Shown here: in pieces, positions 1-64,000 of the stretch
Layout of the letters: each line of letters opens with the position of its first letter
Numbering within the stretch: position 1 is the first letter of the stretch
NCBI GenBank assembly: GCA_001858525.1
Contig: LAPX01000016.1
Location: forward strand, 1-64,000
DNA from: Vampirovibrio chlorellavorus
GTDB taxonomy: Bacteria > Cyanobacteriota > Vampirovibrionia > Vampirovibrionales > Vampirovibrionaceae
Direction of reading: 5' to 3'
Length of the DNA: 64,000 bases
Position numbers and translations under genes: made by a program
Notes under the pieces: model-generated
Seen by the model: only the letters and a program-made list of their open reading frames with translations
Told to the model about the DNA's origin: nothing
Databases searched by the model: none

Positions 1-147
1 ATTCGCAATGGCTTGCCCACCCCGCCCCCGGTCACCGAACCGCCGGTTACGCCCCCTCCGGCCAATAACCCCAATCAGCTGCTTTTGCTGTTATTCTCCC
101 ACATACTGCAACTGTTTTTGGGCAGAAGCCTGGGCTCCTCGATTTAA
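1..147 (+). CDS. 3' end of an unknown protein, cut by the window edge
   Basis: Frame 1 is open from the first base to a TAA at 145-147 and gives the last 48 residues of a protein. The visible part is a proline/threonine-rich linker (PTPPPVTEPPVTPPP) followed by an Asn-rich spacer and a leucine-rich tail (LLLLLFSHILQLFLG). A strong hairpin terminator follows at 203-237, which fits a real gene end. The overlapping frame starting at base 8 is Cys/Pro-rich, runs through this terminator and is not credible. The family cannot be told from so short a tail. Confidence 0.6.
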   Translation: MRNGLPTPPPVTEPPVTPPPANNPNQLLLLLFSHILQLFLGRSLGSSI

Positions 148-202
148 TTCAGCCCACTTCATTCTTTTCCTCCCCTTATTCCCCTCCTCCTTGCACAGCC
201 CG

Positions 203-237
203 AAACACCGGCATTCATCTCGAACGCCGGTGTTTTA
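203..237 (+). terminator. Rho-independent terminator of the left-edge gene
   Basis: AAACACCGGC (203-212) pairs perfectly with GCCGGTGTTT (226-235), with a 13-nt loop and a short T run behind it. It lies 56 nt past the stop at 147 and separates that gene from the FBPase gene. Confidence 0.8.
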
Positions 238-340
238 CTGCTTGCGGGTCACAGACAAGCAGCCGCCCTTTTGATAGGATAAAAATCTTACTGAGGGGAT
301 CAAAAAAAACGGAACAATCATAAGAGGGGGAATATCGTTT

Positions 341-1423
341 ATGATGACATCGACGACTGTACTGGAGCGGAGTGAGAGCGTGAACCCAGAATTTGAGCAG
401 CCCATTGCACAACCCATGGCAGCAAGCCCGTCTGAACATCTATTCAGCTCGGAACGCACCCTATCACGAGAAGTGCTGGGCGTGGTAGAAGCAGCCGCCC
501 TGGCCGCAGGACGACTTATGGGGACCGGCAAACGAGACGCCGCCGATCAGGCCGCGGTCACCGCCATGCGAGAAACCCTCAGTGAAATTCCGGTGAATGG
601 TACCATCGTCATTGGGGAAGGGGAGCGGGATGAAGCCCCCATGTTGTACATTGGGGAAAAGGTGGGCAAAACCCAACCAGGCTTGCCGGAAGTGGATATT
701 GCCGTAGACCCGCTGGAAGGCACCAATCTGGTGGCTCATGGCTTGCCGGGTGCGGTGGCCACCTTGGCTCTAGCCCCCAAAGGCGGGCTGTTCCATGCCC
801 CGGATACCTATATGGAAAAACTGGTGGTGGGCCCCGATGCCAAGGGAAAAGTGGACATCACCGCCCCGGTCAAATACAACCTCAGTATTCTGGCCATGTG
901 CTTGCAACGGGAAGTACAAGATCTCACCATTGTGATTTTAGATCGCCCGCGCCACACCCAATTAATCCAGGACGTCCGAGAGGCCGGGGCTCGCATTAAA
1001 TTAATTAGCGACGGGGATTTGATGCCTGCGGTTTCCGCCGCCCTCATTGGCAGCGGCATCCATGCGGTTATGGGCACCGGGGGAGCCCCGGAAGCGGTTT
1101 TAACCGCCGCAGCGGTCAAATGCCTGGGCGGGGAAATTCAGGCCCGTTTGCGCTGGCGAAACGAAGATGAAAAAAAACGAGCCGCCCGCATGAATATCGA
1201 TCTCTCTGAAGAAAAAGTGTATTGGACCGATGATTTAGCCCCGGCCAACGAGTTGGTTTTTGCCGCCAGCGGCATTACCACCGGCGATACCCTAAAAGGC
1301 GTTAATTATTTTGGCAACGGAGCCCGCACTCACAGCCTGATTATGGCCTATCAATCCGGGCTGGTGCGCTTTGTGGATACCATCCACCTGAACCGGGAAA
1401 AAGGCGGCCGGGTGAAGCTTTAA
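341..1423 (+). CDS. glpX: Class II fructose-1,6-bisphosphatase, GlpX type
   Basis: This is a 360-residue cytoplasmic metal-dependent phosphatase that hydrolyses fructose-1,6-bisphosphate in gluconeogenesis. Cyanobacterial relatives also accept sedoheptulose-1,7-bisphosphate. Family signatures are clear: GTIVIGEGERDEAPMLYIGE with metal-binding acidic residues, VDPLEGTN, and GTGGAPEAVLTAAAVKCLGG in the second half. About 45 residues precede the conserved core (TLSREVLGVVEAA), a longer N-terminus than the E. coli type. A GAGGGGG ribosome binding site stands about 11 nt before the ATGATG pair; either ATG could be used. It is a lone gene after a terminator. With the transketolase pair and glgC in this window it suggests sugar-phosphate recycling and glycogen storage, which is inference. 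Confidence 0.95.
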   Translation: MMTSTTVLERSESVNPEFEQPIAQPMAASPSEHLFSSERTLSREVLGVVEAAALAAGRLMGTGKRDAADQAAVTAMRETLSEIPVNGTIVIGEGERDEAPMLYIGEKVGKTQPGLPEVDIAVDPLEGTNLVAHGLPGAVATLALAPKGGLFHAPDTYMEKLVVGPDAKGKVDITAPVKYNLSILAMCLQREVQDLTIVILDRPRHTQLIQDVREAGARIKLISDGDLMPAVSAALIGSGIHAVMGTGGAPEAVLTAAAVKCLGGEIQARLRWRNEDEKKRAARMNIDLSEEKVYWTDDLAPANELVFAASGITTGDTLKGVNYFGNGARTHSLIMAYQSGLVRFVDTIHLNREKGGRVKL

Positions 1424-1487
1424 GCTCCAGCCCGGCACGTGAGTCCCTGGATTAAAAGTTTGCCCAGTCGATAAAACGACACGGATT

Positions 1488-1895
1488 TTAATAATATCCA
1501 GCGGGATAATAACCGCCGCCCCAGCCAGCCTGAGGCGGCAGGGTCATGGTGCTGGCCATACCGTAAGGATCAGCAGGATACGCGCCGTAATACGTTTGTT
1601 GATAGGTCGTTTGCGTGACGGTATAGGTCCCTGGCATGCTTGCATAGCCAGATCCATAACCACCAACAGGCACCCCATAGCCACCGGGCAAAGCAGCGTA
1701 ACCAGCGCCGTACCCGGCAGGCACCCCGTATCCACCACCCGGCAAAACAGCATAACCGGACCCATAACCGGCGGGCATACCATAGCCGGCTGAGGGCGCA
1801 CCAAAAGACTCTGGCACAATGGCTTGGGCCATGCCCAACAATTGCGATAAACCACTGGCAGCCAACGGATTAAAACCACTATTTGCAAAACTCAT
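1488..1895 (-). CDS. Gly/Tyr/Pro-rich low-complexity repeat protein
   Basis: This 135-residue protein has a short conserved-looking head (MSFANSGFNPLAASGLSQLL) and then a body of degenerate GYG(V/M)PxGYGxGYAxLPGG repeats, ending in a Tyr/Gln/Gly-rich tail (GGYYPAGYY). The start at 1895 has GGGAG 10 nt upstream. A longer version from 1982 would add a Cys-rich stretch with no proper ribosome binding site, so it is rejected. No signal peptide or membrane segment is seen. The GYG repeats match those at the N-terminus of the 315-residue protein at 5058-6005, and both genes share the 32-bp upstream element. Function is unknown; Gly/Tyr-rich repeats are typical of structural, surface or phase-separating proteins, which is inference only. 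Confidence 0.75.
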   Translation of the reverse strand: MSFANSGFNPLAASGLSQLLGMAQAIVPESFGAPSAGYGMPAGYGSGYAVLPGGGYGVPAGYGAGYAALPGGYGVPVGGYGSGYASMPGTYTVTQTTYQQTYYGAYPADPYGMASTMTLPPQAGWGGGYYPAGYY

Positions 1896-1993
1896 ACACA
1901 GCCATCTCCCATTCAAACAACCTGTGCAGCCATAACTCGGCCTTGCACGCTGTTCATCACTTCCACCCAAATAGAAAAACATTCCTATAATTC

Positions 1994-2025
1994 AATAAAA
2001 ACATTTCACGCCATAAAATTGCTTG
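1994..2025 (-). promoter_or_regulatory. Conserved bipartite upstream element, copy A
   Basis: On the plus strand this is AATAAAAACATT, 10 nt, AAATTGCTTG. On the minus (gene) strand it reads CAAGCAATTT, 10 nt, AATGTTTTTATT, 98 nt before the start at 1895. The same element with identical spacing occurs at 4798-4829, 6223-6254 and 53546-53577. Four bases further downstream is a TATAGG that could serve as a -10 box. The rest of the 374-nt gap (1896-2269) holds only the terminator at 2216-2248. Confidence 0.7.
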
Positions 2026-2215
2026 TTCCGCCATTTATTAGGCCCTTGTTATCAAACATTCCTGAACACACGAATGAAGTTCTTAACCTGACTATTCAAG
2101 ATTCCAGCTATCATTCCTGCCTAGATGACAATGGTAATTAGCATGTCAGGGAATATAAGATCTTTTGCATGAATAGATAACGGGACATGGGAAAGCCGAT
2201 CAGAATACTGAGATC

Positions 2216-2248
2216 AAAAAAGCTCCGATGCAATGCACCGGAGCTTTT
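2216..2248 (-). terminator. Terminator of the EF-hand repeat gene
   Basis: On the minus strand AAAAGCTCCG pairs with CGGAGCTTTT around an 11-nt loop and is followed by more T residues, 22 nt past the stop of the gene ending at 2270. Confidence 0.85.
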
Positions 2249-2269
2249 AATACACAAAGCGGATTGCGA

Positions 2270-4651
2270 TTACTGCTCAATATCCCGGAAGAACTCATAG
2301 TAATCTGCTTTTTCGTCGCCATCATTAATATTATCCCAGATGCTGCCACGGTGGTTACCATCATTACCTCCCAGCACCGTTAAAATGGCCCTGCGCTCTT
2401 CCACAGTAAACTTGCCTGTACGGTCATTGAAGGCCGCCCACATATCATCACTCGTAATCAAGTCATCTGGACTTCCGCCCAGAATGGCGTCAATTTTCTT
2501 AAGCAACGCATTATCGTTGCGGGCAAAAATTTCCCTGGCTTTCTTTTTATCCTCGGCTGATATGACCGACTGATCACCCACATCAAGCCCAAAATTTTCC
2601 TCAATCGGTCCACTGGCCACCGCTTGAATCAAGTCTATTTGCAGGCCCTCATCATCATGGCCGTCCATCTTTTCATACATTTCCATCTTTTGTAATTCTG
2701 CCGGATTATTCACAATCCACTTGCACGCTTCCCGCAACTCGTAAGGGGCAGGCTGAGAGCCATCGGCAATAGCTTTAATGGTTTTGATATCCACAAATTT
2801 TCCGGAACCATCCGTGAGACTACCCGTAAAGTTTCCGGCTTGGTCAAAATTACCTGTAGCCAAGGTGCCGTTATTAATGGCCTTTGCCAAGACCGCGTAG
2901 GCATCCTGAGAGTTATTAAAGGTCATCGTGGTAGGGGGCAAATAGCCGGGGTCTGCTTTGGCCGCATCGGTAAAGGTCTGCAGATCTTGAAAAGAGAATG
3001 TTTCCCGGGTATCCAACGCCGCCATCAATGCCTCATTTTTCAAAGCGGCTTTAGCGGCGGCTACCAATTTGTCACTAAACTTCTTGTCTTTGTTATCAGC
3101 AACTGCCTGTAAATCCTGCTTGTTAACCAAATCATCATCGAGACTGCCCGCACCAGCCTGATCCAAAGAGGCTTTGTTGTCATTTAACGTGCTTAAAATA
3201 TCTTTCAGCGTCAAATTATCCGGACTATCAGCGGCCGCCTCCTCCTGAGTGGTGCTCATAAAGTCAGTATCGGCCAAGGCGCTGGCAATATCTGCTTCAG
3301 TAACAGTCTCTGCTGTTCCGTCTTTACCCGCCAGTTCTTTGAAAATCTCGGGATTGCTTTGCAGGTATTTGACCACAGCCAGCAATTCCTTGTTTTTAGA
3401 TTGTCGGGCTGCCCGGGACAAATCGAGTAAGGAAATACTGCTGGCATCGCCATCCAGCTTGGCAATGTCATTAAACGATTCATCCAGTAGATCGACCGCC
3501 GTGGCATTATCCGAGATGGTAAAGTCCTCACCACTGACCGAGGAGGCATCCCCCGTGGCGGCCAGAATATCGGGATCGCTGATGGATCTACTCAAGTTCT
3601 CAAGCGTGACCTTGGTGTCCTCGGTGTCATCCATGGCATCCATCTGGTTCCAAATGTCCTGATGGGCCAGCATAAACTTGGCCGCGGCCTGGGCTTCCGG
3701 TGAGAAATCACCGTCTTTGTTCTGGGAAACAATCACCAGATCCTGAACACTGACTGAAGAAGAATCGTCATCCGCATCGGCAATATCCTCGCCCTCACCA
3801 ATCAGACTGGTCAGTGCGGTAGCCGGATCTTCCACGGGGGCCGCTGAATCATCGGTTGAGGTCTCTTCAGGTGGATTATCCGCCGAAGCATTCAAGATAT
3901 TGGCATCACTCAAGGCCTTGCTTAAATTCTGGATAGAGGCCTTGGTATCGGCATTGTTATCCAGGTTATCAATGGCGGCCCAAATGGCCTGATTGGACAT
4001 CAGGAATTGAGCGGCGGCCTGGGCATCGGCGGAATATTTGCCGTCCTTGTTTCTGGCCACGGTGGCCAAATCTGCGGTACTCACGCTGTTCGCGTCACCA
4101 TCCGCGCTGGCGATATCGGAAGCCTCACCCAGCACAGCCGTCAAGGCAGTGGCCGGATCAGAAATGGCGGAAGCATCAGCCTCTCCCGCAGGCCCTCCTT
4201 CTGCAGTAGGCAACCCTAAAAGCCCAGACAAAGATCCCATGAGCGTATTGAACACCGTCATCAATGGATTCTCTGGTTGAGCAGGCTGCTGTGTGGATTG
4301 CAAGGTACCTAACAGAGAATTAAACATATTCATTAACGGGGCTTCGGGGCCAGCGGACTGCTGGGGGAATCCCATAGGCATTTGCGGTTGCATCGGCCCC
4401 ATGCCTAACAAGGGTCTGCCGGTAAAGGGATCGACAGGAACGGGTGCGCCCATTGGGCCAGGCATGGGACCTATTCCAGACGGAAGACCGGGAATGGCCA
4501 TAGCCATGGGTGGCCCGGCAAACGGATTGACCCCGGGAATCCCGGCAAACATGGGCGGCAAGGGCCGAGGGGGAAAAGGAGCTCCGGGCATTGGCATGCC
4601 CTGGCGGGGCATCATTCCAGGAAAACCCATTGGATTAGACGGAAAAACCAT
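2270..4651 (-). CDS. Large EF-hand-like repeat protein with Met/Pro/Gly-rich N-terminus
   Basis: The 793-residue product starts at 4651 behind a strong GGAGGAGA ribosome binding site (9 nt); 25 upstream in-frame residues are excluded. The first ~110 residues are Met/Pro/Gly-rich. Two short amphipathic repeats follow (PLMNMFNSLLGTL, PLMTVFNTLMGSL). The rest is about six modules of roughly 90-110 residues on one plan: DPATALT, a loop such as DGDANSVSTADL, NKDGKYS, an Ala-rich helix with LMSNQAIWAAID, then a second acidic loop. The loops resemble calcium-binding EF-hands, and the last module ends near NDGDEKADYYEFF. The helix-N-P-helix-D-G-L pattern recalls repeats in NolX/HrpF-type secreted proteins, but this comparison is from memory and weak. 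There is no classical signal peptide. It is probably an acidic, exported calcium-binding protein, which is inference. Confidence 0.85.
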   Translation of the reverse strand: MVFPSNPMGFPGMMPRQGMPMPGAPFPPRPLPPMFAGIPGVNPFAGPPMAMAIPGLPSGIGPMPGPMGAPVPVDPFTGRPLLGMGPMQPQMPMGFPQQSAGPEAPLMNMFNSLLGTLQSTQQPAQPENPLMTVFNTLMGSLSGLLGLPTAEGGPAGEADASAISDPATALTAVLGEASDIASADGDANSVSTADLATVARNKDGKYSADAQAAAQFLMSNQAIWAAIDNLDNNADTKASIQNLSKALSDANILNASADNPPEETSTDDSAAPVEDPATALTSLIGEGEDIADADDDSSSVSVQDLVIVSQNKDGDFSPEAQAAAKFMLAHQDIWNQMDAMDDTEDTKVTLENLSRSISDPDILAATGDASSVSGEDFTISDNATAVDLLDESFNDIAKLDGDASSISLLDLSRAARQSKNKELLAVVKYLQSNPEIFKELAGKDGTAETVTEADIASALADTDFMSTTQEEAAADSPDNLTLKDILSTLNDNKASLDQAGAGSLDDDLVNKQDLQAVADNKDKKFSDKLVAAAKAALKNEALMAALDTRETFSFQDLQTFTDAAKADPGYLPPTTMTFNNSQDAYAVLAKAINNGTLATGNFDQAGNFTGSLTDGSGKFVDIKTIKAIADGSQPAPYELREACKWIVNNPAELQKMEMYEKMDGHDDEGLQIDLIQAVASGPIEENFGLDVGDQSVISAEDKKKAREIFARNDNALLKKIDAILGGSPDDLITSDDMWAAFNDRTGKFTVEERRAILTVLGGNDGNHRGSIWDNINDGDEKADYYEFFRDIEQ

Positions 4652-4797
4652 GCACTTATCTCCTCCTGCCAACACCGCCGAAGTGATCGCCTGATCACAA
4701 GCCGTATTGTTATGGCCTTGTTTCAATCTCTCTCTAACTCAAAATCGTCTACGCCGGATTCGCAAAGCATACGCATTGCCAATACCAAGCATATAAA

Positions 4798-4829
4798 AAT
4801 AAAAACATTCATATGGGCAAAATTGCTTG
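4798..4829 (-). promoter_or_regulatory. Conserved bipartite upstream element, copy B
   Basis: AATAAAAACATT, 10 nt, AAATTGCTTG on the plus strand. Both outer blocks are identical to copy A while the 10-nt spacer differs completely, which argues for selection on the blocks. It lies 146 nt before the start at 4651. A candidate -10 (TATGCT on the minus strand) follows four bases downstream. The 406-nt gap 4652-5057 otherwise holds the terminator at 4997-5033 and no convincing gene. Confidence 0.7.
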
Positions 4830-4996
4830 CCGGGTATGCCTTCACAATTCGTTTTTAAAACTGCGTGCCGCTCAAACAAACCGCAGAACTGCTTTTGGTA
4901 TTGCTAACACGCCTACGTTTTTTAACGCCGTACTCAAACAGTACAAACCTACTTATAAAGGGACCCAGCCAAGCAATTTTAACCATACCCGCTCAT

Positions 4997-5033
4997 AGAA
5001 AAAGACTGGCCCAACCGAGGTTGAACCAGTCTT
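4997..5033 (-). terminator. Terminator of the second EF-hand gene
   Basis: The minus strand folds AAGACTGG with CCAGTCTT, with an inner CAACC/GGTTG stem, followed by a TTTTTC tail, 24 nt past the stop at 5058. Confidence 0.8.
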
Positions 5034-5057
5034 CTGCTTCTATCGTTTTTCGATTGG

Positions 5058-6005
5058 TTAATCAATCTCCCGCAGATCGCTTGCCACTGTATCGCTTTCA
5101 AGCTGTTTAGCAAGTTCCTCTGGAGAACCCAGATGGTTAATGCTATCGCGTCCATAAGTGGTGTGAACAACATCAGAAAAGTGGGTGCTGAGAAAGCGAA
5201 GATAAGCCTTCTCTTCCACACTGTATTTATCACTTTTCAGTGCCATATCAACTTCATCTTTAGTAATTCCGGCAAAACCGTCGCCATTAAGAACGCCAAC
5301 CTTTTTGGCAAGCTCCTGGCCATCACTGTCATTTGCCAAGTAATCGATCACATCTTCGCCATCGCTAGGGCCAATATTATCATCCGCAAGGGCGTCAACA
5401 TCATCAATGTTGTCCTCATCAAAGCCACCTTTGACATTCACACCAAACTTGCCGCCTTCCACATCAAACTCGTTTGACAAATTCAGCATTACGGTTTGAC
5501 CGGTCTCATCCTCTTTTAACCAAGTCAAGGCGGCCTGCAAGTCTGCGGATACATCAACGCCTTTGGTCTCGCCTTTTTCAATTTTTCTGAGAATCTTGCC
5601 GACTTCTTTTTCCGTTAAAATACCATCATTATTTCCAAACTTTTTTTCCAGTTTCGTCAGTTCGGAATCGTTTTCGTTCAAGACCTCTAAATAATCACTG
5701 GTCTCACTATCAGGACCCAATGTGGCATCAGAAACGCCCGGGTCTGCAGTACCAGGATCCTGACCCGGATCGGGGCAAGGCTGCTCCGAAGTTGAAGTGC
5801 CGGTCAACAATGACATCACCAGACCCATCAAGGGTTGAATCACTGCGCCCAAAATGGCATTGGGATCAGTCCCGCCAGCATTGGCACCGGGCTGGGTTGG
5901 ATAGGTGGGGTAACCTGCACCAGGATAGCCTGCACCAGGGTAACCCATACCGTAGCCGTAACCTGGTTGTGGAAAATATTGCGTACCAGTCGTTTGGAAT
6001 GTCAT
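5058..6005 (-). CDS. EF-hand protein with Gly/Tyr/Pro-rich N-terminus
   Basis: This 315-residue protein starts behind AGGAGGAG at 9 nt. Residues 1-45 are Gly/Tyr/Pro repeats (GYGYGMGYPGAGYPGAGYP) like those of the 135-residue neighbour. A hydrophobic helix follows (ILGAVIQPLMGLVMSLLTG), matching in placement the amphipathic repeats of the 793-residue neighbour. The remainder is acidic and has EF-hand-like loops, clearest at FGNNDGILTEKEVG and again near LNGDGFAGITKDEVD. No signal peptide is seen. It therefore combines the N-terminus of one neighbour with the loop modules of the other, and all three share the upstream element, so a common role is likely. Function is unknown; an exported or surface calcium-binding protein is the best guess. 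Confidence 0.85.
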   Translation of the reverse strand: MTFQTTGTQYFPQPGYGYGMGYPGAGYPGAGYPTYPTQPGANAGGTDPNAILGAVIQPLMGLVMSLLTGTSTSEQPCPDPGQDPGTADPGVSDATLGPDSETSDYLEVLNENDSELTKLEKKFGNNDGILTEKEVGKILRKIEKGETKGVDVSADLQAALTWLKEDETGQTVMLNLSNEFDVEGGKFGVNVKGGFDEDNIDDVDALADDNIGPSDGEDVIDYLANDSDGQELAKKVGVLNGDGFAGITKDEVDMALKSDKYSVEEKAYLRFLSTHFSDVVHTTYGRDSINHLGSPEELAKQLESDTVASDLREID

Positions 6006-6222
6006 ATCCTATTTCTCCTCCTAGCCTAATCTCTCTTTAATACACCTATGTTGCGGTCACTCGCTGTCAATACATTCAGCAGCAACACGATTCATCCAAT
6101 CATTAATGCCTAGCTCAATCTTCTCTCCAGATTCTTTAGAATGCTTTAAAAACACGCTCAGCCCGTTTCTCAGCAATCTATAGTCCAAACACACTCACAA
6201 GTTATTTAACACCTCACACAGA

Positions 6223-6254
6223 AATAAAAACATTCAATTGGGCTGAATTGCCAA
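6223..6254 (-). promoter_or_regulatory. Conserved bipartite upstream element, copy C
   Basis: AATAAAAACATT, 10 nt, GAATTGCCAA on the plus strand, 217 nt before the start at 6005. The first block is identical to copies A and B; the second keeps AATTGC. The 367-nt gap 6006-6372 shows nothing else supportable. Confidence 0.7.
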
Positions 6255-6372
6255 CGCTTATCACTTCGTAACAATACACGCACTCAAAGAACGCAGCCAA
6301 AGGCGCTCAACACTGGGCCTGTGGGGCATCCAGCCATTGAGATCATCAGCGGGATTTTCTATTAATCAGCCA

Positions 6373-8406
6373 CTAAAACGCATTGACCGGCAGGCTAGGC
6401 CGGTGGAAAAACTGGTTAAGTTCCGTGGTGGAAATGGTGTGCGCAATGGGCCTCCCGTGCGGACAAGTCCAGGGCAAACGGCAGGCCAGCCACCGATCAA
6501 TGACCTGATCCATTTCAGAATGGGTCAGGCTATCCCCGGCCCGCACCGCACTGTGACAGGCTAAAGTGGCAATCAGGTGATCCAGATCCAGCTTCATGTG
6601 GCCTGTCTCTTCCAACTGGGCCAGTAAATTTTCAAACAATCCGCCGGCCTCAAACATGCCATCCCGCCCGGCGTAAACCAGCGGGTAACCGGTTAATTGC
6701 ACCGAAAGGCCGCCCGTGGCGTTCTCTGGCAATTCCGGGTTGAGATCGTATAAAAAGCCCAGCTTGGCAAACGCTCCCTGGTACTGGACCAGCAAGTCCC
6801 GCTGCACCGGGCTGACCGTCAAGGGCATGGCCGTCACCAACCGCTGAATGTCCGGGGTTTCCGTGGTTAAGTTCCGGGTCAGGGATTCGAAAAAATCCCG
6901 CTCGCTGGCAATGTGTTGATCCACCACCAACAGGCCTTGCACGGTTTCCAGCAAAATATAGGTATTAAACAACTGCCCAATAACCTTGAACTTGCCGTTG
7001 GCAAAAGTGGGCTTGGCGACAGACAGATCCTCAGAGTCCACAGCCAGATCCGCTTCGGTGGAGGCTGACATGGGGTTGAGACTATGACCGGGGGCGTAAA
7101 AGCCCAAGGCGGCCTGCACGGGTTGGGGATCCGCATAAGAGGCCTGTCGATAGGCGGGCAGCCGATCGCTGGCAGGCTGTTGATAATTAAGTTGATTATA
7201 ATTTGGCCCTGCCCCCCCTGAAGTTGACGGGGACCAGGGTGTTCGGGACGATTCTGGCATACGGTTGGCTGAGAAGTTCTGATCAGACAAGTCCCCCGGT
7301 GAAGCTGGCCAATGGGAAACCGGAAACGCTGACGACTCCGCAGCCGGGATATTCAGCGGGGCATCCAGCCGAATACCTTGAGCCGACAGGGAATTGCGAA
7401 TGCCGCTGCGCACAAACCCAAAAATGGTATTGGAGGCCGCATAACGCACCTCTCGCTTGGCCGGATGCACGTTCACATCCACATCGGCGGTGGGCATGTT
7501 GACAAAAATCACGCAAACCGGGTAGCGCCCTTGCGGCAACAAGGATTCATAGGCGGCCTCAATGGCCTTTTGCAAAATGGCACAGCGCACATGCCGCCCG
7601 TTCAGATAGGTCATCAACCAGCGTTTGCTGCTTTTCATTACCCCCGGTTCAGAGACGAAACCGGCCACACTGAGGCCCAATTCGGCATCTTCAGCAGCAA
7701 TGGACAGCAACGGGATTTTTTCATCCTTCAGGCCCAGTACCTCTTCCATGGCACGCTTTAACGCGTTAGAACCAGAAGTTTTGAGCACCACCTTGTCATT
7801 GACAGTTAAGCTAAAGCGCACTTCCGGGTGGGATAGGGCCAAAAACTGCACGATCTCCTCGATGTGCCCCAACTCAGTCTGGGCCCGCTTCAAAAACTTC
7901 AATCGGGCAGGTGTATTGTAAAACAGATCGTCCACTTCCATGACCGTACCCGGCGCGCAACCGGTCTCGCTCAGCAACGGCTCACCCGATTCGGAGACGG
8001 TAATTTTAGTGCCCACCGGGGCATCGGCCCGACGGGTCCAGCAAGTGAGTTTGGAAATGGCCCCGATACTGGCTAAGGCCTCCCCCCGAAAGCCCAATGT
8101 AGTGATGCGATCCAGATCGGCCTCATCCTGAATTTTGCTGGTGGCGTGATTGTAAAAAGCCAGTGCCGCGTTTTCCGGGGTCATGCCAGAGCCGTTGTCG
8201 GCCACCCGTAAGTTACGCCCCCCATTACTGGCGGAAATCTCAATGCGGGTTGCCCCGGCATCCAGGGCGTTTTCCACCAGTTCCTTAATGACGGAAGCGG
8301 GACGCTCCACCACTTCGCCTGCGGCAATGCGGTTGATTAAATGGGGCGGCAAAATGCGAATCGGCCGTTCCGGGTGGGGCTGGGGTTGCGCTGTGGATGA
8401 AGTCAT
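6373..8406 (-). CDS. mutL: DNA mismatch repair protein MutL
   Basis: This 677-residue GHKL ATPase links mismatch recognition by MutS to strand incision. The N-terminal ATPase motifs are intact: RIAAGEVVERPASVIKELVE, DNGSGM and GFRGEALASI. A ~110-residue Pro/Ser/Gln-rich linker separates it from the dimerisation domain. The C-terminal domain carries VVDQHIASERDFFE, which fits the DQHA(x)2E(x)4E endonuclease motif with Ala replaced by Ile, plus ACHSAVRAGD and CPHGRP. This is therefore the nicking type of MutL, found in bacteria without MutH. ATG 8406 is preceded by GAGG at 6 nt; a TTG four codons upstream is possible. No mutS is nearby. Confidence 0.97.
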   Translation of the reverse strand: MTSSTAQPQPHPERPIRILPPHLINRIAAGEVVERPASVIKELVENALDAGATRIEISASNGGRNLRVADNGSGMTPENAALAFYNHATSKIQDEADLDRITTLGFRGEALASIGAISKLTCWTRRADAPVGTKITVSESGEPLLSETGCAPGTVMEVDDLFYNTPARLKFLKRAQTELGHIEEIVQFLALSHPEVRFSLTVNDKVVLKTSGSNALKRAMEEVLGLKDEKIPLLSIAAEDAELGLSVAGFVSEPGVMKSSKRWLMTYLNGRHVRCAILQKAIEAAYESLLPQGRYPVCVIFVNMPTADVDVNVHPAKREVRYAASNTIFGFVRSGIRNSLSAQGIRLDAPLNIPAAESSAFPVSHWPASPGDLSDQNFSANRMPESSRTPWSPSTSGGAGPNYNQLNYQQPASDRLPAYRQASYADPQPVQAALGFYAPGHSLNPMSASTEADLAVDSEDLSVAKPTFANGKFKVIGQLFNTYILLETVQGLLVVDQHIASERDFFESLTRNLTTETPDIQRLVTAMPLTVSPVQRDLLVQYQGAFAKLGFLYDLNPELPENATGGLSVQLTGYPLVYAGRDGMFEAGGLFENLLAQLEETGHMKLDLDHLIATLACHSAVRAGDSLTHSEMDQVIDRWLACRLPWTCPHGRPIAHTISTTELNQFFHRPSLPVNAF

Positions 8407-8536
8407 GGGCCGCCTCAAATTTTCCTGAATACTGATACAACGACTGCGGGGGATCGAAACACCCTACTGTATAGAATGCTTCCCATCCTAAAAGGAACAG
8501 GGGTCGATGTAAAAACGCTGTCCTAAAGCTATGGCC

Positions 8537-9526
8537 TTAGCGTGTGTGCAGGGCCTGTAATTCCTGATACAAGGCCGTTTCCCGCTCGCTGAGGTAATCG
8601 GGAATGAGGGCCTTGGTGCGTACCAGCAGATCCCCACTGGATTTGCCGTCTTTACTGGGGAAGCCCTGACCTTTCAAGCGCATCATACGACCGGGCTGGG
8701 TGCCTGCCGGGATTTTCATGCTCAGCTCAGTACCGCTAAGGGTGGGGATTTTAATCTCGCCGCCCAGCACCAAATCCGGCACCGGAATAGGAGCCTCATA
8801 CACCAGAACATCCTCCTCCAGCTGAAACTTGGGGTGCTTGCGGTACTTGACCACCAGTAGCAAATCGCCCCGACCCCGCTGCCCCTGACGTCCTTCTCCG
8901 GCCAGCCGAATTTTGGCCCCGGCCCGGACGCCTTTGGGGATGTTCACGCTCAAGCGCTTACGATTAGGGGTGACCACTTCTCGGGTGGCCCCATGCGCCC
9001 CTTCTTCCAGATCCAGATACAGTTCCTCTTCCAGGGTGAGCTGCTCGGGGGCCTGTGCCTGTGCCCGAGTCCCAGCCCGCTGACCGCGGCCTGCCCCCAT
9101 GCCGGAAAATAAATCCTCGTAGCCACTGGGACCTCCTCCGGGGCCACCGCCGCCGGGAAAGCCCTGCCCCCCAAATCCACCGGCGCCCATGCCGCCCCCA
9201 AACAAGGTGTCAAAAAAGCTGGAGAATCCGCCCATGCCACCCATATCGCCCATGTTGACCGTTTGCCAGCCATCAAATCCGGGCGGTGGATTAAAATTTT
9301 GTCCCTGACGCCAATTGGCCCCCAGGCTATCGTACAAACGCCGCTTTTCAGGGTCCTTTAAAGCTTCATAGGCTTCATTCAGTTCTTTGAACTTTTCCTC
9401 AGAGCCTTGATTCACATCCGGATGATGTTCGCGGGCCAGCTTACGGTAAGCGGAGCGAATCTCCTTATCCGAAGCGGTACGGGGGACACCCAGTATCTTG
9501 TAATAATCTTTGTATTCAACACCCAT
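8537..9526 (-). CDS. DnaJ-family co-chaperone of the CbpA type
   Basis: This 329-residue cytoplasmic co-chaperone stimulates DnaK ATPase. Residues 6-70 form a J domain with the invariant HPD (KLAREHHPDVNQ). A Gly/Phe/Met-rich linker follows (about 85-150). The C-terminal substrate-binding domains come next, beginning near LTLEEELYLDLEEGAHG and including NIPKGVRAGAKIRLAGEG. The cysteine-rich zinc finger of full DnaJ is absent, so it is a type II (CbpA/DnaJB-like) protein. It lies upstream of mutL with 130 nt between them and is probably transcribed separately. Confidence 0.93.
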   Translation of the reverse strand: MGVEYKDYYKILGVPRTASDKEIRSAYRKLAREHHPDVNQGSEEKFKELNEAYEALKDPEKRRLYDSLGANWRQGQNFNPPPGFDGWQTVNMGDMGGMGGFSSFFDTLFGGGMGAGGFGGQGFPGGGGPGGGPSGYEDLFSGMGAGRGQRAGTRAQAQAPEQLTLEEELYLDLEEGAHGATREVVTPNRKRLSVNIPKGVRAGAKIRLAGEGRQGQRGRGDLLLVVKYRKHPKFQLEEDVLVYEAPIPVPDLVLGGEIKIPTLSGTELSMKIPAGTQPGRMMRLKGQGFPSKDGKSSGDLLVRTKALIPDYLSERETALYQELQALHTR

Positions 9527-9676
9527 AACGACTGGCCGGACCTCTACAACGTCGACATCATGTACTGCACATTATAAAACCCTCCATCCCTTGGCCCTAA
9601 TTTATTAAGGAACTATTAATGTTCACAGCAGTGAAGAGGGCTGGGACAATAAGGATGAGCTGGCTTTACATAACAT

Positions 9677-9705
9677 TTGTCCTATGCTCACATTCCCGCT
9701 ACAAT
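9677..9705 (+). promoter_or_regulatory. Sigma-70-type promoter for the cyclophilin gene
   Basis: TTGTCC (9677-9682), a 17-nt spacer and TACAAT (9700-9705) lie about 130 nt before the start at 9834. The 307-nt gap 9527-9833 holds no other clear signal apart from a TATAAT on the minus strand (about 9583-9588) that may serve dnaJ. Confidence 0.55.
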
Positions 9706-9833
9706 CAGCTTACTGTTCAGACGCTGCCCGGTGAAATCGATTCGGCCCGGCACCGGATATTGAGTCAGAATCCTTTCAATCAGAATCTACTTAGCTAGAA
9801 TCCAAGGTGATTCACTTAGTTGGAGAAAAGGCA

Positions 9834-11012
9834 ATGAAACGAGTTTTCCAGAGTTCTTCTCGTACTGTGGCGCTCACCCTGGCGGTATCGCTGGCCTTGG
9901 GTAGCACCAGCCTGGCGCATGCCGACTGGATGCAGAAAATGAATCCGATGAAGTGGATACCGGCAAAAGAAGCTGACAGCCAGTCCAGTACAGCCAGCTC
10001 ACCAGAAACCAATCAGCAGGACAGCTTAAAACAGGAGGCGGATGCCGCCAGTGCCCAGGCCGATGAGGCCCTGAGAGCCGCCCAAGAAGCCCTGCAAAAA
10101 GCCCAGGAAGCCAAACGCAAGGCTGAAGCCCTGAAACTTCAGGCGGAAGGTCGCCAAAAGCCTGTGGTACAAGATCCCACAGAAACCAGCAACCAGACCG
10201 ACAGCCAGGCAGCGGAAGAAAATACCAGCAGCACCACGGAAAAAGCCTGGTACAAGCTGGGTCTCTCCAAAAAGCAAGCAACCCAGACCGAAACCAGCCA
10301 GTCTGAAACAACCCAGACTGAAGAGAGCACTAACAGCAGCTCGCAATCGGAAAATACCGAGCAGGCCGCCACTACCACCAGCACCCCCTGGAATCCACTG
10401 AACTGGTTCTCCAAACCCACGGAAAGCCCGGTCAGTACCAGCACAACGACTCCTCAGGCCATGTCCGCTGTGGTGGAAACCGCATCCGAAGTGCGTCAGA
10501 TTCCAGATTTAAAAACCAAGGCGGCCATTCTGGAAACGGAAAAGGGCAATATCGTGTTTGAACTGTACCCGGACGAAGCGCCTTTGACCGTGCAAAACTT
10601 TGCCAAACTGGTTCAGGAAGGCTTTTACAACCGCTTCAACATGAAATTTCACCGGGTGGTGCCGGGCTTTGTCATTCAAACCGGCGATCCCACCGGGACC
10701 GGCGCGGGTGGCTCCAAAGAGCGAGTACCGCTGGAAGCCAAAAACAAGCTGTCGCATAACATCAAAGGGATGGTGGCTATGGCCCGGGGCGCCGATCCCA
10801 ACAGCGCCACCAGCCAGTTCTATATTACCCTGGCCCCCCAAACCACCCTGGATGGCAAATACGCCATCTTCGGCAAAGTCATTGCCGGGATGGACGTGCT
10901 GGACAAGATTGAAAAGGACAACATGCTCTACGGAATTCGTCTGGTCGATGTCGACAAAGTGGCCCGTGACCCCTCCCCCGACAAGAAAAAGTTCTTCTCC
11001 AGCCTGTTTTAA
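9834..11012 (+). CDS. Exported cyclophilin-type peptidyl-prolyl isomerase
   Basis: The 392-residue product starts at an ATG with GGAG 8 nt upstream; a GTG nine codons earlier is less likely. It has a clear signal peptide (Lys/Arg start, ALTLAVSLALGST core, Ala-His-Ala cleavage site before DW). Residues ~55-105 form an Ala/Glu/Lys/Gln coiled coil (AQEALQKAQEAKRKAEAL). A long Ser/Thr/Gln/Glu-rich linker (~110-215) follows, then the cyclophilin domain (~230-375), with FHRVVPGFVIQTGDPTGTG, GMVAMARGADPNSATSQFYI and LDGKYAIFGKV. It should catalyse prolyl isomerisation in the periplasm or at the cell surface. The coiled coil and linker are longer than in usual periplasmic cyclophilins and may tether the enzyme. 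Confidence 0.92.
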   Translation: MKRVFQSSSRTVALTLAVSLALGSTSLAHADWMQKMNPMKWIPAKEADSQSSTASSPETNQQDSLKQEADAASAQADEALRAAQEALQKAQEAKRKAEALKLQAEGRQKPVVQDPTETSNQTDSQAAEENTSSTTEKAWYKLGLSKKQATQTETSQSETTQTEESTNSSSQSENTEQAATTTSTPWNPLNWFSKPTESPVSTSTTTPQAMSAVVETASEVRQIPDLKTKAAILETEKGNIVFELYPDEAPLTVQNFAKLVQEGFYNRFNMKFHRVVPGFVIQTGDPTGTGAGGSKERVPLEAKNKLSHNIKGMVAMARGADPNSATSQFYITLAPQTTLDGKYAIFGKVIAGMDVLDKIEKDNMLYGIRLVDVDKVARDPSPDKKKFFSSLF

Positions 11013-11101
11013 GGCCCAACAAGAGATCTCGAAAAGAGCCCAAAATAGGTCTTGCGGCGTCCCACTGCGTGCTTGTGAAGCGTAGCTACGCTCAGAGCGA
11101 C

Positions 11102-11560
11102 TCAGGCTTTTTCTCGTTTTTCCTGAAAAAAGGCCTTGAGCAAACCGGAGCACTCCTGCTCCAGAATGCCCCCCAATACGGGCAACGGGCCAGAAGGGGG
11201 GAGAATATTGAACTGGGAGCCACAAGCGCCCATCAGGGGGTCGTAGGCCCCAAAAATGACCTGCTGCACCCGGGCCTGCTGAATGGCCGCCGCACACATG
11301 GGACAGGGCTCCAGGGTCACATAAAGAATGGTTTCGGTGAGCCGCCAGCGTTCAAGTTTCTGGGCGGCCGCTCGCAAGGCTAGAATTTCAGCATGCCCCA
11401 CCGGATCACAGTCTAATTCACGGCGGTTATAGGCTTGAGCAATCACTTGCCCCTGATGCAGCAACACCGCCCCCACCGGGACATCCAGTGGCAGAGCCTG
11501 CCGGGCGGCAACCAACGCTTGCCGTATCCACGCTTCATGATTTGCTCGAGTCTCATTCAT
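11102..11560 (-). CDS. tadA: tRNA-specific adenosine deaminase
   Basis: This 152-residue zinc enzyme converts adenosine 34 of tRNA-Arg(ACG) to inosine. The deaminase motifs are GHAEILALRAA (zinc His and catalytic Glu) and EPCPMCAAAI (two zinc Cys), with DVPVGAVLLHQGQVIAQAYN upstream. The open frame extends 80 codons further, but that part is unlike deaminases and overlaps the divergent gene at 11677, so the start is set at 11560, though the ribosome binding site there is weak. Nucleoside and free-base deaminases share the fold, but the NxxE...PVGAV pattern and size favour TadA. Confidence 0.9.
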   Translation of the reverse strand: MNETRANHEAWIRQALVAARQALPLDVPVGAVLLHQGQVIAQAYNRRELDCDPVGHAEILALRAAAQKLERWRLTETILYVTLEPCPMCAAAIQQARVQQVIFGAYDPLMGACGSQFNILPPSGPLPVLGGILEQECSGLLKAFFQEKREKA

Positions 11561-11676
11561 GTAGATGATTTTACGTCGAATTGGCCGGGTTGGCTTGCCA
11601 AAATGACGACAATCATTACCATTGGTATAGATGGGATCCAGTGAGTGAGTAATTGAATCAGTGAGGTAAGGCCGGG

Positions 11677-12078
11677 ATGCAAACCAATAGCGCTTACAAC
11701 AATCGTTTTCTGAATGCTGGCGGCCCTCTCCCCCAGAAGCAGAACAATCAGTCCCCCAAGGCTCCTGCGGCTGCCCAAACCCAAGCGCCTCCGAAGACAC
11801 AGACCGCCCAACCTGTTTATTACGCCCCTGTGCTGATGGCTCCTCCTCCCCTGGAGCCCTTATCCGATCTGGCTTTTCAGAAGCCCCCCGGCCTGTTGAG
11901 CAAACTGACCCAGAAGTTGTGGTTTATGATCAGCGAGGAAGCCCCGCCAGACAGGCCCATTGGCATTCGCCAAATCACCAAAAACAGTGCGGATCAGGGT
12001 AGTGCCCACAGTCCGAAAAACACTTACTTCCGCAACGGACTGCCCACCCAGGATTATCGCCTGAACGCCAGAATGTAA
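11677..12078 (+). CDS. Unknown Pro/Gln-rich small protein
   Basis: This 133-residue protein is not recognised. Residues 1-55 are rich in Asn, Pro, Gln and Ala (PKAPAAAQTQAPPKTQTAQP). The second half is more structured (LLSKLTQKLWFMISEEAPPD) with a basic C-terminus. There is no signal peptide or membrane helix. AAGG stands about 5 nt before the ATG. Codon use resembles the neighbours, and the frame is divergent from tadA, so it is probably a real gene. It could be a lineage-specific protein. Confidence 0.65.
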   Translation: MQTNSAYNNRFLNAGGPLPQKQNNQSPKAPAAAQTQAPPKTQTAQPVYYAPVLMAPPPLEPLSDLAFQKPPGLLSKLTQKLWFMISEEAPPDRPIGIRQITKNSADQGSAHSPKNTYFRNGLPTQDYRLNARM

Positions 12079-12119
12079 ACCCAGGGAAGCGGGCAGCGTA
12101 TACCCGTCGACCTCAACGG

Positions 12120-12626
12120 TTAATCGTATTCGTATAAATACTTGCGCCAACGCTCATAATCCCGTCGGCTCACGTGGTTGTTCTGCTTGGACAACTCAAA
12201 GTGAATGAAATTAAACGGGCGGCAGGGTTTACTGGCCAGCTCGTATCCAGCTTCTTTGGGCGTGCGGCTTCCCTTACTGACATTGCACCGCAAGCAGGCC
12301 ACGGTCACGTTATCCCAAGTATCTTTGCCACCTCGGGAGCGGGGAATGACGTGATCGATGGTTAAATCGCTTTTTTTACCACAGTATTGGCAAGTGTAAT
12401 TATCCCGATGCATGATGTTACGGCGGGTCAGGGGGATATCCTTGTGCGGAATTTTAACGTAGTACAACAGCCGAATCACCAGCGGCAAGACCACGCCATT
12501 CCCCACCGTTTTACCGTTACGTTCCACGGCTTCCGCTTTGCCTTTAATTAAAAGAATGATGGCCCGTTTCCAGCTGCACACGTGCAGCGGTTCGTAGGAT
12601 GAGTTTAAAAGCAACACTTTGCTCAC
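12120..12626 (-). CDS. HNH endonuclease-family protein of cyanobacterial type
   Basis: This 168-residue protein has an N-terminal module (LLLNSSYEPLHVCSWKRAI, then LLIKGKAE) and a compact HNH domain: CQYCGKKSDLTIDHVIPRSRGG, a WDNVTVACLRCN second half and the typical GSRTPKEAG. The two CxxC pairs bind zinc, and the His of DHV is the catalytic general base of the family. Very similar stand-alone HNH proteins are common in cyanobacteria; their job is not established, although DNA processing is assumed. The GTG start has GAGGG 9 nt upstream. It is a single gene convergent with the unknown gene at 11677. Confidence 0.88.
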   Translation of the reverse strand: MSKVLLLNSSYEPLHVCSWKRAIILLIKGKAEAVERNGKTVGNGVVLPLVIRLLYYVKIPHKDIPLTRRNIMHRDNYTCQYCGKKSDLTIDHVIPRSRGGKDTWDNVTVACLRCNVSKGSRTPKEAGYELASKPCRPFNFIHFELSKQNNHVSRRDYERWRKYLYEYD

Positions 12627-13023
12627 TCAAATAAGCCCTCAGCTATCACCCTTATATAAACAATCTTATGCCTCATGTGCGGAAATGTCCAGTTTTTTTC
12701 ACTTCAAAAAGTAAAGAATAGTTACATAGCTTTACTTTTTACCCCTGTTTTTAGCGTATCCTCACTCGAAAAAAGAATGTACTTCCAAAAACTATTAATA
12801 CAGGCCAAGCCCTCAGTGTCAATCACCCATTTCAAAGCCCAATGTCCAAACACTGATTCCCCTTCCCCAGATCATTAACTTTTATCAAGTTATGACCGCA
12901 TTGGCCTTCAGGAATTAGCAGCTTTACCGAACATAAAAGTTATATCCGCTTAAAGATGACCCGTATAATAAAGTCATTCAACGAAAGCATCAGCAATAAA
13001 AACATCAGGTGGTGGGCAGACCT
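12627..13023. other. 397-nt intergenic region
   Basis: A/T-rich spacer between divergent genes. A TATAAT at 12964-12969 on the plus strand is a plausible -10 box for the gene at 13024, but no good -35 precedes it. The only open frame (12675-12878) has no ribosome binding site or protein-like composition. Nothing else is supportable. Confidence 0.5.
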
Positions 13024-13443
13024 ATGGACAAAGTCGTTCAACATTTTGGAAGAGGGGAAGTCATTTTCCCGGAAGGAACCAAAGGCGATCGCATATACCG
13101 CATCGTTTCCGGAGAAGTTTTGATTTGCAAAAAAAGTGAGCAAGGAAAAACCATCCCCATTGCCAAGTTGGGCACTGGCGAAATTTTTGGGGAAATGTAC
13201 CTATTTGATGGCAAAGGCTCTCGCTCGGCCACCGTGGTGGCTGCCTGCGACCTGCGGGTGGAAGTTTACTTTGAAGAAGAAATTCAGTCTGAACTATTTA
13301 ACGCCCCATCAGAAGTGAAAGACATGCTGAGATCCTTTACCAATCGGCTGCGCAGTACCACCAACAATTTTGCCAGCCTATTCAAGGAAAAAATGATTGT
13401 AGAGCTTCCTGATGGAACGCTCAAAATTGTAGACGGCCATTAA
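13024..13443 (+). CDS. Cyclic-nucleotide-binding domain protein
   Basis: This 139-residue protein is essentially one cNMP-binding beta barrel. It contains the start of the roll (GEVIFPEGTKGDRIYRIVSGEV), the phosphate-binding-cassette region GEIFGEMYLFDGKGSRSATV (Gly-Glu plus Arg) and a helical lid. Residues 100-139 carry no recognisable DNA-binding helix-turn-helix, so it is not a complete CRP/FNR regulator; it is more likely a stand-alone sensor subunit. The start at 13024 has an AGGTGG-type site 10 nt upstream. It is a single gene and its ligand is unknown. Confidence 0.85.
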   Translation: MDKVVQHFGRGEVIFPEGTKGDRIYRIVSGEVLICKKSEQGKTIPIAKLGTGEIFGEMYLFDGKGSRSATVVAACDLRVEVYFEEEIQSELFNAPSEVKDMLRSFTNRLRSTTNNFASLFKEKMIVELPDGTLKIVDGH

Positions 13444-13576
13444 GAAAGCAACTCAACCGATCTGTCAATCCCTCCACGGAGGGGGAGGCAAATGACTCCA
13501 TAGCCTGATGTTTGCTACTAACTGCAATTGATAGGATTCTATGTAATTCATCAGGTTACTGGAAAGGAAGTTGAGC

Positions 13577-14026
13577 ATGAAACCACAGCGCGCCCTAAGC
13601 GTTTTTCTTAGTTGTGCTTTACTGCTGTCTGGCTTGATAGCCCCCTTTTCCAGTGCAGAAGCCAAACGTCATTACAATCATGGCCGATATCATCGTTATT
13701 ACGATGCGCGCCACGATCGCTGGGTTGATTATCAAACCGGCAAAATCATTAAAGGGGGAATCGTTGGTGCCGGAATCGGGGCGGGCGCAGGCTTGCTGCT
13801 GGATCGTCCGGTGGGCAAAACCGCTCTGGTTGGTGCCGGCATTGGCGCAGGCACCCAGGCGGTTCGTTACAGCCGCACCATGCAGAGACACCCCATTGCT
13901 AAAACTGCCGCATATGGTGCTCTGGCCGGAACCGGTGTTTCCGCCGCCACTGGCCGTAGACTAGGTAAAGGCGCCCTGGTGGGCGGTGCCGTTGGTGCCG
14001 GACTGGGAACCCTGAAATATTTTTAA
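13577..14026 (+). CDS. Exported glycine-zipper protein
   Basis: The 149-residue product has a signal peptide (VFLSCALLLSGLIAPFSSAEA, cleavage after AEA) and then a His/Tyr/Arg-rich stretch (RHYNHGRYHRYYDARHDRW). The rest has three glycine-zipper segments with GxxxG spacing (IVGAGIGAGAGLLL, ALVGAGIGAGTQAV, ALVGGAVGAGLGTL) separated by basic loops. Glycine zippers form tightly packed helices in outer-membrane or pore-like proteins. AAGGA stands 8 nt before the ATG. It is monocistronic with a strong terminator. The role is unknown; an envelope protein is likely. Confidence 0.8.
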   Translation: MKPQRALSVFLSCALLLSGLIAPFSSAEAKRHYNHGRYHRYYDARHDRWVDYQTGKIIKGGIVGAGIGAGAGLLLDRPVGKTALVGAGIGAGTQAVRYSRTMQRHPIAKTAAYGALAGTGVSAATGRRLGKGALVGGAVGAGLGTLKYF

Positions 14027-14076
14027 ACAGATAATGCCTTCCTGAAGTACTAACTTTCGCAATACACAATAATCAT

Positions 14077-14110
14077 CCCCGCAAGTCCTATCCTGCGGGG
14101 TTTCTTTTTG
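14077..14110 (+). terminator. Terminator of the glycine-zipper gene
   Basis: CCCCGCA pairs with TGCGGGG and is followed by TTTCTTTTTG, 50 nt past the stop at 14026. Confidence 0.9.
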
Positions 14111-14202
14111 TTTTTACGAATTCGGGTGGAATTTCTTTAAAGTATTCCGAGCCTTGGCCGAGGATCTTAAATACGCGCCTCATGCAACTCGGGACCTTAT
14201 TC

Positions 14203-15099
14203 ATGCAAAATCAACCCGAATTCCCATTTCCCAATCGGCCCCAACGTGTTTCTCCCCCGGCGGGATTGCCCCAAAACAGCGGCCCTCCCAAGCTGCTGGA
14301 TGATTCTCAACTGGCCAAACTGGTCACCCAGATGGAGCATTTGCCGGAAACAGCCTGTTATCCCATGCAAGCCAGCTTTTATGAAGCCCTGCTAGGCTGC
14401 GAGCTGCTACTGCCTGTACCCAACCAGTTTAATATGAACCATCAACTGCCCTTAATGAGCCTGGAAAATGCCACGGGCGAGCGATGCTTGCCCCTGTTCA
14501 CCCACGAGGATCACTTAAGCCTGTGGACAGATGAGCCGGTCAATTACCTGTTACTACCGTTTGAAACCCTTTGCAGTTTTGCCCTGCAAGCCCAGCTGGA
14601 CTATGTGGTCATCAATGTTTCCGGCCCCTATGGCTGCGAAATCCCCTTTCACACCTTCAGCTACCTGGCCGAAGGGTTGATTCCTCCACCCGGCCCCGGT
14701 CAAGGCAACCCGGTTGGCAACAAAAAGCCAGGAGAAGTGGTCATTGCCCAGCAAACCCCCATGCGACTGGGCCTGTGTCCGGATTTTTCCGTGCCGCTGT
14801 TAAGCCGCCTGCAAGAACTGTTTAAACACCATGACAGCTTGATTGAACGGGTGTACCTGTTCAGCATCGCCTTTCACCAAGGCCCCCTGCAACCGGCTCT
14901 GGCCATACAAATGCCACCGGAGCAGGCCCCGCTTTGGGAGGAAGAGCTGTGGCCCAACCTGCAAGCCATTCTGTATGAAATGCTGGAAAAGCGAGATATC
15001 GTCAACGTCTTTCTGTTGAATGAAGCCCCCAGCCTGGAAACGCATTTAACCGATCTCGCCCCGCCGGTTTACGAGCACGCCAAAACCAAAAAGCGCTAG
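14203..15099 (+). CDS. SseB-family protein
   Basis: The 298-residue cytoplasmic protein has the two-part layout of SseB (enhanced serine sensitivity) proteins. An N-terminal alpha/beta domain includes FYEALLGCELLLPVP, CLPLFTHEDHLSLW and a hydrophobic LDYVVINVSGPYGCEIP. A C-terminal domain (~190-275) contains LLSRLQELFKHHDSLIERVY and VNVFLLNE. Family members are small, poorly understood proteins with no agreed biochemical activity. A preceding Pro-rich N-terminus of ~30 residues is extra. ATG 14203 has GGGA at 8 nt; ATG 14182 would add seven residues. It stands alone. Confidence 0.7.
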   Translation: MQNQPEFPFPNRPQRVSPPAGLPQNSGPPKLLDDSQLAKLVTQMEHLPETACYPMQASFYEALLGCELLLPVPNQFNMNHQLPLMSLENATGERCLPLFTHEDHLSLWTDEPVNYLLLPFETLCSFALQAQLDYVVINVSGPYGCEIPFHTFSYLAEGLIPPPGPGQGNPVGNKKPGEVVIAQQTPMRLGLCPDFSVPLLSRLQELFKHHDSLIERVYLFSIAFHQGPLQPALAIQMPPEQAPLWEEELWPNLQAILYEMLEKRDIVNVFLLNEAPSLETHLTDLAPPVYEHAKTKKR

Positions 15100-15163
15100 A
15101 GATTCGGCAAAAGCGGCATCAGGCTGAATAAACGCCCGACCTGGAAGCTTTTCGGCCAGTCTC

Positions 15164-16072
15164 TTAGACCGATTGGGGCATCAGGCTCTTATACTCGGCC
15201 AGCAGTTTATCGATGCGGGCCATTTCCGCTTCATCCGGTAAAACCATGGGAGCCCGCAGTACCGATTCCATCATGCCCAAACGGGCCAGACAGGTTTTAA
15301 TGACGGTGGGATTGGGCAAGAAGAAGATTTCCCGTCCCAAATTGAGCTGCTTCAAGTGCAGCTTCAAGGCCCGTGGCATATCCTGGGCTTTTACGGCCTG
15401 AATCATCTCCCGCAGCAGGGGGCCAGTCAGGTGGGCCAGCACACTGAAGGTACCGTGCGCCCCACAGGCCATCATGGGCAGGGTCAGGGTATCATCGCCG
15501 CACCAGGTACGCCAGGTATCGGCGGGTAACTTGGCCGTAATCTCACTGACCTGATCCATGTCCGGGTGGCTTTGTTTCACCCCAATAATGTTGGGACATT
15601 GCTGGTGCAAGGTGGCCATGGTATCGGGGGCCATGAGCACCACGGAGCGGCTGGGGATGTTGTAAACCACCACTTCGGTGTCCACGGCCTGGGCAACTCG
15701 CCGGAAATGCTCGGTCATGCCAGCCTGAGAGGGCTTGTTATAGTAAGGCACCACCACCAGCAAGGCATCGACCCCCAAGGCAGCTACCTTGCGGGCTTCT
15801 TCCACGCTTTTGGCCGTATCATTGGAGCCAACACCGGCTACAATCTGCACATTGCGACCCCGAACGGCGCTTTTTACCACCTTGAGCAGTTCCATTTTTT
15901 CATCAAAACTGAGCGTGGGAGACTCGCCGGTGGTGCCGTTCACCAAAATGCCATCGCAGCCATTATCGGCCAGATAAACGGCCAACTGTTCGGCTTTTTC
16001 AAAGTCAATGGATTCATCCCGGTGGAAGGGGGTGACCATGGCGGGAATCAACTCGGCCTGTAAGTGGGGCAT
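15164..16072 (-). CDS. dapA: 4-hydroxy-tetrahydrodipicolinate synthase
   Basis: This 302-residue TIM-barrel aldolase condenses pyruvate with aspartate semialdehyde in the lysine/diaminopimelate pathway. GTTGESPTLSFDEK binds the pyruvate carboxylate, Tyr137 lies in VVYNIPSRS, and Lys166 in NIIGVKQSHPDMDQV is the Schiff-base lysine. The residues after the lysine (QSHPD) differ from the usual EASGD/EATGN, so substrate specificity is slightly less certain; other DapA/NAL-family lyases are the alternative. It lies 58 nt downstream of asd on the same strand, which strongly supports DapA, because Asd makes its substrate. Confidence 0.93.
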   Translation of the reverse strand: MPHLQAELIPAMVTPFHRDESIDFEKAEQLAVYLADNGCDGILVNGTTGESPTLSFDEKMELLKVVKSAVRGRNVQIVAGVGSNDTAKSVEEARKVAALGVDALLVVVPYYNKPSQAGMTEHFRRVAQAVDTEVVVYNIPSRSVVLMAPDTMATLHQQCPNIIGVKQSHPDMDQVSEITAKLPADTWRTWCGDDTLTLPMMACGAHGTFSVLAHLTGPLLREMIQAVKAQDMPRALKLHLKQLNLGREIFFLPNPTVIKTCLARLGMMESVLRAPMVLPDEAEMARIDKLLAEYKSLMPQSV

Positions 16073-16130
16073 GGCAATGACCTTTATATTGAACGCGACA
16101 GGAGAATCTCTACCAGAAAACGGTGATAGG

Positions 16131-17222
16131 CTACACCCCGGCAGGCTGCTTGGGCTTGAGCCAGTTGTGTTTCACCAACACTTCCGCCAGACGCACGGCG
16201 TTCAGGGCCGCCCCAATGCGTAGGTTATCGGCCACAATCCACATGTTTAGGCCATATTCCGGATTAGAGGTATCGCGGCGGATGCGGCCCACATAAACCG
16301 GATCCTGGCCAGTGGCCTCAACCGGGGTGGGGAAGGCTTTGGGATCCCGGGCCACCACCACATCGGGGGTGCGCTCCAGAATGTCCATGGCCGCTTCCGG
16401 GGAAACCGGCTTCTTGAACTCCAGGGTGGCGGATTCGCTGTGACCCACCATAACCGGCACCCGAACGGCCGTACAAGTTACCTTGAGATCGGGTTTGTGT
16501 AAAATCTTGCGGCTCTCATGAATGACCTTGGTTTCTTCCTTGGTATAGCCGTCTTCCACGCCGCCTTCCACGAACTGATCAATCTGGGCCACCAGGTTAA
16601 AGGCAATGGGCCGAGCGAATACTTTGAACTCTTTCTCGGTAGGAGCTGGAATATCAGACTCTCCCATCATTTTAAACACGCTGCGGGTGGTGTTAATCAG
16701 CTCGTCCATACCCTCTTTGCCAGCGCCACTGACGGATTGGTAAGTGCTGACAATGACCCGCTCCAGTCCAAAGGCATCATCCAGCGCTTTAAATACGGGC
16801 ATCAATTGGGCCGTAGAGCAGTTGGGGTTGGCAATAATGCCTTGATGATGCTCAATATCGGCATCGTTCACCCCGGCCACCACCAAGGGGACCCCATCGG
16901 TCAAACGGAAGCAACTGGTGTTATCAATAACCACACAGCCCCGTTTCACCGCTTCAGGAACCAACGCCTCACTGACCGAACCCCCTGCGGAAGCCAGTAC
17001 GATATCCACCCCTTCAAAGGCTTCCGGGGTGGCCTCTTCCACCAGCCAATCCTGGCCCATAAAGGTCACCGAGCTGCCTGCGGTGCGCTGACTGGCCAAA
17101 GGCTTCAGGGTCTTCACCGGGAACTGCCGCTCCTCCAGAATTTGCATCAGCTGGGTTCCCACCAGGCCGGTGGCTCCCAAAATAGCGACAGTGTATCCGG
17201 TGGATTGCGCGGGGGCAGTCAT
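16131..17222 (-). CDS. asd: Aspartate-semialdehyde dehydrogenase
   Basis: This 363-residue NADP-dependent enzyme reduces aspartyl phosphate to aspartate semialdehyde for lysine, threonine, methionine and diaminopimelate synthesis. The Rossmann motif VAILGATGLVGTQLM is at residues 12-26. The catalytic Cys135 lies in ANPNCSTAQ. SYQSVSGAGKEG and the substrate-binding RVPVMVGHSE are present. ATG 17222 has AGGAG at 8 nt; eight residues of upstream frame are excluded. It is the first gene of an asd-dapA operon. The C-terminus is about 20 residues longer than usual. Confidence 0.96.
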   Translation of the reverse strand: MTAPAQSTGYTVAILGATGLVGTQLMQILEERQFPVKTLKPLASQRTAGSSVTFMGQDWLVEEATPEAFEGVDIVLASAGGSVSEALVPEAVKRGCVVIDNTSCFRLTDGVPLVVAGVNDADIEHHQGIIANPNCSTAQLMPVFKALDDAFGLERVIVSTYQSVSGAGKEGMDELINTTRSVFKMMGESDIPAPTEKEFKVFARPIAFNLVAQIDQFVEGGVEDGYTKEETKVIHESRKILHKPDLKVTCTAVRVPVMVGHSESATLEFKKPVSPEAAMDILERTPDVVVARDPKAFPTPVEATGQDPVYVGRIRRDTSNPEYGLNMWIVADNLRIGAALNAVRLAEVLVKHNWLKPKQPAGV

Positions 17223-17390
17223 GGGGTAATCTCCTGTGTGCAGCACACGCGCTGCGTGAGTTAAGACGGACTCATTATAAACGAAAGAGCGCGCCGGGTC
17301 AGCAGGACTCGCACAGCCGCCTTGCAGCCCGCGAAAATGCCAACTTCCTATGGCCTCATACCGATGCCTTATAAAAAGAGGCTTTCCCTA

Positions 17391-17425
17391 AAAAAAATCC
17401 CCTTTTGAATAAAAGGGGAATTTTT
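17391..17425 (-). terminator. Bidirectional hairpin ending the HEAT-repeat gene
   Basis: CCCCTTTT and AAAAGGGG form a perfect stem with a GAAT loop. A runs on one side and T runs on the other let it act in either direction; on the minus strand it lies 39 nt past the stop at 17464. Confidence 0.85.
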
Positions 17426-17463
17426 GCTAGAAAGTCGTTATTGTTAGAGAAATCTTGAGGGCC

Positions 17464-17928
17464 TTAGCCAGCCGCTTTGGCGAACTGAAGGACTTTGCGA
17501 CCCATATCCTGGCGATTGGCTTCCAGTTCCCGAGTGTCAACCGAGGGAATCTGTCTGCCCAATTCACTCAAAATGAATTCGGCGATCCAGCGCAACTTGG
17601 GACGGGCAGCGCTCCGCACATAAAAATCTTGAACACTGGCTACAGCCGGCTGACCGATACGCACCAGCACCATAGCGCAGGTGGAACGAACCCGGTTGTG
17701 TCCGGAACGCAGTCCGCGAACCAGGAAGGGAATGGCAGGCTTGCCAATGCGAGTCAACAAATTTTCGGCCTTGTTGGCGGTCTGTTTGTCGGCATCTTCT
17801 AAAGACTCAATCAGAAACTCAACCAGCTCTTCCAGAGAGACGGTCTGATTTTCACGGTTAAAGCTGAAATCCTTATTCCAGATCAGGTGGAATTTGATTG
17901 TTTCAAGGCTGATTGGTGACGTTGTCAT
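17464..17928 (-). CDS. HEAT-repeat protein
   Basis: The 154-residue helical protein is built on HEAT-like repeats: ANKAENLLTRIGKPAIPFLV, NRVRSTCAMVLVRIGQPAV, and RPKLRWIAEFILSELG, each with the Arg/Ile-Gly-Pro-Ala turn typical of phycobilisome-lyase-like or PBS HEAT repeats. It is a scaffold-type protein with no visible catalytic site, and its partner is unknown. ATG 17928 is favoured by a GGAG 12 nt upstream; an ATG eight codons earlier lacks any site. It is monocistronic and ends at a strong terminator. Confidence 0.8.
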   Translation of the reverse strand: MTTSPISLETIKFHLIWNKDFSFNRENQTVSLEELVEFLIESLEDADKQTANKAENLLTRIGKPAIPFLVRGLRSGHNRVRSTCAMVLVRIGQPAVASVQDFYVRSAARPKLRWIAEFILSELGRQIPSVDTRELEANRQDMGRKVLQFAKAAG

Positions 17929-18426
17929 TGGTTGGTTACTCTCCACGTCCATCGCGTTTCGGATTAACAGATTTATAACCGATTTTCAAAAGGGGAGCAA
18001 TTTCACCCAAAGTCGATCCACACCCTATTTAGACGCCAAAAAAATATTTTCTTTACCTGAGGTTAAATCAAAACCAAGGAAGGGCTGGAGCATTATTCTT
18101 CAAAAGACTGAAAGCCACGGTGTTTTAGCCTCATCCACTCCTGTTACGAACATTAAGACAGACTGAAATCTTTATGCCAGATGACATAAAAGCCTGACAT
18201 TTCCTTAACGGGTTTTTTAGAGATTCTTTACATGTTCTTTATCTGCCCACAGGGGCCATTTACCCCATATTGCCGAGTCTTTTGCCCCACAGGTCAGCCA
18301 CTGCAAAATTCCATTTGAAAGCTGACAGCAACAGGACTAAGATGGACAGGTAGCAGGCGGCCTTTAGCCTGTGGATTCACTGGTGCTGTTTTGAGCGCCC
18401 TGACCCAGAGTTGTCATTCTTCTGTT
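17929..18426. other. 498-nt intergenic region
   Basis: Spacer between the divergent HEAT and holA genes. It holds a good promoter for holA at 18315-18343 and otherwise A/T-rich DNA. The open frame 17894-18166 overlaps the HEAT gene start, lacks a ribosome binding site and is not protein-like. Confidence 0.5.
18315..18343 (+). promoter_or_regulatory. Sigma-70-type promoter for holA-holB
   Basis: TTGAAA (18315-18320), a 17-nt spacer and TAAGAT (18338-18343) lie about 85 nt before the holA start. Confidence 0.5.
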
Positions 18427-19392
18427 ATGAGCATTTCTCTGTATTACGGTGATGAGGAGTATTTACTGGCCCAAGCGGTCAAGGCTCTGCGTGCCCGGGT
18501 CATCAATCCGCAAATGGGCAGCCTGGGACACAAGCAGCTGGAAAACCCCTCCGTTGGGGAAGTGCTGGAAGCCGTGGGAGCGGTCTGCTTCAATTTGGGC
18601 GGGCAAACCCTGATTGAAATCCGGGATTTCGCCTTTTTGGGCAAAGCCGCTAGCGGCCCCGATGAAAAGCAACTGGCCGAACTGATGAGCCTGCTGGAGG
18701 ATCATGATGAAAGCAAACACATCCTGTTTGTAAACAGCAAAATCAACCGCAGCATTAAATTTCCAAAGTGGCTGACCGGTCACAAGACCCTCAAAATCGA
18801 TTTAAAAGAATGTAAAACCCTGGCCTTTTACCAGACCGATGACGCCCTACAGCGGGTGATCCAAGAGGCCAAGCGGCAGGGCATCGGGATTGACCCCAAA
18901 GCAGCCGCCCTACTGGTGGAGCACATGGGTGTCAGCATGCAACCCTTGATGACTGAGGTGCAAAAGCTTTCTGTCTATGCCGGAAACCGGGCCATTACGG
19001 TACAGGACGTTTCCCTGTTGTCCACCCACAACGAAAATACCTTTCATATGCTGGCCGATTGGCTCAAAGGCCAGCACCGGGCTCAGAGCTTTCACACTCT
19101 GGATGAACTTTTACTGCGTCAGCATCCGGTGCAATTGTTCGGGCTGATCCACACCTGGCTGGGCAATCTCTTTCAGTTGCGTTACTGGCAGCAAAAAGGA
19201 CTGAGCGAGGCTCAAATGGCTGAAATGACCAAGAAGCACCCCTACAAAATCCAGAAAGATTTGCAGGAGTTCCGCCAAGTGCCCTTCAGTCGACTGGAGG
19301 CCCTGCGCGCCAAGCTGCTGGAACTGGAGTATCAAGCCAAAACCGGGGGGCTTAATCCAAAGCTGGCCCTGGAACTGTTAATGGGATGCTAA
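18427..19392 (+). CDS. holA: DNA polymerase III subunit delta
   Basis: The 321-residue protein is the clamp-loader wrench subunit that opens the beta sliding clamp. Family features are an N-terminal YYGDEEYLLAQAVKALR that replaces a functional P-loop, the middle KHILFVNSKINRSIKFPKW, the helical KAAALLVEHMGVSMQPLMTEVQKL with NRAITVQDV, and the C-terminal collar domain (LFGLIHTWLGNLFQLRYW, HPYKIQKDLQEFR). It overlaps holB by 7 nt, so the two subunits are translationally coupled. ATG 18427 begins the homologous region; no clear ribosome binding site is visible and a TTG 12 codons upstream is possible. Confidence 0.92.
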   Translation: MSISLYYGDEEYLLAQAVKALRARVINPQMGSLGHKQLENPSVGEVLEAVGAVCFNLGGQTLIEIRDFAFLGKAASGPDEKQLAELMSLLEDHDESKHILFVNSKINRSIKFPKWLTGHKTLKIDLKECKTLAFYQTDDALQRVIQEAKRQGIGIDPKAAALLVEHMGVSMQPLMTEVQKLSVYAGNRAITVQDVSLLSTHNENTFHMLADWLKGQHRAQSFHTLDELLLRQHPVQLFGLIHTWLGNLFQLRYWQQKGLSEAQMAEMTKKHPYKIQKDLQEFRQVPFSRLEALRAKLLELEYQAKTGGLNPKLALELLMGC

Positions 19393-20492
19393 CCCCCATG
19401 CAAACGATCGACCCACTGACCACTGCCGCCCCCAGTGCCAACGCTATGGCCAATCTGGCCGAGCAATTTTTCACGGCGGCCATCAGCGGCGGCGCCTTGG
19501 CCCACGGCTACGTGCTGAAAGGAAAAAACACCAGTACCCTGTACCAGTTGGCCCTCAGCATCGCCCAGGCCCTGAACTGCAGCAATCCGCCACAGCGGCC
19601 GTTTGGGACGGAAGCGCCCTTAACCCTCTCTTCGCTTTCCTGTGGTCAATGCAAGGATTGCCGCTGGATTAGCAGAAACGCCCATCCAGCGGTTATGACC
19701 CTGTCCCGGTTGACCTATCAGGTCAATGAAAAAGGCGAATTAATGTCCCCTGAGGAGCTGGAAAAGCAAGCCAAAAAGGCCAGCGCCCCCACCCAGATCA
19801 AGACCGATCAGATCGGACAGCTGATTCATCGCCTGGGTGTGTCTTCTGAAGCCTGTCGGGTGGTTATTTTTACCGATGTGGAAGAACGTCCGGCCAGTCA
19901 GGCCAGCACCGTGCCGCCCCCCTACGAATGGCAATGCATCGAGGCCAATGCGGAAAAAAGCTTCCACGTGCGCCCGCTGGATCGCTCTGTCTTCAATGCC
20001 TTTTCCGTCAACAAGTTCCTGAAAACGCTGGAAGAACCGCCGCCCAAGACCCTGTTTCTGTTTTTAACCGAAACCGAAGAACAACTGCTGGATACCATTG
20101 TGTCCCGTTGTCAGGTGGTGCCGTGCCTGGCCCCGCAAAGCCCGTTACAGGAAGAGGGCAGTCAATCCGCCTATGCGGATTTTTATGACAAACTGCGCCA
20201 GCATCTACAGCGCAAAGGCGACATTTATCAACTGGTCGCTGACTTTCAGGCTGCTTTTATAGAAGGTCAAGGCCTCAGCGCCACCCAAGCCCTGAACGAA
20301 TTTCAGCAATTTTTACGACAAAGATTTGTGACCACACCCGTTGATGCGGCCAGTTTTGCCAGTTACCGCATCCTGCAGCAATCCCTGGAAAAGACCATTG
20401 CCGTGGTGGAAGCCAAAGCCCATGAAAATGCCAGCCTTTTGAATCTGTTTATTGAACTGAGTAAACAACTGAAATCAGCCTCCCTCCCTTAA
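19386..20492 (+). CDS. holB: DNA polymerase III subunit delta prime
   Basis: This 368-residue clamp-loader stator subunit is an AAA+ protein. The zinc-binding CGQCKDCRWISRNAHPAV is clear, and NKFLKTLEEPPPKTLFLFLT followed by IVSRCQVVPC is the delta-prime/gamma signature (LEEPP and SRC). The P-loop position (HGYVLKGKNTSTLYQLA) lacks the usual GxxGxGKT, so it is unlikely to hydrolyse ATP, as expected for delta prime. An insertion of ~45 residues (RPASQASTVPPPYEWQ and flanks) lies between the sensor region and the LEEPP motif. It starts within the end of holA. Confidence 0.9.
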   Translation: MLTPMQTIDPLTTAAPSANAMANLAEQFFTAAISGGALAHGYVLKGKNTSTLYQLALSIAQALNCSNPPQRPFGTEAPLTLSSLSCGQCKDCRWISRNAHPAVMTLSRLTYQVNEKGELMSPEELEKQAKKASAPTQIKTDQIGQLIHRLGVSSEACRVVIFTDVEERPASQASTVPPPYEWQCIEANAEKSFHVRPLDRSVFNAFSVNKFLKTLEEPPPKTLFLFLTETEEQLLDTIVSRCQVVPCLAPQSPLQEEGSQSAYADFYDKLRQHLQRKGDIYQLVADFQAAFIEGQGLSATQALNEFQQFLRQRFVTTPVDAASFASYRILQQSLEKTIAVVEAKAHENASLLNLFIELSKQLKSASLP

Positions 20493-20657
20493 AAGTCAGT
20501 TTTATTTTAAAAAACGTTTACACTTCTGGCACAAAAAAACAATCAAATTCGTTTATGCAAGTGGAAGGCATAGGTTGGGTTAACAAACAATCGTCTTATA
20601 TGGGATAGGGACATAAACATCGTTTGACATAGGGATCGACAATAGGAGTGTTTAGGG

Positions 20658-21128
20658 ATGGAACAACGTCAGCAAAAATCTGCTTTAGTTTTGAAGTACG
20701 CAAAACGCCGTTTTGATGGTGGCAACGAGGCCGAACTGATTCGGGCCATTGAAACCGCCAACATGAACAAACTCTACAACCCGCAAGGGAACGCCATGAG
20801 CCCCATTAGTCAGGGGTTTACGGCACCTTTAAACTTAACCCCGCACCCGGCAGCGGTCCAAACGGCTGCCAAACCGGCCCAAGTCACCCGGCAATCTCGC
20901 ATCCTCGAAGCCGTCATTCGTGGCCCTCTGCAAATTTGCATTGGCGTGGTGGGAATGCTGACCGCCAGTCTGGCCATTGTCACCTTTAAACGGGCGAACA
21001 ATCAGCAACTGGTCCAACAAAGCTGGGTGGTCTTTCACGATTGCCGCAAGACCCTGCTAAAAGGCTTTACGGATTGCCTGACCACACCGGCACGGGTGCT
21101 GCAAGCCGGATTGAAAAAAGTTCAATAG
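20658..21128 (+). CDS. Unknown protein with one membrane helix
   Basis: This 156-residue protein is not recognised. Residues 1-75 are polar (RRFDGGNEAELIRAIETANM). One hydrophobic segment near 95-115 (LQICIGVVGMLTASLAIVTF) predicts a single membrane helix, and the basic amphipathic end (KTLLKGFTDCL, VLQAGLKKVQ) follows. AGGAG 9 nt before the ATG and a terminator 30 nt after the stop support a genuine monocistronic gene. It lies just upstream of two Flp pilin genes but is separated by the terminator, so a link is only a guess. Confidence 0.7.
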   Translation: MEQRQQKSALVLKYAKRRFDGGNEAELIRAIETANMNKLYNPQGNAMSPISQGFTAPLNLTPHPAAVQTAAKPAQVTRQSRILEAVIRGPLQICIGVVGMLTASLAIVTFKRANNQQLVQQSWVVFHDCRKTLLKGFTDCLTTPARVLQAGLKKVQ

Positions 21129-21156
21129 GTTCCCATCACACACACTCCACAGCCAC

Positions 21157-21195
21157 AATCGCCCATTTTCGTTAAGAAAGTGGGCGATTTGCTTC
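21157..21195 (+). terminator. Terminator after the 156-residue protein gene
   Basis: ATCGCCCA pairs with TGGGCGAT, extended by TTTC/GAAA, around a short loop and followed by a T-rich tail. Confidence 0.8.
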
Positions 21196-21448
21196 AAAAA
21201 CATTAAAGTTTTTCCCGGGTTTGCCGTAATAAAAGTGGTGAGGAGGTTGCCAGGTAGGTTGGCCGCTTCTGCACAGGGTCGCTTTACACTGATTCAGGGC
21301 AAGGCACCCTCAAACTCCAGACACTTTAAAATATCACCCCACAGAGTGATAAAAAACAAATAAAAAAAATATACTATAAATATACGAAGCACTGGAGTCG
21401 TTTAGTCGGCAATCCATACAAAACACTTAAATAGAAGGATGATGGCCC
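21196..21448. other. Upstream region of the Flp pilin gene
   Basis: About 250 nt between the preceding terminator and the first pilin gene. The A/T-rich stretch 21355-21390 contains a TATACT and overlapping TATA-like steps that could provide a -10 box; no convincing -35 is seen. No gene is present. Confidence 0.4.
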
Positions 21449-21658
21449 ATGTTGTTAAAGCAGTACGTTTCTTTCCAAGTCTGGTTGGCAACTCAAAAAA
21501 ACAGCAAAAACAAAGGCCAATCACTAGCGGAATATGGTCTGGTTCTGGCTCTGATTGCTGTTGTGTGTATCGCCGCACTGACCACCTTGGGTAACAGCAT
21601 TTCTGGCATGCTGGAAGGTTTGGGTTCCACTATCGGTGGCGTCAGTACCAGCGGTTAA
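21449..21658 (+). CDS. Flp/Fap-type pilin
   Basis: This 69-residue precursor is a Flp pilin. A basic leader ends in NSKNKG, and the mature protein begins QSLAEYGLVLALIAVVCIA, where Gly is the prepilin-peptidase site and Glu at +5 is conserved. A short hydrophilic tail (GSTIGGVSTSG) follows. Flp pilins build the Tad tight-adherence pilus. AAGGA stands 9 nt before the ATG. A terminator and a second pilin gene follow; no tad assembly genes lie in this window. Confidence 0.93.
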   Translation: MLLKQYVSFQVWLATQKNSKNKGQSLAEYGLVLALIAVVCIAALTTLGNSISGMLEGLGSTIGGVSTSG

Positions 21659-21682
21659 AACTAACGTTCTTTCGGGTCTAAA

Positions 21683-21713
21683 AAATCAGGCTGGTCCCAC
21701 TGGCCTGATTTTT
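21683..21713 (+). terminator. Terminator between the two pilin genes
   Basis: AAATCAGGC pairs with GCCTGATTT around an 11-nt loop and runs into a T tract. It would limit read-through from the first pilin into the second. Confidence 0.85.
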
Positions 21714-21756
21714 ACCCCGTTAAAAAAGTACTCAGTATTACAAAGTTGATGAAAGT

Positions 21757-21942
21757 ATGAGCAGCTTGAATTCGAGACGCCGACATACAGCCAAAATAGG
21801 GCAAGCGCTGCCAGAATATGCGCTGATACTGGCTTTAATTACCCTGTTTTGCATTGCCGCCATAACAGGACTGGGCGAAAGCATTCAGGAACGACTGGCC
21901 TCCTTTGCCGAAACCATTGCCAATACCAAGACTTCACCCTAA
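21757..21942 (+). CDS. Second Flp/Fap-type pilin
   Basis: The 61-residue precursor has a basic leader (SRRRHTAKIG) and the mature N-terminus QALPEYALILALITLFCIA with the conserved Gly/Gln cleavage site and Glu +5, then a charged tail (ESIQERLASFAETIANTK). It is divergent from the first pilin (about half identical in the hydrophobic core). The ribosome binding site is weak (GATGAAAG). It may be a minor pilin or pseudopilin. A terminator separates it from the first gene, so their ratio may be set by read-through; that is inference. Confidence 0.85.
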   Translation: MSSLNSRRRHTAKIGQALPEYALILALITLFCIAAITGLGESIQERLASFAETIANTKTSP

Positions 21943-21993
21943 GGACAAAAGCATTTAAGTTTCAGTTTTTATGTGCCGGTTTGTAGTATTCAT

Positions 21994-22023
21994 TTGACAA
22001 TGCCATTGCCTTGTCACTATGAT
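21994..22023 (+). promoter_or_regulatory. Promoter of tRNA-Leu(GAG)
   Basis: TTGACA (21994-21999), an 18-nt spacer and TATGAT (22018-22023), 18 nt before the tRNA 5' end. This is a near-consensus sigma-70 promoter. Confidence 0.8.
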
Positions 22024-22040
22024 GTTTATCTACCCAGCGT

Positions 22041-22124
22041 GTCGGGGTGGCGGAATGGTAGACGCGCACGTTTGAGGGGCGTGTGGAGCAATCCGTGAGG
22101 GTTCAAGTCCCTCTCTCGACACCA
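22041..22124 (+). tRNA. tRNA-Leu(GAG)
   Basis: Full cloverleaf with a GTCGGGG/TCTCGAC acceptor stem (G-T pairs allowed), a D-arm GCGGAATGGTAGACGC, an anticodon stem CACGT/GCGTG with loop TTGAGGG (anticodon GAG), a long class II variable arm (TGGAGCAATCCGTG) and T-loop TTCAAGT. CCA is encoded at 22122-22124. It reads leucine CUC/CUU codons. Confidence 0.96.
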
Positions 22125-22150
22125 TTTAATTTAATGACCCCATCCCAGTT

Positions 22151-22205
22151 AAAAGACAGACTTACAATCGAGGCGTGATGCGAGTTGATTGTAAATCTGT
22201 CTTTT
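22151..22205. repeat. Long inverted repeat after tRNA-Leu
   Basis: A 19-bp stem with one mismatch: AAAAGACAGACTTACAATC (22151-22169) against GATTGTAAATCTGTCTTTT (22187-22205), loop 17 nt. It lies between the tRNA and the convergent transketolase gene. The T run on each strand means it could terminate transcription in both directions, but the stem is longer than the other terminators here. Confidence 0.75.
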
Positions 22206-22368
22206 ATGCTCTGTTATGACAGCACAGGGCAGACGCTTCATATGAATGAACACCCCTAGTGAACCCCAGTCACTCCCCTTTGCCCTGACATCAGTTTTTA
22301 ATCACAATTGCATGAAAACAATGATGCCTACATGGGTGCCAAGGAATGGATTCGTGGTGAAAAGAGCC

Positions 22369-23337
22369 TTACTTCAGCCAGCGGACCGCTTCGTTGTAAA
22401 TGGCTTCCCAGTCAATGCCGTACTCTTTAAACAGGGCATCGCCGGTGCCACTTTGCCCAAAGCGATCTTGCGTGCCCAAGCGACGCACGGGAGTATGCTG
22501 ATGGGTGCTTAACTCTTCGCACACCACGCCAGCCAAACCACCCAGGATTTGATGGCTTTCCACGGTGATGACCTTGCCGGTCTTGCGAGCACTCTTGGCC
22601 AAAGTTTCCGAATCGAACGGCTTGATAAACACGCAGTTCAGCACTTCCGCCTGAATGCCATGATCTTTTTGCAGGCGCTCGGCGGCCAACAAGGAATGAT
22701 AAACGGTTTCCCCAGTGGCTACCAGGGTAATGTCAGTGCCTTCCCGCTCAATGCGAATCCGGTGAGGCATGGTCGCATCCAACTGGTAAGAAGCATCATC
22801 GTGAATCACCGGGCAATTAGGACGGACCAGACGCACGTACACCGGCCCATAATATTGGGCAGCCCAACGAATGACCCGATCGGTTTCTACCGCGTCAGAG
22901 GGCACAATCACGGTCATGCCCGGAATCACCCGCATCAGGGCGATGTCCTCAATGGACTGGTGGCTGGCTCCGTCTTCACCCAGACTTAAACCGCTGTGGG
23001 TGGGGCAAACTTTCACGTTCAACCCCGAATAACAAACCGTATTGCGAATTTGATCCCAGCCTTTCCCAGCGGCAAACAGGGCAAAGGTGCTGCAAAACGG
23101 GATTTTTCCGGTGGTAGACAGCCCAGCGGCGGTGTTGATCAAATCCTGTTCGGAAATCCCTTGGTTAAAAAAGCGATCCGGGAATTTGTCGGCAAACTTC
23201 TGGGTTTGCGTGGAACAGGCCAAATCGGCGTCCAGCACCACGATGTTGGGGTTCTCAGCGCCCAAAGCGGTCAGCGTTTCACCGTATTGGTTTCTGAGGG
23301 CTTTGAGTTCCGGCTTTTCAAGATTAATGGTAGTCAT
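22369..23337 (-). CDS. Transketolase, C-terminal subunit
   Basis: The 322-residue protein covers the pyrimidine-binding and C-terminal domains of transketolase (split type). It shows VLDADLACSTQTQKFADKFP, FFNQGISEQDLINTAAGLS with the catalytic Glu that activates thiamine diphosphate, THSGLSLGEDGASHQSIEDI, and ESHQILGGLAGVVCEEL. Together with the adjacent N-terminal subunit it should transfer two-carbon units between sugar phosphates in the pentose phosphate pathway. ATG 23337 has AAGGA at 10 nt; an upstream ATG at 23361 lacks a site. It follows the N-terminal subunit gene by about 30 nt in one operon. Confidence 0.94.
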   Translation of the reverse strand: MTTINLEKPELKALRNQYGETLTALGAENPNIVVLDADLACSTQTQKFADKFPDRFFNQGISEQDLINTAAGLSTTGKIPFCSTFALFAAGKGWDQIRNTVCYSGLNVKVCPTHSGLSLGEDGASHQSIEDIALMRVIPGMTVIVPSDAVETDRVIRWAAQYYGPVYVRLVRPNCPVIHDDASYQLDATMPHRIRIEREGTDITLVATGETVYHSLLAAERLQKDHGIQAEVLNCVFIKPFDSETLAKSARKTGKVITVESHQILGGLAGVVCEELSTHQHTPVRRLGTQDRFGQSGTGDALFKEYGIDWEAIYNEAVRWLK

Positions 23338-23369
23338 GGAAAATAGTTCCTTCAAAATCATGGGGCCAG

Positions 23370-24317
23370 TTAAGGCAGGGCATCGTAAGCAGCGGTCAAT
23401 TCAGCACGAGCAGCTTCATACTGCTCTTTGTTGGGGGCTTTTCCGTGCCAGCCCGCCTGATTTTCCATAAAGCTGACCCCTTTGCCCTTGGTGGTGTTGG
23501 CAATAATGGCCGTTGGCCGATCAGTCTCCTCGGCAAAGCGATCCGCTTGCGCCAAGGCATCCTGAATCTGCGCAAAATCGTGCCCGTCAATTTCAATGAC
23601 ATTCCAGTCAAAGGCGGCAAACTTGGGAGCCATCTGACCCAAAGCCTTTACCTTTTCGGTGTCGCCATCAATTTGCAGATGATTGCGGTCCACAATGGCC
23701 GTGACACGACTGACTTTGTGATGTGCGGCACTGAGTACCGCCTCCCACACGTTGCCTTCCTGACACTCACCGTCACCCATCAGCACAATGACCCGGCTGT
23801 CGATGTGATCCAGCCGTAACCCCAAGGCCATACCCACCCCGCAGGACAAGCCTTGTCCCAGCGAACCGGTGGAGATATCGCAGCCCTGAATGTACTTGGA
23901 AGCCGGGTGGCCTTGCAGATTGGAGTGAATCTTGCGCAAGGTGTTTTTTTCCGCCCAGGGAATGTAGCCTGCTTCCATTAAAGTGGCGTAATAAGCGGGC
24001 GCCCCATGCCCTTTGGACATAATAAAGCGATCCCGTTGCTGCCAGTCGGCGTTAGCCGGGTCCCAAACCATGTGGTGAAACCAGACATTGACCAGTAAAT
24101 CGATGCAAGACAAGGAGCTGCCAGGATGCCCGGATTGCGGCTCATATATCATATCCAGAATGTCGATTCGCAATTTAGCGGCCAGCTTTTGCAGCTGGGG
24201 AATGGTTAAACGGGGTAAGCCAGCCGGTAAAAAACGGGCTTGGTTGGTCGATACAGTCATGGAATCCGTTCTTTCATTGGGGAAATTTGGGTTTGGCGGG
24301 TTTAGCGTAGCGCTCAT
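23370..24317 (-). CDS. Transketolase, N-terminal subunit
   Basis: This 315-residue subunit holds the thiamine-diphosphate/Mg domain: HPGSSLSCIDLLV, IMSKGHGAPAYYATL, STGSLGQGLSCGVGMALG and the GDGECQEGNVWEA metal motif, with an Asn later in IVDRNHLQIDG. It pairs with the downstream C-terminal subunit. ATG 24317 has AAGGGG at 7 nt, while an internal ATG (24260) that starts nearer the conserved region has a poorer site, so ~19 N-terminal residues are uncertain. The split form is common in several bacterial phyla and archaea, whereas cyanobacterial photosynthetic transketolase is usually one chain. Confidence 0.94.
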   Translation of the reverse strand: MSATLNPPNPNFPNERTDSMTVSTNQARFLPAGLPRLTIPQLQKLAAKLRIDILDMIYEPQSGHPGSSLSCIDLLVNVWFHHMVWDPANADWQQRDRFIMSKGHGAPAYYATLMEAGYIPWAEKNTLRKIHSNLQGHPASKYIQGCDISTGSLGQGLSCGVGMALGLRLDHIDSRVIVLMGDGECQEGNVWEAVLSAAHHKVSRVTAIVDRNHLQIDGDTEKVKALGQMAPKFAAFDWNVIEIDGHDFAQIQDALAQADRFAEETDRPTAIIANTTKGKGVSFMENQAGWHGKAPNKEQYEAARAELTAAYDALP

Positions 24318-24350
24318 AGTATGACCCCTTGATCGTCTAAAACCGGGAAG

Positions 24351-25094
24351 TCAGGCCTTGGGCCCAGCTAAACATACTTTTACTACAAACATTGGCAAAG
24401 TTTTATAAATTCGCTGAATTCGCCAGGGCTCGCTGGTAATTCGATACAGCCATTCCAGATTCACACGGCGCATCCAGGCGGGGGCCCGCAGGGTCTTGCC
24501 GCTCCACACATCCAGACTGCCGCCCACCCCAACCAGAATGGCGCCCGTAAACAGGGGCTTATAGCGTTCAATCCACAACTCCTGCCGAGGCACCCCCAAT
24601 GCCACCAGCACCACTTTGGGCTGAGCCTTAGCGCAGGCCTTGGCGATTTGCAATTCTTCCTCTCCCGCTTTAAAAAAACCATGATGCTGATACACGATGC
24701 GTAAACCCGGAAACCGACGGATCAGGTTCTCTACCGCCAAGCCCAACACCGCTTCGGCAGCACCCACCAAGGCCACCGGCTGATCCGTTTCAGCGGCCCA
24801 GGCCAGTAAAGCCTCAGAGAACTCAATCCCCGGCAAGCGCTTGACCTGACAACCCTTCTTGCGCAAAGCCCACACCAAACCGGCCCCGTCCGGCAAAATC
24901 AGGTCAGCATTTTTCAAAACACGACCCAGATCAGCGTTTTGATCCCCTTGCATAATCATTTCCGGGTTCAGGGTGACCACCTGCGCAGTCTGCCCATTGG
25001 CAACCCGTGATTTGGCAAAGGCCAATGCCCCTGCGGTTTCCGTCAAATGCACCGGGTAATCAAATAACCGGGCTTCCTTGAGATGAGTATCCAC
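24351..25094 (-). CDS. WecG/TagA/CpsF-family glycosyltransferase
   Basis: The 247-residue enzyme belongs to the GT26 family, which transfers an N-acetylmannosamine-type sugar onto a lipid-linked GlcNAc in wall, capsule or common-antigen synthesis. It shows TLNPEMIMQG, the catalytic-region LILPDGAGLVWALR, VALVGAAEAVLGLAVENL, VLVALGVPRQELWI and GGSLDVWSGKTLRAPAWM. The start is a GTG with AAGGG 10 nt upstream. It is 34 nt downstream of the coding strand start of the transketolase gene region and faces the same way. The exact sugar cannot be told. Confidence 0.9.
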   Translation of the reverse strand: MDTHLKEARLFDYPVHLTETAGALAFAKSRVANGQTAQVVTLNPEMIMQGDQNADLGRVLKNADLILPDGAGLVWALRKKGCQVKRLPGIEFSEALLAWAAETDQPVALVGAAEAVLGLAVENLIRRFPGLRIVYQHHGFFKAGEEELQIAKACAKAQPKVVLVALGVPRQELWIERYKPLFTGAILVGVGGSLDVWSGKTLRAPAWMRRVNLEWLYRITSEPWRIQRIYKTLPMFVVKVCLAGPKA

Positions 25095-25170
25095 GCCGAA
25101 ATGACCCTTTTAAACCCTGAACATCTCCTATTGTAGGGGCTTTCGCCCCGCCTGAAAAGAGCCGCTAACA

Positions 25171-25205
25171 AAAAGCGCCTGGCTTGACGGGGGCCAGACG
25201 CTTTT
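25171..25205 (-). terminator. Terminator of clpX
   Basis: On the minus strand AAAGCGTCTGGC pairs with GCCAGGCGCTTT (one G-T pair) and is followed by TTG, 21 nt past the clpX stop. Confidence 0.85.
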
Positions 25206-25225
25206 CGATTGGGTTTACCTGAAAA

Positions 25226-26533
25226 TCAGGCAATTTCCGTTTTAGGCTTTTTGTCGGGTAGCATGAGCACCTCGGCGCTGTTCTTTTTCTCGACCATTTC
25301 AGGGGTCAATTCAAAGACTTTCAGGTCCTCACGGGACGGCGCTTCAAACATAATGGGGAGCATCAGCTCTTCCACAATGCTGCGCAACGCCCGGGCGCCG
25401 GTTTTACGCTTGATGGCTTCCTTGGCAATGGCCTCAGCCACACCTTCCGCAAAGACCAGCTCCACGTCATCCATAGCCATAAGCTCTCTGTACTGCTTGA
25501 ACACAGCATTTTTGGGCTCAGTAAGGATGAGTACCAGTGCGGCTTCATCCAGCGGATCCAAGACGGCAGTGACCGGTACCCGACCGATAAACTCAGGGAT
25601 CATCCCGAATTTAATCAAGTCATCCGGCTGCAGTTGCTTCATCATGCGGGCCGCTTCCAAATCACGCTCGTACTGGGATTTGGGAGAGCTGGCGCCAAAA
25701 CCGACGGACTTGCCAGAGTTAATCCGGCCTTCCACGATTTTTTCAAGCCCGATAAAAGCACCACCGCAAATAAACAGGATGTTGGAAGTGTCGATTTGGA
25801 TGAACTCCTGGTGCGGATGCTTCCGTCCACCCTGCGGGGGTACGTTGGCCACCGTGCCTTCGATCATCTTCAACAACGCCTGTTGCACGCCTTCCCCGGA
25901 AACATCACGGGTGATGCTGGGGTTTTCGGACTTGCGGGCAATTTTATCGATTTCGTCAATGTACACAATGCCACGCTCTGCCTTGGCCGCGTCGTAATCG
26001 GCAGCCTGGTACAAGCGCAACAGAATGTTCTCAACGTCATCGCCCACGTAGCCGGCTTCAGTCAACGTGGTGGCATCGGCCACGGCAAAAGGCACTTCCA
26101 GGAACTTGGCCAGCGTTTGGGCCAACAGGGTTTTCCCAGAACCAGTAGGGCCAATCAGCAAGATGTTACTCTTCTGAATTTCCACCAGATCCTTCTTGTC
26201 CTCTTTTTCCTTGTTGGACAAGTTGTGGTTCACCCGCTTGTAGTGGTTGTAAACCGCCACAGACAGAACCCGCTTGGCATCTTCCTGGCCCACGATGTGG
26301 TCATCCAGGAAGCCTTTGATTTCCTGAGGCTTGGGCACCTTGGAAATCTCCGGCAAAGTGGTGCTTTTTTCACCCTCTTCGGCCTCGAAGAATTCCTCGT
26401 CCAGAATCTCGTTGCAGAGATCCACGCACTCATCACAAATGTAGACTTCAGGCCCTGCAATGAGTTTTTTAACCTGATCCTGACTTTTACCGCAAAAAGA
26501 ACATTTTAAGCGGCTATCTTCATGCTTGGCCAT
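25226..26533 (-). CDS. clpX: ATP-dependent Clp protease unfoldase ClpX
   Basis: This 435-residue hexameric AAA+ unfoldase delivers substrates to ClpP. The zinc-binding domain ([15 protein letters not shown], then [12 protein letters not shown]) is at residues 11-48. Walker A is [11 protein letters not shown], Walker B is [11 protein letters not shown], pore loop 1 is GYVGDDVE, and the ClpP-contacting IGF-like loop region follows [10 protein letters not shown] and [10 protein letters not shown]. Sensor 2 is [15 protein letters not shown] 26533 has GGAGGG at 6 nt. It follows clpP and tig in the conserved tig-clpP-clpX order. Confidence 0.98.
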
Positions 26534-26619
26534 GTCTAGCCCTCCAGATTGAGTCTGCATGAACCCCTTCCTGTGGATAGCAGGAAGCGAAAGTCCACCA
26601 TTCCATCTTCATTATAATA

Positions 26620-27249
26620 CTATTTATTGCTGCTGGCTTCCTCGGCCTTGGTAATCACCTTGTCTACCATACCGTAAGCCACCCCTTCTTCGGCGGACAT
26701 GATGTAGTCACGGTCGGTATCCCGTTCGATTTTCTTGATCGACTGACCAGTGTTGCTCGCCAGGATTTCGTTAAGGTTTTTCTTCATCCGATTGATTTCA
26801 GCAGCCTGAATTTCGATATCGGTCGCTTGGCCTTGCGCACCACCCAAGGGTTGGTGAATCAGGATGCGAGAGTTCGGCAGGGCCATCCGCTTACCGGGAG
26901 TACCGGAAGACAACAGGAACGCACCCATACTGGCAGCCTGACCCAAGCAAATGGTGGCCACATCAGCGCGAATGTGCTTCATGGTGTCATAAATAGCGAA
27001 ACCGGCAGTCACCGAACCGCCCGGGCTGTTGATGTACAGCATAATATCTTTTTCCGGATTCTCGGAATCCAGCAACAGCAGCTGCGCCACAATGAGGTTG
27101 GCAACCATATCATCGATGGGCGTACCCAAGAAGATGATCCGCTCTCTCAGCAGGCGGGAAAAAATATCAAATGAACGCTCTCCACGACTGGATTGCTCGA
27201 TAACAACCGGCATATACGCTTGAGGATCGCCGTTCGGTACATACAGCAT
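26620..27249 (-). CDS. clpP: Clp protease proteolytic subunit
   Basis: This 209-residue serine protease forms the tetradecameric ClpP barrel. The catalytic triad is visible as Ser107 ([11 protein letters not shown]), His132 ([10 protein letters not shown]) and Asp181 (ERDTDRDY), matching E. coli numbering plus ten. [12 protein letters not shown] is the oxyanion-region signature. ATG 27249 has GAGG at 8 nt; a GTG six codons earlier is less likely. It is the middle gene of tig-clpP-clpX. Confidence 0.98.
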
Positions 27250-27309
27250 CTGTGTTGCCTCTTTCACTTCAGCACAAACAGGATATTTCGATTTTTTAGA
27301 CCTTAATTT

Positions 27310-27347
27310 ATTTTAGACGATCCTCCCAAGGGATGGAAGGATCGTCT
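27310..27347 (-). terminator. Hairpin after tig
   Basis: AGACGATCCT and AGGATCGTCT form a 10-bp stem with a 13-nt loop; on the minus strand a T/A-rich tail follows. It lies 14 nt past the tig stop, and could partly uncouple tig from clpP. Confidence 0.75.
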
Positions 27348-27360
27348 ATGGTTTATAAGT

Positions 27361-28761
27361 CTAAACTTCAGCGTCTAAAACGTCAAACTCTTCACCTTCA
27401 ATGGCAGCGGCCACTTCAGTACCTTCGGGCACGTTAGAGCTGGCTTTTTGCTGCTCCACTTGCTCTTCGGGCACGTAGTTGAACTCAGCGCGCTCCACCA
27501 GATAATCCACGATTTTCTGGCTGAGGATCTGATCAGACAGAGCTTGAGCGGCGGCGAAGTTGTTGCCCAACTGACGCATCACCTGCTTCTCTTCCATACC
27601 CCGCATGGCGGCCATTTGGCTAACCATCGCAGAGAACTCGTCTTCGTTGACCTGCATGCCTTCCTGTTTGGCAATGGCGCCGAAGATCAAGCTGGTTTTA
27701 ATACGCTTGCTGGCTTCGTTGCGCAGATTCTGCCAGGTGCTTTCATGCCCTTCGGAATCCAGGAACTTTTCCCAGGACAGGCCTTGGCTTTTCAAGCGCT
27801 GCTGCACTTCGTCCATCAGCAACTTGGCTTCCCGGTTGACCATGCTGTCAGGGATTTCCACCGTGGCTTTTTCCAACAGATAATCAACAACCGCTTTTTG
27901 CTTGCGGAAGGTGTTTTCTTGCTCTTCGCTTTGTTTCAGCAGATTGCGAACTTCTTCTTTCATCTGCTCAACCGTTTCGAAAGGACCTACTTTTTTGGCC
28001 ACTTCATCGGTCAGCTCAGGCACTACTTTTTTGGAAATATCGTTGATTTTCACCTTGAACTCAGCCGGTTTACCAGCCAAGGTGGTGTCGTGGTAGCCTT
28101 CCGGGAAGGTCACGTTGATGCTGAATTCCTCAGCAATTTTGTGGCCCACCAGTTGATCGGCAAACCCTTCGATGAAGTTGTTATCAGCCAGATCAAGGCG
28201 GTAATTTTTAGCGGAACCACCCTTGATGGCCTCACCGTTCACAGACCCGTTAAAGTCGATGTTTACGATGTCGGTCTTTTCAGACGGACGATCCACCACG
28301 GATTCCAGAGTGGTCAAACGCTCTACAATAGAGGCCAACTCTTTTTCCTCAGCGTCAGCGGGCAGTTTGTACTCAGCCACATCCAACTTCAAGGTGGTCA
28401 ACTCGGGCAACTGGGCTTCCGGACGAAGCTCCACGGTGGCCTTGACGGCAATGCCTTCGCCCAGGTCAAACTTCAGGTTTTCAATTTGAGGCGGAGCCAC
28501 GATGTCCAGCTGATGCTCGCTAATGGCGTCGGCAAACAGGTGGGGGAACAGGCGATCCATGGCCTCTTGCTTAATGCGATCCACGCCCACGGTTTTCTCC
28601 ACGATGGAGCGAGGAGCCTTACCCCGGCGGAAACCGGGAATATTCAGACGCTGACCCAGTCGTTTCCAGGCCTTGTTGTATTCCTGGTTGGCTTGCTCGG
28701 CGGGAATTTCCAGGTTAATTTTCGCCAAGTTTTGTTCTTCTTTTAAGACTTCTACTTTCAT
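27361..28761 (-). CDS. tig: Trigger factor
   Basis: The 466-residue ribosome-associated chaperone and prolyl isomerase binds nascent chains at the exit tunnel. The ribosome-binding domain carries the signature NIPGFRRGKAPRSIVEK (residues 39-55). The PPIase domain (~150-245) includes KTDIVNIDFNGSVNG and VTFPEGYHDTTLAGKPAEF. The helical chaperone domain follows. The C-terminal ~35 residues are acidic (EGTEVAAAIEGEEFDVLDAEV). AAGG stands 7 nt before the ATG. It is first in the tig-clpP-clpX order. Confidence 0.97.
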   Translation of the reverse strand: MKVEVLKEEQNLAKINLEIPAEQANQEYNKAWKRLGQRLNIPGFRRGKAPRSIVEKTVGVDRIKQEAMDRLFPHLFADAISEHQLDIVAPPQIENLKFDLGEGIAVKATVELRPEAQLPELTTLKLDVAEYKLPADAEEKELASIVERLTTLESVVDRPSEKTDIVNIDFNGSVNGEAIKGGSAKNYRLDLADNNFIEGFADQLVGHKIAEEFSINVTFPEGYHDTTLAGKPAEFKVKINDISKKVVPELTDEVAKKVGPFETVEQMKEEVRNLLKQSEEQENTFRKQKAVVDYLLEKATVEIPDSMVNREAKLLMDEVQQRLKSQGLSWEKFLDSEGHESTWQNLRNEASKRIKTSLIFGAIAKQEGMQVNEDEFSAMVSQMAAMRGMEEKQVMRQLGNNFAAAQALSDQILSQKIVDYLVERAEFNYVPEEQVEQQKASSNVPEGTEVAAAIEGEEFDVLDAEV

Positions 28762-28913
28762 GCGTCTGCCTTAGCCCATTCCTTCAAAATACTGTAAACG
28801 GCATTTAAATCGCTAAAGAGACTCAATTCTCTCAGCGATTTTGCACCAACCCCTTGTACGGAACGCTCTGATGCGGAGCTTTTCAATTTACCTAGCAACT
28901 TGATATTCTGCAA
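28758..28913 (-). other. Short open frame with a helix-hairpin-helix-like motif, overlapping the tig start
   Basis: Between tRNA-Gly and tig an open frame runs into the ATGA at the tig start. Its last ~30 residues (SVQGVGAKSLRELSLF, then SDLNAVYSIL) match the helix-hairpin-helix pattern (hxGhGxK...L...sLxAh). From the TTG at 28913 it would encode 51 residues; the frame also continues through the tRNA, which must be non-coding. There is no convincing ribosome binding site. It could be a small translationally coupled gene, a decayed fragment, or chance. Confidence 0.3.
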
Positions 28914-28941
28914 CTTGCTTGTGTTTTCCGGGGTAAAAATT

Positions 28942-29013
<72 letters not shown>

Positions 29014-29042
29014 ATTTACCGGAAAACTTGAGGATGATTTAG

Positions 29043-29071
29043 ATTCTAGGTAAACCGCTCCGGAATTGCAA
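29043..29071 (-). promoter_or_regulatory. Promoter of tRNA-Gly, possibly also tig
   Basis: On the minus strand TTGCAA, a 17-nt spacer and TAGAAT, 29 nt before the tRNA 5' end. Confidence 0.65.
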
Positions 29072-29135
29072 CAGGGGATTTGATAATTTTTTACCTCAAA
29101 TATTTGGAAGACGCAAACGCAAGCTGTAGCGCTGG

Positions 29136-30131
29136 CTAGGATTGGCTCAAAACCGAAAATGTGGCCTGGGGGGCCACGCGCCTCAAGACCTGTGCTATCA
29201 GCGCACTGAAAGAATAGTCGGGCGCGGCAGGCTCCACCATGGTAACAGATTGAATACGCTCCACCGGTTCATGGGCTGCGGCCATACGAACCATGACGTC
29301 CTGTAGTGGAGAAATGGTATTATTGGGCGCCGGAACCGTCAGGACACAGCCCTCAAACTGCTTTTTGTCGCTGGTTTGCACCGATAACCCGGCCCAGGTT
29401 TTTCGATTGGGATTGGGGAGATATGACTGTAAAGCCGCCCGCCAGGCAGGTTGAAAGCGGGCATCGGCGGGTTCGCTAATGTCCAGGCGTGGTGACTGAA
29501 ACCAGTTTTTTTGCCCGGAAGCATAGTGATAGCTATTGGGCAGATACGCGCCAGCCGTTTTGGTGTCGACCTCCCCGCGCTTCATATCCACCACGTGAAT
29601 GGGCAAATCCGGATTTCCAGTCTCCAACAGCGCTTGTCGACAAGAACCGCAAGGTCTCAAGCTCTGAATCATCATTTGAATGCCGGACTCTCCGTTGGCC
29701 CTGGCATTCAGCAAGGCAAAAACCTCCGCGTGAACCGTATCGTTGGGGAGCCCGCCTTTCAATTCCAGGTTGGCGCCCAGATAGGCCTTACCGCTATTCC
29801 CAATAGCAATGGCCCCGACCGGCATCTTGGAAACCTCTGGGCGAGCCAGCTTTTGGGCCAGAGCCAAAATGGATTGATAGGTCTTGACGCTCTCAGGGTT
29901 GGTTGGCTCAAACACCGGAAGATCACTGAGGACGGTGGGGAATTTAGCCTGCTGCAAAAGCGACTGCACATCCAAACTTCCGGCAAAGCGAAGGGCTGGC
30001 TTGCGCTGCAACGAACCCGGACGGGCCAATCCTGACGCCACCGACAACGCGGGCCGTTTGGACCTATCCATGGAGCGAACAGCCTGCCCGGAAGGCACAG
30101 CCGGACTAAAACAAGGCATACCAAACGCCAT
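29136..30131 (-). CDS. Cytidine deaminase with long N-terminal extension
   Basis: The 331-residue protein contains a cytidine deaminase domain: residues 105-170 show VGAIAIGNSGKAYLGANLE, the zinc/catalytic HAE (His134, Glu136) and PCGSCRQ (Cys161, Cys164). A second, catalytically empty deaminase-like half appears to fill residues ~230-331, so the protein resembles the two-domain (E. coli Cdd) form. Ahead of it is a ~70-residue Pro/Ser/basic extension ending in RKPALRFAGS (RFAG 48-51). That motif recurs at 37445 and 40474 in unrelated enzymes. GGGGAGG 7 nt before ATG 30131 fixes the start. It presumably deaminates cytidine/deoxycytidine in pyrimidine salvage, but the substrate is not proven. 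It is a single gene. Confidence 0.82.
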   Translation of the reverse strand: MAFGMPCFSPAVPSGQAVRSMDRSKRPALSVASGLARPGSLQRKPALRFAGSLDVQSLLQQAKFPTVLSDLPVFEPTNPESVKTYQSILALAQKLARPEVSKMPVGAIAIGNSGKAYLGANLELKGGLPNDTVHAEVFALLNARANGESGIQMMIQSLRPCGSCRQALLETGNPDLPIHVVDMKRGEVDTKTAGAYLPNSYHYASGQKNWFQSPRLDISEPADARFQPAWRAALQSYLPNPNRKTWAGLSVQTSDKKQFEGCVLTVPAPNNTISPLQDVMVRMAAAHEPVERIQSVTMVEPAAPDYSFSALIAQVLRRVAPQATFSVLSQS

Positions 30132-30294
30132 CGAAATGCCTCCCCAAATACAAAATACTGAAACCCGATACACTCGCAAAAATTAAACTCTGTTTGCGCT
30201 ACAGCTTACAAGAAACAACCCGCAAAGCAAGCCTTCCCTTTACTGTTTACTGTCCATTTCTCCCGCCCATTACCTGCAAAGCGTCCCCGTTCCG

Positions 30295-31275
30295 TTATAC
30301 GGAGATCATCTCCATCTTGCGCTCAGCCATTTCCAGCACCCGCACCACATGGTAGCCGTTCATGCCGTTGGTTTTGGGGTCGTACCCGTGCCGAATGCAA
30401 TTGATGAAGTGCTGGCATTCCAGCTTGAGGGGCTCAATATCTAGATAATCCGGGAACTCCTCAATGGGGCTGCTGACATCATCCTTGTTGAAGATGTGCA
30501 ACTTGTTCTCGCCCAACGTATCATCAATCATGGCGGCGCGCTCAGTTCCCCGAACCACCAGTTTGACCTGCTTGATGGGATGCACCCAACTAATGTGAAT
30601 GTGTCCGGCCACATCGTTGGGGAAAACCATATCGATGTGCGCATCATCCACCAGACCATCTTCCCGGTTCTGATAGCCAATGACCGACACGATATCCTCA
30701 GGCTCCTGATCCATCAGGTAAGACATCATGGACACATCATGCGGAGCCAAATCCCAAATCACGCTCTTGTCTGGGCGAAACTTGTTGGTATTCAGGCGAT
30801 CGCTTGAAATATTCTTAATCTGCCCCAGATAACCTTCCCGAATCAGCTGCCGCAGGCGGTTGACTGCCGGATGATAGAGCAACAAATGGCCCACCATCAA
30901 GACCTTATCCAGCTCACGGGCCAGTGCGTTCAACTCCAGCGTTTGCTCGGAACTGGTGGCCACCGGTTTTTCCACGTAAACGTGCTTTCCAGCCAGCAGA
31001 GCCTTCTTGGCCAATTCGTAGTGGGTAAAGCTGGGGGTGGCAATGACCACACCGTTCACCTGCGGGTCATTGAACACGTCATCAAAGCGATTGCTGGCCT
31101 GCACGTGCTTGTATTGCTTCTGCAAGGAACTCAGGGTTTCCGGGTTTAGGTCACAAACCCGATGGAGAAAGCCCAGATTGTCAAAATTACGAACCAGATT
31201 TTTACCCCAATTCCCGCAACCAATGACGGCAATTTTTTCCTGCTGGGCATTGTCCATATCAAACAGTGGGGTCAT
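30295..31275 (-). CDS. Gfo/Idh/MocA-family oxidoreductase
   Basis: This 326-residue NAD(P)-dependent sugar dehydrogenase has the Rossmann motif IAVIGCGNWGKNLVRNF near the N-terminus, VVIATPSFTHYELA, the hallmark GKHVYVEKPVATSS (catalytic-region Glu-Lys-Pro) and WDLAPHDVSMMSYL. It resembles members that oxidise UDP-sugars at C3 in O-antigen or amino-sugar synthesis (WbpB/WlbA group), but the substrate cannot be fixed from sequence alone. GGAA stands 7 nt before ATG 31275; an ATG six codons on is possible. It is divergent from alr. Confidence 0.88.
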   Translation of the reverse strand: MTPLFDMDNAQQEKIAVIGCGNWGKNLVRNFDNLGFLHRVCDLNPETLSSLQKQYKHVQASNRFDDVFNDPQVNGVVIATPSFTHYELAKKALLAGKHVYVEKPVATSSEQTLELNALARELDKVLMVGHLLLYHPAVNRLRQLIREGYLGQIKNISSDRLNTNKFRPDKSVIWDLAPHDVSMMSYLMDQEPEDIVSVIGYQNREDGLVDDAHIDMVFPNDVAGHIHISWVHPIKQVKLVVRGTERAAMIDDTLGENKLHIFNKDDVSSPIEEFPDYLDIEPLKLECQHFINCIRHGYDPKTNGMNGYHVVRVLEMAERKMEMISV

Positions 31276-31459
31276 AGGGCTGTTCCGATTCCGCTATTGC
31301 GAGTCCAACGAGTTAGCTTGCAGTCACAAACCAGTCTGGTTTGTATGAAACTGCTTTTTATAATTTTGGCTTACACAGTGTTTGAGATTAGAATAAACCA
31401 AAAGGCTTGCACACGCCATCCAAAGCCAAGTCCCCGAATCCGAAAGCGCTGGATTACCG

Positions 31460-32617
31460 ATGAAATCCCTGAGAACCCTGCCTGTCCAAACCCGCCGAGA
31501 TGCCTGGGTGGAAATCAACCTGGGGGCCATTGAGGCCAACGCTCGGGCCATCCGCAAAGTCGTTCCCCCGCAAGTGGCCCTGATGGCGGTGGTCAAGGCG
31601 GATGCCTACGGACACGGCTCGGCCATGGTATTAAACACCTTGGGAGCCTCCGGGGTGAGTATGGCCGGGGTGGCCTCCATGGATGAAGCCATCCACATTC
31701 GGGAATCGGGCATTAAACTGCCCATTCTGGTCATTGGGGTGGTGCCGGATTGGTCGGTGCAGTACGCCAGCGATTACGATATACAACTCACCATTTTCGC
31801 CCAGCACCATGTGGAAAGCCTGCGTAAAGCCTATCAGCAGGACAAAAAGCCCTTCAAGGTGCATATTAAAGTGGATACTGGCATGCACCGTATTGGCATT
31901 GGCTGGCAGGAAGCCCTGAACTTCATCCGGGAGTGCCAAGCGCTGCCCTTTTTGCAGGTAGAAGGGGTCTTTAGTCATCTGGCCGACAGCCATGACCACA
32001 CCCTAACCCAATCCCAACTGGCACGCTGGGAAACCCTGTGCCAACAACTCGACCCCCTGCCCCGCTTTGTGCACATCGCCAACTCCGGTCATGCCCTGTG
32101 CCCAGACACCTGGATGGAAGCCAACCCCAACACACTAACCCGTCTGGGCATCGCCTTTTTTGGCTACGGCAATCACCCGCAGCAGCAGGGCATAAAACTG
32201 CAACCGGCCATGAGCCTGAAAGCCCGTATTATCCACGTGCAAACCGTTGGCCCCAATACCGGGGTTAGCTACAGCCATACTTATCACACCCCAACGGAGG
32301 GGGATAGTCACATTGCCACGGTGCCTTTGGGATACGCCGACGGGGTGCCCCGGGTCTTATCCGGGCGAATTCATGGACTAATCGCCGGTCAAAAAGTCCC
32401 TCAGGTGGGCCGCATCACCATGGATCAGATGATGTTTGACGTGAGCGCCATTCCAGACGCCCAGGTAGGCGATATTATCACACTGCTGGGCACCGGGGAT
32501 TCCCGCTACCCGGAGGATGCCATTTGGCTGGATGATTGGGCCAGCAAAGCCAACACCATTGAGTATGAACTGATGTGTGCCCTGCGGGTTCGCCTGCCCA
32601 AAACCTACACCCGGTAA
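31460..32617 (+). CDS. alr: Alanine racemase
   Basis: The 385-residue PLP enzyme makes D-alanine for peptidoglycan. The PLP lysine lies in VALMAVVKADAYGHG, FKVHIKVDTGMHRIG follows, and the second catalytic residue is the Tyr of GVSYSHTYHT. GYADGVPRVLS and VGRITMDQMMFDVS complete the signature. A ~14-residue leader (SLRTLPVQTRRDA) precedes the fold. ABC permease genes follow in the same direction after a 77-nt gap, with no terminator seen. Confidence 0.96.
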   Translation: MKSLRTLPVQTRRDAWVEINLGAIEANARAIRKVVPPQVALMAVVKADAYGHGSAMVLNTLGASGVSMAGVASMDEAIHIRESGIKLPILVIGVVPDWSVQYASDYDIQLTIFAQHHVESLRKAYQQDKKPFKVHIKVDTGMHRIGIGWQEALNFIRECQALPFLQVEGVFSHLADSHDHTLTQSQLARWETLCQQLDPLPRFVHIANSGHALCPDTWMEANPNTLTRLGIAFFGYGNHPQQQGIKLQPAMSLKARIIHVQTVGPNTGVSYSHTYHTPTEGDSHIATVPLGYADGVPRVLSGRIHGLIAGQKVPQVGRITMDQMMFDVSAIPDAQVGDIITLLGTGDSRYPEDAIWLDDWASKANTIEYELMCALRVRLPKTYTR

Positions 32618-32694
32618 GCTTCCAAAGTAAGACCAGTATCAGACTTGAGCAGAGTCTCTCCCACAATCTTGCCGTTCTCGTCTATGATATCGGT

Positions 32695-33621
32695 ATGCCC
32701 AGCCTGATTTTAAGACGTTTACTGACCGGTTTGCTCACCCTGTTTGTGGTGATTAGCCTGACCTTTTTGCTGCTGCGACTCATGCCGGGCGGGCCGTTTG
32801 ATCAGGATCGCAAGCTGCCCCCGGCCATTCAGGCCAATATTGAAGCCCGCTACCACCTGAATGAGCCACTGTGGAAGCAATACAGCATTTACATCGGTGG
32901 CATCCTGCGGGGCGATCTGGGACCCTCCTTCAAGTACAAATCCCGCTCGGTCAGTGATATTGTGGGCGAGGCCACCCTGACTTCCACCAAGCTGGGGCTA
33001 ATGGCCCTGGCCCTCGGGGTTCTGCTGGGAACCGCTCTGGGCACCCTGGCCGGACTCAGTACCAGCCGCTTCTGGGATGGCCTGCTGACCTTGGCGGGCG
33101 TGGCCAGTATTTCCACCCCCCTGTTTATTTTTGGGGGCTTTTTGGTACTGATTTTCTCTCTCTCCTTGGGCTGGTTACCGGCTGCCACGCTGGAAAGCCC
33201 CAAACACTACCTATTACCGGTCTTAACGCTTTCCCTGACACCCTTTTCCTATGCCTTTTTGCTGGTACGCACCACCGTACGGGAGGTGCGCTCTCAGCAG
33301 TATGTACTCATCAAGCGCAGTCAGGGATTGGCCGAAAGCACCATTGCCGTTCGCCACATCCTCAGAAATTCCCTTATTCCGCTGGTGTCCATTTTAGGCC
33401 CCATTGCCGCGGCCATTATTACCGGCTCCTTTGCCGTAGAGTATATTTTTGCCATTCCCGGGCTGGGCAAACACTTTGTCACTGCCGTCAGCAACCGGGA
33501 TTATACCCTGGTGATGGGCATTACCATTATTTACGGACTGGCCCTTATTCTATTTAACACCCTGACCGATATCGTATACGGGCTTCTGGATCCTCGACTG
33601 CGAGAGGAAGCCAAGCGATGA
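32695..33621 (+). CDS. Peptide/nickel-type ABC transporter permease, DppB/OppB family
   Basis: This 308-residue inner-membrane protein has six predicted helices. It starts with the typical SLILRRLLTGLLTLFVVIS and has LLRLMPGGPFD, RYHLNEPLWKQY, and the EAA coupling loop near RSQQYVLIKRSQGLAESTIA. It forms the channel with the next gene product and imports peptides or related solutes. No ribosome binding site is strong at ATG 32695. The stop overlaps the next start by 4 nt (ATGA). No binding protein or ATPase gene lies nearby, so the remaining components must be elsewhere. Confidence 0.93.
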   Translation: MPSLILRRLLTGLLTLFVVISLTFLLLRLMPGGPFDQDRKLPPAIQANIEARYHLNEPLWKQYSIYIGGILRGDLGPSFKYKSRSVSDIVGEATLTSTKLGLMALALGVLLGTALGTLAGLSTSRFWDGLLTLAGVASISTPLFIFGGFLVLIFSLSLGWLPAATLESPKHYLLPVLTLSLTPFSYAFLLVRTTVREVRSQQYVLIKRSQGLAESTIAVRHILRNSLIPLVSILGPIAAAIITGSFAVEYIFAIPGLGKHFVTAVSNRDYTLVMGITIIYGLALILFNTLTDIVYGLLDPRLREEAKR

Positions 33622-34532
33622 GTCACAGCCTGACTGCCTCAAGCCCTACCGCTTCAGGCCCACCCGCCCGGGCCAAGGCCAAAGCAAAGCCTCCTGAAAA
33701 ACCTCCATGGGTCAAAGCGCCCAAACTGTTCTGGTGCAGTGTCTTTCTGGGGCTGATTGTTTTGCTGGCCCTGTTGGGGCCATTACTGGGTCCCGACCCC
33801 AATGCCATTTACCCGGACATCCCGGTGGCCCCGCCATGGCCGCTTGCTGGAAACGTTATGGGTCACTGGTTTGGCACCGATGACCTGGGCCGGGATCTGC
33901 TCAGCCGAACCGCAGTGGGTGCCCGCATTTCTCTGTTGATTGGCTTGGCCACCGCAGTCGTGGCCGTGATGATTGGCACCCTGTACGGTACAGTCTCCGC
34001 CCTGTGCGAAGGAAAAACCGATACGCTGATGATGCGCATCATTGATATTATCTACTCGCTGCCCTCCCTGATGATTGTTATCCTGTTCAGCGTGTTCCTG
34101 GGCCGGGGACTGATCAGTCTGGTATTGGCCCTGTCCCTGTTTAGCTGGCCCGATACCGCCCGCATTATCCGGGGGCAAATCCTCAGCCTCAAGCGAGAAG
34201 AGTTTGTGGAGGCCTTTCACAGTATTGGCGGCCAGACCCCCATGCTCATTTGGAAGCATTTCATCCCCAACACCCTGGGCCTGATTATTTTAACCGCCAC
34301 AATCACTGTACCTCGGGCCATTTTGACCGAGTCCACCCTGAGTTTTATTGGTCTGGGCGTGGAGCCACCCTTAAGCAGCTGGGGCACCCTGGCGGGGGAA
34401 GGCTGGCAACTGGTGCGGGTGGCCCCGCACATGCTGTTTTTTCCGGCCATCTTTATTTTTTCCACCATGATTGCCCTGAACCTTCTGGGCGACAGCCTGC
34501 GCGAATATTTCGACCCCAAAAAAGGCCGCTGA
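33618..34532 (+). CDS. Peptide/nickel-type ABC transporter permease, DppC/OppC family
   Basis: This 304-residue membrane partner of the preceding permease has a ~35-residue Pro/Lys-rich cytoplasmic N-terminus, the family motif HWFGTDDLGRDLLSRTAVGA and the EAA loop REEFVEAFHSIGGQTPMLIW. The typical ESTLSFIGLGVEPPLSSWG lies near the C-terminus. Five to six membrane helices are visible. It overlaps the DppB-type gene by 4 nt, indicating coupled translation. Confidence 0.94.
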   Translation: MSHSLTASSPTASGPPARAKAKAKPPEKPPWVKAPKLFWCSVFLGLIVLLALLGPLLGPDPNAIYPDIPVAPPWPLAGNVMGHWFGTDDLGRDLLSRTAVGARISLLIGLATAVVAVMIGTLYGTVSALCEGKTDTLMMRIIDIIYSLPSLMIVILFSVFLGRGLISLVLALSLFSWPDTARIIRGQILSLKREEFVEAFHSIGGQTPMLIWKHFIPNTLGLIILTATITVPRAILTESTLSFIGLGVEPPLSSWGTLAGEGWQLVRVAPHMLFFPAIFIFSTMIALNLLGDSLREYFDPKKGR

Positions 34533-34542
34533 AGCTAAAGAG

Positions 34543-35319
34543 CTACTCTACAGCATCCGCTCTGAAAAATACGGTCCTGTTCCGACCTGATTCCTTAGCC
34601 TCATAGAGGGCGGCGTCCGCATTTTTAAGCAAGTCCTGTAACCCCATAGTCTTCTGAAACAAGGCAACACCCACGCTAATGGTTAGAGGAATGGTTTGCT
34701 CGTCCACAGTTAATACGGCCGATTCCACAGCCCCCCTGATTTTTTCGGCAGCAATCAAGGCTCCCTTTTCGTCAGCGTCCTCTAAAAAAACCACGAATTC
34801 TTCGCCGCCTTGTCGTGCCACTACGTCCGAGTTACGGGTATGCACTTTAAGCACCCGTGCCAGATGGCACAACGCCGCATCACCAATGTCATGGCCATAC
34901 TGATCATTAATTTGCTTGAAATAATCAATATCAATCGCCAGGCAAGCCAAATGAGAATCAAACTTTTTGGCCGCCCGCAATTTTAAATAAACCTTCTCTT
35001 TCAAGCCACGCCGATTGAACAGACCAGTCAACTCATCGGTAAGGGCCTGCATTTCCAACTGAGACAATACGTGATTACACAGCACGGCCAAATCCGCATG
35101 ATTAATCAGCCCATCCTGATTAATATCACAGGAAGACAATTCCTCAATGCTCAACCGTTCCAGCAAGAATTCACTCATGTAATTATCCGCCGACAAGGTC
35201 GTTAAAAGATCCATGTCATCCTGATCCAGTTGGCCGTCCCCATTCACATCGCCCAGTCGAAATCGAATCGTTTTTCCGTTGGGGAGTTGTTTTTCGACGA
35301 CATCATCAATTTGAGTCAT
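34543..35319 (-). CDS. Diguanylate cyclase with two dockerin-type calcium loops
   Basis: This 258-residue protein fuses two calcium-loop repeats to a GGDEF domain. Residues 24-35 (DVNGDGQLDQDD) and 65-76 (DINQDGLINHAD) fit the DxNxDGxxxxxD dockerin/EF-hand loop with all ligand positions acidic or Asn. Residues ~92-255 are a diguanylate cyclase domain (LTDELTGLFNRRGL, DIDYFKQINDQYGHDIGD, GGEEF at 171-175). The product-inhibition site RxxD (RNSD, 162-165) is in the right place. The domain should make cyclic di-GMP. There is no signal peptide or membrane helix, so the loops face the cytoplasm; calcium control of c-di-GMP synthesis is an inference. ATG 35319 is chosen over an in-frame GTG too close to the GGAAGG. 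Confidence 0.88.
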   Translation of the reverse strand: MTQIDDVVEKQLPNGKTIRFRLGDVNGDGQLDQDDMDLLTTLSADNYMSEFLLERLSIEELSSCDINQDGLINHADLAVLCNHVLSQLEMQALTDELTGLFNRRGLKEKVYLKLRAAKKFDSHLACLAIDIDYFKQINDQYGHDIGDAALCHLARVLKVHTRNSDVVARQGGEEFVVFLEDADEKGALIAAEKIRGAVESAVLTVDEQTIPLTISVGVALFQKTMGLQDLLKNADAALYEAKESGRNRTVFFRADAVE

Positions 35320-35343
35320 TGGGCGCAGCACCTTCCAAAAGTA

Positions 35344-35376
35344 AAGCCGAAACTACCTAGAGAGGTGTTTCGGCTT
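35344..35376 (-). terminator. Terminator of the parvulin gene
   Basis: AAGCCGAAAC and GTTTCGGCTT form a 10-bp stem; on the minus strand the tail is TTTACTTTT. It separates the parvulin gene from the GGDEF gene. Confidence 0.8.
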
Positions 35377-35426
35377 ACTTACAGAATTGCTTGAATTTTT
35401 CAGGGTGAATTTTAATAAATCTTAAA

Positions 35427-35720
35427 CTATTTTTTGTCGGTAACAGTCAAAATGTGCCAGCCAAACTGGGTTTGCACGGGATCAGACAATTCGCCCACCG
35501 GCAGTTCAAAGGCTACTTTATCGAACTGAGGCACCATGCGGCCCCGGCCAAAAAAGCCCAGGTCTCCGCCTTGAGCGCCTGATGGGCATTTGGAGACGCG
35601 CTTGGCCACTTCGGCAAAGGTCTTGCCCTCTAAAATTTCCTGACGGCACTGTTCAGCTTCGGCCAAAGTACCCACCAACAGGTGACTGGCCCGGACTTCC
35701 AATGTAGAGGTATCGCTCAT
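35427..35720 (-). CDS. Parvulin-type peptidyl-prolyl isomerase
   Basis: The 97-residue protein is a single-domain parvulin: VRASHLLVGTLAEAEQCRQE, GKTFAEVAKRVSKCPSGAQG, GGDLGFFGRGRMVPQFDKVA and TQFGWHILTVTDKK cover the whole fold, including the substrate-pocket Met and Phe and the active-site His pair. It should be a cytoplasmic folding helper. ATG 35720 has AAGGA at 8 nt. An equally well-placed ATG at 35780 would add a 20-residue basic leader (FNLFNIFIRKPKSGKR), so both starts remain open. Confidence 0.93.
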   Translation of the reverse strand: MSDTSTLEVRASHLLVGTLAEAEQCRQEILEGKTFAEVAKRVSKCPSGAQGGDLGFFGRGRMVPQFDKVAFELPVGELSDPVQTQFGWHILTVTDKK

Positions 35721-35835
35721 GGATGAATTCCTTTTTCCCGATTTGGGCTTTCTGATAAAAATATTGAACAGGTTGAACATTCAGGGATTCCTTTCAACAG
35801 GTTCCCCCAAACTATTCCTTACTCCCGCCCGCAAG

Positions 35836-36708
35836 TCAAGGGCTGCCCGTGGAATCGTCCAGTCCGTCCACTGGGGCATTGCCCGTCACGAACCCCACAA
35901 TACGCTCGGTCACCTGGGCCCGTTCCCGATCCAGCAAAATAACGTGATCTGACTTCTCCAGCCACAGCACCTCTTTTTGCGGGGAAGGCAAGCGGGCCAT
36001 CAGGATTTTAGCCCCCGTGGAGCACACTACCCGATCCCCGGTGGACTGAACAATCAAGGTGGGGCGATCCACGCTCTCAATCTCACCGTCCACCAACTGA
36101 ATCAACTCCAGAGCGCTGCGCACCGCCGGAATGTTAAACGTCTTGAAATAAGCGGCCTCCAGGGCCAAAGCGTGCATTTGCGGATCCCGAATAGGCAGGC
36201 GCCACCGGGGTACATGCCGGATGATGCCTCCCAAAGCCCTTACGTAGCGCTCCGGTTGCAACAGGTAATACCACTCCATACGCACCTTCAGGAAAGGGCT
36301 GAGCAATACCAGCTGATGAATGCGCTCCGCTTGCTGATACTGGGCGGCCAAATGCAAAGCCAGCAGGCACCCCGTGGAAAAACCCACCAAGGACACCCGA
36401 TCGTGCAATTCCAGCAAACGCAGATACTGTTCTTCCACCCCTTCATACCACTGCTGCCAGGTGGAAGCGGGCATGCGGGGCGTGGGTTGATCATGGCCCG
36501 GATAGTTAAACCCGGCCACGGCGTAGCCCTGTTGCAACAGCCGCTCGGCCAGCGGACGCATTTCGTAAACACCACCGCCCAGTCCGTGCAGAAACAAAAA
36601 GGCCTCCCGGCTGCCTTGGGCCGGTTGCAGGTAAAACGGATCGTTGTTCAGGGCGATGATATTCAAAGCTGCAATCCCATATCCTGTAGGAGATAATCCT
36701 GAGTTCAT
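35836..36708 (-). CDS. Alpha/beta hydrolase, carboxylesterase-like
   Basis: This 290-residue hydrolase has the oxyanion-hole region LFLHGLGGG, the nucleophile elbow VGFSTGC (Ser in GxSxG form), the acid in IVQSTGDRVVC and the catalytic His in LEKSDHVILLDRE. A helical cap lies between (about 125-205). Layout and the His motif resemble monoglyceride-lipase or EstD-type carboxylesterases. The natural substrate is unknown. There is no signal peptide. The ATG at 36708 lacks a good ribosome binding site. Confidence 0.85.
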   Translation of the reverse strand: MNSGLSPTGYGIAALNIIALNNDPFYLQPAQGSREAFLFLHGLGGGVYEMRPLAERLLQQGYAVAGFNYPGHDQPTPRMPASTWQQWYEGVEEQYLRLLELHDRVSLVGFSTGCLLALHLAAQYQQAERIHQLVLLSPFLKVRMEWYYLLQPERYVRALGGIIRHVPRWRLPIRDPQMHALALEAAYFKTFNIPAVRSALELIQLVDGEIESVDRPTLIVQSTGDRVVCSTGAKILMARLPSPQKEVLWLEKSDHVILLDRERAQVTERIVGFVTGNAPVDGLDDSTGSP

Positions 36709-36810
36709 AACCAATTACGCCATGCAGCCCTCAAAAGAGCAGCTGAAGGGCAAACTGAAGCCTCATGTTCAGTGTAACCGATTTGAGCCAGCGTAGCGGT
36801 TAATTCCCGA

Positions 36811-37335
36811 TCAGGCAGTCCCGCTTTTCTGACTATCTAAAATCAGTTCCAGAATCTCCCGAACCGCACCGCTGCCCCCGTTATAGCGAGAGACAAAATG
36901 AGCCATGCCCAGCACTTCCCGGGCAGCATCCGCCGGGCAGGCGGCAAACCCCACCTGCTCCATGCAGGGGATGTCAGGCAAATCATCTCCCACATAGGCC
37001 ACCTGTTCAAAACCCAGGCCTAAATCGCTGACCAACTGTTGCAAGGCGGGCAACTTGGTTTTGGTCTTTTGAATGAGGTGCTGAATGCCCAATTCCTCAG
37101 CCCGACGGGTGACCATGATCGACTCTCGGGCGGTGATAATGCCAAATTGCAGTCCGTGTTTAATGCCCAGGGAAATCCCCAGCCCGTCTTTGACGTTAAA
37201 GCTTTTAATCTCATCCCCGGCGGAAGTATAGCTGATTTTGCCATCCGTTAAAACGCCGTCCACGTCCATCACCACCAAACGAATGCGGCGGACTTGTGCT
37301 AGTAAGGTATCAGAACGGTCAGAAGGGGCAGTCAT
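36811..37335 (-). CDS. kdsC: 3-deoxy-D-manno-octulosonate 8-phosphate phosphatase, KdsC-like
   Basis: The 174-residue HAD-family phosphatase removes the phosphate from Kdo-8-phosphate during lipopolysaccharide core synthesis. Motif I is VVMDVDGVLTDGKI, FNVKDGLGISLG and ITARES (motif II Thr) follow, and motif IV is VAYVGDDLPDIPCM. It has the short cap-less form typical of KdsC tetramers. Related CMP-sugar HAD phosphatases (NeuA-associated) look alike, so the substrate is likely but not certain. ATG 37335 is preferred; a GTG five codons earlier is possible. The gene implies an LPS-bearing outer membrane. Confidence 0.85.
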   Translation of the reverse strand: MTAPSDRSDTLLAQVRRIRLVVMDVDGVLTDGKISYTSAGDEIKSFNVKDGLGISLGIKHGLQFGIITARESIMVTRRAEELGIQHLIQKTKTKLPALQQLVSDLGLGFEQVAYVGDDLPDIPCMEQVGFAACPADAAREVLGMAHFVSRYNGGSGAVREILELILDSQKSGTA

Positions 37336-37444
37336 GTTTGAATCATCCACGCATTTGGGGCCAATGTGATTGTTGATTGAGCATTAGCAACATTTTACCG
37401 GCAGGGGCGTTTAAATATTCATTCCCCGATGTAGCCTGTCTATT

Positions 37445-38872
37445 ATGAACGTTATTGGGCCATCCAGTTCACAAAACCGGGTTCTATATGCAAGCGGCTC
37501 ACCCGCCGCGCGATTCAGGCAGCCCAAGTTACAACCCAGTTTAACCAGAATATCACAGTCGGTGAGGTTTCAAGGCCACCAACCCCGAGACGCCAGCGAC
37601 ATCCAGACCTGTAACGACTTCTACAGCGCCAAACCCATCCCCTGGTTGACCCGGTGCTTTCAGGGGGGAATGCAGTTCGTGGGTTCCCAGTTCCTGAATT
37701 TTCACTGCACCATGCCAGCTGCGGAAATCAATCGCCTGCGATCCATTCAGCAGCAAGGGGGCGCCGCCATGCTGGCCCTGAATCATTCCAGTTTAGCGGA
37801 TTCTTTCAGCATTCAGGCTCTGGCCTACCAGACCAGACTAACTCCGGTGACCATGGCCGCCCTGGAAAATTTCGACCGAAAAATCGCCAACATCTCCTAC
37901 AAAATTATTTGGCCCATCGCCAGACTGCTGGGTTACTTTTCCGTCAACCGGGGCAACCAAAGTGTCCAGAAAAGTACAGACCATGTGCAGGAAGTACTGG
38001 GCAAAGGTCAGCACCCGCTGCTCATCTTCCCGGAAGGGCGCATTAGCTGGCAAAACCATCAGGTGGGCGCCTGCCAGAATGGGGCCATGCGGCTGGCCCT
38101 GCAAGCCAGCCAAAACAAAGGACAAACCGTGCGCGTCATCCCGGTTGGGATTGGCTACCGGTACTTGCCGCAGGCCAAGGGCCAAGTGCTGAAACTACTG
38201 ACCCAAAATGAAAAAAAATGGTTCAAAGGCCAGCCCCCCAAGGCATCGCTGACGCTGGAACAGCGCATTACCCAGCTCTTAAACAACGTGCTGCAAAGCC
38301 AGGAACAAACCTACCACCTCCCTCCGCAAGCCCAGCTGCCTTGGCACCAACGACTGGCCGCAGTTCAGCAAGCGGCCATTGAAACGCTAAGTGAGAAGTA
38401 CCAACTGCCTTTTCCCTCAGAAAAAGACGCCTCCCAGCAGATTCGCCATTTGTTCAAAGCCATTAACCAGCGGCAAATCGGGCTAAAACCGCCCACAGGC
38501 TGGGCCAGAATCAACCCATGGTCCGCCCCCCGCAAGCGGTATCAGCAGGCCCGGCAAGCAACCCAGTCTGATATCCAGACCCTTCGGGACATGGAAATTC
38601 TCATGAGCCTGGAAGCACCGGCACAACTGGAGAACGACACCAGCCAGCAAATGGAAGCCCTTCTCAAGCTGTTTTGCCTAATTCAGGGAAAACGCCCCAG
38701 CATTTTAACCATCGTGCGCAACTGTAAAGCCCAAATCAAGGTGGGGGAACCAATCTTGGTGAGCCCCCAAAACCTGAACTCGGCTCAACCCCTCATTATG
38801 CAGGCCAACCAGTTGACCACCACATTACAGCAGGCATTGCAACAGGCCGTAGATGAAGCTCGAACTGGATGA
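37445..38872 (+). CDS. PlsC-like acyltransferase with N-terminal extension
   Basis: This 475-residue protein has an acyltransferase core at residues ~95-240: MLALNHSSLADSFSIQ is the HxxxxD catalytic box (His-x4-Asp) and LLIFPEGRIS is the substrate-binding FPEG box, with VIPVGIGYRYL after it. It would transfer acyl groups to a phosphate- or lipid-type acceptor. A ~45-residue Ser/Arg-rich N-terminus ends in SQSVRFQGHQPRD (RFQG 41-44). The same RFxG motif closes the extensions of the cytidine deaminase (29136) and oxygenase (40474). The C-terminal ~230 residues are Gln-rich and helical, and are not recognised. It stands alone, divergent from kdsC. Confidence 0.85.
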   Translation: MNVIGPSSSQNRVLYASGSPAARFRQPKLQPSLTRISQSVRFQGHQPRDASDIQTCNDFYSAKPIPWLTRCFQGGMQFVGSQFLNFHCTMPAAEINRLRSIQQQGGAAMLALNHSSLADSFSIQALAYQTRLTPVTMAALENFDRKIANISYKIIWPIARLLGYFSVNRGNQSVQKSTDHVQEVLGKGQHPLLIFPEGRISWQNHQVGACQNGAMRLALQASQNKGQTVRVIPVGIGYRYLPQAKGQVLKLLTQNEKKWFKGQPPKASLTLEQRITQLLNNVLQSQEQTYHLPPQAQLPWHQRLAAVQQAAIETLSEKYQLPFPSEKDASQQIRHLFKAINQRQIGLKPPTGWARINPWSAPRKRYQQARQATQSDIQTLRDMEILMSLEAPAQLENDTSQQMEALLKLFCLIQGKRPSILTIVRNCKAQIKVGEPILVSPQNLNSAQPLIMQANQLTTTLQQALQQAVDEARTG

Positions 38873-38887
38873 GGCCCGGACTCCTAG

Positions 38888-38916
38888 TTTCAGTGCCAGC
38901 CCCAACCCGGTATAAT
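38888..38916 (+). promoter_or_regulatory. Promoter of glgC
   Basis: TTTCAG (38888-38893), a 17-nt spacer and a perfect TATAAT (38911-38916), leaving a leader of about 120 nt before the glgC start. Confidence 0.65.
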
Positions 38917-39043
38917 AAAACCTTGTGATTGGGTATGCATAAAAGCGTTCACACGGAACCATCATGTGGACTCGGCATAATTATCCGATTGGGGCCGTAT
39001 AACCAAGGCCCGGGGTTGATAAGACGAAGGGGCGGCATTCCAA

Positions 39044-40312
39044 ATGAAAAAAAATGTACTGGTGATGATTTTAGCCGGAGGAGAGGGCAAACGCCTATAC
39101 CCGTTGACGCTGGATCGGGCCAAACCAGCAGTGCCCTTTGGGGGCAAGTATCGCATTATCGACTTTGTGCTAAACAACTTTATTAACTCCGAATATTACA
39201 AAATCAAGATTCTGACCCAGTTCAAGTCCGACTCCCTGAACCGCCATGTGGCCCGTTGCTGGCCCATGCCTCCGTTCCTGAACCAGTTTGTGGATCTGGT
39301 GCCCGCCCAAATGCGACTGGGGCAAGAGTGGTACCGGGGGACCGCCGATGCCATCTACCAGAACCTGAACATCATTGAGGATGAAAACCCTTCTCTGGTG
39401 GCTGTCTTTGGTGGCGATCACATCTACAAGATGGATGTGAGCCAGATGGTGGATTATCACAAAATGCAAGCCGCCGATCTCAGCATTGCGGCCATTCCAG
39501 TCCCCATCAGCCAAGCCAGTGAATTTGGCATTATCGAAGTGGACAGTATGTTTCGGGTGACCGGCTGGCAGGAGAAACCCAAGCAAAACATCAAGGAAAT
39601 CCCCGGTCGGCCCGGTTGGGCCTTGGCCTCCATGGGCAATTACATTTTCAACCGCACCGTGCTGGTGGAAGAACTATTACTGGATGCGGCCAATGAACAG
39701 TCCGCCCATGACTTTGGCAAAAACGTGATTGCCGATATGATTCAAAAAGGGCGTCGGGTCTTTGTATACGACTTTGCCAACAACACCGTCCCCGGCCAAA
39801 GCCACATTGAGCAAGGCTACTGGCGGGACGTCGGCACCATTGACGCCTACTGGGAAGCCAACATGGACTTGGTCACCCCCTCTCCCATCTTCAACTTGTA
39901 CAACCGGGATTGGCCCATTAAAACCTTCTCTTACCAAGCCCCTCCGGCCAAGTACGTGTTCGATCAGGAAGAGCGACGGGGCTTCGCCACAGACTCCATT
40001 GTGGCCGATGGCTGTATCATCAGTGGGGGCCGCCTGATTCGCTGTGTGCTATCTCCCTTTTGCCGCATCAACAGCTACTCGCTGGTGGAGGAATCCATTC
40101 TGATGCACGGGGTGCATGTGGGCAGACATGCCAAAATTCGTCGGGCCATTATTGATAAAGGGGTGGAAATCCCCCCACACAGCCGCATTGGCTATGACCG
40201 GGCCGAAGACGAAGCCCGCGGCTTTTACGTGTCGGAAGGCGGAGTGACCGTGGTTCCCAAAGGGGCCATTCTTTCCTCCCAGCCGGAACCCATGGAAGTG
40301 CGCAGTCTGTAA
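39044..40312 (+). CDS. glgC: Glucose-1-phosphate adenylyltransferase
   Basis: This 422-residue enzyme makes ADP-glucose for glycogen synthesis. The nucleotide-binding start is [20 protein letters not shown], followed by [41 protein letters not shown], the glucose-1-phosphate contacts EKPKQ, and [20 protein letters not shown]-terminal left-handed beta helix carries the typical [20 protein letters not shown]-glucose pyrophosphorylases of this type are usually allosterically controlled by sugar phosphates. AAGGGG lies 11 nt before the ATG. It is monocistronic, behind a consensus-like promoter. Confidence 0.97.
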
Positions 40313-40473
40313 ACAACAGAAATCGCTTGCGTCCTGCCTGTCTTTGAAATAAAACATAGCCATAAAAGAACAAGACTTTGCTGCCAGTATTCTGCGGCAC
40401 GGTATTAATCTCAATTTTTTCAAGTGGCTCTATTTCAAGTGGGAATTTAAACAGGGAAAGAGGAGACAGGGGA

Positions 40474-41814
40474 ATGTCAACCATTTACGTGCGCACTCAA
40501 TACGGCATGGCCATGCCCATTACCTTTCCGGCGGCCAAACCCAAAGCGAAACAGGCACCAGAAATCAAACCAAACCATACCGAGAGAAACCCGTTTCTCT
40601 CCCCGCCCAGCCGCTCCGCATCCGCCGAGCGATTGCAAGAAACACCGGCGGAAACGCCTGAAAAAAAACCCGCAACTGCCCATCACTTCGCCGGGCATCT
40701 CCTCAACCGAAAGCCAGTACAGGGCATTCGCTTTCAGGGCTGGGGCAACACCGGACAAGAACTGCCCGTCGTGGATCTGGAAGACTTCACCAGTGGCAAT
40801 CCGGCCAAGCGGGCCGCTTTTGTACAAAAAATGGGAGAAAGCCTGTCTCGCTTCGGCTTTGTGTCCATCAGCGGCCACAATGTGCCCTCCTCACTGGTGA
40901 AGAACTACTACCACACCGTGCCCAAAGTCTTCAGCTTACCCATGCCCGTAAAAGCGCAGTATGTGCGCTCGGATTTAGGTCGCAGCCGAGGCTATTACGA
41001 ACTGGGCCAGGAGACCAAAGCGGTTTTTGAGGGCGGCCCCCGGGTGGCCGATAAAAAAGAGAACTGGCACAGCGGCGCACCTGACACCCTGAATGTTTTT
41101 CCGGCGGAAGGCCCCCGCAGTTTCCCCCGGCAAAACGCCCTCCTCTTCAACAATATGGAGAAAACGGCATTGCTGCTGGCAGAGGCCTTGGGCGAGTATC
41201 TGGACAGCATGGGACTGAACGATCGGGGCTATCTCAAGTCAACCCTGGTCGATCATCGGCAGCGGCCCATTGGCAACCACCTCATGCGCAGCATTCATTA
41301 TCCTGCCGTGCCCGAAAAAGAACAAATCAGTTACCAGCCCGGTCAACCGGTCATTCGGGCCGGTCAGCACTTTGATATGAACCTGTTCACCTTGTTGCCA
41401 GAAGCCACCGAGGCCGGATTACAGATTATGCCTCGCGAAAATGGCCAGGAAACCGGCCAGTGGCTGCCCATCCACAGTCAGGCTGGCACCCTGATTATGA
41501 ATGTGGGTGACATGTTGTCCTTTATTACCGGGGGCAGCATCAATGAGCAAGGGCGCATTATCAAACACGGGGCCATTCCGTCCATTCGGCATCAGGTGGT
41601 GGGGGATGAGAGCACTCTGGACAAGCCACGATATTCCATTCCGTTTTTTGTGGCCCCCCATTACGACAAACCTCTCCGAAACCTCAAAACCGGCGAGGAA
41701 ATTCCCACTGTGGAGTTCTCTTATCGGCGATTGAATGGGCACGGCAGCCTCAGCAACGCCTCTTTAGGGGACTTCCGACAGAACGTCGCCCCTATGCTCC
41801 GCCCGCTCAAGTAA
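40474..41814 (+). CDS. 2OG-Fe(II) dioxygenase, isopenicillin-N-synthase-like, with extension
   Basis: The 446-residue enzyme has the DIOX_N region (LPVVDLEDFTSG, SLSRFGFVSISGHNVP). The catalytic double-stranded beta helix carries Fe ligands His299, Asp301 (GQHFDMN) and His373 (IRHQVV), and the 2-oxoglutarate RxS at 386-388 (PRYSIPF). All three metal ligands and the cosubstrate Arg are present, so it should be active; the substrate is unknown. The first ~90 residues are Pro/Lys/Ser-rich and end in NRKPVQGIRFQGWG, closely like the RKPALRFAG of the deaminase at 29136. AGGAG at 8 nt supports the start. It is monocistronic with a terminator shared with the sdh operon. Confidence 0.9.
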   Translation: MSTIYVRTQYGMAMPITFPAAKPKAKQAPEIKPNHTERNPFLSPPSRSASAERLQETPAETPEKKPATAHHFAGHLLNRKPVQGIRFQGWGNTGQELPVVDLEDFTSGNPAKRAAFVQKMGESLSRFGFVSISGHNVPSSLVKNYYHTVPKVFSLPMPVKAQYVRSDLGRSRGYYELGQETKAVFEGGPRVADKKENWHSGAPDTLNVFPAEGPRSFPRQNALLFNNMEKTALLLAEALGEYLDSMGLNDRGYLKSTLVDHRQRPIGNHLMRSIHYPAVPEKEQISYQPGQPVIRAGQHFDMNLFTLLPEATEAGLQIMPRENGQETGQWLPIHSQAGTLIMNVGDMLSFITGGSINEQGRIIKHGAIPSIRHQVVGDESTLDKPRYSIPFFVAPHYDKPLRNLKTGEEIPTVEFSYRRLNGHGSLSNASLGDFRQNVAPMLRPLK

Positions 41815-41846
41815 AAGCGATCCCTCCCAGAGGAAACTATCTAAAG

Positions 41847-41880
41847 AAAAACGCTCAGGTTATACAGCCTGAGCGTTTTT
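41847..41880. terminator. Bidirectional terminator between the oxygenase and sdhB
   Basis: AAAAACGCTCAGG and CCTGAGCGTTTTT form a 13-bp stem with T runs on both strands, between two convergent genes. Confidence 0.92.
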
Positions 41881-41902
41881 CAGTTGAAACCTTAAACAAG
41901 GA

Positions 41903-42688
41903 CTAGCGGATGAAGCCCAACTTGCGCAGGAACCACATCATGGGATCGTAGTACCGGTCCACCACCCGCTCTTTCAGCGGAATAATGGCGTTGTCGGTAA
42001 TGCGGATCTCTTCCGGGCAGACTTCCGTACAGCATTTGGTAATGTTGCACAGACCAATACCGGCCTTTTCCTTGATGAACGGAATCCGATCGGCCCGGTC
42101 CATAGGATGCATTTCCAAACTGGCCAAACGAATCATCCAGCGAGGGCCATAGAACTGATCCTTCTGGTTATGATTCCGCAAGACGTGGCAGACATCCTGA
42201 CACAGGAAGCATTCGATACATTTACGAAACTCCTGCGGGCGATCCACATCGTTCTGGAAGTAGCGCCAATCCTTGGCGTTTTCATCCGGCGGGGTGAACG
42301 GCTGAATGGTCTTGTTCACCTCGTAGTTCCAGGACACGTCGGTGACCAAATCCCGAATCAGGGGGAAGGTTTTCAGGGGCTGCACCATAATGGGCTGGCT
42401 GAGATCCAGGTGATCCAGACGGGTTTTGCACATCAGGCTGGGTTTACCATTAACCTCGGCGCTGCAAGAGCCACATTTGGCCGCCTTACAGTTCCAGCGC
42501 ACCGCCAAATCAGGGCTTTCATAACCCTGAATGTAGTGCATGGCATCCAGTACCACCATGCCGGACTCAACCGGCACCTGATACTCCTGAACGTGCCCAC
42601 CCTGGGTGTCGCCACGGAAGACGCGAAAAGTAGCCGTCTTGGCTTGCCCATTGCTGGTGGACGTCTGATGAGTCGCTGACTGGGCCAT
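41903..42688 (-). CDS. sdhB: Succinate dehydrogenase iron-sulfur subunit
   Basis: The 261-residue subunit carries electrons from FAD to quinone. The [2Fe-2S] motif is WNCKAAKCGSCSAEVNGK with a fourth Cys in LMCKTR, the [4Fe-4S] motif is CIECFLCQDVC, and the [3Fe-4S]/[4Fe-4S] pair continues in CNITKCCTEVCPEEI. It lies at the inner face of the membrane. The gene follows sdhA with a 1-nt overlap (TAATG), so the two are translated together. The CCTEVCP variant and CIECFLCQDVC pattern resemble the SdhB of the single-anchor (SdhCAB) type. Confidence 0.97.
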   Translation of the reverse strand: MAQSATHQTSTSNGQAKTATFRVFRGDTQGGHVQEYQVPVESGMVVLDAMHYIQGYESPDLAVRWNCKAAKCGSCSAEVNGKPSLMCKTRLDHLDLSQPIMVQPLKTFPLIRDLVTDVSWNYEVNKTIQPFTPPDENAKDWRYFQNDVDRPQEFRKCIECFLCQDVCHVLRNHNQKDQFYGPRWMIRLASLEMHPMDRADRIPFIKEKAGIGLCNITKCCTEVCPEEIRITDNAIIPLKERVVDRYYDPMMWFLRKLGFIR

Positions 42689-44505
42689 TACTTTTTCTCC
42701 TCCTCAAAGAGCTTCTTCAGTTCAGGGGGCATTTCCGGCGTGGCCTCAGTGCGATACTGCATAGCCCCGTCCTCTCCCTTGCGGATGAGGGCGTTGACGC
42801 TGGCCAGTTTTTCATCGTAGTTGGGGAAGTCCACACGGGTGTGGCCGCCACGGCTTTCACGACGCTCCAATGCGCATTTGGCAACCGCTTTGGAGACCAC
42901 AATCATGTTCTTCAGGTCTTGAGCCAAGTGCCAGCCAGGGTTGAACTGAATAGAGCCTTCCACGGAGACCTTGGCCACCCGCTTCTCAATGGCATCCAAT
43001 TCCACCAGGGCTTTTTGCAGATCTTCTTCCGTCCGCATAATGCCCACTTTGTGCTGCATCACTTCTTGCAGGTCACGGTGCACTTCGTAAGGGCCTTCGC
43101 CGGTGCGTTCAAACGGCGCCAGCAGTTCTTGAGCAGCGGCTTTCACCTGCGCTTCATCGGCCTTGGGAGTACCTTCGACAGACTTGGCGAATTCCACGGC
43201 ACCCAGGCCAGCCAAGCGGCCAAACACCACCAGATCCGACAAGGAGTTGCCACCCAAACGGTTGGCCCCGTGCAGACCAGCGGCACATTCGCCAGCGGCG
43301 AACAAGCCGGGAACAGCGGTCATTTGGTTTTCCGGGTTTACCCGAATACCGCCCATGGTGTAGTGCATAGTAGGGCCCACTTCCATGGGCTGCTTGGTAA
43401 TGTCCACATCCGCCAGCTCTTTGAACTGATGGTACATGCTGGGCAACTTGCGCTTGATGCGGTCAGCATCCTGGTAGCTGATATCGAGGAACACACCACC
43501 GTGTGGGCTCCCACGACCCGCTTGTACTTCGTAGTAAATGGCTTTGGCCACGTTGTCACGGGTGGACAGTTCGGGTGGGCGACGGGCATCGGTATGCTCG
43601 TTGGCCAAAGTGGCCTTCACCCAGCGATCGCACTCTTCCTCGGTTTCCGCAAAGGTGTGTTTGGTTTCCGGCGGCAGATAGTCAAACATAAAGCGTTTGC
43701 CATCCTTGTTCCGCAGGATACCGCCTTCACCGCGAACCCCTTCCGTAACCAGAATCCCACGCACACCCGGTGGCCATACCATCCCGGTGGGGTGAAACTG
43801 AATGAACTCCATATCCAGCAGATCGGCACCAGCGTCATAGGCCAATGTCTGACCGTCGCCGGTGTATTCCCAGGAGTTGGAGGTAATCTTCCAGGCTTTG
43901 CCGGTACCGCCAGTGGCCAGAATCACGGCCTTGGCGTTGAATACCACAAAGCGGCCACTTTCGCGCCAGTAGCCAAAGGCACCATTGACCCGGCCATCGC
44001 CGTCTTTCAGCAACTGGCTGACCGTACACTCCATGTACACATCAATACCGGAGTGAACGCCTTTGTCTTGCAGGGTGCGGATCATTTCCAGGCCAGTACG
44101 GTCGCCCACGTGGGCCAAGCGCTTGTAGGTGTGCCCACCAAAGGCCCGCTGGCTAATTTTACCGTCCTTGGTGCGGTCGAACACGGCGCCCCATTGCTGA
44201 AGCTCGTTGATACGGTCGGGGGCTTGCTTGGCGTGCAGCTCAGCCATACGCCAGTTGTTCATGAACTTGCCACCCTTCATGGTGTCCTTGAAGTGGGTTT
44301 GCCAGCCATCTTGAGGATCAACGTTCCCCAGTGCGGCGGCGGCGCCACCTTCAGCCATAACGGTGTGGGCTTTACCCAACAGGGATTTGCAAACCAGACC
44401 CACAGACAACCCTTGGGCCGATACTTCAATTGCGGCACGCAGACCGGCGCCACCGGCCCCAATGACCAGCACGTCGTGCGTGTGTGTTTCGTAAGTCACG
44501 CTCAT
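42688..44505 (-). CDS. sdhA: Succinate dehydrogenase flavoprotein subunit
   Basis: This 605-residue subunit oxidises succinate to fumarate with covalently bound FAD. Near the N-terminus DVLVIGAGGAGLRAAIE binds FAD and LLGKAHTVMAEGG contains the His that normally carries the flavin. FIQFHPTGM, GEGGILRNKDG and RLGGNSLSDLVVFGRLAG complete the family motifs. It lies between sdhC and sdhB in the same operon, with sdhC ending 1 nt before it. Both succinate dehydrogenase and fumarate reductase fit the sequence; respiration together with ETF-QO in this window favours the dehydrogenase direction. Confidence 0.97.
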   Translation of the reverse strand: MSVTYETHTHDVLVIGAGGAGLRAAIEVSAQGLSVGLVCKSLLGKAHTVMAEGGAAAALGNVDPQDGWQTHFKDTMKGGKFMNNWRMAELHAKQAPDRINELQQWGAVFDRTKDGKISQRAFGGHTYKRLAHVGDRTGLEMIRTLQDKGVHSGIDVYMECTVSQLLKDGDGRVNGAFGYWRESGRFVVFNAKAVILATGGTGKAWKITSNSWEYTGDGQTLAYDAGADLLDMEFIQFHPTGMVWPPGVRGILVTEGVRGEGGILRNKDGKRFMFDYLPPETKHTFAETEEECDRWVKATLANEHTDARRPPELSTRDNVAKAIYYEVQAGRGSPHGGVFLDISYQDADRIKRKLPSMYHQFKELADVDITKQPMEVGPTMHYTMGGIRVNPENQMTAVPGLFAAGECAAGLHGANRLGGNSLSDLVVFGRLAGLGAVEFAKSVEGTPKADEAQVKAAAQELLAPFERTGEGPYEVHRDLQEVMQHKVGIMRTEEDLQKALVELDAIEKRVAKVSVEGSIQFNPGWHLAQDLKNMIVVSKAVAKCALERRESRGGHTRVDFPNYDEKLASVNALIRKGEDGAMQYRTEATPEMPPELKKLFEEEKK

Positions 44506-45375
44506 CTAGAACATACCTTTCCAAGAAAATTCAAAAATCCGGTCAAAGTTGGCCGGAATGATACCACGGGACAGTGCAGTTAAATAAATGTCCGCCACAA
44601 TCACAAAGCCCAGACTGACCCAGCCAAACAGACCGTGCTTGGCGTTCAGGATGCTCTGGCGCTGGAAAGCGTGGCCACGGGCCTCGTTGACAGGGCAAGA
44701 GGAGAAGCAGTCGATCTGCCCACCCAGAATGTGCCGCCAGGAGTGGCAACTAAACACATACAGAGACAGCAAGACCACATCCAGCGTGATGATTAAACTA
44801 CCCACGCCCAGCCGGAAACCGGTAAAGCCGGGGCTGAAGTAGGAGCAAATCACGTCAATAGAGTGCAGACCAATAAAAGCCGCCGCCAGGTAGAAAAAGT
44901 AACGGTGCAGGTTCATCAATACCATGGGCAGGGCTTTTTCACCCATGTACTTTTTGCCGCTACCCAACAACGCAATCAAGGGACTTTTGGGATTCACATC
45001 CACGGCGCAAGCAGCCGGGGCCGTGAATAAGGAACGATAGTAGACCCGGCGATAGAAATAGCAGGTGGCCCGGAAACCGGCAGGCACCCACAAAATGAAC
45101 AGGGCCGGAGACAAAATCCAACCCATGTTGCCATTGCCGGGAACTCTTTCCAGAAAAGGCAGGTGCAACCCCAACATGTGCGCCCAATGCGGCAGATAAG
45201 GCGTATAAAGAGGAGAAATATAATTGGTACCGGGAAGTTCACTGGGGAAGTTTTGCAGTGCCCGGAAAGTCGCGTAAATAATGAAAACGACCAGGGCCAG
45301 ACCCGCCAGTATGGGCTCAACTTGCCAGCCATCGACGCGATCGGTTCCCTGATTTCTCGTTGCAGTTGTAGCCAC
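44506..45375 (-). CDS. sdhC: Succinate dehydrogenase single-chain membrane anchor
   Basis: The 289-residue integral membrane subunit has five to six hydrophobic segments: ILAGLALVVFIIYATFRAL, LSPALFILWVPAGFRATCYF, YFFYLAAAFIGLHSIDVIC, LIITLDVVLLSLYVFSC and WVSLGFVIVADIYLTALS. Histidines in or near these helices (HRYFFYL, HSWRHILGG) could ligate heme. A single long anchor in place of separate SdhC and SdhD is typical of actinobacterial or Bacteroidetes-like complexes. The start is GTG with AGGA 10 nt upstream. It is the first gene of sdhCAB. Confidence 0.9.
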   Translation of the reverse strand: MATTATRNQGTDRVDGWQVEPILAGLALVVFIIYATFRALQNFPSELPGTNYISPLYTPYLPHWAHMLGLHLPFLERVPGNGNMGWILSPALFILWVPAGFRATCYFYRRVYYRSLFTAPAACAVDVNPKSPLIALLGSGKKYMGEKALPMVLMNLHRYFFYLAAAFIGLHSIDVICSYFSPGFTGFRLGVGSLIITLDVVLLSLYVFSCHSWRHILGGQIDCFSSCPVNEARGHAFQRQSILNAKHGLFGWVSLGFVIVADIYLTALSRGIIPANFDRIFEFSWKGMF

Positions 45376-45519
45376 GCTTCAAAGTTCCTATAATTTAATA
45401 ATCAGTTGAGTGCGAAAAGAGTCGCACTGGATGCAACCTTTAGCTCCATATTATGCTAAGCCCAAACAGGCTTCTGTGATTTCTCTCAAAGAAGGCCGGA
45501 AAAGAGGCTGATTTTAAAG

Positions 45520-45786
45520 CTATCGGATTGGCTTGCCCGGTAAATTGGCCCCAACGCGCTCCAGCTCAAACAACACCTGTTCATCGGTGGTGGCAGAGAC
45601 GGCAATTTTCTGGAACGTCTCGGAATCCACGTTCAGCTCCCGCAGCAGGCCACGATCCATGGGACAAGGGTACTCCAGGTCGTATTGCTCAATCTCGCCA
45701 GCGGCTTCCAGCCGGGCCTTGTCTATCATCCGGGCCAGCCAACCAATGCCACCCACTTGCAGATTGCCACTTCTTGGCTCCGCCAT
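45520..45786 (-). CDS. DUF5069-family small protein
   Basis: The 88-residue protein shows the usual pattern of DUF5069: GGIGWLARMIDKARLEAAGE, then YDLEYPCPMDRGLLREL, with the conserved YPCP(M/L)D core. Nothing is known of the function of this domain, although members occur across many phyla. AGGAGG 5 nt before the ATG is the strongest ribosome binding site in the area. It lies just upstream of the sdh operon with a 145-nt gap and its own start; operon membership is not clear. Confidence 0.85.
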   Translation of the reverse strand: MAEPRSGNLQVGGIGWLARMIDKARLEAAGEIEQYDLEYPCPMDRGLLRELNVDSETFQKIAVSATTDEQVLFELERVGANLPGKPIR

Positions 45787-45921
45787 AATAGCCTCCTTTA
45801 TAGTTCATGATTCTATACAACAACGAGCCCCCATCGTACCGAAAAGAAAACAAGCAATCTATGCCCACTTGCCGGAAATTACACACTGCACAGTGGAGCC
45901 CGTTTGACCTATAATGGCCCT

Positions 45922-47079
45922 ATGTTCCGATTTTTGAAAAATCAAATCATCCCCGGACAGAGAGCGTTACAGGTTTCCAAGAACTTCAGCATCCCGTTGG
46001 AAAGCTTTGCCACCACGGGCGAGCGCGACGCGATTCTGGCCTCGTCTGGTATGGGGAAATCCTATTTAACCGGGGTCTTGCTGGAAGAAACCCTGGAAAA
46101 TGGCTGTCTGGTGCTGGTCATCGATCCGGAAGGCGAGCACTTTACTTTGGCCGAGCGCTACCCCATGCTGATTATCGGGGGGGAACACGGCAGTTTGCCG
46201 CTGGATGAAGAGGGCATTGATCTCTATATAGAGGCCATGCTGCAAAATCGACTGTCGGCGGTGTTCGATTTATCCGAGTATCTGGATGAAGAACAACAGC
46301 ATTTATACGGCCTGATTGTGGATTGTCTGTTTCAGGCAGAACAAAAGTACCGCACCAAAATCCGGCTGGTGGTGGAAGAAGCCCAGATTTACGCCCCCCA
46401 GCGTATGGCGGGCGGCAGTTCTCCGGCCAAACGGGGCAAAAAGAAAAGCATTGACCCGGTGCAGGCCTCCCAAAAAATTGCCAAACGGGGCCGCAAACGG
46501 GCCATTGATAGCCTGTGGGCCACCCAGCGGCCTGCCAGCCTGAGCAAAGACATTTTGAGCCAGTGCAACCGCTTCTGGTTCGGGGGCATTCAGTCAGAGC
46601 AAGATTATAAAGCCATTAAGCCCTTTTTGAATGAAGCCGGTATTTCCTTTGCCGCCATTAAAGCCCTGAAACCCGGCGAATTTTACTACTACGCCAAGGG
46701 CGAGACCCATATCCTGAAAGTCAGAAAACGGCACTGCAAGCACGCCGGGGCCACCCCGGAAGCTGGGCAAACCTTCAGCGCCATGGCCGACGGGCAGATG
46801 GAAGACACCATGAAGGCCCTCATTCAGGAAATTAACAAGCGCACCGTGCAAAAGCGGGAAGAAGATTCCGAAATCGCCCGCCTGAAGCAAGTCATTCGGG
46901 AACTAGAGCAGGAAAACAAAAAGTTAGCCAAAGATCTGGATGAAGAACGCATGGCCACCAAAGTTATTGAGCGTCTGGGTTCAACACCAGCCAGTAGTAG
47001 CCCCAAACCCTTGCGGAAATCCCGCTTGGCCGATCTGGACAAACCGGGCCCGGAAAAGATTATTCTGGAAAGTTCCTAG
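45922..47079 (+). CDS. HerA/DUF87-like ATPase
   Basis: This 385-residue P-loop ATPase shows Walker A at residues 40-48 (ASSGMGKSYL), the HerA/DUF87 VIDPEGEH after strand 2 (67-73) and Walker B with two acids (LVVEEAQIYAP, 149-159). An Arg-rich WATQRPASLSKDIL region resembles the arginine-finger/sensor strand of HerA-FtsK family ATPases. Residues ~292-345 form a coiled coil (REEDSEIARLKQVIRELEQE) and the tail is Ser/Pro/Lys-rich. HerA proteins are ring translocases acting on DNA ends, often with a nuclease. The next gene, 12 nt downstream, is an HNH nuclease, so the two probably work together. The start is set at the ATG at 45922. Confidence 0.85.
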   Translation: MFRFLKNQIIPGQRALQVSKNFSIPLESFATTGERDAILASSGMGKSYLTGVLLEETLENGCLVLVIDPEGEHFTLAERYPMLIIGGEHGSLPLDEEGIDLYIEAMLQNRLSAVFDLSEYLDEEQQHLYGLIVDCLFQAEQKYRTKIRLVVEEAQIYAPQRMAGGSSPAKRGKKKSIDPVQASQKIAKRGRKRAIDSLWATQRPASLSKDILSQCNRFWFGGIQSEQDYKAIKPFLNEAGISFAAIKALKPGEFYYYAKGETHILKVRKRHCKHAGATPEAGQTFSAMADGQMEDTMKALIQEINKRTVQKREEDSEIARLKQVIRELEQENKKLAKDLDEERMATKVIERLGSTPASSSPKPLRKSRLADLDKPGPEKIILESS

Positions 47080-47091
47080 GAGGCCTTTCTC

Positions 47092-47481
47092 GTGCCCTTG
47101 TCAAATCGGGTCTGCTTTCTGGTGAACCTGCGGGATGCCTTGCGTTGCAGGCAATGCGGAAAACAGCCCCAAGGCCCTGAGAATTATCACCGGGGGTTTG
47201 AGTACCATCACCGGCTCCCCCGAAGCCAAGGCGGGTCAGATGAGGTGGAAAATATCGTACTGCTGTGCCACGAGTGCCATCAGCAAGGGCATAAGACCAC
47301 CAACACCAAGGACGAGCGCTTGAGCGTTCTGGATCTTCGCCCGCCAGCGTGCTTTTTGTGCTGGCACTGCCAGACCCGTTTGGAGAGCCGAAGCGTTGAA
47401 ATGAACTGCGGCTGGTACCGTTGCCATGCCTGTCAAACCCAAATTCCTCTGTACCAGCATTTCTCTACCGCATTAGCGTAG
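47092..47481 (+). CDS. HNH-family nuclease partner of the HerA-like ATPase
   Basis: This 129-residue protein has an HNH-type zinc/ββα domain: CRQCGKQPQGPENYH, FEYHHRLPRSQGG (the His pair), VLLCHECHQQGH with an H-x-C-C pattern, and a second zinc ribbon (CWHCQTRLESR, CHACQTQIPLY). It begins at a GTG with AGGAGG at 8 nt, 12 nt after the ATPase stop, so the two are co-translated. It is a nuclease by fold; its target is unknown. HerA plus a nuclease is seen in DNA end-processing and in several phage-defence operons. Confidence 0.85.
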   Translation: MPLSNRVCFLVNLRDALRCRQCGKQPQGPENYHRGFEYHHRLPRSQGGSDEVENIVLLCHECHQQGHKTTNTKDERLSVLDLRPPACFLCWHCQTRLESRSVEMNCGWYRCHACQTQIPLYQHFSTALA

Positions 47482-47498
47482 CTGGCCCACTGGGCTGG

Positions 47499-47527
47499 TT
47501 GCCGAAACGCATGACCTCCCGTACAAT
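47499..47527 (+). promoter_or_regulatory. Promoter of tRNA-Leu(UAG)
   Basis: TTGCCG (47499-47504), a 17-nt spacer and TACAAT (47522-47527), 27 nt before the tRNA. Confidence 0.65.
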
Positions 47528-47553
47528 GAAGACCAACCTCAGGAAATATCGCC

Positions 47554-47637
47554 GGGCGAGTGGCGAAATGGTATACGCGCTAGTCTTAGGAACTAGTGGA
47601 GCAATCCGTGCAGGTTCAAGTCCTGTCTCGCCCACCA
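47554..47637 (+). tRNA. tRNA-Leu(UAG)
   Basis: Acceptor GGGCGAG/CTCGCCC, D-arm GCGAAATGGTATACGC, anticodon stem CTAGT/ACTAG with loop CTTAGGA (anticodon TAG), long variable arm TGGAGCAATCCGTG identical to that of tRNA-Leu(GAG), and T-loop TTCAAGT. CCA is encoded at 47635-47637. It reads CUA and probably CUG. Confidence 0.96.
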
Positions 47638-47670
47638 TCCCAACTTTTACCTGCATTCAGGGTTTCCAGT

Positions 47671-48735
47671 GTGATCTCCACGCCGTCCTATTCCCCAGCA
47701 AGAGCTAGTTATGCTGGGCTAAAGCTTCCAAACCGTTTCCCGGCCCCACAGATGCAGCCGCAATTTCGGGGCAGTGTCTTTTCCATCCCGCAAGCCAGCC
47801 CTGCGGATCGGGTTTTGGCCCACATCCCCCCGGCGGATCAGGCTGTTTTGGCCGATTTTTTCAAGCGCTTTCTATTGGCTGGAGAGGAGCCCTTTGGCTT
47901 TACCCTGTTTGGCAATAAACCCTTGACGCTGGGGATGTTATACCGCTTCGAATACACACCCTACAATGAAAAACCTCAACCAGACTTAATGCAAGGCGCC
48001 ACGACCTTACTGAAATACCAACCACTGTTTAACAATTCCAACTTTGTGTTCAAACTGGTAAAACCGTATTACAAAACGGTGCGCACAGATGTTTACGACT
48101 TAATGCTGCTCAACCGAAAAGCCTGTCTAGATGTTATTGGGGCAAATTTAAATCGCTTTCAGCAGCACTTTGGGCCCAATGCCACCCCAAAATCAATTCT
48201 ACAAAAAATTGAAAACACCCCTAAGACAACAGAAATCCTGCCCAATGGTGAACTAATGGGGCTATTGTTCGGTTATGGGCGGGTCAACAACCAAACCTAT
48301 GCGCGATATATGCAATTACAAGATCGCCAGCACCCACCCCAATCGGTTCCAATCCAAACGCCCACCCCAGCCAACCAACTGTGGATAACTGAGGGTTCCC
48401 AAAAAGTTCACCATACCGCCAATCCGGCAGTATGGCCTTATCCAGGGTATGCCAACGCTCAGGCGGAACTGGACCAGCTGGTTCAGGAATTTCCAATTTG
48501 GGGACGTACAGAGAATGGCGACCCTAGTCCTATTCAGTTGCCTATTTTCCGTAACTTATTCCGCCACCCGGAAAACCAGGTGCTGACTCAAAATTACATA
48601 AATCAACGAAACCAGATTGCGCAGGTTTACCAAAGCCCCGATCTACTGAAACGGGTCATTGAGCAACTGCTACAACCGGCGCCCGGAGCATTGCAAACGA
48701 CAGCTAACCTGGCCACCCGCCAATGGGTTGCCTAG
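47671..48735 (+). CDS. Unknown protein downstream of tRNA-Leu
   Basis: The 354-residue product is not recognised. A conserved-looking block near residues 48-90 (PPADQAVLADFFKRFLLA, then GEEPFGFTLFGNKPLTLGML) is followed by a mixed helical region and a Pro/Gln-rich stretch (QSVPIQTPTPANQLW). About 30 residues of Pro/Ser/Arg-rich sequence precede QMQPQFRGSVFS, which recalls the RFxG extension of other genes here. The start is uncertain: the open frame begins inside the tRNA, so a GTG at 47671 with AGGG 8 nt upstream is chosen; ATG 47752 is an alternative. There is no signal peptide. The role is unknown. Confidence 0.7.
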   Translation: MISTPSYSPARASYAGLKLPNRFPAPQMQPQFRGSVFSIPQASPADRVLAHIPPADQAVLADFFKRFLLAGEEPFGFTLFGNKPLTLGMLYRFEYTPYNEKPQPDLMQGATTLLKYQPLFNNSNFVFKLVKPYYKTVRTDVYDLMLLNRKACLDVIGANLNRFQQHFGPNATPKSILQKIENTPKTTEILPNGELMGLLFGYGRVNNQTYARYMQLQDRQHPPQSVPIQTPTPANQLWITEGSQKVHHTANPAVWPYPGYANAQAELDQLVQEFPIWGRTENGDPSPIQLPIFRNLFRHPENQVLTQNYINQRNQIAQVYQSPDLLKRVIEQLLQPAPGALQTTANLATRQWVA

Positions 48736-48792
48736 GCGCTTCTGGGTTTAAAAATAACGCTAGAACTCAGAAATAGGTGAAAAACACCGTAC

Positions 48793-48996
48793 TTACTTTT
48801 GATACAACCGTGCGTTAAATTTTGCCTTTTTAAATTTGGCGGGATCCTGCAGACGCTTCATGGTTGAAAATTCGGCGGATGTATCAAACTGGGCCACAAA
48901 ATGATCTGGCCCGGCCTGACTTTTGGCAGTCGTGGAATCATGTGGTTGCTTTGGGACTTCTTCCGGCTGAATAAATTTGATGATCGGATTATCCAT
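48793..48996 (-). CDS. Unknown small acidic/basic protein
   Basis: This 67-residue protein starts NPIIKFIQPEEVPKQ and ends in a Lys/Arg-rich tail (DPAKFKKAKFNARLYQK). It has no signal, membrane helix or known domain. ATG 48996 has GGGG 10 nt upstream; the open frame runs 20 codons further with no better site. Composition is protein-like. It is an orphan gene convergent with the unknown gene at 47671. Confidence 0.5.
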   Translation of the reverse strand: MDNPIIKFIQPEEVPKQPHDSTTAKSQAGPDHFVAQFDTSAEFSTMKRLQDPAKFKKAKFNARLYQK

Positions 48997-49262
48997 CGTT
49001 ACTGTACCCCACTTGTTATTTTCGTTGTGAATCATCGTTGTAAATGAAGAGAACAACCCACTGAGAATGTTTTATTTTAGCTTCGGATAAGTTTGTTATT
49101 TTTCTCACTATCGTCCAGCTTCACGAATTCTGTATAAGCCGGATATATGATTTTTCTCCACGAATTGGGTTGCCCAAGCTAAAATGGTTCAGAGCAAAAT
49201 GCCCTGAGTGCGTTTTTTCAGTAAAAAATGCTCAAAAAAAGTACTCAAAAAGGATATCGGCT

Positions 49263-51599
49263 TTGAAGCTGCTACAGGAAAACACCGACAATCACCTGCC
49301 AGACTCGATGCAAGCGCGTCGGCCCTGGCATATCAAGTTACTTAAAAAACTGCTCACTACGGTGTTTTCAGCCAATGGACTAACTGTGGTCATTGGCTTG
49401 GGTCTCATTGTGCTGATGACGGGTCTAATCAGCGTGGACTACCTGCAGCGCTCCCGCAATATTGATAAAAGCGGCATCAGCCAGGCGGATTTTTATGCCA
49501 TCAATCGCATGGAAATTGTGGATCGCGAAGCCACCCAGCGGAAAATTGACCGGGCTCGTCAAACCATCCCCCCCATTTATCAGGCGGATGAACCGCACAA
49601 TCAGGACATTGCAAGAGCACTGGACAAACTGACCGCGCAACTGGGCGCTTTGGCCACCAATACGGCCATTCCTGCGACGGCCCGTTATTCCCGTTACCAA
49701 CAACTCACCACTGACGCGCCCAATGTCGAAAAGATTTACAAGCAGTACTTTAGCGCGCCGATTCCGGCCAAGGACTGGGAAGAAATAACACAAGCCAGCC
49801 GCATTGGCATGGAACGCATCCTGAAAGCCGGCTTTACCGAAGCGGATGAACAACTCAAACGGGGAGCCACCCTGCAATACAGTATTCCGGAAACCGGCTT
49901 TAACCCCCGTTACCGTGGGCTGGTTTATTTTCTACTGGATGCCTCACTGGAACCAAACCTGATTCTGGATGAGATTGCAATGAAGCGCAAACAGAAAGAG
50001 GTTAGCGCCCAGATTAACCAGCAGCCGGAAATCAAAGTCTTTAGCAGCAAGGAAAAAATCATCAGCAAAGGAGAAAAAGCCTCAGCCGTGCAATTGGCGG
50101 CCTTGCAACGCATGGGTAAACTCTCCGGTGGCAGCAACTGGGTAGCCGTGCTGGGCGTGTTTCTGCTGAATTTGCTGTTTGTGTTTACCCTGTGGAGTTA
50201 CCTGTACAACTTCCGGAATCATCAGTTCTTTCGCCCCTCTTACGCCGCGCTGATCAGCACCCTGATTTTGCTGACCACCGTATTTTTCAACCTGCAAGAG
50301 GCCGGGACCTTTGGCCATATTCCCCTGTTTGCCTTCCCGCTGGCCACCGTGGCCCTTAGCCTGGCGATTTTTATGACCCCACTGCTCAGTGTGCTGGCCA
50401 CCACTTTATTGGTGTTTCTGCTGGCCCTGACCCTGCGGGCGGACTTCGCCAGCCTATCGGTGCTGCTGTTTGGCAGTTACATGGGTATTTATATTGTGGG
50501 CAAACGCATTCAGTTCAGCGACCGGGGCAAACTGATGTACGCCGGATTTTATGTGGGCGCTACCAACGTGTTGGTTTTACTGGCCCTGAGCCTGCTGCGC
50601 CCGGCCTACGTGGACGCCTCTGGCCTGCCTGCCGCCGCCGATGTCATGGACTGGAGCCTGTTTAACCTGAAGATGATGGGGTTCAGCTTCTTTAGTGGCG
50701 TCCTGTCCGGAATCCTGACCATTGGCTGGCTTCCCCTGCTGGAAACCCTGTTTGGCCTGATTACCCCGTACACCCTGATGGAGCTGGGCAACCACGATCA
50801 ACCCCTGCTAAAGCGCATGCAATTTGAAGCCCCCGGCACGTTCCACCACAGCCTCATGGTGGCCTCCCTGGCCGAAGCCGCCGCCGAGGCCATTGACGCC
50901 AATGCCTTACTCACCCGGGTGGGTTGCCTGTACCATGACATCGGTAAAATGAAGCGTCCCCTGTTTTTTATTGAGAACCAGGCCTACTTCGGGGTAGAAA
51001 ATCCGCATGACAAACTGACGCCCCGACTCAGTAAGATGGTGATTACCGCCCACCCCAGAGACAGCATTGAAATGGCCAAGCAGCACAAACTGCCCGAAAT
51101 ACTGATGCGCTTTATGACCGAGCACCATGGCACCCTGACCGCCGGGTATTTCTACAACAAGGCCTGTATTGAAGAAGGGGTGGAAAACGTCAATAAGTCC
51201 CAATTCCGCTACCCCGGCCCCAAGCCCGCCAGCAAGGAAACCGCCATTGTTATGCTGGCCGATGCCTGTGAATCAGCGGTGCGTGCCCTGAAAACCCCTT
51301 CCGTCAGCGCAGTGGAAGAACGCATTGACAAGATCATTCAGCAGCGAATTGAAGACGGCCAGTTTGATAACTGCCCCATCACCTTTGAAGACATTTACAA
51401 AATCAAGCAGACCTTTGTGCGAGTCCTGCGCGGCATTCAGCACAACCGGATTGAATACCAGCAAAACATGATGCGGGAACTGGGGCGTCGCCTACCACCC
51501 ACCAATTTACCTGATCAAACCGCCCTGCATAACGCCCTGAATCAGGCGCAAGCCCAACCCAAACCCAACCCAGCAGGAGAACAACCCCAGGATGGCTGA
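49263..51599 (+). CDS. pgpH: 7TM-HD membrane protein, PgpH/YqfF family
   Basis: The 778-residue inner-membrane protein has one N-terminal membrane helix, a large extracytoplasmic domain (~60-300) and about seven helices (e.g. WVAVLGVFLLNLLFVFTLW, HIPLFAFPLATVALSLAIFM). A cytoplasmic HD domain then begins at FHHSLMVASLAEAAAEAID with VGCLYHDIGKMKRP. Relatives hydrolyse cyclic di-AMP. The best start is a TTG at 49263 with AAGGA 7 nt upstream; the longer frame from 49170 has no site. It overlaps ybeY by 8 nt in the pgpH-ybeY-dgkA order common in Firmicutes and other phyla. Confidence 0.93.
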   Translation: MKLLQENTDNHLPDSMQARRPWHIKLLKKLLTTVFSANGLTVVIGLGLIVLMTGLISVDYLQRSRNIDKSGISQADFYAINRMEIVDREATQRKIDRARQTIPPIYQADEPHNQDIARALDKLTAQLGALATNTAIPATARYSRYQQLTTDAPNVEKIYKQYFSAPIPAKDWEEITQASRIGMERILKAGFTEADEQLKRGATLQYSIPETGFNPRYRGLVYFLLDASLEPNLILDEIAMKRKQKEVSAQINQQPEIKVFSSKEKIISKGEKASAVQLAALQRMGKLSGGSNWVAVLGVFLLNLLFVFTLWSYLYNFRNHQFFRPSYAALISTLILLTTVFFNLQEAGTFGHIPLFAFPLATVALSLAIFMTPLLSVLATTLLVFLLALTLRADFASLSVLLFGSYMGIYIVGKRIQFSDRGKLMYAGFYVGATNVLVLLALSLLRPAYVDASGLPAAADVMDWSLFNLKMMGFSFFSGVLSGILTIGWLPLLETLFGLITPYTLMELGNHDQPLLKRMQFEAPGTFHHSLMVASLAEAAAEAIDANALLTRVGCLYHDIGKMKRPLFFIENQAYFGVENPHDKLTPRLSKMVITAHPRDSIEMAKQHKLPEILMRFMTEHHGTLTAGYFYNKACIEEGVENVNKSQFRYPGPKPASKETAIVMLADACESAVRALKTPSVSAVEERIDKIIQQRIEDGQFDNCPITFEDIYKIKQTFVRVLRGIQHNRIEYQQNMMRELGRRLPPTNLPDQTALHNALNQAQAQPKPNPAGEQPQDG

Positions 51600-52152
51600 T
51601 CGCTCACTCACTCAAAATCACCTCACCACCCTCAGCCTGCCGTTCCTGTGCCTGGAAGTGTTCGCTGATTTGGAACTCCCCACCGAACAACTTGAACGAT
51701 TGTCTCAGCTCATCCAGAAAGCCTGGCCCTGCTTTCTGATGGTGGCTGAAGAAGAAAATATTTATGAAAACCTGTCGCTGAATTTGAAAGATAAAATTCT
51801 GGAAGTGGAGCTGACCTGGACCACCAACCCCAGCATGCAGGCGCTTAACCAGCAATATCGCCAAAAAGAAGGCCCCACCGACGTGTTGACCTTTACCCTG
51901 CTGGCCGATGCTCCCAACCCGGAACTGTGGATGAGCTTGCCGGTCTTGCAACTGGGCAGCATTTTTATTTCCATTGAGTATGCGGAAAAAGCCGTGTCCG
52001 AATCCGCGGCGGAAGCAAACCTGGAAGCCTACCTGCTGGAGCGCTTTATCCACGGGATGCTGCACCTCTTGGGCATGCATCATGATACGATGGAAAAATT
52101 CGAGAAAGTGGTCACCATTCAAAACAAAGTGCGGACCCTGACCCTCGGCTAG
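51592..52152 (+). CDS. ybeY: Endoribonuclease YbeY
   Basis: This 186-residue single-domain metal-dependent RNase is needed for 16S rRNA 3' maturation and ribosome quality control. The signature zinc site is RFIHGMLHLLGMHHDTMEKFE, matching HGxLHLxGxxH, and DVLTFTLL precedes it. An ~60-residue N-terminus (FLCLEVFADLELPTEQL) is typical for the family. It begins inside the end of pgpH, with AGGAG 12 nt upstream, and is coupled to it. Confidence 0.95.
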   Translation: MADRSLTQNHLTTLSLPFLCLEVFADLELPTEQLERLSQLIQKAWPCFLMVAEEENIYENLSLNLKDKILEVELTWTTNPSMQALNQQYRQKEGPTDVLTFTLLADAPNPELWMSLPVLQLGSIFISIEYAEKAVSESAAEANLEAYLLERFIHGMLHLLGMHHDTMEKFEKVVTIQNKVRTLTLG

Positions 52153-52200
52153 ACTGTCTGTTTTTTGTCTCACTGAGCCCCTTAATATTCAGAGTCTTGT

Positions 52201-52632
52201 ATGCAAATTCAAACCATAGAGCGCCCTATGTCCTCTCCCACTCCGCCAGAGCATCCGTTTAAATCCCGCAGCTTCTGGCACAGCATGGGCCATGCCCTCA
52301 GTGGGTTAAAATCCACTTTTTGCACCGAGCGAAACTTTCGGACCCATTTGTTATTGGCCGTCCTAATCAGTTTGCTAGCGGCTTATCTTCAGGTAAGCCC
52401 CATTGAGTGGGGCATTTTGATTTTGTGCATGACAGTAATGATAGCCCTGGAAACCCTGAACACGGCTCTGGAATACCTGGTGGATCTGTGGGCCGATGGT
52501 GCCTTTCGGGAGCGGGCCAAACTGGTTAAGGATATTGCTGCCGGAGCATGTCTGGTGACTGCTTTTGGGGTGGGCTTGAGTGGCGCATGCGTGTTGCTCC
52601 CCCATATCCTGCGTCATCTTCTCCAAAAATAG
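52201..52632 (+). CDS. dgkA: Diacylglycerol/undecaprenol kinase family protein
   Basis: The 143-residue inner-membrane enzyme has three hydrophobic helices (LLLAVLISLLAAYLQVS, GILILCMTVMIALETLN, ACLVTAFGVGLSGACVLL). It carries the DgkA active-site motifs IALETLNTALEYLVDL (ExxNTAxE) and VKDIAAGACLV. It phosphorylates diacylglycerol or undecaprenol to recycle lipid carriers. The start at 52201 or the ATG ten codons later (52231) is possible. It follows ybeY by 48 nt. Confidence 0.93.
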   Translation: MQIQTIERPMSSPTPPEHPFKSRSFWHSMGHALSGLKSTFCTERNFRTHLLLAVLISLLAAYLQVSPIEWGILILCMTVMIALETLNTALEYLVDLWADGAFRERAKLVKDIAAGACLVTAFGVGLSGACVLLPHILRHLLQK

Positions 52633-52634
52633 TC

Positions 52635-52656
52635 AAAAAAAAGGACCCGAAGGTCC
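52635..52656 (-). terminator. Terminator of the small minus-strand gene
   Basis: On the minus strand GGACC, a TTCG tetraloop and GGTCC are followed by eight T residues. It stands 35 nt past the stop at 52691 and supports transcription of that gene. Confidence 0.85.
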
Positions 52657-52690
52657 ATTTCGCTTTAACTTGGCTAAAATTTAAGGGGTC

Positions 52691-52885
52691 TTAAGCCAAG
52701 ATATCCAGAGAGGGGTAAATTTTCGGTTCTTCGTTGGAACGATTTTTCGTTCCCTCGTAAAAACGATACTTCTCCGGGTGAACCCACAGATCGGTGACCG
52801 GTGGATGAGCCAGATGGTTATTACGCACTCTAGGGTTTGCGATTTGAGGGGTGTTATGAATTGAGGAAAAAAATGGAATGGGCAT
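52691..52885 (-). CDS. Unknown 64-residue protein behind tandem palindromes
   Basis: This small protein ends in a well-composed segment (VTDLWVHPEKYRFYEGTK) and SLDILA. It has no known domain, signal or membrane helix. It has its own UUCG-type terminator and lies 62-104 nt downstream of two tandem 19-bp palindromes, so it probably is an expressed, regulated gene. The ATG at 52885 has no clear ribosome binding site; a GTG at about 52831 is an alternative. The overlapping longer frame 52681-52935 is rejected. Confidence 0.5.
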   Translation of the reverse strand: MPIPFFSSIHNTPQIANPRVRNNHLAHPPVTDLWVHPEKYRFYEGTKNRSNEEPKIYPSLDILA

Positions 52886-52946
52886 AACGCACTCGATTCA
52901 TTTTTTAAAGTTAAATGTGAAACCGGTAACAACAAGCCATAAGAGC

Positions 52947-52989
52947 TAGTGTGTTTTTTACACTTTGTTCTAGTGTATTATCGACACTA
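52947..52989. promoter_or_regulatory. Tandem 19-bp palindromes, candidate operator
   Basis: Two palindromes TAGTGT-N7-ACACTT (52947-52965) and TAGTGT-N7-ACACTA (52971-52989) lie in the same orientation with centres 24 bp apart. The half-sites repeat while the inner seven bases differ, as in repressor operators. They stand upstream of the 64-residue gene. Confidence 0.6.
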
Positions 52990-53202
52990 TCACCCCCGAG
53001 TCAATGAGAAGCCTTGAATTGTTAAGACTTGTAAAGCATTAAATCCTGAAAAGACGCTGCCCCCAAAAGGATCGCCGGATGCGGGTTTGTGACCATTCCG
53101 TGACAAATTGACCCGCTTCCACCCACAAAAACTTAAACCACCAGCGTCCCCATCCGCACATTCTTACCCGTGTTTCTGATGGCCTTCCCACTTCAGCAGC
53201 AA

Positions 53203-53236
53203 CAGAGCCTGGTACACGTTACTGCACCAGGCTCTG
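53203..53236 (-). terminator. Terminator of the Gly/Ala-rich small gene
   Basis: CAGAGCCTGGT (53203-53213) and ACCAGGCTCTG (53226-53236) form a perfect 11-bp stem, 21 nt past the stop at 53258. The T-rich flank is on the plus-strand side, so the orientation is less certain. Confidence 0.7.
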
Positions 53237-53257
53237 ACGTTATTTTATAGCGGCGAA

Positions 53258-53461
53258 CTATGTCGCCGGGGGTGTGATCCCCAGATCCGCATAGAACTTC
53301 CTCAATGCCGGAGGAATAGCACCCTCGGCATCCAAGGCTGGCGCCGCTCCTGCGCCACCGCCACCAGGGGGGCCTCCTGCTGCACGAGCCCGGGTCAAAT
53401 CTGCTGCGGCTGCTGCGCCACCGCCACCGCCGCCACCGGCGCCACCAACACCACCACACAT
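53258..53461 (-). CDS. Gly/Ala-rich small protein with shared upstream element
   Basis: The 67-residue protein starts CGGVGGAGGGGGGGAAAAAD and contains further Gly/Pro runs, then a folded-looking tail (EGAIPPALRKFYADLGITPP). AAGGAG 8 nt before the ATG at 53461 fixes the start; a TTG two codons upstream is inferior. Copy D of the bipartite element sits 84 nt upstream, linking it to the low-complexity genes at 1.5-6 kb. It has one N-terminal Cys but no lipobox or signal peptide. The function is unknown. Confidence 0.7.
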   Translation of the reverse strand: MCGGVGGAGGGGGGGAAAAADLTRARAAGGPPGGGGAGAAPALDAEGAIPPALRKFYADLGITPPAT

Positions 53462-53545
53462 AGGCAAATCTCCTTCTTTCTACTTCTCAATAAACTGCGC
53501 TTTAAACCAATCAACTTTTATTAATGACTCAGACAATTACAATTT

Positions 53546-53577
53546 AATAAAAACAATCAAAAAAAGAGAATTGAGTC
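53546..53577 (-). promoter_or_regulatory. Conserved bipartite upstream element, copy D
   Basis: AATAAAAACAAT, 10 nt, GAATTGAGTC on the plus strand. It differs from copy C by one base in the first block and three in the second, with identical spacing. Four bases past the block on the minus strand is TGTAAT, a candidate -10 box. Confidence 0.6.
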
Positions 53578-53614
53578 GATTCCCATAAAATTTTTAAAAA
53601 CTTATCAAAACGCG

Positions 53615-53640
53615 AAAAGTCCCTGAAATTAGGGACTTTC
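53615..53640 (-). terminator. Terminator of the ETF-QO gene
   Basis: AAAAGTCCCT and AGGGACTTTC form a stem with a 6-nt loop; on the minus strand a TTTTC tail follows, 43 nt past the stop at 53683. Confidence 0.8.
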
Positions 53641-53682
53641 CAACTTGAGACAGACGCAGGTCCAGGAACTACAGAGCGATGT

Positions 53683-55416
53683 TTACAGCCCCAGAAAATC
53701 CGGTCCGGAACCCTGCTCGGCGGCACGCACTTTCAGGTTCACTTCCGGGCACACAATTTCACAGGTGCGGCACTGTATACAGTTCTCCAGAGACATGCCA
53801 TGCTTGCGCACCCCGGCCAGGTCATCCACCCGATGCACTTCCGCCGTGCAATCGGAGACGCACGGGGTGGTCTTTTGCATGGACTCGTAGCTGCTAATAC
53901 ACTTGACGCACACATCGGCATTAAACTCATCAATGTGCAAATTGCCTTCATGGTACTTGGGATCGGCATAAAACACGGCGTCGGGGCGAGAAACCACCGT
54001 AGCGTCATCATATTTGGGCGGGGTCAGGCTGGCCGGTTTGTAATTGGGAATTATATGCTGATAATCCGGCTTATAGCTTAAGCGCCCAATATCGTGGGTG
54101 CCTTCAATAAAACCCTTCAGCCGCAAAGCGTCGGTCATGGCCGTTATGGGGTTGTTTTTCAGGCCCACGCTGATCAACCCCGCATAGGGGCTGCTGGTAT
54201 CAATGCCCTGTAGCACTTCCGGCAAATAGGTATTGAGCAAGCGGGGATTTTCCTCCCAGGCGTGGCGGAAGTAACGGCCTTTTTTCAGTTCCTGCCCGAT
54301 AAACCCGGCCATAACCTGTTGCTGATAGGGCGCCAAAGCCGCTTGGGTAAAGTCCCCGCCAGCTTTCAAAATCTCGTGGATGACCTGAGCGGCGATATAG
54401 CCCGTTTCCATGGACTTATCCACCCCGGAAAGGCAACTGACATCCAGCACGCCCAAGGCATCACCCAAAATCAAGGCCCCATCCACCTGAAACTGCCGAG
54501 GCAGGCTGTAATAGCCGCCCTCGGGTAACAAAGCGGCCCCGTATTTGAGCAACTTGCCCCCTTTGAGCATACCCTGAAGCCAAGGGTGCTTTTTGAGCTC
54601 CTGCAATTTTTCTTGCGGATTCAGATTAGGGTTTGGGCTGTCCAGCGAGGCAATAAGGCCCACGGTGAGCTTGTTGCCCTTCATGCCATAGATAAAGCCA
54701 CCCCCAAAGGTGCCATCCACCAGCGGATAACCCATGGTGTGCCAGACCTGACCCTCAAAACTTTTGCCCTCGGCCAGTTCCCACACTTCTTTCACGCCCA
54801 CCGACCACTTTTGGGGATTTTCCCGCAGGTTGAATCGGGAAATCAGGTCTCGGGAAACAAAACCCTTGTCCCCAAAGCACACCACCCGGCCGTAGATATT
54901 ATCCTCATCGGGGCTGCCGGTGGACTGCTCCACCACTTGCACCCCAGTGACCGTGTCGCCTTCATATACCACCGAATGGGCGGCAAAAGCCGGAAACAAA
55001 TCGCCATGAATGTTTTCGGCGGCACTGACTTTTTCTTCCAGCTTTTCAGCCAGCCACTTCACCACCTCGCTGAGGGTGAGAATGTAGTAGCCTTCTTTTT
55101 TCACCCCATCGGGCATGAGGGGACGAGGCACATGCCAGACATTCTGGGCCCCCAGCACCGAAAATTTACTGTCCTGGCAAATTCCTTCCAGCGGAAAATC
55201 CAATTGCTCCAGGTTGGGGAACACTTTTTTCAGCACCCGGGGATTGGAAACCGCCCCGCTGACGATATGAGCCCCGAATTCTTTGCCTTTTTCTAGCACA
55301 CCAAAAGTAAAAGCCGTGCCACTTTCAATAGCCAAATCCACCAAACGATGGGCCAAAATGAGGTTGGACGGACTACCGCCCACCAAAAGCACATCATATT
55401 CCACCCGATCAGACAT
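53683..55416 (-). CDS. Electron-transfer-flavoprotein:quinone oxidoreductase-like protein
   Basis: This 577-residue flavoprotein passes electrons from electron-transfer flavoprotein to quinone. It has an N-terminal FAD domain, GALILGDALGVLDVSCLSGVDKSMETG (ADP-ribose/GD region of the FixC family) and a C-terminal ferredoxin-like [4Fe-4S] domain with Cys in VCVKCISSYESMQK and CIQCRTCEIVCPEVN. The usual GxGPAGL dinucleotide motif is replaced by VGGSPSNLILAHRL. The C-terminus ends GSGPDFLGL. It lies 37 nt downstream of the FNR gene on the same strand, so the two may share an operon. No etfAB is in the window. Confidence 0.88.
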   Translation of the reverse strand: MSDRVEYDVLLVGGSPSNLILAHRLVDLAIESGTAFTFGVLEKGKEFGAHIVSGAVSNPRVLKKVFPNLEQLDFPLEGICQDSKFSVLGAQNVWHVPRPLMPDGVKKEGYYILTLSEVVKWLAEKLEEKVSAAENIHGDLFPAFAAHSVVYEGDTVTGVQVVEQSTGSPDEDNIYGRVVCFGDKGFVSRDLISRFNLRENPQKWSVGVKEVWELAEGKSFEGQVWHTMGYPLVDGTFGGGFIYGMKGNKLTVGLIASLDSPNPNLNPQEKLQELKKHPWLQGMLKGGKLLKYGAALLPEGGYYSLPRQFQVDGALILGDALGVLDVSCLSGVDKSMETGYIAAQVIHEILKAGGDFTQAALAPYQQQVMAGFIGQELKKGRYFRHAWEENPRLLNTYLPEVLQGIDTSSPYAGLISVGLKNNPITAMTDALRLKGFIEGTHDIGRLSYKPDYQHIIPNYKPASLTPPKYDDATVVSRPDAVFYADPKYHEGNLHIDEFNADVCVKCISSYESMQKTTPCVSDCTAEVHRVDDLAGVRKHGMSLENCIQCRTCEIVCPEVNLKVRAAEQGSGPDFLGL

Positions 55417-55452
55417 ACCGAGCCCCCCTCTTATTTTATGGTCGGCGTGGCC

Positions 55453-56337
55453 CTAGTACACTTCAACGTGCCAACGCTTCTCGGCTTTCAATGTATCAAA
55501 AAATACGTTCCAATCAACGCCCTGACGCTGGGCAATTTCCTGGAAGCCTTCCAGAATACCGGCTTCCATGCCCCGCAAACCGCAGATATACAGATAGGTA
55601 TTGGGCTGCTTCAGCATGTTAAACAAGGTTTCCCCGTGCTCAATCAGGCGATGCTGCACGTACATGCGGCCCCCCTGGGCATTTTTTTCTTCCCGGCTGA
55701 ACGCAGTGACAATGTGGCAGCCTTCATTTTGAGCGTACGCGTCCAGTTCGGACTGATAAAGGTAATCCTTGCGGGTTTGAGCCCCAAAAAAGAGCCAGCT
55801 ATGGCCGGTTTCATGCTTGAGCTGGTTGTAGCGCTTACTGAGAAAGGCCCGAAAGGGAGCAATCCCGGTGCCAGTGGCCACCATAATGATGTTGGCATCC
55901 GCTTGCTCGGGCATTAAAAAGGCTTTGCCCACCGGGCCGGTCAACTGGGAAGTATCTCCCACCTTCAAGTCGCACAGGTAGCTGGAGCAAACCCCATGGT
56001 ACTCTTTGCCGGTGGCCTCATCCACGGTAATGGCCCGCTTCACGCAGACGGTGACCGTCTTGCCCTCGCCATCATCCCCCACACCCGGAGAGGCGATGGA
56101 GTATAACCGCAGCTTGTGGGGCTTGCCGTTGGTATCTTCACCGGGCGGTAAAATACCGATACTTTGCCCTTCCACATAGCGCAAGTCACTGCCGGAAATG
56201 TCATAAACGATATGACGCACATCGTTGGGAGAATCCGCGTCGGTCAAGCGGTGATGCGCCACCACCCGAGCGGTCAACGGTGCGTTGGGCTTATAAATGT
56301 TGGATGGAATTTCCTGGGCAGTGGAAGGAATGCTCAT
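55453..56337 (-). CDS. petH: Ferredoxin-NADP+ reductase, plant/cyanobacterial type
   Basis: The 294-residue enzyme transfers electrons between ferredoxin and NADP. FAD is bound by RLYSIASPG and the GVCSSYLC region, NADP by MVATGTGIAPFRAFL and FFGAQTRKDYLY, and the protein ends RWHVEVY, the aromatic C-terminus seen in plastid and cyanobacterial FNR. There is no phycobilisome linker domain; the N-terminus is only ~35 residues. GAGG 5 nt before ATG 56337 excludes 27 upstream residues. Here the reverse direction (NADPH to ferredoxin) is likely, which is inference. The gene is upstream of ETF-QO. Confidence 0.93.
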   Translation of the reverse strand: MSIPSTAQEIPSNIYKPNAPLTARVVAHHRLTDADSPNDVRHIVYDISGSDLRYVEGQSIGILPPGEDTNGKPHKLRLYSIASPGVGDDGEGKTVTVCVKRAITVDEATGKEYHGVCSSYLCDLKVGDTSQLTGPVGKAFLMPEQADANIIMVATGTGIAPFRAFLSKRYNQLKHETGHSWLFFGAQTRKDYLYQSELDAYAQNEGCHIVTAFSREEKNAQGGRMYVQHRLIEHGETLFNMLKQPNTYLYICGLRGMEAGILEGFQEIAQRQGVDWNVFFDTLKAEKRWHVEVY

Positions 56338-56663
56338 CAGTACCTCAAGCCTCTTACCTACGGTCTCTCTATTGGTTTTCGCTTCACTCGGTTGGCGGCC
56401 CAGTAGGACGCACACCAAAAATCATTCAATGCAAGCAGCCTGCAAACCAACATCAAGAAATAAATGGATGATGGAAGGGGGATAAACCGGAGCCACGACT
56501 GCCACTTTTCGCATTGTTCACTAAAAATACTGTAACATAAAATAAAGCATTTTCAGCGGATCCGCCCACCCCAATAAAGTAGAAAGCGCGTTGAAAAAAT
56601 GCCGGGGAAAAGCCATCAAACCGCAGAAAACAGAGAGAGAGAAAGTACGGGCGTTCTTTATCC

Positions 56664-57758
56664 ATGCGTAACCCGCTGTTCATTCATCCCCCTTTAAGTA
56701 GGCCTATTCTGGGCGCTGTGGCCGTTTTATGGACACTGTCCTTAAGCGGCTGTTTTAACCCGTTTCAACAAGATAAACCAGTGCAGGAACCGCCACTCAT
56801 TCCGGCCCCACCAACGGTCGAGACGCATCATCAAACGGGTCGCCCTTCATTGTATGTGGGTACCTATGCCGATATCGCCAAGCTAAGAGAGCAGGGAGGG
56901 GCCATCAACCCTCTTCTGTTTAACGCGGTCAGTCAAGCCATTGGCATTGGCGTGCTCAAGCCCAATGGCCCGCTGGATCAATTTCATCCGGAACAGCCCA
57001 TTGCCATGCGGGAATTCAGAACCTGGGCCACGGCGTTTCAGGCAGCCCAAGCCGGCGTGCCCATTCCGCAAGACACTGCCAACCCACTCAGCACAACACC
57101 AACGCCACCCAACAAAGAAAAGGCCGATGACCTGAGCAGTCCAATGAATCCGCAAAAACTGGACCTCATCGCCCCGGACATGCAACTGGGCACCCACCGC
57201 TTTGCCGATACAGACAGATTAAGTCGAGAAGCGCTGTGCAGCCTGGGTGTTTTTCTGGCTAAACAATATACCGACGCTCTCAGCCTGAGTCCGCAGGCCG
57301 TAGAGGGCATGACCCCAGGGGCCACAGACACCAACGGCGATGAAGCCTTGTCCATGTTCAAGGATTACGCCGCCATAAGCGCCTGGGCCAAACCCTTTGT
57401 GGCCGTGGCTTACCGAGACGCATTGCTGCAAAAAGCCTTTCACCTGAATACCAACCAACTGACCATTGAAGACGGGTTTAAACCAACCCAGCCAGCCACG
57501 CGGGCAGAAGCCATCGTCTTGCTGCATGTGCTCTTTGGTAGCGTCAACACCCCAGCGCCGCCCAACCCGGAGACACCGGAGGCCGCAATCCCCGCAACCC
57601 ATGTAACGGGCATGAAAGGCACCTACACCCCTCCCGGATTACCGGCCACAGAGCAGGCGGCCAGTAAAGCCCCTTTACCACTGGCCAGCCAGCAAACGGT
57701 GCAACAGAGTGGTCCTCAGGGGAGCCAGCGTTTCCAGGAGACCGTGGTGGCTCACTAA
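56664..57758 (+). CDS. Lipoprotein with SLH-like domains
   Basis: The 364-residue product begins with a signal peptide and lipobox (AVLWTLSLSGC, Cys31). Two SLH-like segments are visible: INPLLFNAVSQAIGIGVLKP with FHPEQPIAMREF (about 75-120), and AISAWAKPFVAVAYRDALLQ then FKPTQPATRAEAIVLL (about 235-295). A third, weaker one lies at 170-200 (FADTDRLSREAL). SLH domains bind peptidoglycan-linked polymers and help anchor outer-membrane or surface proteins in cyanobacteria and Negativicutes. The Pro/Gln/Ser-rich tail (~300-364) is unstructured. It is monocistronic. Confidence 0.8.
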   Translation: MRNPLFIHPPLSRPILGAVAVLWTLSLSGCFNPFQQDKPVQEPPLIPAPPTVETHHQTGRPSLYVGTYADIAKLREQGGAINPLLFNAVSQAIGIGVLKPNGPLDQFHPEQPIAMREFRTWATAFQAAQAGVPIPQDTANPLSTTPTPPNKEKADDLSSPMNPQKLDLIAPDMQLGTHRFADTDRLSREALCSLGVFLAKQYTDALSLSPQAVEGMTPGATDTNGDEALSMFKDYAAISAWAKPFVAVAYRDALLQKAFHLNTNQLTIEDGFKPTQPATRAEAIVLLHVLFGSVNTPAPPNPETPEAAIPATHVTGMKGTYTPPGLPATEQAASKAPLPLASQQTVQQSGPQGSQRFQETVVAH

Positions 57759-57833
57759 ACTTGTCACTACTCTGTGCGACTGCTAAGATGGCAACACACT
57801 GAATCAACAATGCTTTGGAGTGGATTGTCTGTT

Positions 57834-58208
57834 ATGAGTGAAGCAACTCAACCTGAAAAACCAGCGGCCAGCGCCGCAGCCACCGCCGAAAAACCGGCAC
57901 CCCCCGCAGAACCTCCTTTTAGTACCGATGATTTGCAAAGCAGTACGGCCCGCTTTACGCACAAGGCCTGGTACATTTATTACAACAACCGCAAAGACAT
58001 GACGTTTATTCGGGAAACCGACCTGCGCGCTACTTTGGAAGCCCGCACCACCGGTGGAGCCGAAGAACTGCAAAAGTTATTGACCGAAGCGGGCGCCAAA
58101 GCAGTCAGCCGTATGGACAAACTGATTTCCTTTACCGCCACCCTGGAAATCATCCAGACCGTGATCAAGCATCAGGAAACTTTCAAGGTGGATACGGTTA
58201 AAATTTAG
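57834..58208 (+). CDS. Unknown Pro/Ala-rich small protein
   Basis: The 124-residue protein has a Pro/Ala/Glu-rich N-terminus (PAASAAATAEKPAPPAEPPF) and a compact C-terminal half with FTHKAWYIYYNNRKDMTFIR, GGAEELQKLL and a helical end. No domain, signal or membrane helix is recognised. A GGAG 13 nt upstream is rather far; the ATG at 57834 begins the conserved-looking part. A strong terminator follows at 58236. The role is unknown. Confidence 0.65.
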   Translation: MSEATQPEKPAASAAATAEKPAPPAEPPFSTDDLQSSTARFTHKAWYIYYNNRKDMTFIRETDLRATLEARTTGGAEELQKLLTEAGAKAVSRMDKLISFTATLEIIQTVIKHQETFKVDTVKI

Positions 58209-58235
58209 GGCCAGCCCCTTCTTTATAAAAATCTC

Positions 58236-58268
58236 AAAAAATCCCGGCTTTACGGCTGGGATTTTTTT
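58236..58268 (+). terminator. Terminator after the 124-residue protein gene
   Basis: AATCCCGGC and GCTGGGATT form a stem (one G-T pair) followed by seven T residues. Confidence 0.88.
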
Positions 58269-58418
58269 AGTAGGCGAATCCACAAAAATCTTCTAGAATA
58301 AATGGCATCGAAGGCAATTAATCAACGTGTCCAACCCGTGGCCGGGTTTGCGCGCGTAGATTCAGTCTAATTAGTCAGTCCAGTTAGAGAGATCGGATAG
58401 AGCGTAGGAGAGAACGTA

Positions 58419-58835
58419 GTGTTTAGGCGAATTTTTGCCGTCCTATTGGTGGCGGTAAGTATTATGGCTGTGTTGGTCAGTGGTCGAGGCATTGCCGCCT
58501 CCGCGGGAAAAAGCCGTCCAGTGAAACACACGAACAACGGCCCCATGACCCGCAGCGGAAACCAGACCTGGCAGATGGTCAGCATTCCCTTGCGATTGGT
58601 GACCGGGGCCACAGGCGTGGCCATTGGGGCCATTCACGGGGGCTTGCAAGGCGTGGTTAGCACCGAAGAACAGTTTGCCCAGGATATTTTTGGAGAGGCG
58701 GAGCAGAACCCCTTATTAGTTCCGGTTGGATTGATTGGCACCATTGCCGCCGTGCCGGTGGGCATTGCCACGGGTGCTCCTCAAGGAGCCGCCCAGGGAG
58801 GCACTGCCGGATACCAGCTATGGGATCGTTTTTAG
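58419..58835 (+). CDS. Exported small protein with hydrophobic Gly-rich body
   Basis: The 138-residue product has a signal peptide (RRIFAVLLVAVSIMAVLVSG, Ala-x-Ala cleavage near IAASAG) and a body with Gly/Ala-rich amphipathic segments (LVTGATGVAIGAIHGGL, LIGTIAAVPVGIATGAP). It resembles the glycine-zipper gene at 13577 in style but not in sequence. A GTG start follows GGAGAG at 8 nt. An envelope location is likely; the function is unknown. Confidence 0.7.
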   Translation: MFRRIFAVLLVAVSIMAVLVSGRGIAASAGKSRPVKHTNNGPMTRSGNQTWQMVSIPLRLVTGATGVAIGAIHGGLQGVVSTEEQFAQDIFGEAEQNPLLVPVGLIGTIAAVPVGIATGAPQGAAQGGTAGYQLWDRF

Positions 58836-58864
58836 GGAATCGGTTTTAGAAATTAGAGAACAAA

Positions 58865-58918
58865 GCTTTTAATTTTATCCGGGCTTTTAATTTTATCCGG
58901 GCTTTCAATTTTATTCAG
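58865..58918. repeat. 18-bp tandem repeat, three copies
   Basis: Two perfect copies of GCTTTTAATTTTATCCGG (58865-58882, 58883-58900) and a third with three changes (58901-58918) lie between the exported small protein and its terminator. Confidence 0.9.
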
Positions 58919-58930
58919 CAAGATTTTAGT

Positions 58931-58970
58931 CCCCCATCCAGATGATTTTGGATGGGGGATTCTTCATTTT
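58931..58970 (+). terminator. Terminator before the flagellar operon
   Basis: CCCCCATCCA and TGGATGGGGG form a 10-bp stem with an 8-nt loop followed by ATTCTTCATTTT. Confidence 0.88.
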
Positions 58971-59069
58971 GTTTCCGCTTTACCGAAATGAAGATCAGGC
59001 GACATTGTATTTGGCCAAAAGCCATGCACAATCCCAACAGTGCGCTTTAACGCAAAAAGGAAAGCAGCC

Positions 59070-59771
59070 ATGGAACTGAAAGGTTACGTTTACGCCAACG
59101 ATGGACTGACCATTTCCATCAAGGCCATGCACACCCAAATGTCCCTGCTCAACGTGCATACCGACAACATCGCCAATTACGGGGTTCCCGGCTACCAGAA
59201 AAAAAACCCGGTTATCACGTCCTTTGCCGAAGTGCTGGGCCCCAACGCAGTTGATTCCGCCACCAATACGGAAATTGGTCGCCTGCGTCGCTCCGGCTAC
59301 CCCCTGGATGTGGCCCTGAATACCAAGGGTTATTTTCAGAAACTGAACGCTTATGGCGGCGTCGATTTGACCCGGGACGGGCGCTTTCAACTGGACAAGG
59401 ACGGGTACCTGAAAGCGCTGGATGGCAAACGCATCTTATCCGCTTCCGGTCTGCCCATTCGGCTGCCCTATATTCCAGAAAACCTGGAAAAAGAACTGAA
59501 AATCAGCCCCAACGGGGATGTTCAACTCTACAACCTAAAAAAAGGCAACGTCACCTCGGTGGCCACCTTGGGCGTGGCCAATGAACAAGGGGCCGCTGCC
59601 AGCGAAGTCGATATCAAGCAAGGCTACGTGGAAGATTCCAACGTGATGCTGCAAGACGAGTACATGGCTATTATGCCCCTGCGGCGTGAGTTTGAGGCCA
59701 ACCGGCAAATGTTCATTGTGCAGAACGATAACCTGTCCCGCATGATCCAGGAATTAGGCCGAGCCCAGTAA
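59070..59771 (+). CDS. Flagellar basal-body rod protein, FlgF/FlgG family
   Basis: This 233-residue axial protein has the N-terminal rod signature LLNVHTDNIANYGVPGYQKK and the C-terminal heptad-type helix (DEYMAIMPLRREFEANRQM, NDNLSRMIQELGRAQ). A D1-like middle follows RRSGYPLDVALNTKGYF. It is shorter than typical FlgG and could be FlgF or a proximal-rod variant. AAGGA at 8 nt fixes ATG 59070. It is first in the operon, followed by another rod gene. Confidence 0.88.
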   Translation: MELKGYVYANDGLTISIKAMHTQMSLLNVHTDNIANYGVPGYQKKNPVITSFAEVLGPNAVDSATNTEIGRLRRSGYPLDVALNTKGYFQKLNAYGGVDLTRDGRFQLDKDGYLKALDGKRILSASGLPIRLPYIPENLEKELKISPNGDVQLYNLKKGNVTSVATLGVANEQGAAASEVDIKQGYVEDSNVMLQDEYMAIMPLRREFEANRQMFIVQNDNLSRMIQELGRAQ

Positions 59772-59853
59772 GCAAGGGGATTTTTGAGCCCTAGTATTAA
59801 TCCGAGTTTTTGATTTCCGATCCAATTTTCCAAAACATTAAAGGAGTCCGACT

Positions 59854-60558
59854 ATGCTTGATGTGATTATGAAACTGGCTGCCAGCAACGCCAGCAAGCA
59901 GTTTCAGTCGTTAGGTTCCATCTCCAACAACATTGCCAACTACAACACCACCGGCTACAAAGCCCAACGCTTTGAGCAATACCTGACCAGCGATGATCGT
60001 CTGGAAGGCACGGTAAAAGTGGACGCCAGCAAGGGGTTGGCCATGATTACCAAGCGGGAACTGGATATTTCCGTGGATGGTTTTGGCTACATTCCGGTCA
60101 CCCAACCGGACGGCACCGTGGCCTATACCCGGGATGGCAGCCTGACCCTGAACAGCAAGGGCTACATTGTCAATCACCGGGGCGACATTGTGGCCGATGG
60201 CATTCAGGTGCCCATTGATTACGAAAAAATTCAAATCAGAGAAGACGGGGAAGTTCGGGTTAAAACCCCGAAAAATCAGGATTACAACGTCATTGGCAAA
60301 ATCACCCTGGCCAAATTCCCCAACCCGGAAGCCCTGAAAAATCTGGGCTACAACAAAGTGGCCATCACCCCGGAATCCGGCGAACCCATTGCCGATGTGA
60401 ACAGCAAAATCAAGCAAGGCACCCTGGAGCGCTCCAACGTGAGCGTGCACATGCAAATTGACCAGGTGCTGCGGCTGAACGCTTCGCTCATCTCCAACCT
60501 CCGCATCATCAAGTTCGCCGATGACCTGTACCGTCAGTCCGTCAACCTGAAACAGTAA
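59854..60558 (+). CDS. Flagellar basal-body rod protein, FlgG/FlgF-like
   Basis: The 234-residue rod protein shows SLGSISNNIANYNTTGYKAQ near the N-terminus, the internal ISVDGFGYIPVTQPDGT and YTRDGSLTLNSKGYIV (the FlgG/FlgE middle pattern) and a helical C-terminus with IKQGTLERSNVSVHMQ and ASLISNLRIIKF. AAAGGAG 9 nt before the ATG is strong. With its neighbour it forms a pair of paralogues; which one corresponds to FlgF and which to FlgG cannot be settled here. Confidence 0.88.
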   Translation: MLDVIMKLAASNASKQFQSLGSISNNIANYNTTGYKAQRFEQYLTSDDRLEGTVKVDASKGLAMITKRELDISVDGFGYIPVTQPDGTVAYTRDGSLTLNSKGYIVNHRGDIVADGIQVPIDYEKIQIREDGEVRVKTPKNQDYNVIGKITLAKFPNPEALKNLGYNKVAITPESGEPIADVNSKIKQGTLERSNVSVHMQIDQVLRLNASLISNLRIIKFADDLYRQSVNLKQ

Positions 60559-60590
60559 CGGAATAATCCGCATTAAAAAGGAGCAACCAC

Positions 60591-60938
60591 GTGGACTTTT
60601 TAGACAACGCATTAGGCCCTTCGCTTCAGTATCTCGGTGCCATTTCCTCTCGGCAGAAACTGACCAGCGCCAACATCGCCAATGCCCATACGCCCGGCTA
60701 CACGGCCCGCAGCGCCAGCTTCGCCGAAGTGCTGAAAGCGGATAACCCGTTTGAAACCAACCTGTCCCAGCGCATGGGCAGCAAGATGAGCGAGATGAAC
60801 CACAACACCGGCGCCCCCGTGGATCTGCAAAAAGAACTGGTGGAAATGCAGAAAAACCTGCTGTTTTACAGCATGACCACCCGCCGGGCCGCCAGCATCG
60901 TCAACGTCCTCAAAAGCGCCAGCCAAGTCGGCAGATAA
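60591..60938 (+). CDS. flgB: Flagellar basal-body rod protein FlgB
   Basis: The 115-residue proximal rod protein has the usual N-terminus (ISSRQKLTSANIANAHTPGY) and ends with a long helix (NLLFYSMTTRRAASIVNVL). The DLQKELVEMQKN region fits FlgB. The start is GTG with AAAGGAG upstream. It is third in the operon. Confidence 0.93.
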   Translation: MDFLDNALGPSLQYLGAISSRQKLTSANIANAHTPGYTARSASFAEVLKADNPFETNLSQRMGSKMSEMNHNTGAPVDLQKELVEMQKNLLFYSMTTRRAASIVNVLKSASQVGR

Positions 60939-60967
60939 TAATCCCCGCCAGCCAAAGAGACACCACC

Positions 60968-61477
60968 ATGAGTACCTCCCAGCACCCCAACCCAACCTTT
61001 GGCTTTCGTCCACAAGCCTGGACGGCAGAGGAGCAGTGCATGCAATTGCGCAATCCCTGGCGTCGCCTGTGGGCCAAAGTGCTGGATTTCAGCGTGGCAG
61101 GACTCATCACCACTGGGCTAATCGCGCTCATCGACCAGCCCCAGACCCTGAACGTCAGCACCGTGCTGCCCTGCCTGGCCCTGAGCACCATCGCTTACGA
61201 CACCCTCTTTCTGGCCACCTGGAGCACCACACCGGGCAAACGGCTGTGGGGCCTGACTGTTCAAACCCAGCGCCACAGCCCGCTCTCCTGGGAATCGGCC
61301 CTGACCCGCTCCGTTTGGGTCAATGGCCTGCTCTTCCTCTCCGGCCTGATTCCCCTGATGCCATTTGTACTGCTGGTGTACCAGAAACAACGCCTGTGCC
61401 GCAGCGGCTTTACCAGCTGGGACGCCCCCCAGCAGACCCTGGTTTATCGCCCTGATTCAAGCCATCACACGCCCTGA
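60968..61477 (+). CDS. RDD-family membrane protein inside the flagellar operon
   Basis: This 169-residue protein has an RDD-type start (NPWRRLWAKVLDFSVAGLI, with the basic and Asp residues before helix 1), three predicted membrane helices (VAGLITTGLIALI, VLPCLALSTIAYDTLFLATW, GLLFLSGLIPLMPFVLLVY) and TTPGKRLWGLTVQT. RDD proteins are small membrane proteins of uncertain function, sometimes linked to ion transport. It lies between flgB and flgC with 29 and 23 nt gaps on the same strand, so it is co-transcribed. A specific flagellar role is unproven. Confidence 0.85.
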   Translation: MSTSQHPNPTFGFRPQAWTAEEQCMQLRNPWRRLWAKVLDFSVAGLITTGLIALIDQPQTLNVSTVLPCLALSTIAYDTLFLATWSTTPGKRLWGLTVQTQRHSPLSWESALTRSVWVNGLLFLSGLIPLMPFVLLVYQKQRLCRSGFTSWDAPQQTLVYRPDSSHHTP

Positions 61478-61500
61478 GCCAACCCGAGGATTGAACCCCC

Positions 61501-61947
61501 ATGACATTATCCGGATCACTCGATATTTCCGTCCAAGGCCTAAGCGCTCAATCCGAGCGGATGAAAGTACACGCCAACAACATCGCCAACGTCAACACCC
61601 CCTTTTACGAACGCAAAATTCCGGTACTGATGGAAAACCAGCAGATGACATTTCAGGATGTCATTGCCGGAATGCGCAAAGGGGTTATCACCACCGGAGT
61701 TTCCTACGGGCCCGGCGGAACTATATTGGCAGGCGTGGTGGCCGATAAAACCCCCGGCAAGCGCATTTATGAACCGGGCCACCCGGAAGCGGACAAAGAC
61801 GGCTACGTAACCCTCTCCAACGTGAACCCCATGACCGATATGGCCGATGCCTTCAACACCTCTCGCCTGTACGAGGCCAACCTAGCCGTAATCGGCGTGG
61901 TCAAGAACATGGCCAACAAAGCTCTGGAAATTGGCCGGGGCGGCTAA
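61501..61947 (+). CDS. flgC: Flagellar basal-body rod protein FlgC
   Basis: The 148-residue proximal rod protein has the typical N-terminus (SLDISVQGLSAQSERMKVHA, then NNIANVNTPFYERK) and the C-terminal FNTSRLYEANLAVIGVVKNM helix. GKRIYEPGHPEADKDGYVTL is the characteristic middle signature of FlgC. It follows the RDD gene by 23 nt. Confidence 0.96.
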   Translation: MTLSGSLDISVQGLSAQSERMKVHANNIANVNTPFYERKIPVLMENQQMTFQDVIAGMRKGVITTGVSYGPGGTILAGVVADKTPGKRIYEPGHPEADKDGYVTLSNVNPMTDMADAFNTSRLYEANLAVIGVVKNMANKALEIGRGG

Positions 61948-61995
61948 TAAGTAAGCAGTAAGCCCAACTCACCCATTGATAAAGGATAAATACCC

Positions 61996-62634
61996 ATGAC
62001 CCTGTTTGGACTCAGCGGAAATACAGCCATGATGGCAGGCGGCGGCATTGATGCCATTGAAAACCGCATGCGCCAGATTGAAGGCATGATTACTGCCGTG
62101 CGGGGACCACAACCGATTACCCCCGGCAACAGCCCGGCCTTGCCCGCCAATCCGCTCAGCGAAACCCAGCAGCCCAAGCCCTTTCAGTTTTTCCTGCAGC
62201 AAGCCGGAGCCGCCAGCGTCAATCAGCGCAAGGCTGAAGTCCAGCCAATTGTGGAAACCCTGAGCAGCCGGTTCGGGCTGGATAAAAATCTGGTCAACGC
62301 CCTCATCCAGCAGGAATCGGGCTTCAACCCCAACGCCGTCTCCAAAGCCGGGGCCATGGGGCTGATGCAACTGATGCCCGGCACCGCTCAGCAACTGGGG
62401 GTCACCAACCCTCAGGATCCGGCCCAGAATCTGGAAGGGGGCATGCGCTACCTGAAGGGGCTCTTAAATCAGTTCAACGGAAATATCCCGCTGGCCTTGG
62501 CCGCTTACAACGCAGGCCCCGGTGCGGTCAACCGGCATCAAGGCATTCCGCCCTACAAAGAAACCCAGAACTACGTGCGCAATATCCTGTCCCTGTACCT
62601 GCAAAATCAGCAGACCGCCACGCCCAACACTTAA
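61996..62634 (+). CDS. Lytic transglycosylase of the flagellar operon
   Basis: This 212-residue protein has an SLT domain at residues ~85-205: [20 protein letters not shown] holds the catalytic Glu (ES motif), [15 protein letters not shown] follows, and [12 protein letters not shown] and [10 protein letters not shown] complete the fold. It cuts peptidoglycan glycans. There is no signal peptide; the first ~70 residues are a Gly/Pro/Gln-rich region. It stands between flgC and fliE, so it likely clears the wall for rod passage, taking the place of a FlgJ muramidase, with export by the flagellar machinery as the likely route. AAAGGA at 9 nt supports the ATG. Confidence 0.93.
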
Positions 62635-62683
62635 CGCAGCGCCTGACGGCAACCACGCTTATGCTAACGACGGAGTTTAACCC

Positions 62684-63004
62684 ATGAACATCAGCTACAT
62701 TCCCAAGCTCTCCATGACCGAAGGGGTGAAGAATCCCTTTCAGGCCGCCATGCCCAAGCTGCAATTGCAGGGCGAAGTGCAAAAACCCGACTTTCAGAAC
62801 GCCCTGATGAAAACACTGGACAGTGTCAATCAGACAGCCCAAGCCCCGGACGCCATGATGCATGAAGCCATGACCACTGGTGGTGTGGACGTACACGACG
62901 TGATGGTGGCCAACGCCAAAGCGGAATTATTGATGAGTGTGACCACGCAGGTAGCCACCAAAGTGGTGCAGGCTTATGATCGCATTCTGCAAATTCAAAT
63001 CTAA
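62684..63004 (+). CDS. fliE: Flagellar hook-basal body protein FliE
   Basis: The 106-residue adaptor links the MS ring to the rod. Its C-terminal half shows the conserved pattern GGVDVHDVMVANAKAELLMS and TTQVATKVVQAYDRILQIQI. The N-terminal ~45 residues are variable. It lies 49 nt after the transglycosylase and 215 nt before fliF. Confidence 0.93.
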   Translation: MNISYIPKLSMTEGVKNPFQAAMPKLQLQGEVQKPDFQNALMKTLDSVNQTAQAPDAMMHEAMTTGGVDVHDVMVANAKAELLMSVTTQVATKVVQAYDRILQIQI

Positions 63005-63219
63005 GAAATTATCCGAAAAAACAGGTTAAATACGACCCAGACTTGCCAACAGCTCCCATGTCATTACCATTTAAAAAGCATCAACTCCTCCATATTCTGG
63101 AAGGATGACACGGGAAGATCCATCAGCCAACCGATAAAAGGCACTGCTGTTTCACCGTAAGATAACAGTGGCCCATTCCATCGCAATGGGTCCCTATTGG
63201 ACGCAGGAAGCACAAACGA

Positions 63220-64000
63220 ATGCCCCCCCAAATACAAGCCTTACTGGAAAACAAACGAATGCTGGCCATTGTGGCTGGCATTTTGGGCTTAATCCTGATT
63301 GGGGCGGTTATTTTGGTTTCTCAAAACAGCGCCCCCAAAGATATGGGCCAGCAAAAACTTCCCTCCAAAGAAGAAGATCGGAAACTGGCCCTGGTTACCA
63401 GCACCGGCAAGGCCATTGAAATTCAGGCCATGCTGGCCAGAGAAAACGTGCATTTATACAGCAAGGGCGATGGCGATAAAATTACCCTGTACTTTGAGCC
63501 GGAGACCACCAACAACCAACGGGATCAGGCTTTGATTTCGCTGGTGCAATCAGGGCTAATGGATAAAAACGTGGGTCTGGAAGCCTTTGACAAAGGGGAT
63601 TTAACCGCCTCCCGTGAGGAAAAGCGGATTAAACTCATCCGCTCCCAGCAAGGGGAAATCGCCCGGCTGATTAAAAAAATTGATCCCATTGAGGATGCCT
63701 CTGTAAACATCGCCATACCGGAACAAACCCTGTTCCGCAGCGAAATGCAGCCCATGTCGGCCACCGTGCAAGTCACCCTGCCCACCGGAAGCCGCCTGAC
63801 CAAACCACAGGTCAAAGCGGTCACCAACCTGGTGGTAGGCAGCCTGCAAGGACTGGATGCCTCTCACGTCACCGTCACCGACACCAACGGCAACACCTAC
63901 AGCAGCGTGTTGGATAACGGTACGGAAATCACCGACAAAATTGAAGAACAAGACAGTTACATGCAGCAAAAGGTGGCCACCCAACTGGATCGTCTGGTGG
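63220..64000 (+). CDS. fliF: Flagellar MS-ring protein FliF, N-terminal part
   Basis: The frame is open from ATG 63220 to the right edge, giving the first 260 residues. A membrane helix near residues 15-35 (LAIVAGILGLILIGAVILV) is followed by ring-building motifs: VTSTGKAIEIQAMLARENV (PxEaxxIxxxL-type), the KRIKLIRSQQGEIARLIKKI helix, ASVNIAIPEQTLF, and ATVQVTLPTGSRLTKPQVKA with VTNLVVGSLQGLDASHVTV. Together these are the FliF/SctJ-type domains. AGGA 11 nt upstream supports the start. The rest lies outside the window. Confidence 0.93.
   Translation, partial: MPPQIQALLENKRMLAIVAGILGLILIGAVILVSQNSAPKDMGQQKLPSKEEDRKLALVTSTGKAIEIQAMLARENVHLYSKGDGDKITLYFEPETTNNQRDQALISLVQSGLMDKNVGLEAFDKGDLTASREEKRIKLIRSQQGEIARLIKKIDPIEDASVNIAIPEQTLFRSEMQPMSATVQVTLPTGSRLTKPQVKAVTNLVVGSLQGLDASHVTVTDTNGNTYSSVLDNGTEITDKIEEQDSYMQQKVATQLDRLV

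Follow-up and report, generated by a model that had tools for sequence, protein, structure and literature searches.

Within the window (i.e., the whole 64,000-nt stretch of DNA analysed here), a small gene on the − strand at 53258..53461 encodes a 67-aa, Gly/Ala/Pro-rich protein that begins MCGGVGGAGGGGGGGAAAAADLTRAR... in the ORF translation. The gene is an orphan: no homologue of the protein was found in 18 relatives, and Pfam gave no match above cut-off for this ORF, for the other window products, or for the products at two further loci (L016 and L013). A preliminary description of the locus had credited the gene with a good ribosome binding site, and it does have one: AAGGAG, at 53470..53475 (−), stands 8 nt before the ATG at 53461. 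As had also been noted, 84 nt separate this ATG from the end of a short core element, CAATTCTCTTTTTTTGATTGTTTTTATT, at 53546..53573 (−), which is supported by pattern, genome counts, alignment and profile. The 84-nt leader (53462..53545, −) contains TTTAAAGCGCAG; AGCGCA is a recurrent sequence in leaders behind the element. A terminator-like hairpin without a long T run (AGAGCCTGGT...ACCAGGCTCT, 53204..53235, −) lies right after the stop codon, and another terminator-like hairpin (AAAGTCCCTGAAATTAGGGACTTT, 53616..53639), read from the sequence, lies between the element and the upstream gene at 53683-55416. With hairpins on either side, the element, the ribosome binding site and the ORF thus appear to form a complete, self-contained transcription unit.

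On the + strand, positions 53546-53577 read AATAAAAACAAT CAAAAAAAGA GAATTGAGTC, in agreement with the preliminary description, which also reported four copies with the same internal spacing in the window. All four were recovered, each on the − strand: at 53546-53573, at 6223-6250 before a 315-aa gene (5058-6005), at 4798-4825 before the gene at 2270-4651 (ATG at 4651), and at 1994-2021 before a 135-aa Gly/Tyr/Pro-rich gene (ATG at 1895). In gene orientation, the four share the core CAATT-N11-A[AT]TGTTTTTATT with identical spacing, and shuffles of the window gave no match like that at 53546-53577.

The element is far from confined to the window. The genome (3.03 Mb in 28 contigs) is placed in Vampirovibrio by a conserved neighbour gene, whose top matches come from Vampirovibrio MAGs. 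It has 14 exact copies of the core, compared to none for a reversed-pattern control, and the earlier judgement that chance was an unlikely source is borne out genome-wide. With up to two mismatches allowed, the counts are 41 and 0, respectively; a sequence-only profile trained on 70 sites recovers about 26 at E<0.01, the training sites included. Copies sit either 30–250 nt upstream of the start codons of low-complexity proteins or before terminator-ended small RNA (sRNA) candidates. Every one of 18 members of the order examined has between 5 and 38 copies, and 17 other genomes of the order together yield 343 matches, where the control yields 3. Family f6 is enriched in a variant whose end reads TTTTTATA (310 matches versus 8 in the control, across 47 genomes), with gene starts mostly 30–60 nt downstream; we infer from its position and its small, AT-rich genomes that f6 corresponds to Gastranaerophilales. 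No enrichment was seen in families f4, f5, f7, f8 and f9, other orders of the class and photosynthetic cyanobacteria have the element at background level only, and about 66 further genomes in the phylum gave about 15 matches, near the control.

Read towards the gene, the consensus is [A/G]GCAATT-N11-AWTG-TTTTTATT, and its conserved blocks are GCAATT and GTTTTTATW. In an alignment of 93 sites from six genomes, CAATT is preceded by [A/G]G (with G in 87%), positions 10-11 are CC in about half of the sites, and positions 12-15 are A/T-rich; then follow R-A-W-T-G-TTTTTATT, four A/T bases, and T-[A/G]-N-R-R at positions 33-37, with T33 (72%) and A34 (66%) conserved at a fixed distance from the core. 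Collecting sites by pattern inflates the conservation of the core, which the search imposed; the preceding G and T33-A34 were not imposed. These frequencies also qualify the account of the window copy, whose right half had been given as GAATTGAGTC: AATTG (+) is conserved and the remainder (+ strand likewise) is not. On the + strand, the usual base after AATTG is C, i.e., the G that commonly precedes CAATT; the window copy has T at that position in gene orientation, making it a somewhat off-consensus member. Its profile E value is 2.1e-5, although the copy also belongs to the training set of the profile. Across orthologous sites in this genome (G000) and G004, identity is 92% and 98% in the two blocks, compared to 40–56% in the upstream flanks; past position 33, it is about 67–81%, so that conservation continues downstream from the start site proposed below. 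Because the G004 sites were selected for carrying the element, and the 14 pairs include a few that are not truly orthologous, only the contrast between these values is meaningful.

At the window locus itself, two close relatives, G002 (a 97% relative) and G004, align with both flanks and lack the 576 nt (53107-53682) that hold gene and element; a ~141-nt spacer, orthologous between the two and unrelated to the 576-nt stretch, stands in its place. Relatives that had the gene without the copy would have refuted the preliminary reading; this condition does not apply here, as both relatives that retain the locus are without the gene and without the copy. Since the 67-aa ORF is an orphan, gene and putative promoter come or go together. 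Here G002 and G004 seem to resemble one another more closely than either resembles G000, so both a gain in G000 and a single ancestral loss are possible. A mobile-element origin of the 576-nt stretch was considered and rejected, as it has no repeats and no shared ends. Joint presence or absence at this locus, along with the sheer number of copies, would also suit a MITE-like mobile repeat scattered through the genome, or an RNA element without promoter function, a reading that we regard as highly improbable. Flanks are unrelated between copies, there are no terminal repeats, and likeness ends with the 40-bp element; moreover, the element is kept at orthologous places, and its orientation to the downstream product is always the same. 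Rfam found no match in the window or at the sRNA sites; for the latter, the best E value was 0.34, below the gathering score.

Both genome-wide and in relatives, the data support the proposal of a product class marked by the element. We compared 61 ATG-started products with a ribosome binding site, all encoded behind the element, with 46 other window genes. The N-termini of the former are of lower sequence complexity (median entropy 3.66 versus 3.97 bits, p=3.5e-11), the products are richer in G/P/A/S/N/Q/M/T (fraction 0.64 versus 0.47, p=2.5e-9), and they have fewer charged residues. By a crude test, none of the 61 has a signal-peptide-like start. Gly/Ala/Pro/Met-rich proteins are a recurrent kind, and the class is wider than originally described, extending to an alginate lyase, a methyltransferase (PF02636), helical proteins, and short terminator-ended transcripts. 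In the leaders, GAGAG (37 of 55, with 18.7 expected) and AGCGCA (13 of 55, with 2.0 expected) are over-represented. EF-hand-like motifs were rejected as a mark of the class (10/61 versus 4/46, not significant). Separately, we observed at five loci, behind or near the element, a family of 109–112-aa helical proteins that start MGFAA[SN]QAR and match nothing in Pfam or NCBIfam. The alginate lyase (PF08787, 2.2e-46; G000:C26:343947) begins with a low-complexity stretch that does not resemble a signal peptide, and is a candidate algal-wall enzyme.

Several sites precede short non-coding stretches instead of genes, some of them ended by terminators, a position that is expected of transcription signals. 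Individual cases, all of them predicted transcripts, are as follows. A tandem pair of terminator-ended transcripts (G000:C23:599594/599382, region 599382-599621) has C-rich single-stranded parts in both members; about 75 nt of the first are essentially identical in G004, where the flanks have diverged, and the first is also present in G003. A ~90-nt transcript with two hairpins (G000:C3:180433) is nearly identical in G004, and a conserved transcript of ~430 nt, in which a long UCUCUCUC tract precedes a terminator (G000:C23:46700), is likewise found there. Other transcripts behind the element share a conserved 3′ end, AACCCAGCCTATGTCC(A)ACCCTGTA... (AACCCAGCCTATGTCCAACCCTG...), in G000 (C28:76474), G001, G003 and G007. 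Pairing between the sRNA candidates, which are CU-rich, and the GAGAG-rich leaders did not rise above composition controls.

With two conserved blocks a constant distance apart, placed a short way upstream of both genes and sRNAs, the element satisfies the general criterion for a promoter of an alternative sigma factor, and we consider it probable that it is one; the inference is made without transcript, start-site or binding data. In this model, GCAATT would be the −35 block and GTTTTTAT[T/A] the −10 block, with 14 bp between them; at the window copy, they would correspond to CAATT at 53569-53573 (−) and GTTTTTATT at 53546-53554 (−), both within the core. Transcription would start about 7 nt downstream of the −10 block, i.e., at about 53538. 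With the blocks assigned in this way, A34-A36 falls at the expected start, and a TA/purine stretch is indeed conserved where a start 6–8 nt after the −10 block would lie, which in the absence of transcript data is suggestive only. At the window copy, this weakly conserved W4-T-[AG]-N-A-R stretch 3′ of the core, which lay outside the search pattern, reads AAATTGTAAT (53536..53545, −). It is proposed as the start-site region, and would instead be a −10 box if a lineage-specific transcription factor binds the element and T33-A34-N-R-R is recognised by a housekeeping or group-2 sigma factor, with a start near position 45 (about 53529). That possibility, which we consider unlikely without dismissing it, draws on T33 and A34, conserved at a constant distance and reminiscent of the TA that opens TATAAT, on the universal presence of housekeeping and group-2 sigma factors in the order, and on the imperfect inverted repeat CAATT...RATTG. 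However, position 38, the last T of such a −10 box, is not conserved, no conserved −35 is found where the housekeeping pattern (TTGACA-N17-TATAAT) would place it, and a 28-bp core that extends to the −10 box would be unusual for an activator site. The −35/−10 assignment fits the extent of the core better. Activator binding would also leave unexplained the element upstream of a sigma factor gene, to which we now turn.

An element site lies upstream of a gene for a divergent, two-domain sigma factor (G000:C28:90431-91141), which belongs to what we call clade A. The sequence marks the clade A protein as a true sigma-70 relative: it has the region 4 helix-turn-helix (PF04545, 5.4e-13), it matches TIGR02937 over its full length (1.6e-22), and, while region 2 has no Pfam match, the protein aligns to positions 18-236 of FliA (1rp3). 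The match to the FliA_WhiG profile (4.7e-19, 69 bits) is below the curated subfamily cut-off of 189.6, and a short acidic linker replaces sigma region 3. Clade A genes are preceded by a copy of the element in nine genomes, namely G000, G001, G002, G003, G004, G006, G010, G014 and G016 (PWM scores of 16.9–36.1, where 99% of background chunks score below 4.3), and by a weaker copy in G007, giving 9–10 of the 16 genomes; the other six clade A genes have no convincing copy. With the copy ~350–400 nt upstream of the clade A gene, it could serve another transcript. Clade A forms one clade spanning Vampirovibrionales and Gastranaerophilales (f6), separated from a paralogue, B, with support of 100/99. 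Its family range matches that of the element; in f4, f5, f7, f8 and f9, any homologue present is more distant. The two exceptions are G009 (93% complete, 29 element matches) and G015 (5 matches), in which B was found and clade A was not detected.

On this basis, clade A would be the most likely reader of the element and would probably drive its own gene as well. The regulon switched on in this way, low-complexity proteins that lack signal peptides together with several small RNAs, may plausibly comprise the surface and prey- or host-contact products of one life-cycle phase in predatory or host-associated, non-photosynthetic cyanobacteria (Vampirovibrionales, Gastranaerophilales), and new orphan genes, such as the 67-aa ORF, would join it by acquiring a copy of the promoter. 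We lean towards this whole explanation, with clade A as the main reader, by inference alone: the element, its spacing, conservation and placement in the genome, and the class of products behind it are observed, whereas promoter function, start site, sigma identity and life-cycle phase are all inferred. We cannot discount entirely that paralogue B (G000:C26:255343), or A and B jointly, reads the element, in which case the copy before the clade A gene would signify a cascade instead of autoregulation. B is present in nearly all genomes of the order, including G009 and G015, and A and B share a key segment, ATAIRWAIRNELR.RYKWY; the family distribution of B is the same as that of A, so presence or absence alone is no argument for A. 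No B gene has the element upstream, though, and direct evidence is lacking either way, and we rate a role for B as a rather slim prospect. SigB-like and ECF sigma factors were rejected as general readers, as none was detected in G011, a genome with 18 element matches.

The geometry of the element, two blocks across 27–28 bp, resembles that of sigma28 sites, and FliA/WhiG sigma factors are present throughout the order, raising the question of whether the element is a variant of the canonical FliA promoter. Flagellins are the usual targets of FliA. None of 29 flagellin upstream regions has the element at 3 or fewer mismatches, and three of them have near-canonical sigma28 sites (TAAAGTTT-N11-YCCGATAC); furthermore, the consensus blocks are wholly different from those of sigma28 (TAAAGTTT-N11-GCCGATAA). 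The absence of the element from flagellin genes, some with canonical sigma28 sites, excludes FliA as the reader, and we give this variant next to no credence. As a separate observation, one genome has eleven flagellin-domain matches, at G000:C14:76186-87231 and on C23.

Against this background, the clade A factor, here preferred as the reader, can be set beside known systems. It matches the TIGR02937 and FliA_WhiG models and the solved FliA structure over sigma2-sigma4, and differs from FliA/WhiG proteins in having no region 3. In the attack phase of Bdellovibrio bacteriovorus, one sigma-like motif (TTAAG-N16-CCGATA) governs most phase-specific genes, many of them uncharacterised, as well as small RNAs (PMC3627812). 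The likeness lies in a predator with a single sigma-like promoter motif and a regulon that includes small RNAs; however, the Bdellovibrio motif is read by FliA and its regulon includes flagella, whereas here flagellins are without the element, and both motif and candidate sigma factor differ. The sigma factor HrpL is of the ECF type. In plant-associated bacteria, the hrp-box regulons of HrpL mark effectors (PMC2957411, PMC3879358). They, too, combine a lineage-specific box and a dedicated alternative sigma factor with a fast-evolving set of products for interaction with the host, and the box can guide searches for further ones, but the motif and the sigma family are different, and secretion of the products behind the element is unproven. 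The proposed element system works like both regulons and is a member of neither by motif or sigma family.

To our knowledge, gene regulation in non-photosynthetic cyanobacteria is almost unknown, and our literature search found no paper that joins Gastranaerophilales with “sigma factor”. A published account of V. chlorellavorus presents it as a predator of algae that has flagella and type IV secretion, and makes no mention of sigma factors or promoters (PMC4451040). It is possible, although we hold the idea only tentatively, that the element represents an undescribed promoter class with a dedicated two-domain sigma factor in Vampirovibrionales and Gastranaerophilales, controlling a regulon of fast-turnover, low-complexity proteins and small RNAs for prey or host contact that orphan genes enter via the promoter. 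A searchable promoter would turn orphan low-complexity genes into one regulon, would provide a candidate list of prey- and host-contact proteins for an algal predator and for common gut bacteria, and names one sigma factor that is testable in vitro. Lastly, we observed a further FliA-like sigma gene (G007:C20:126-914) downstream of a predicted element-driven, terminator-ended transcript; its 100% top match is found only in G007.
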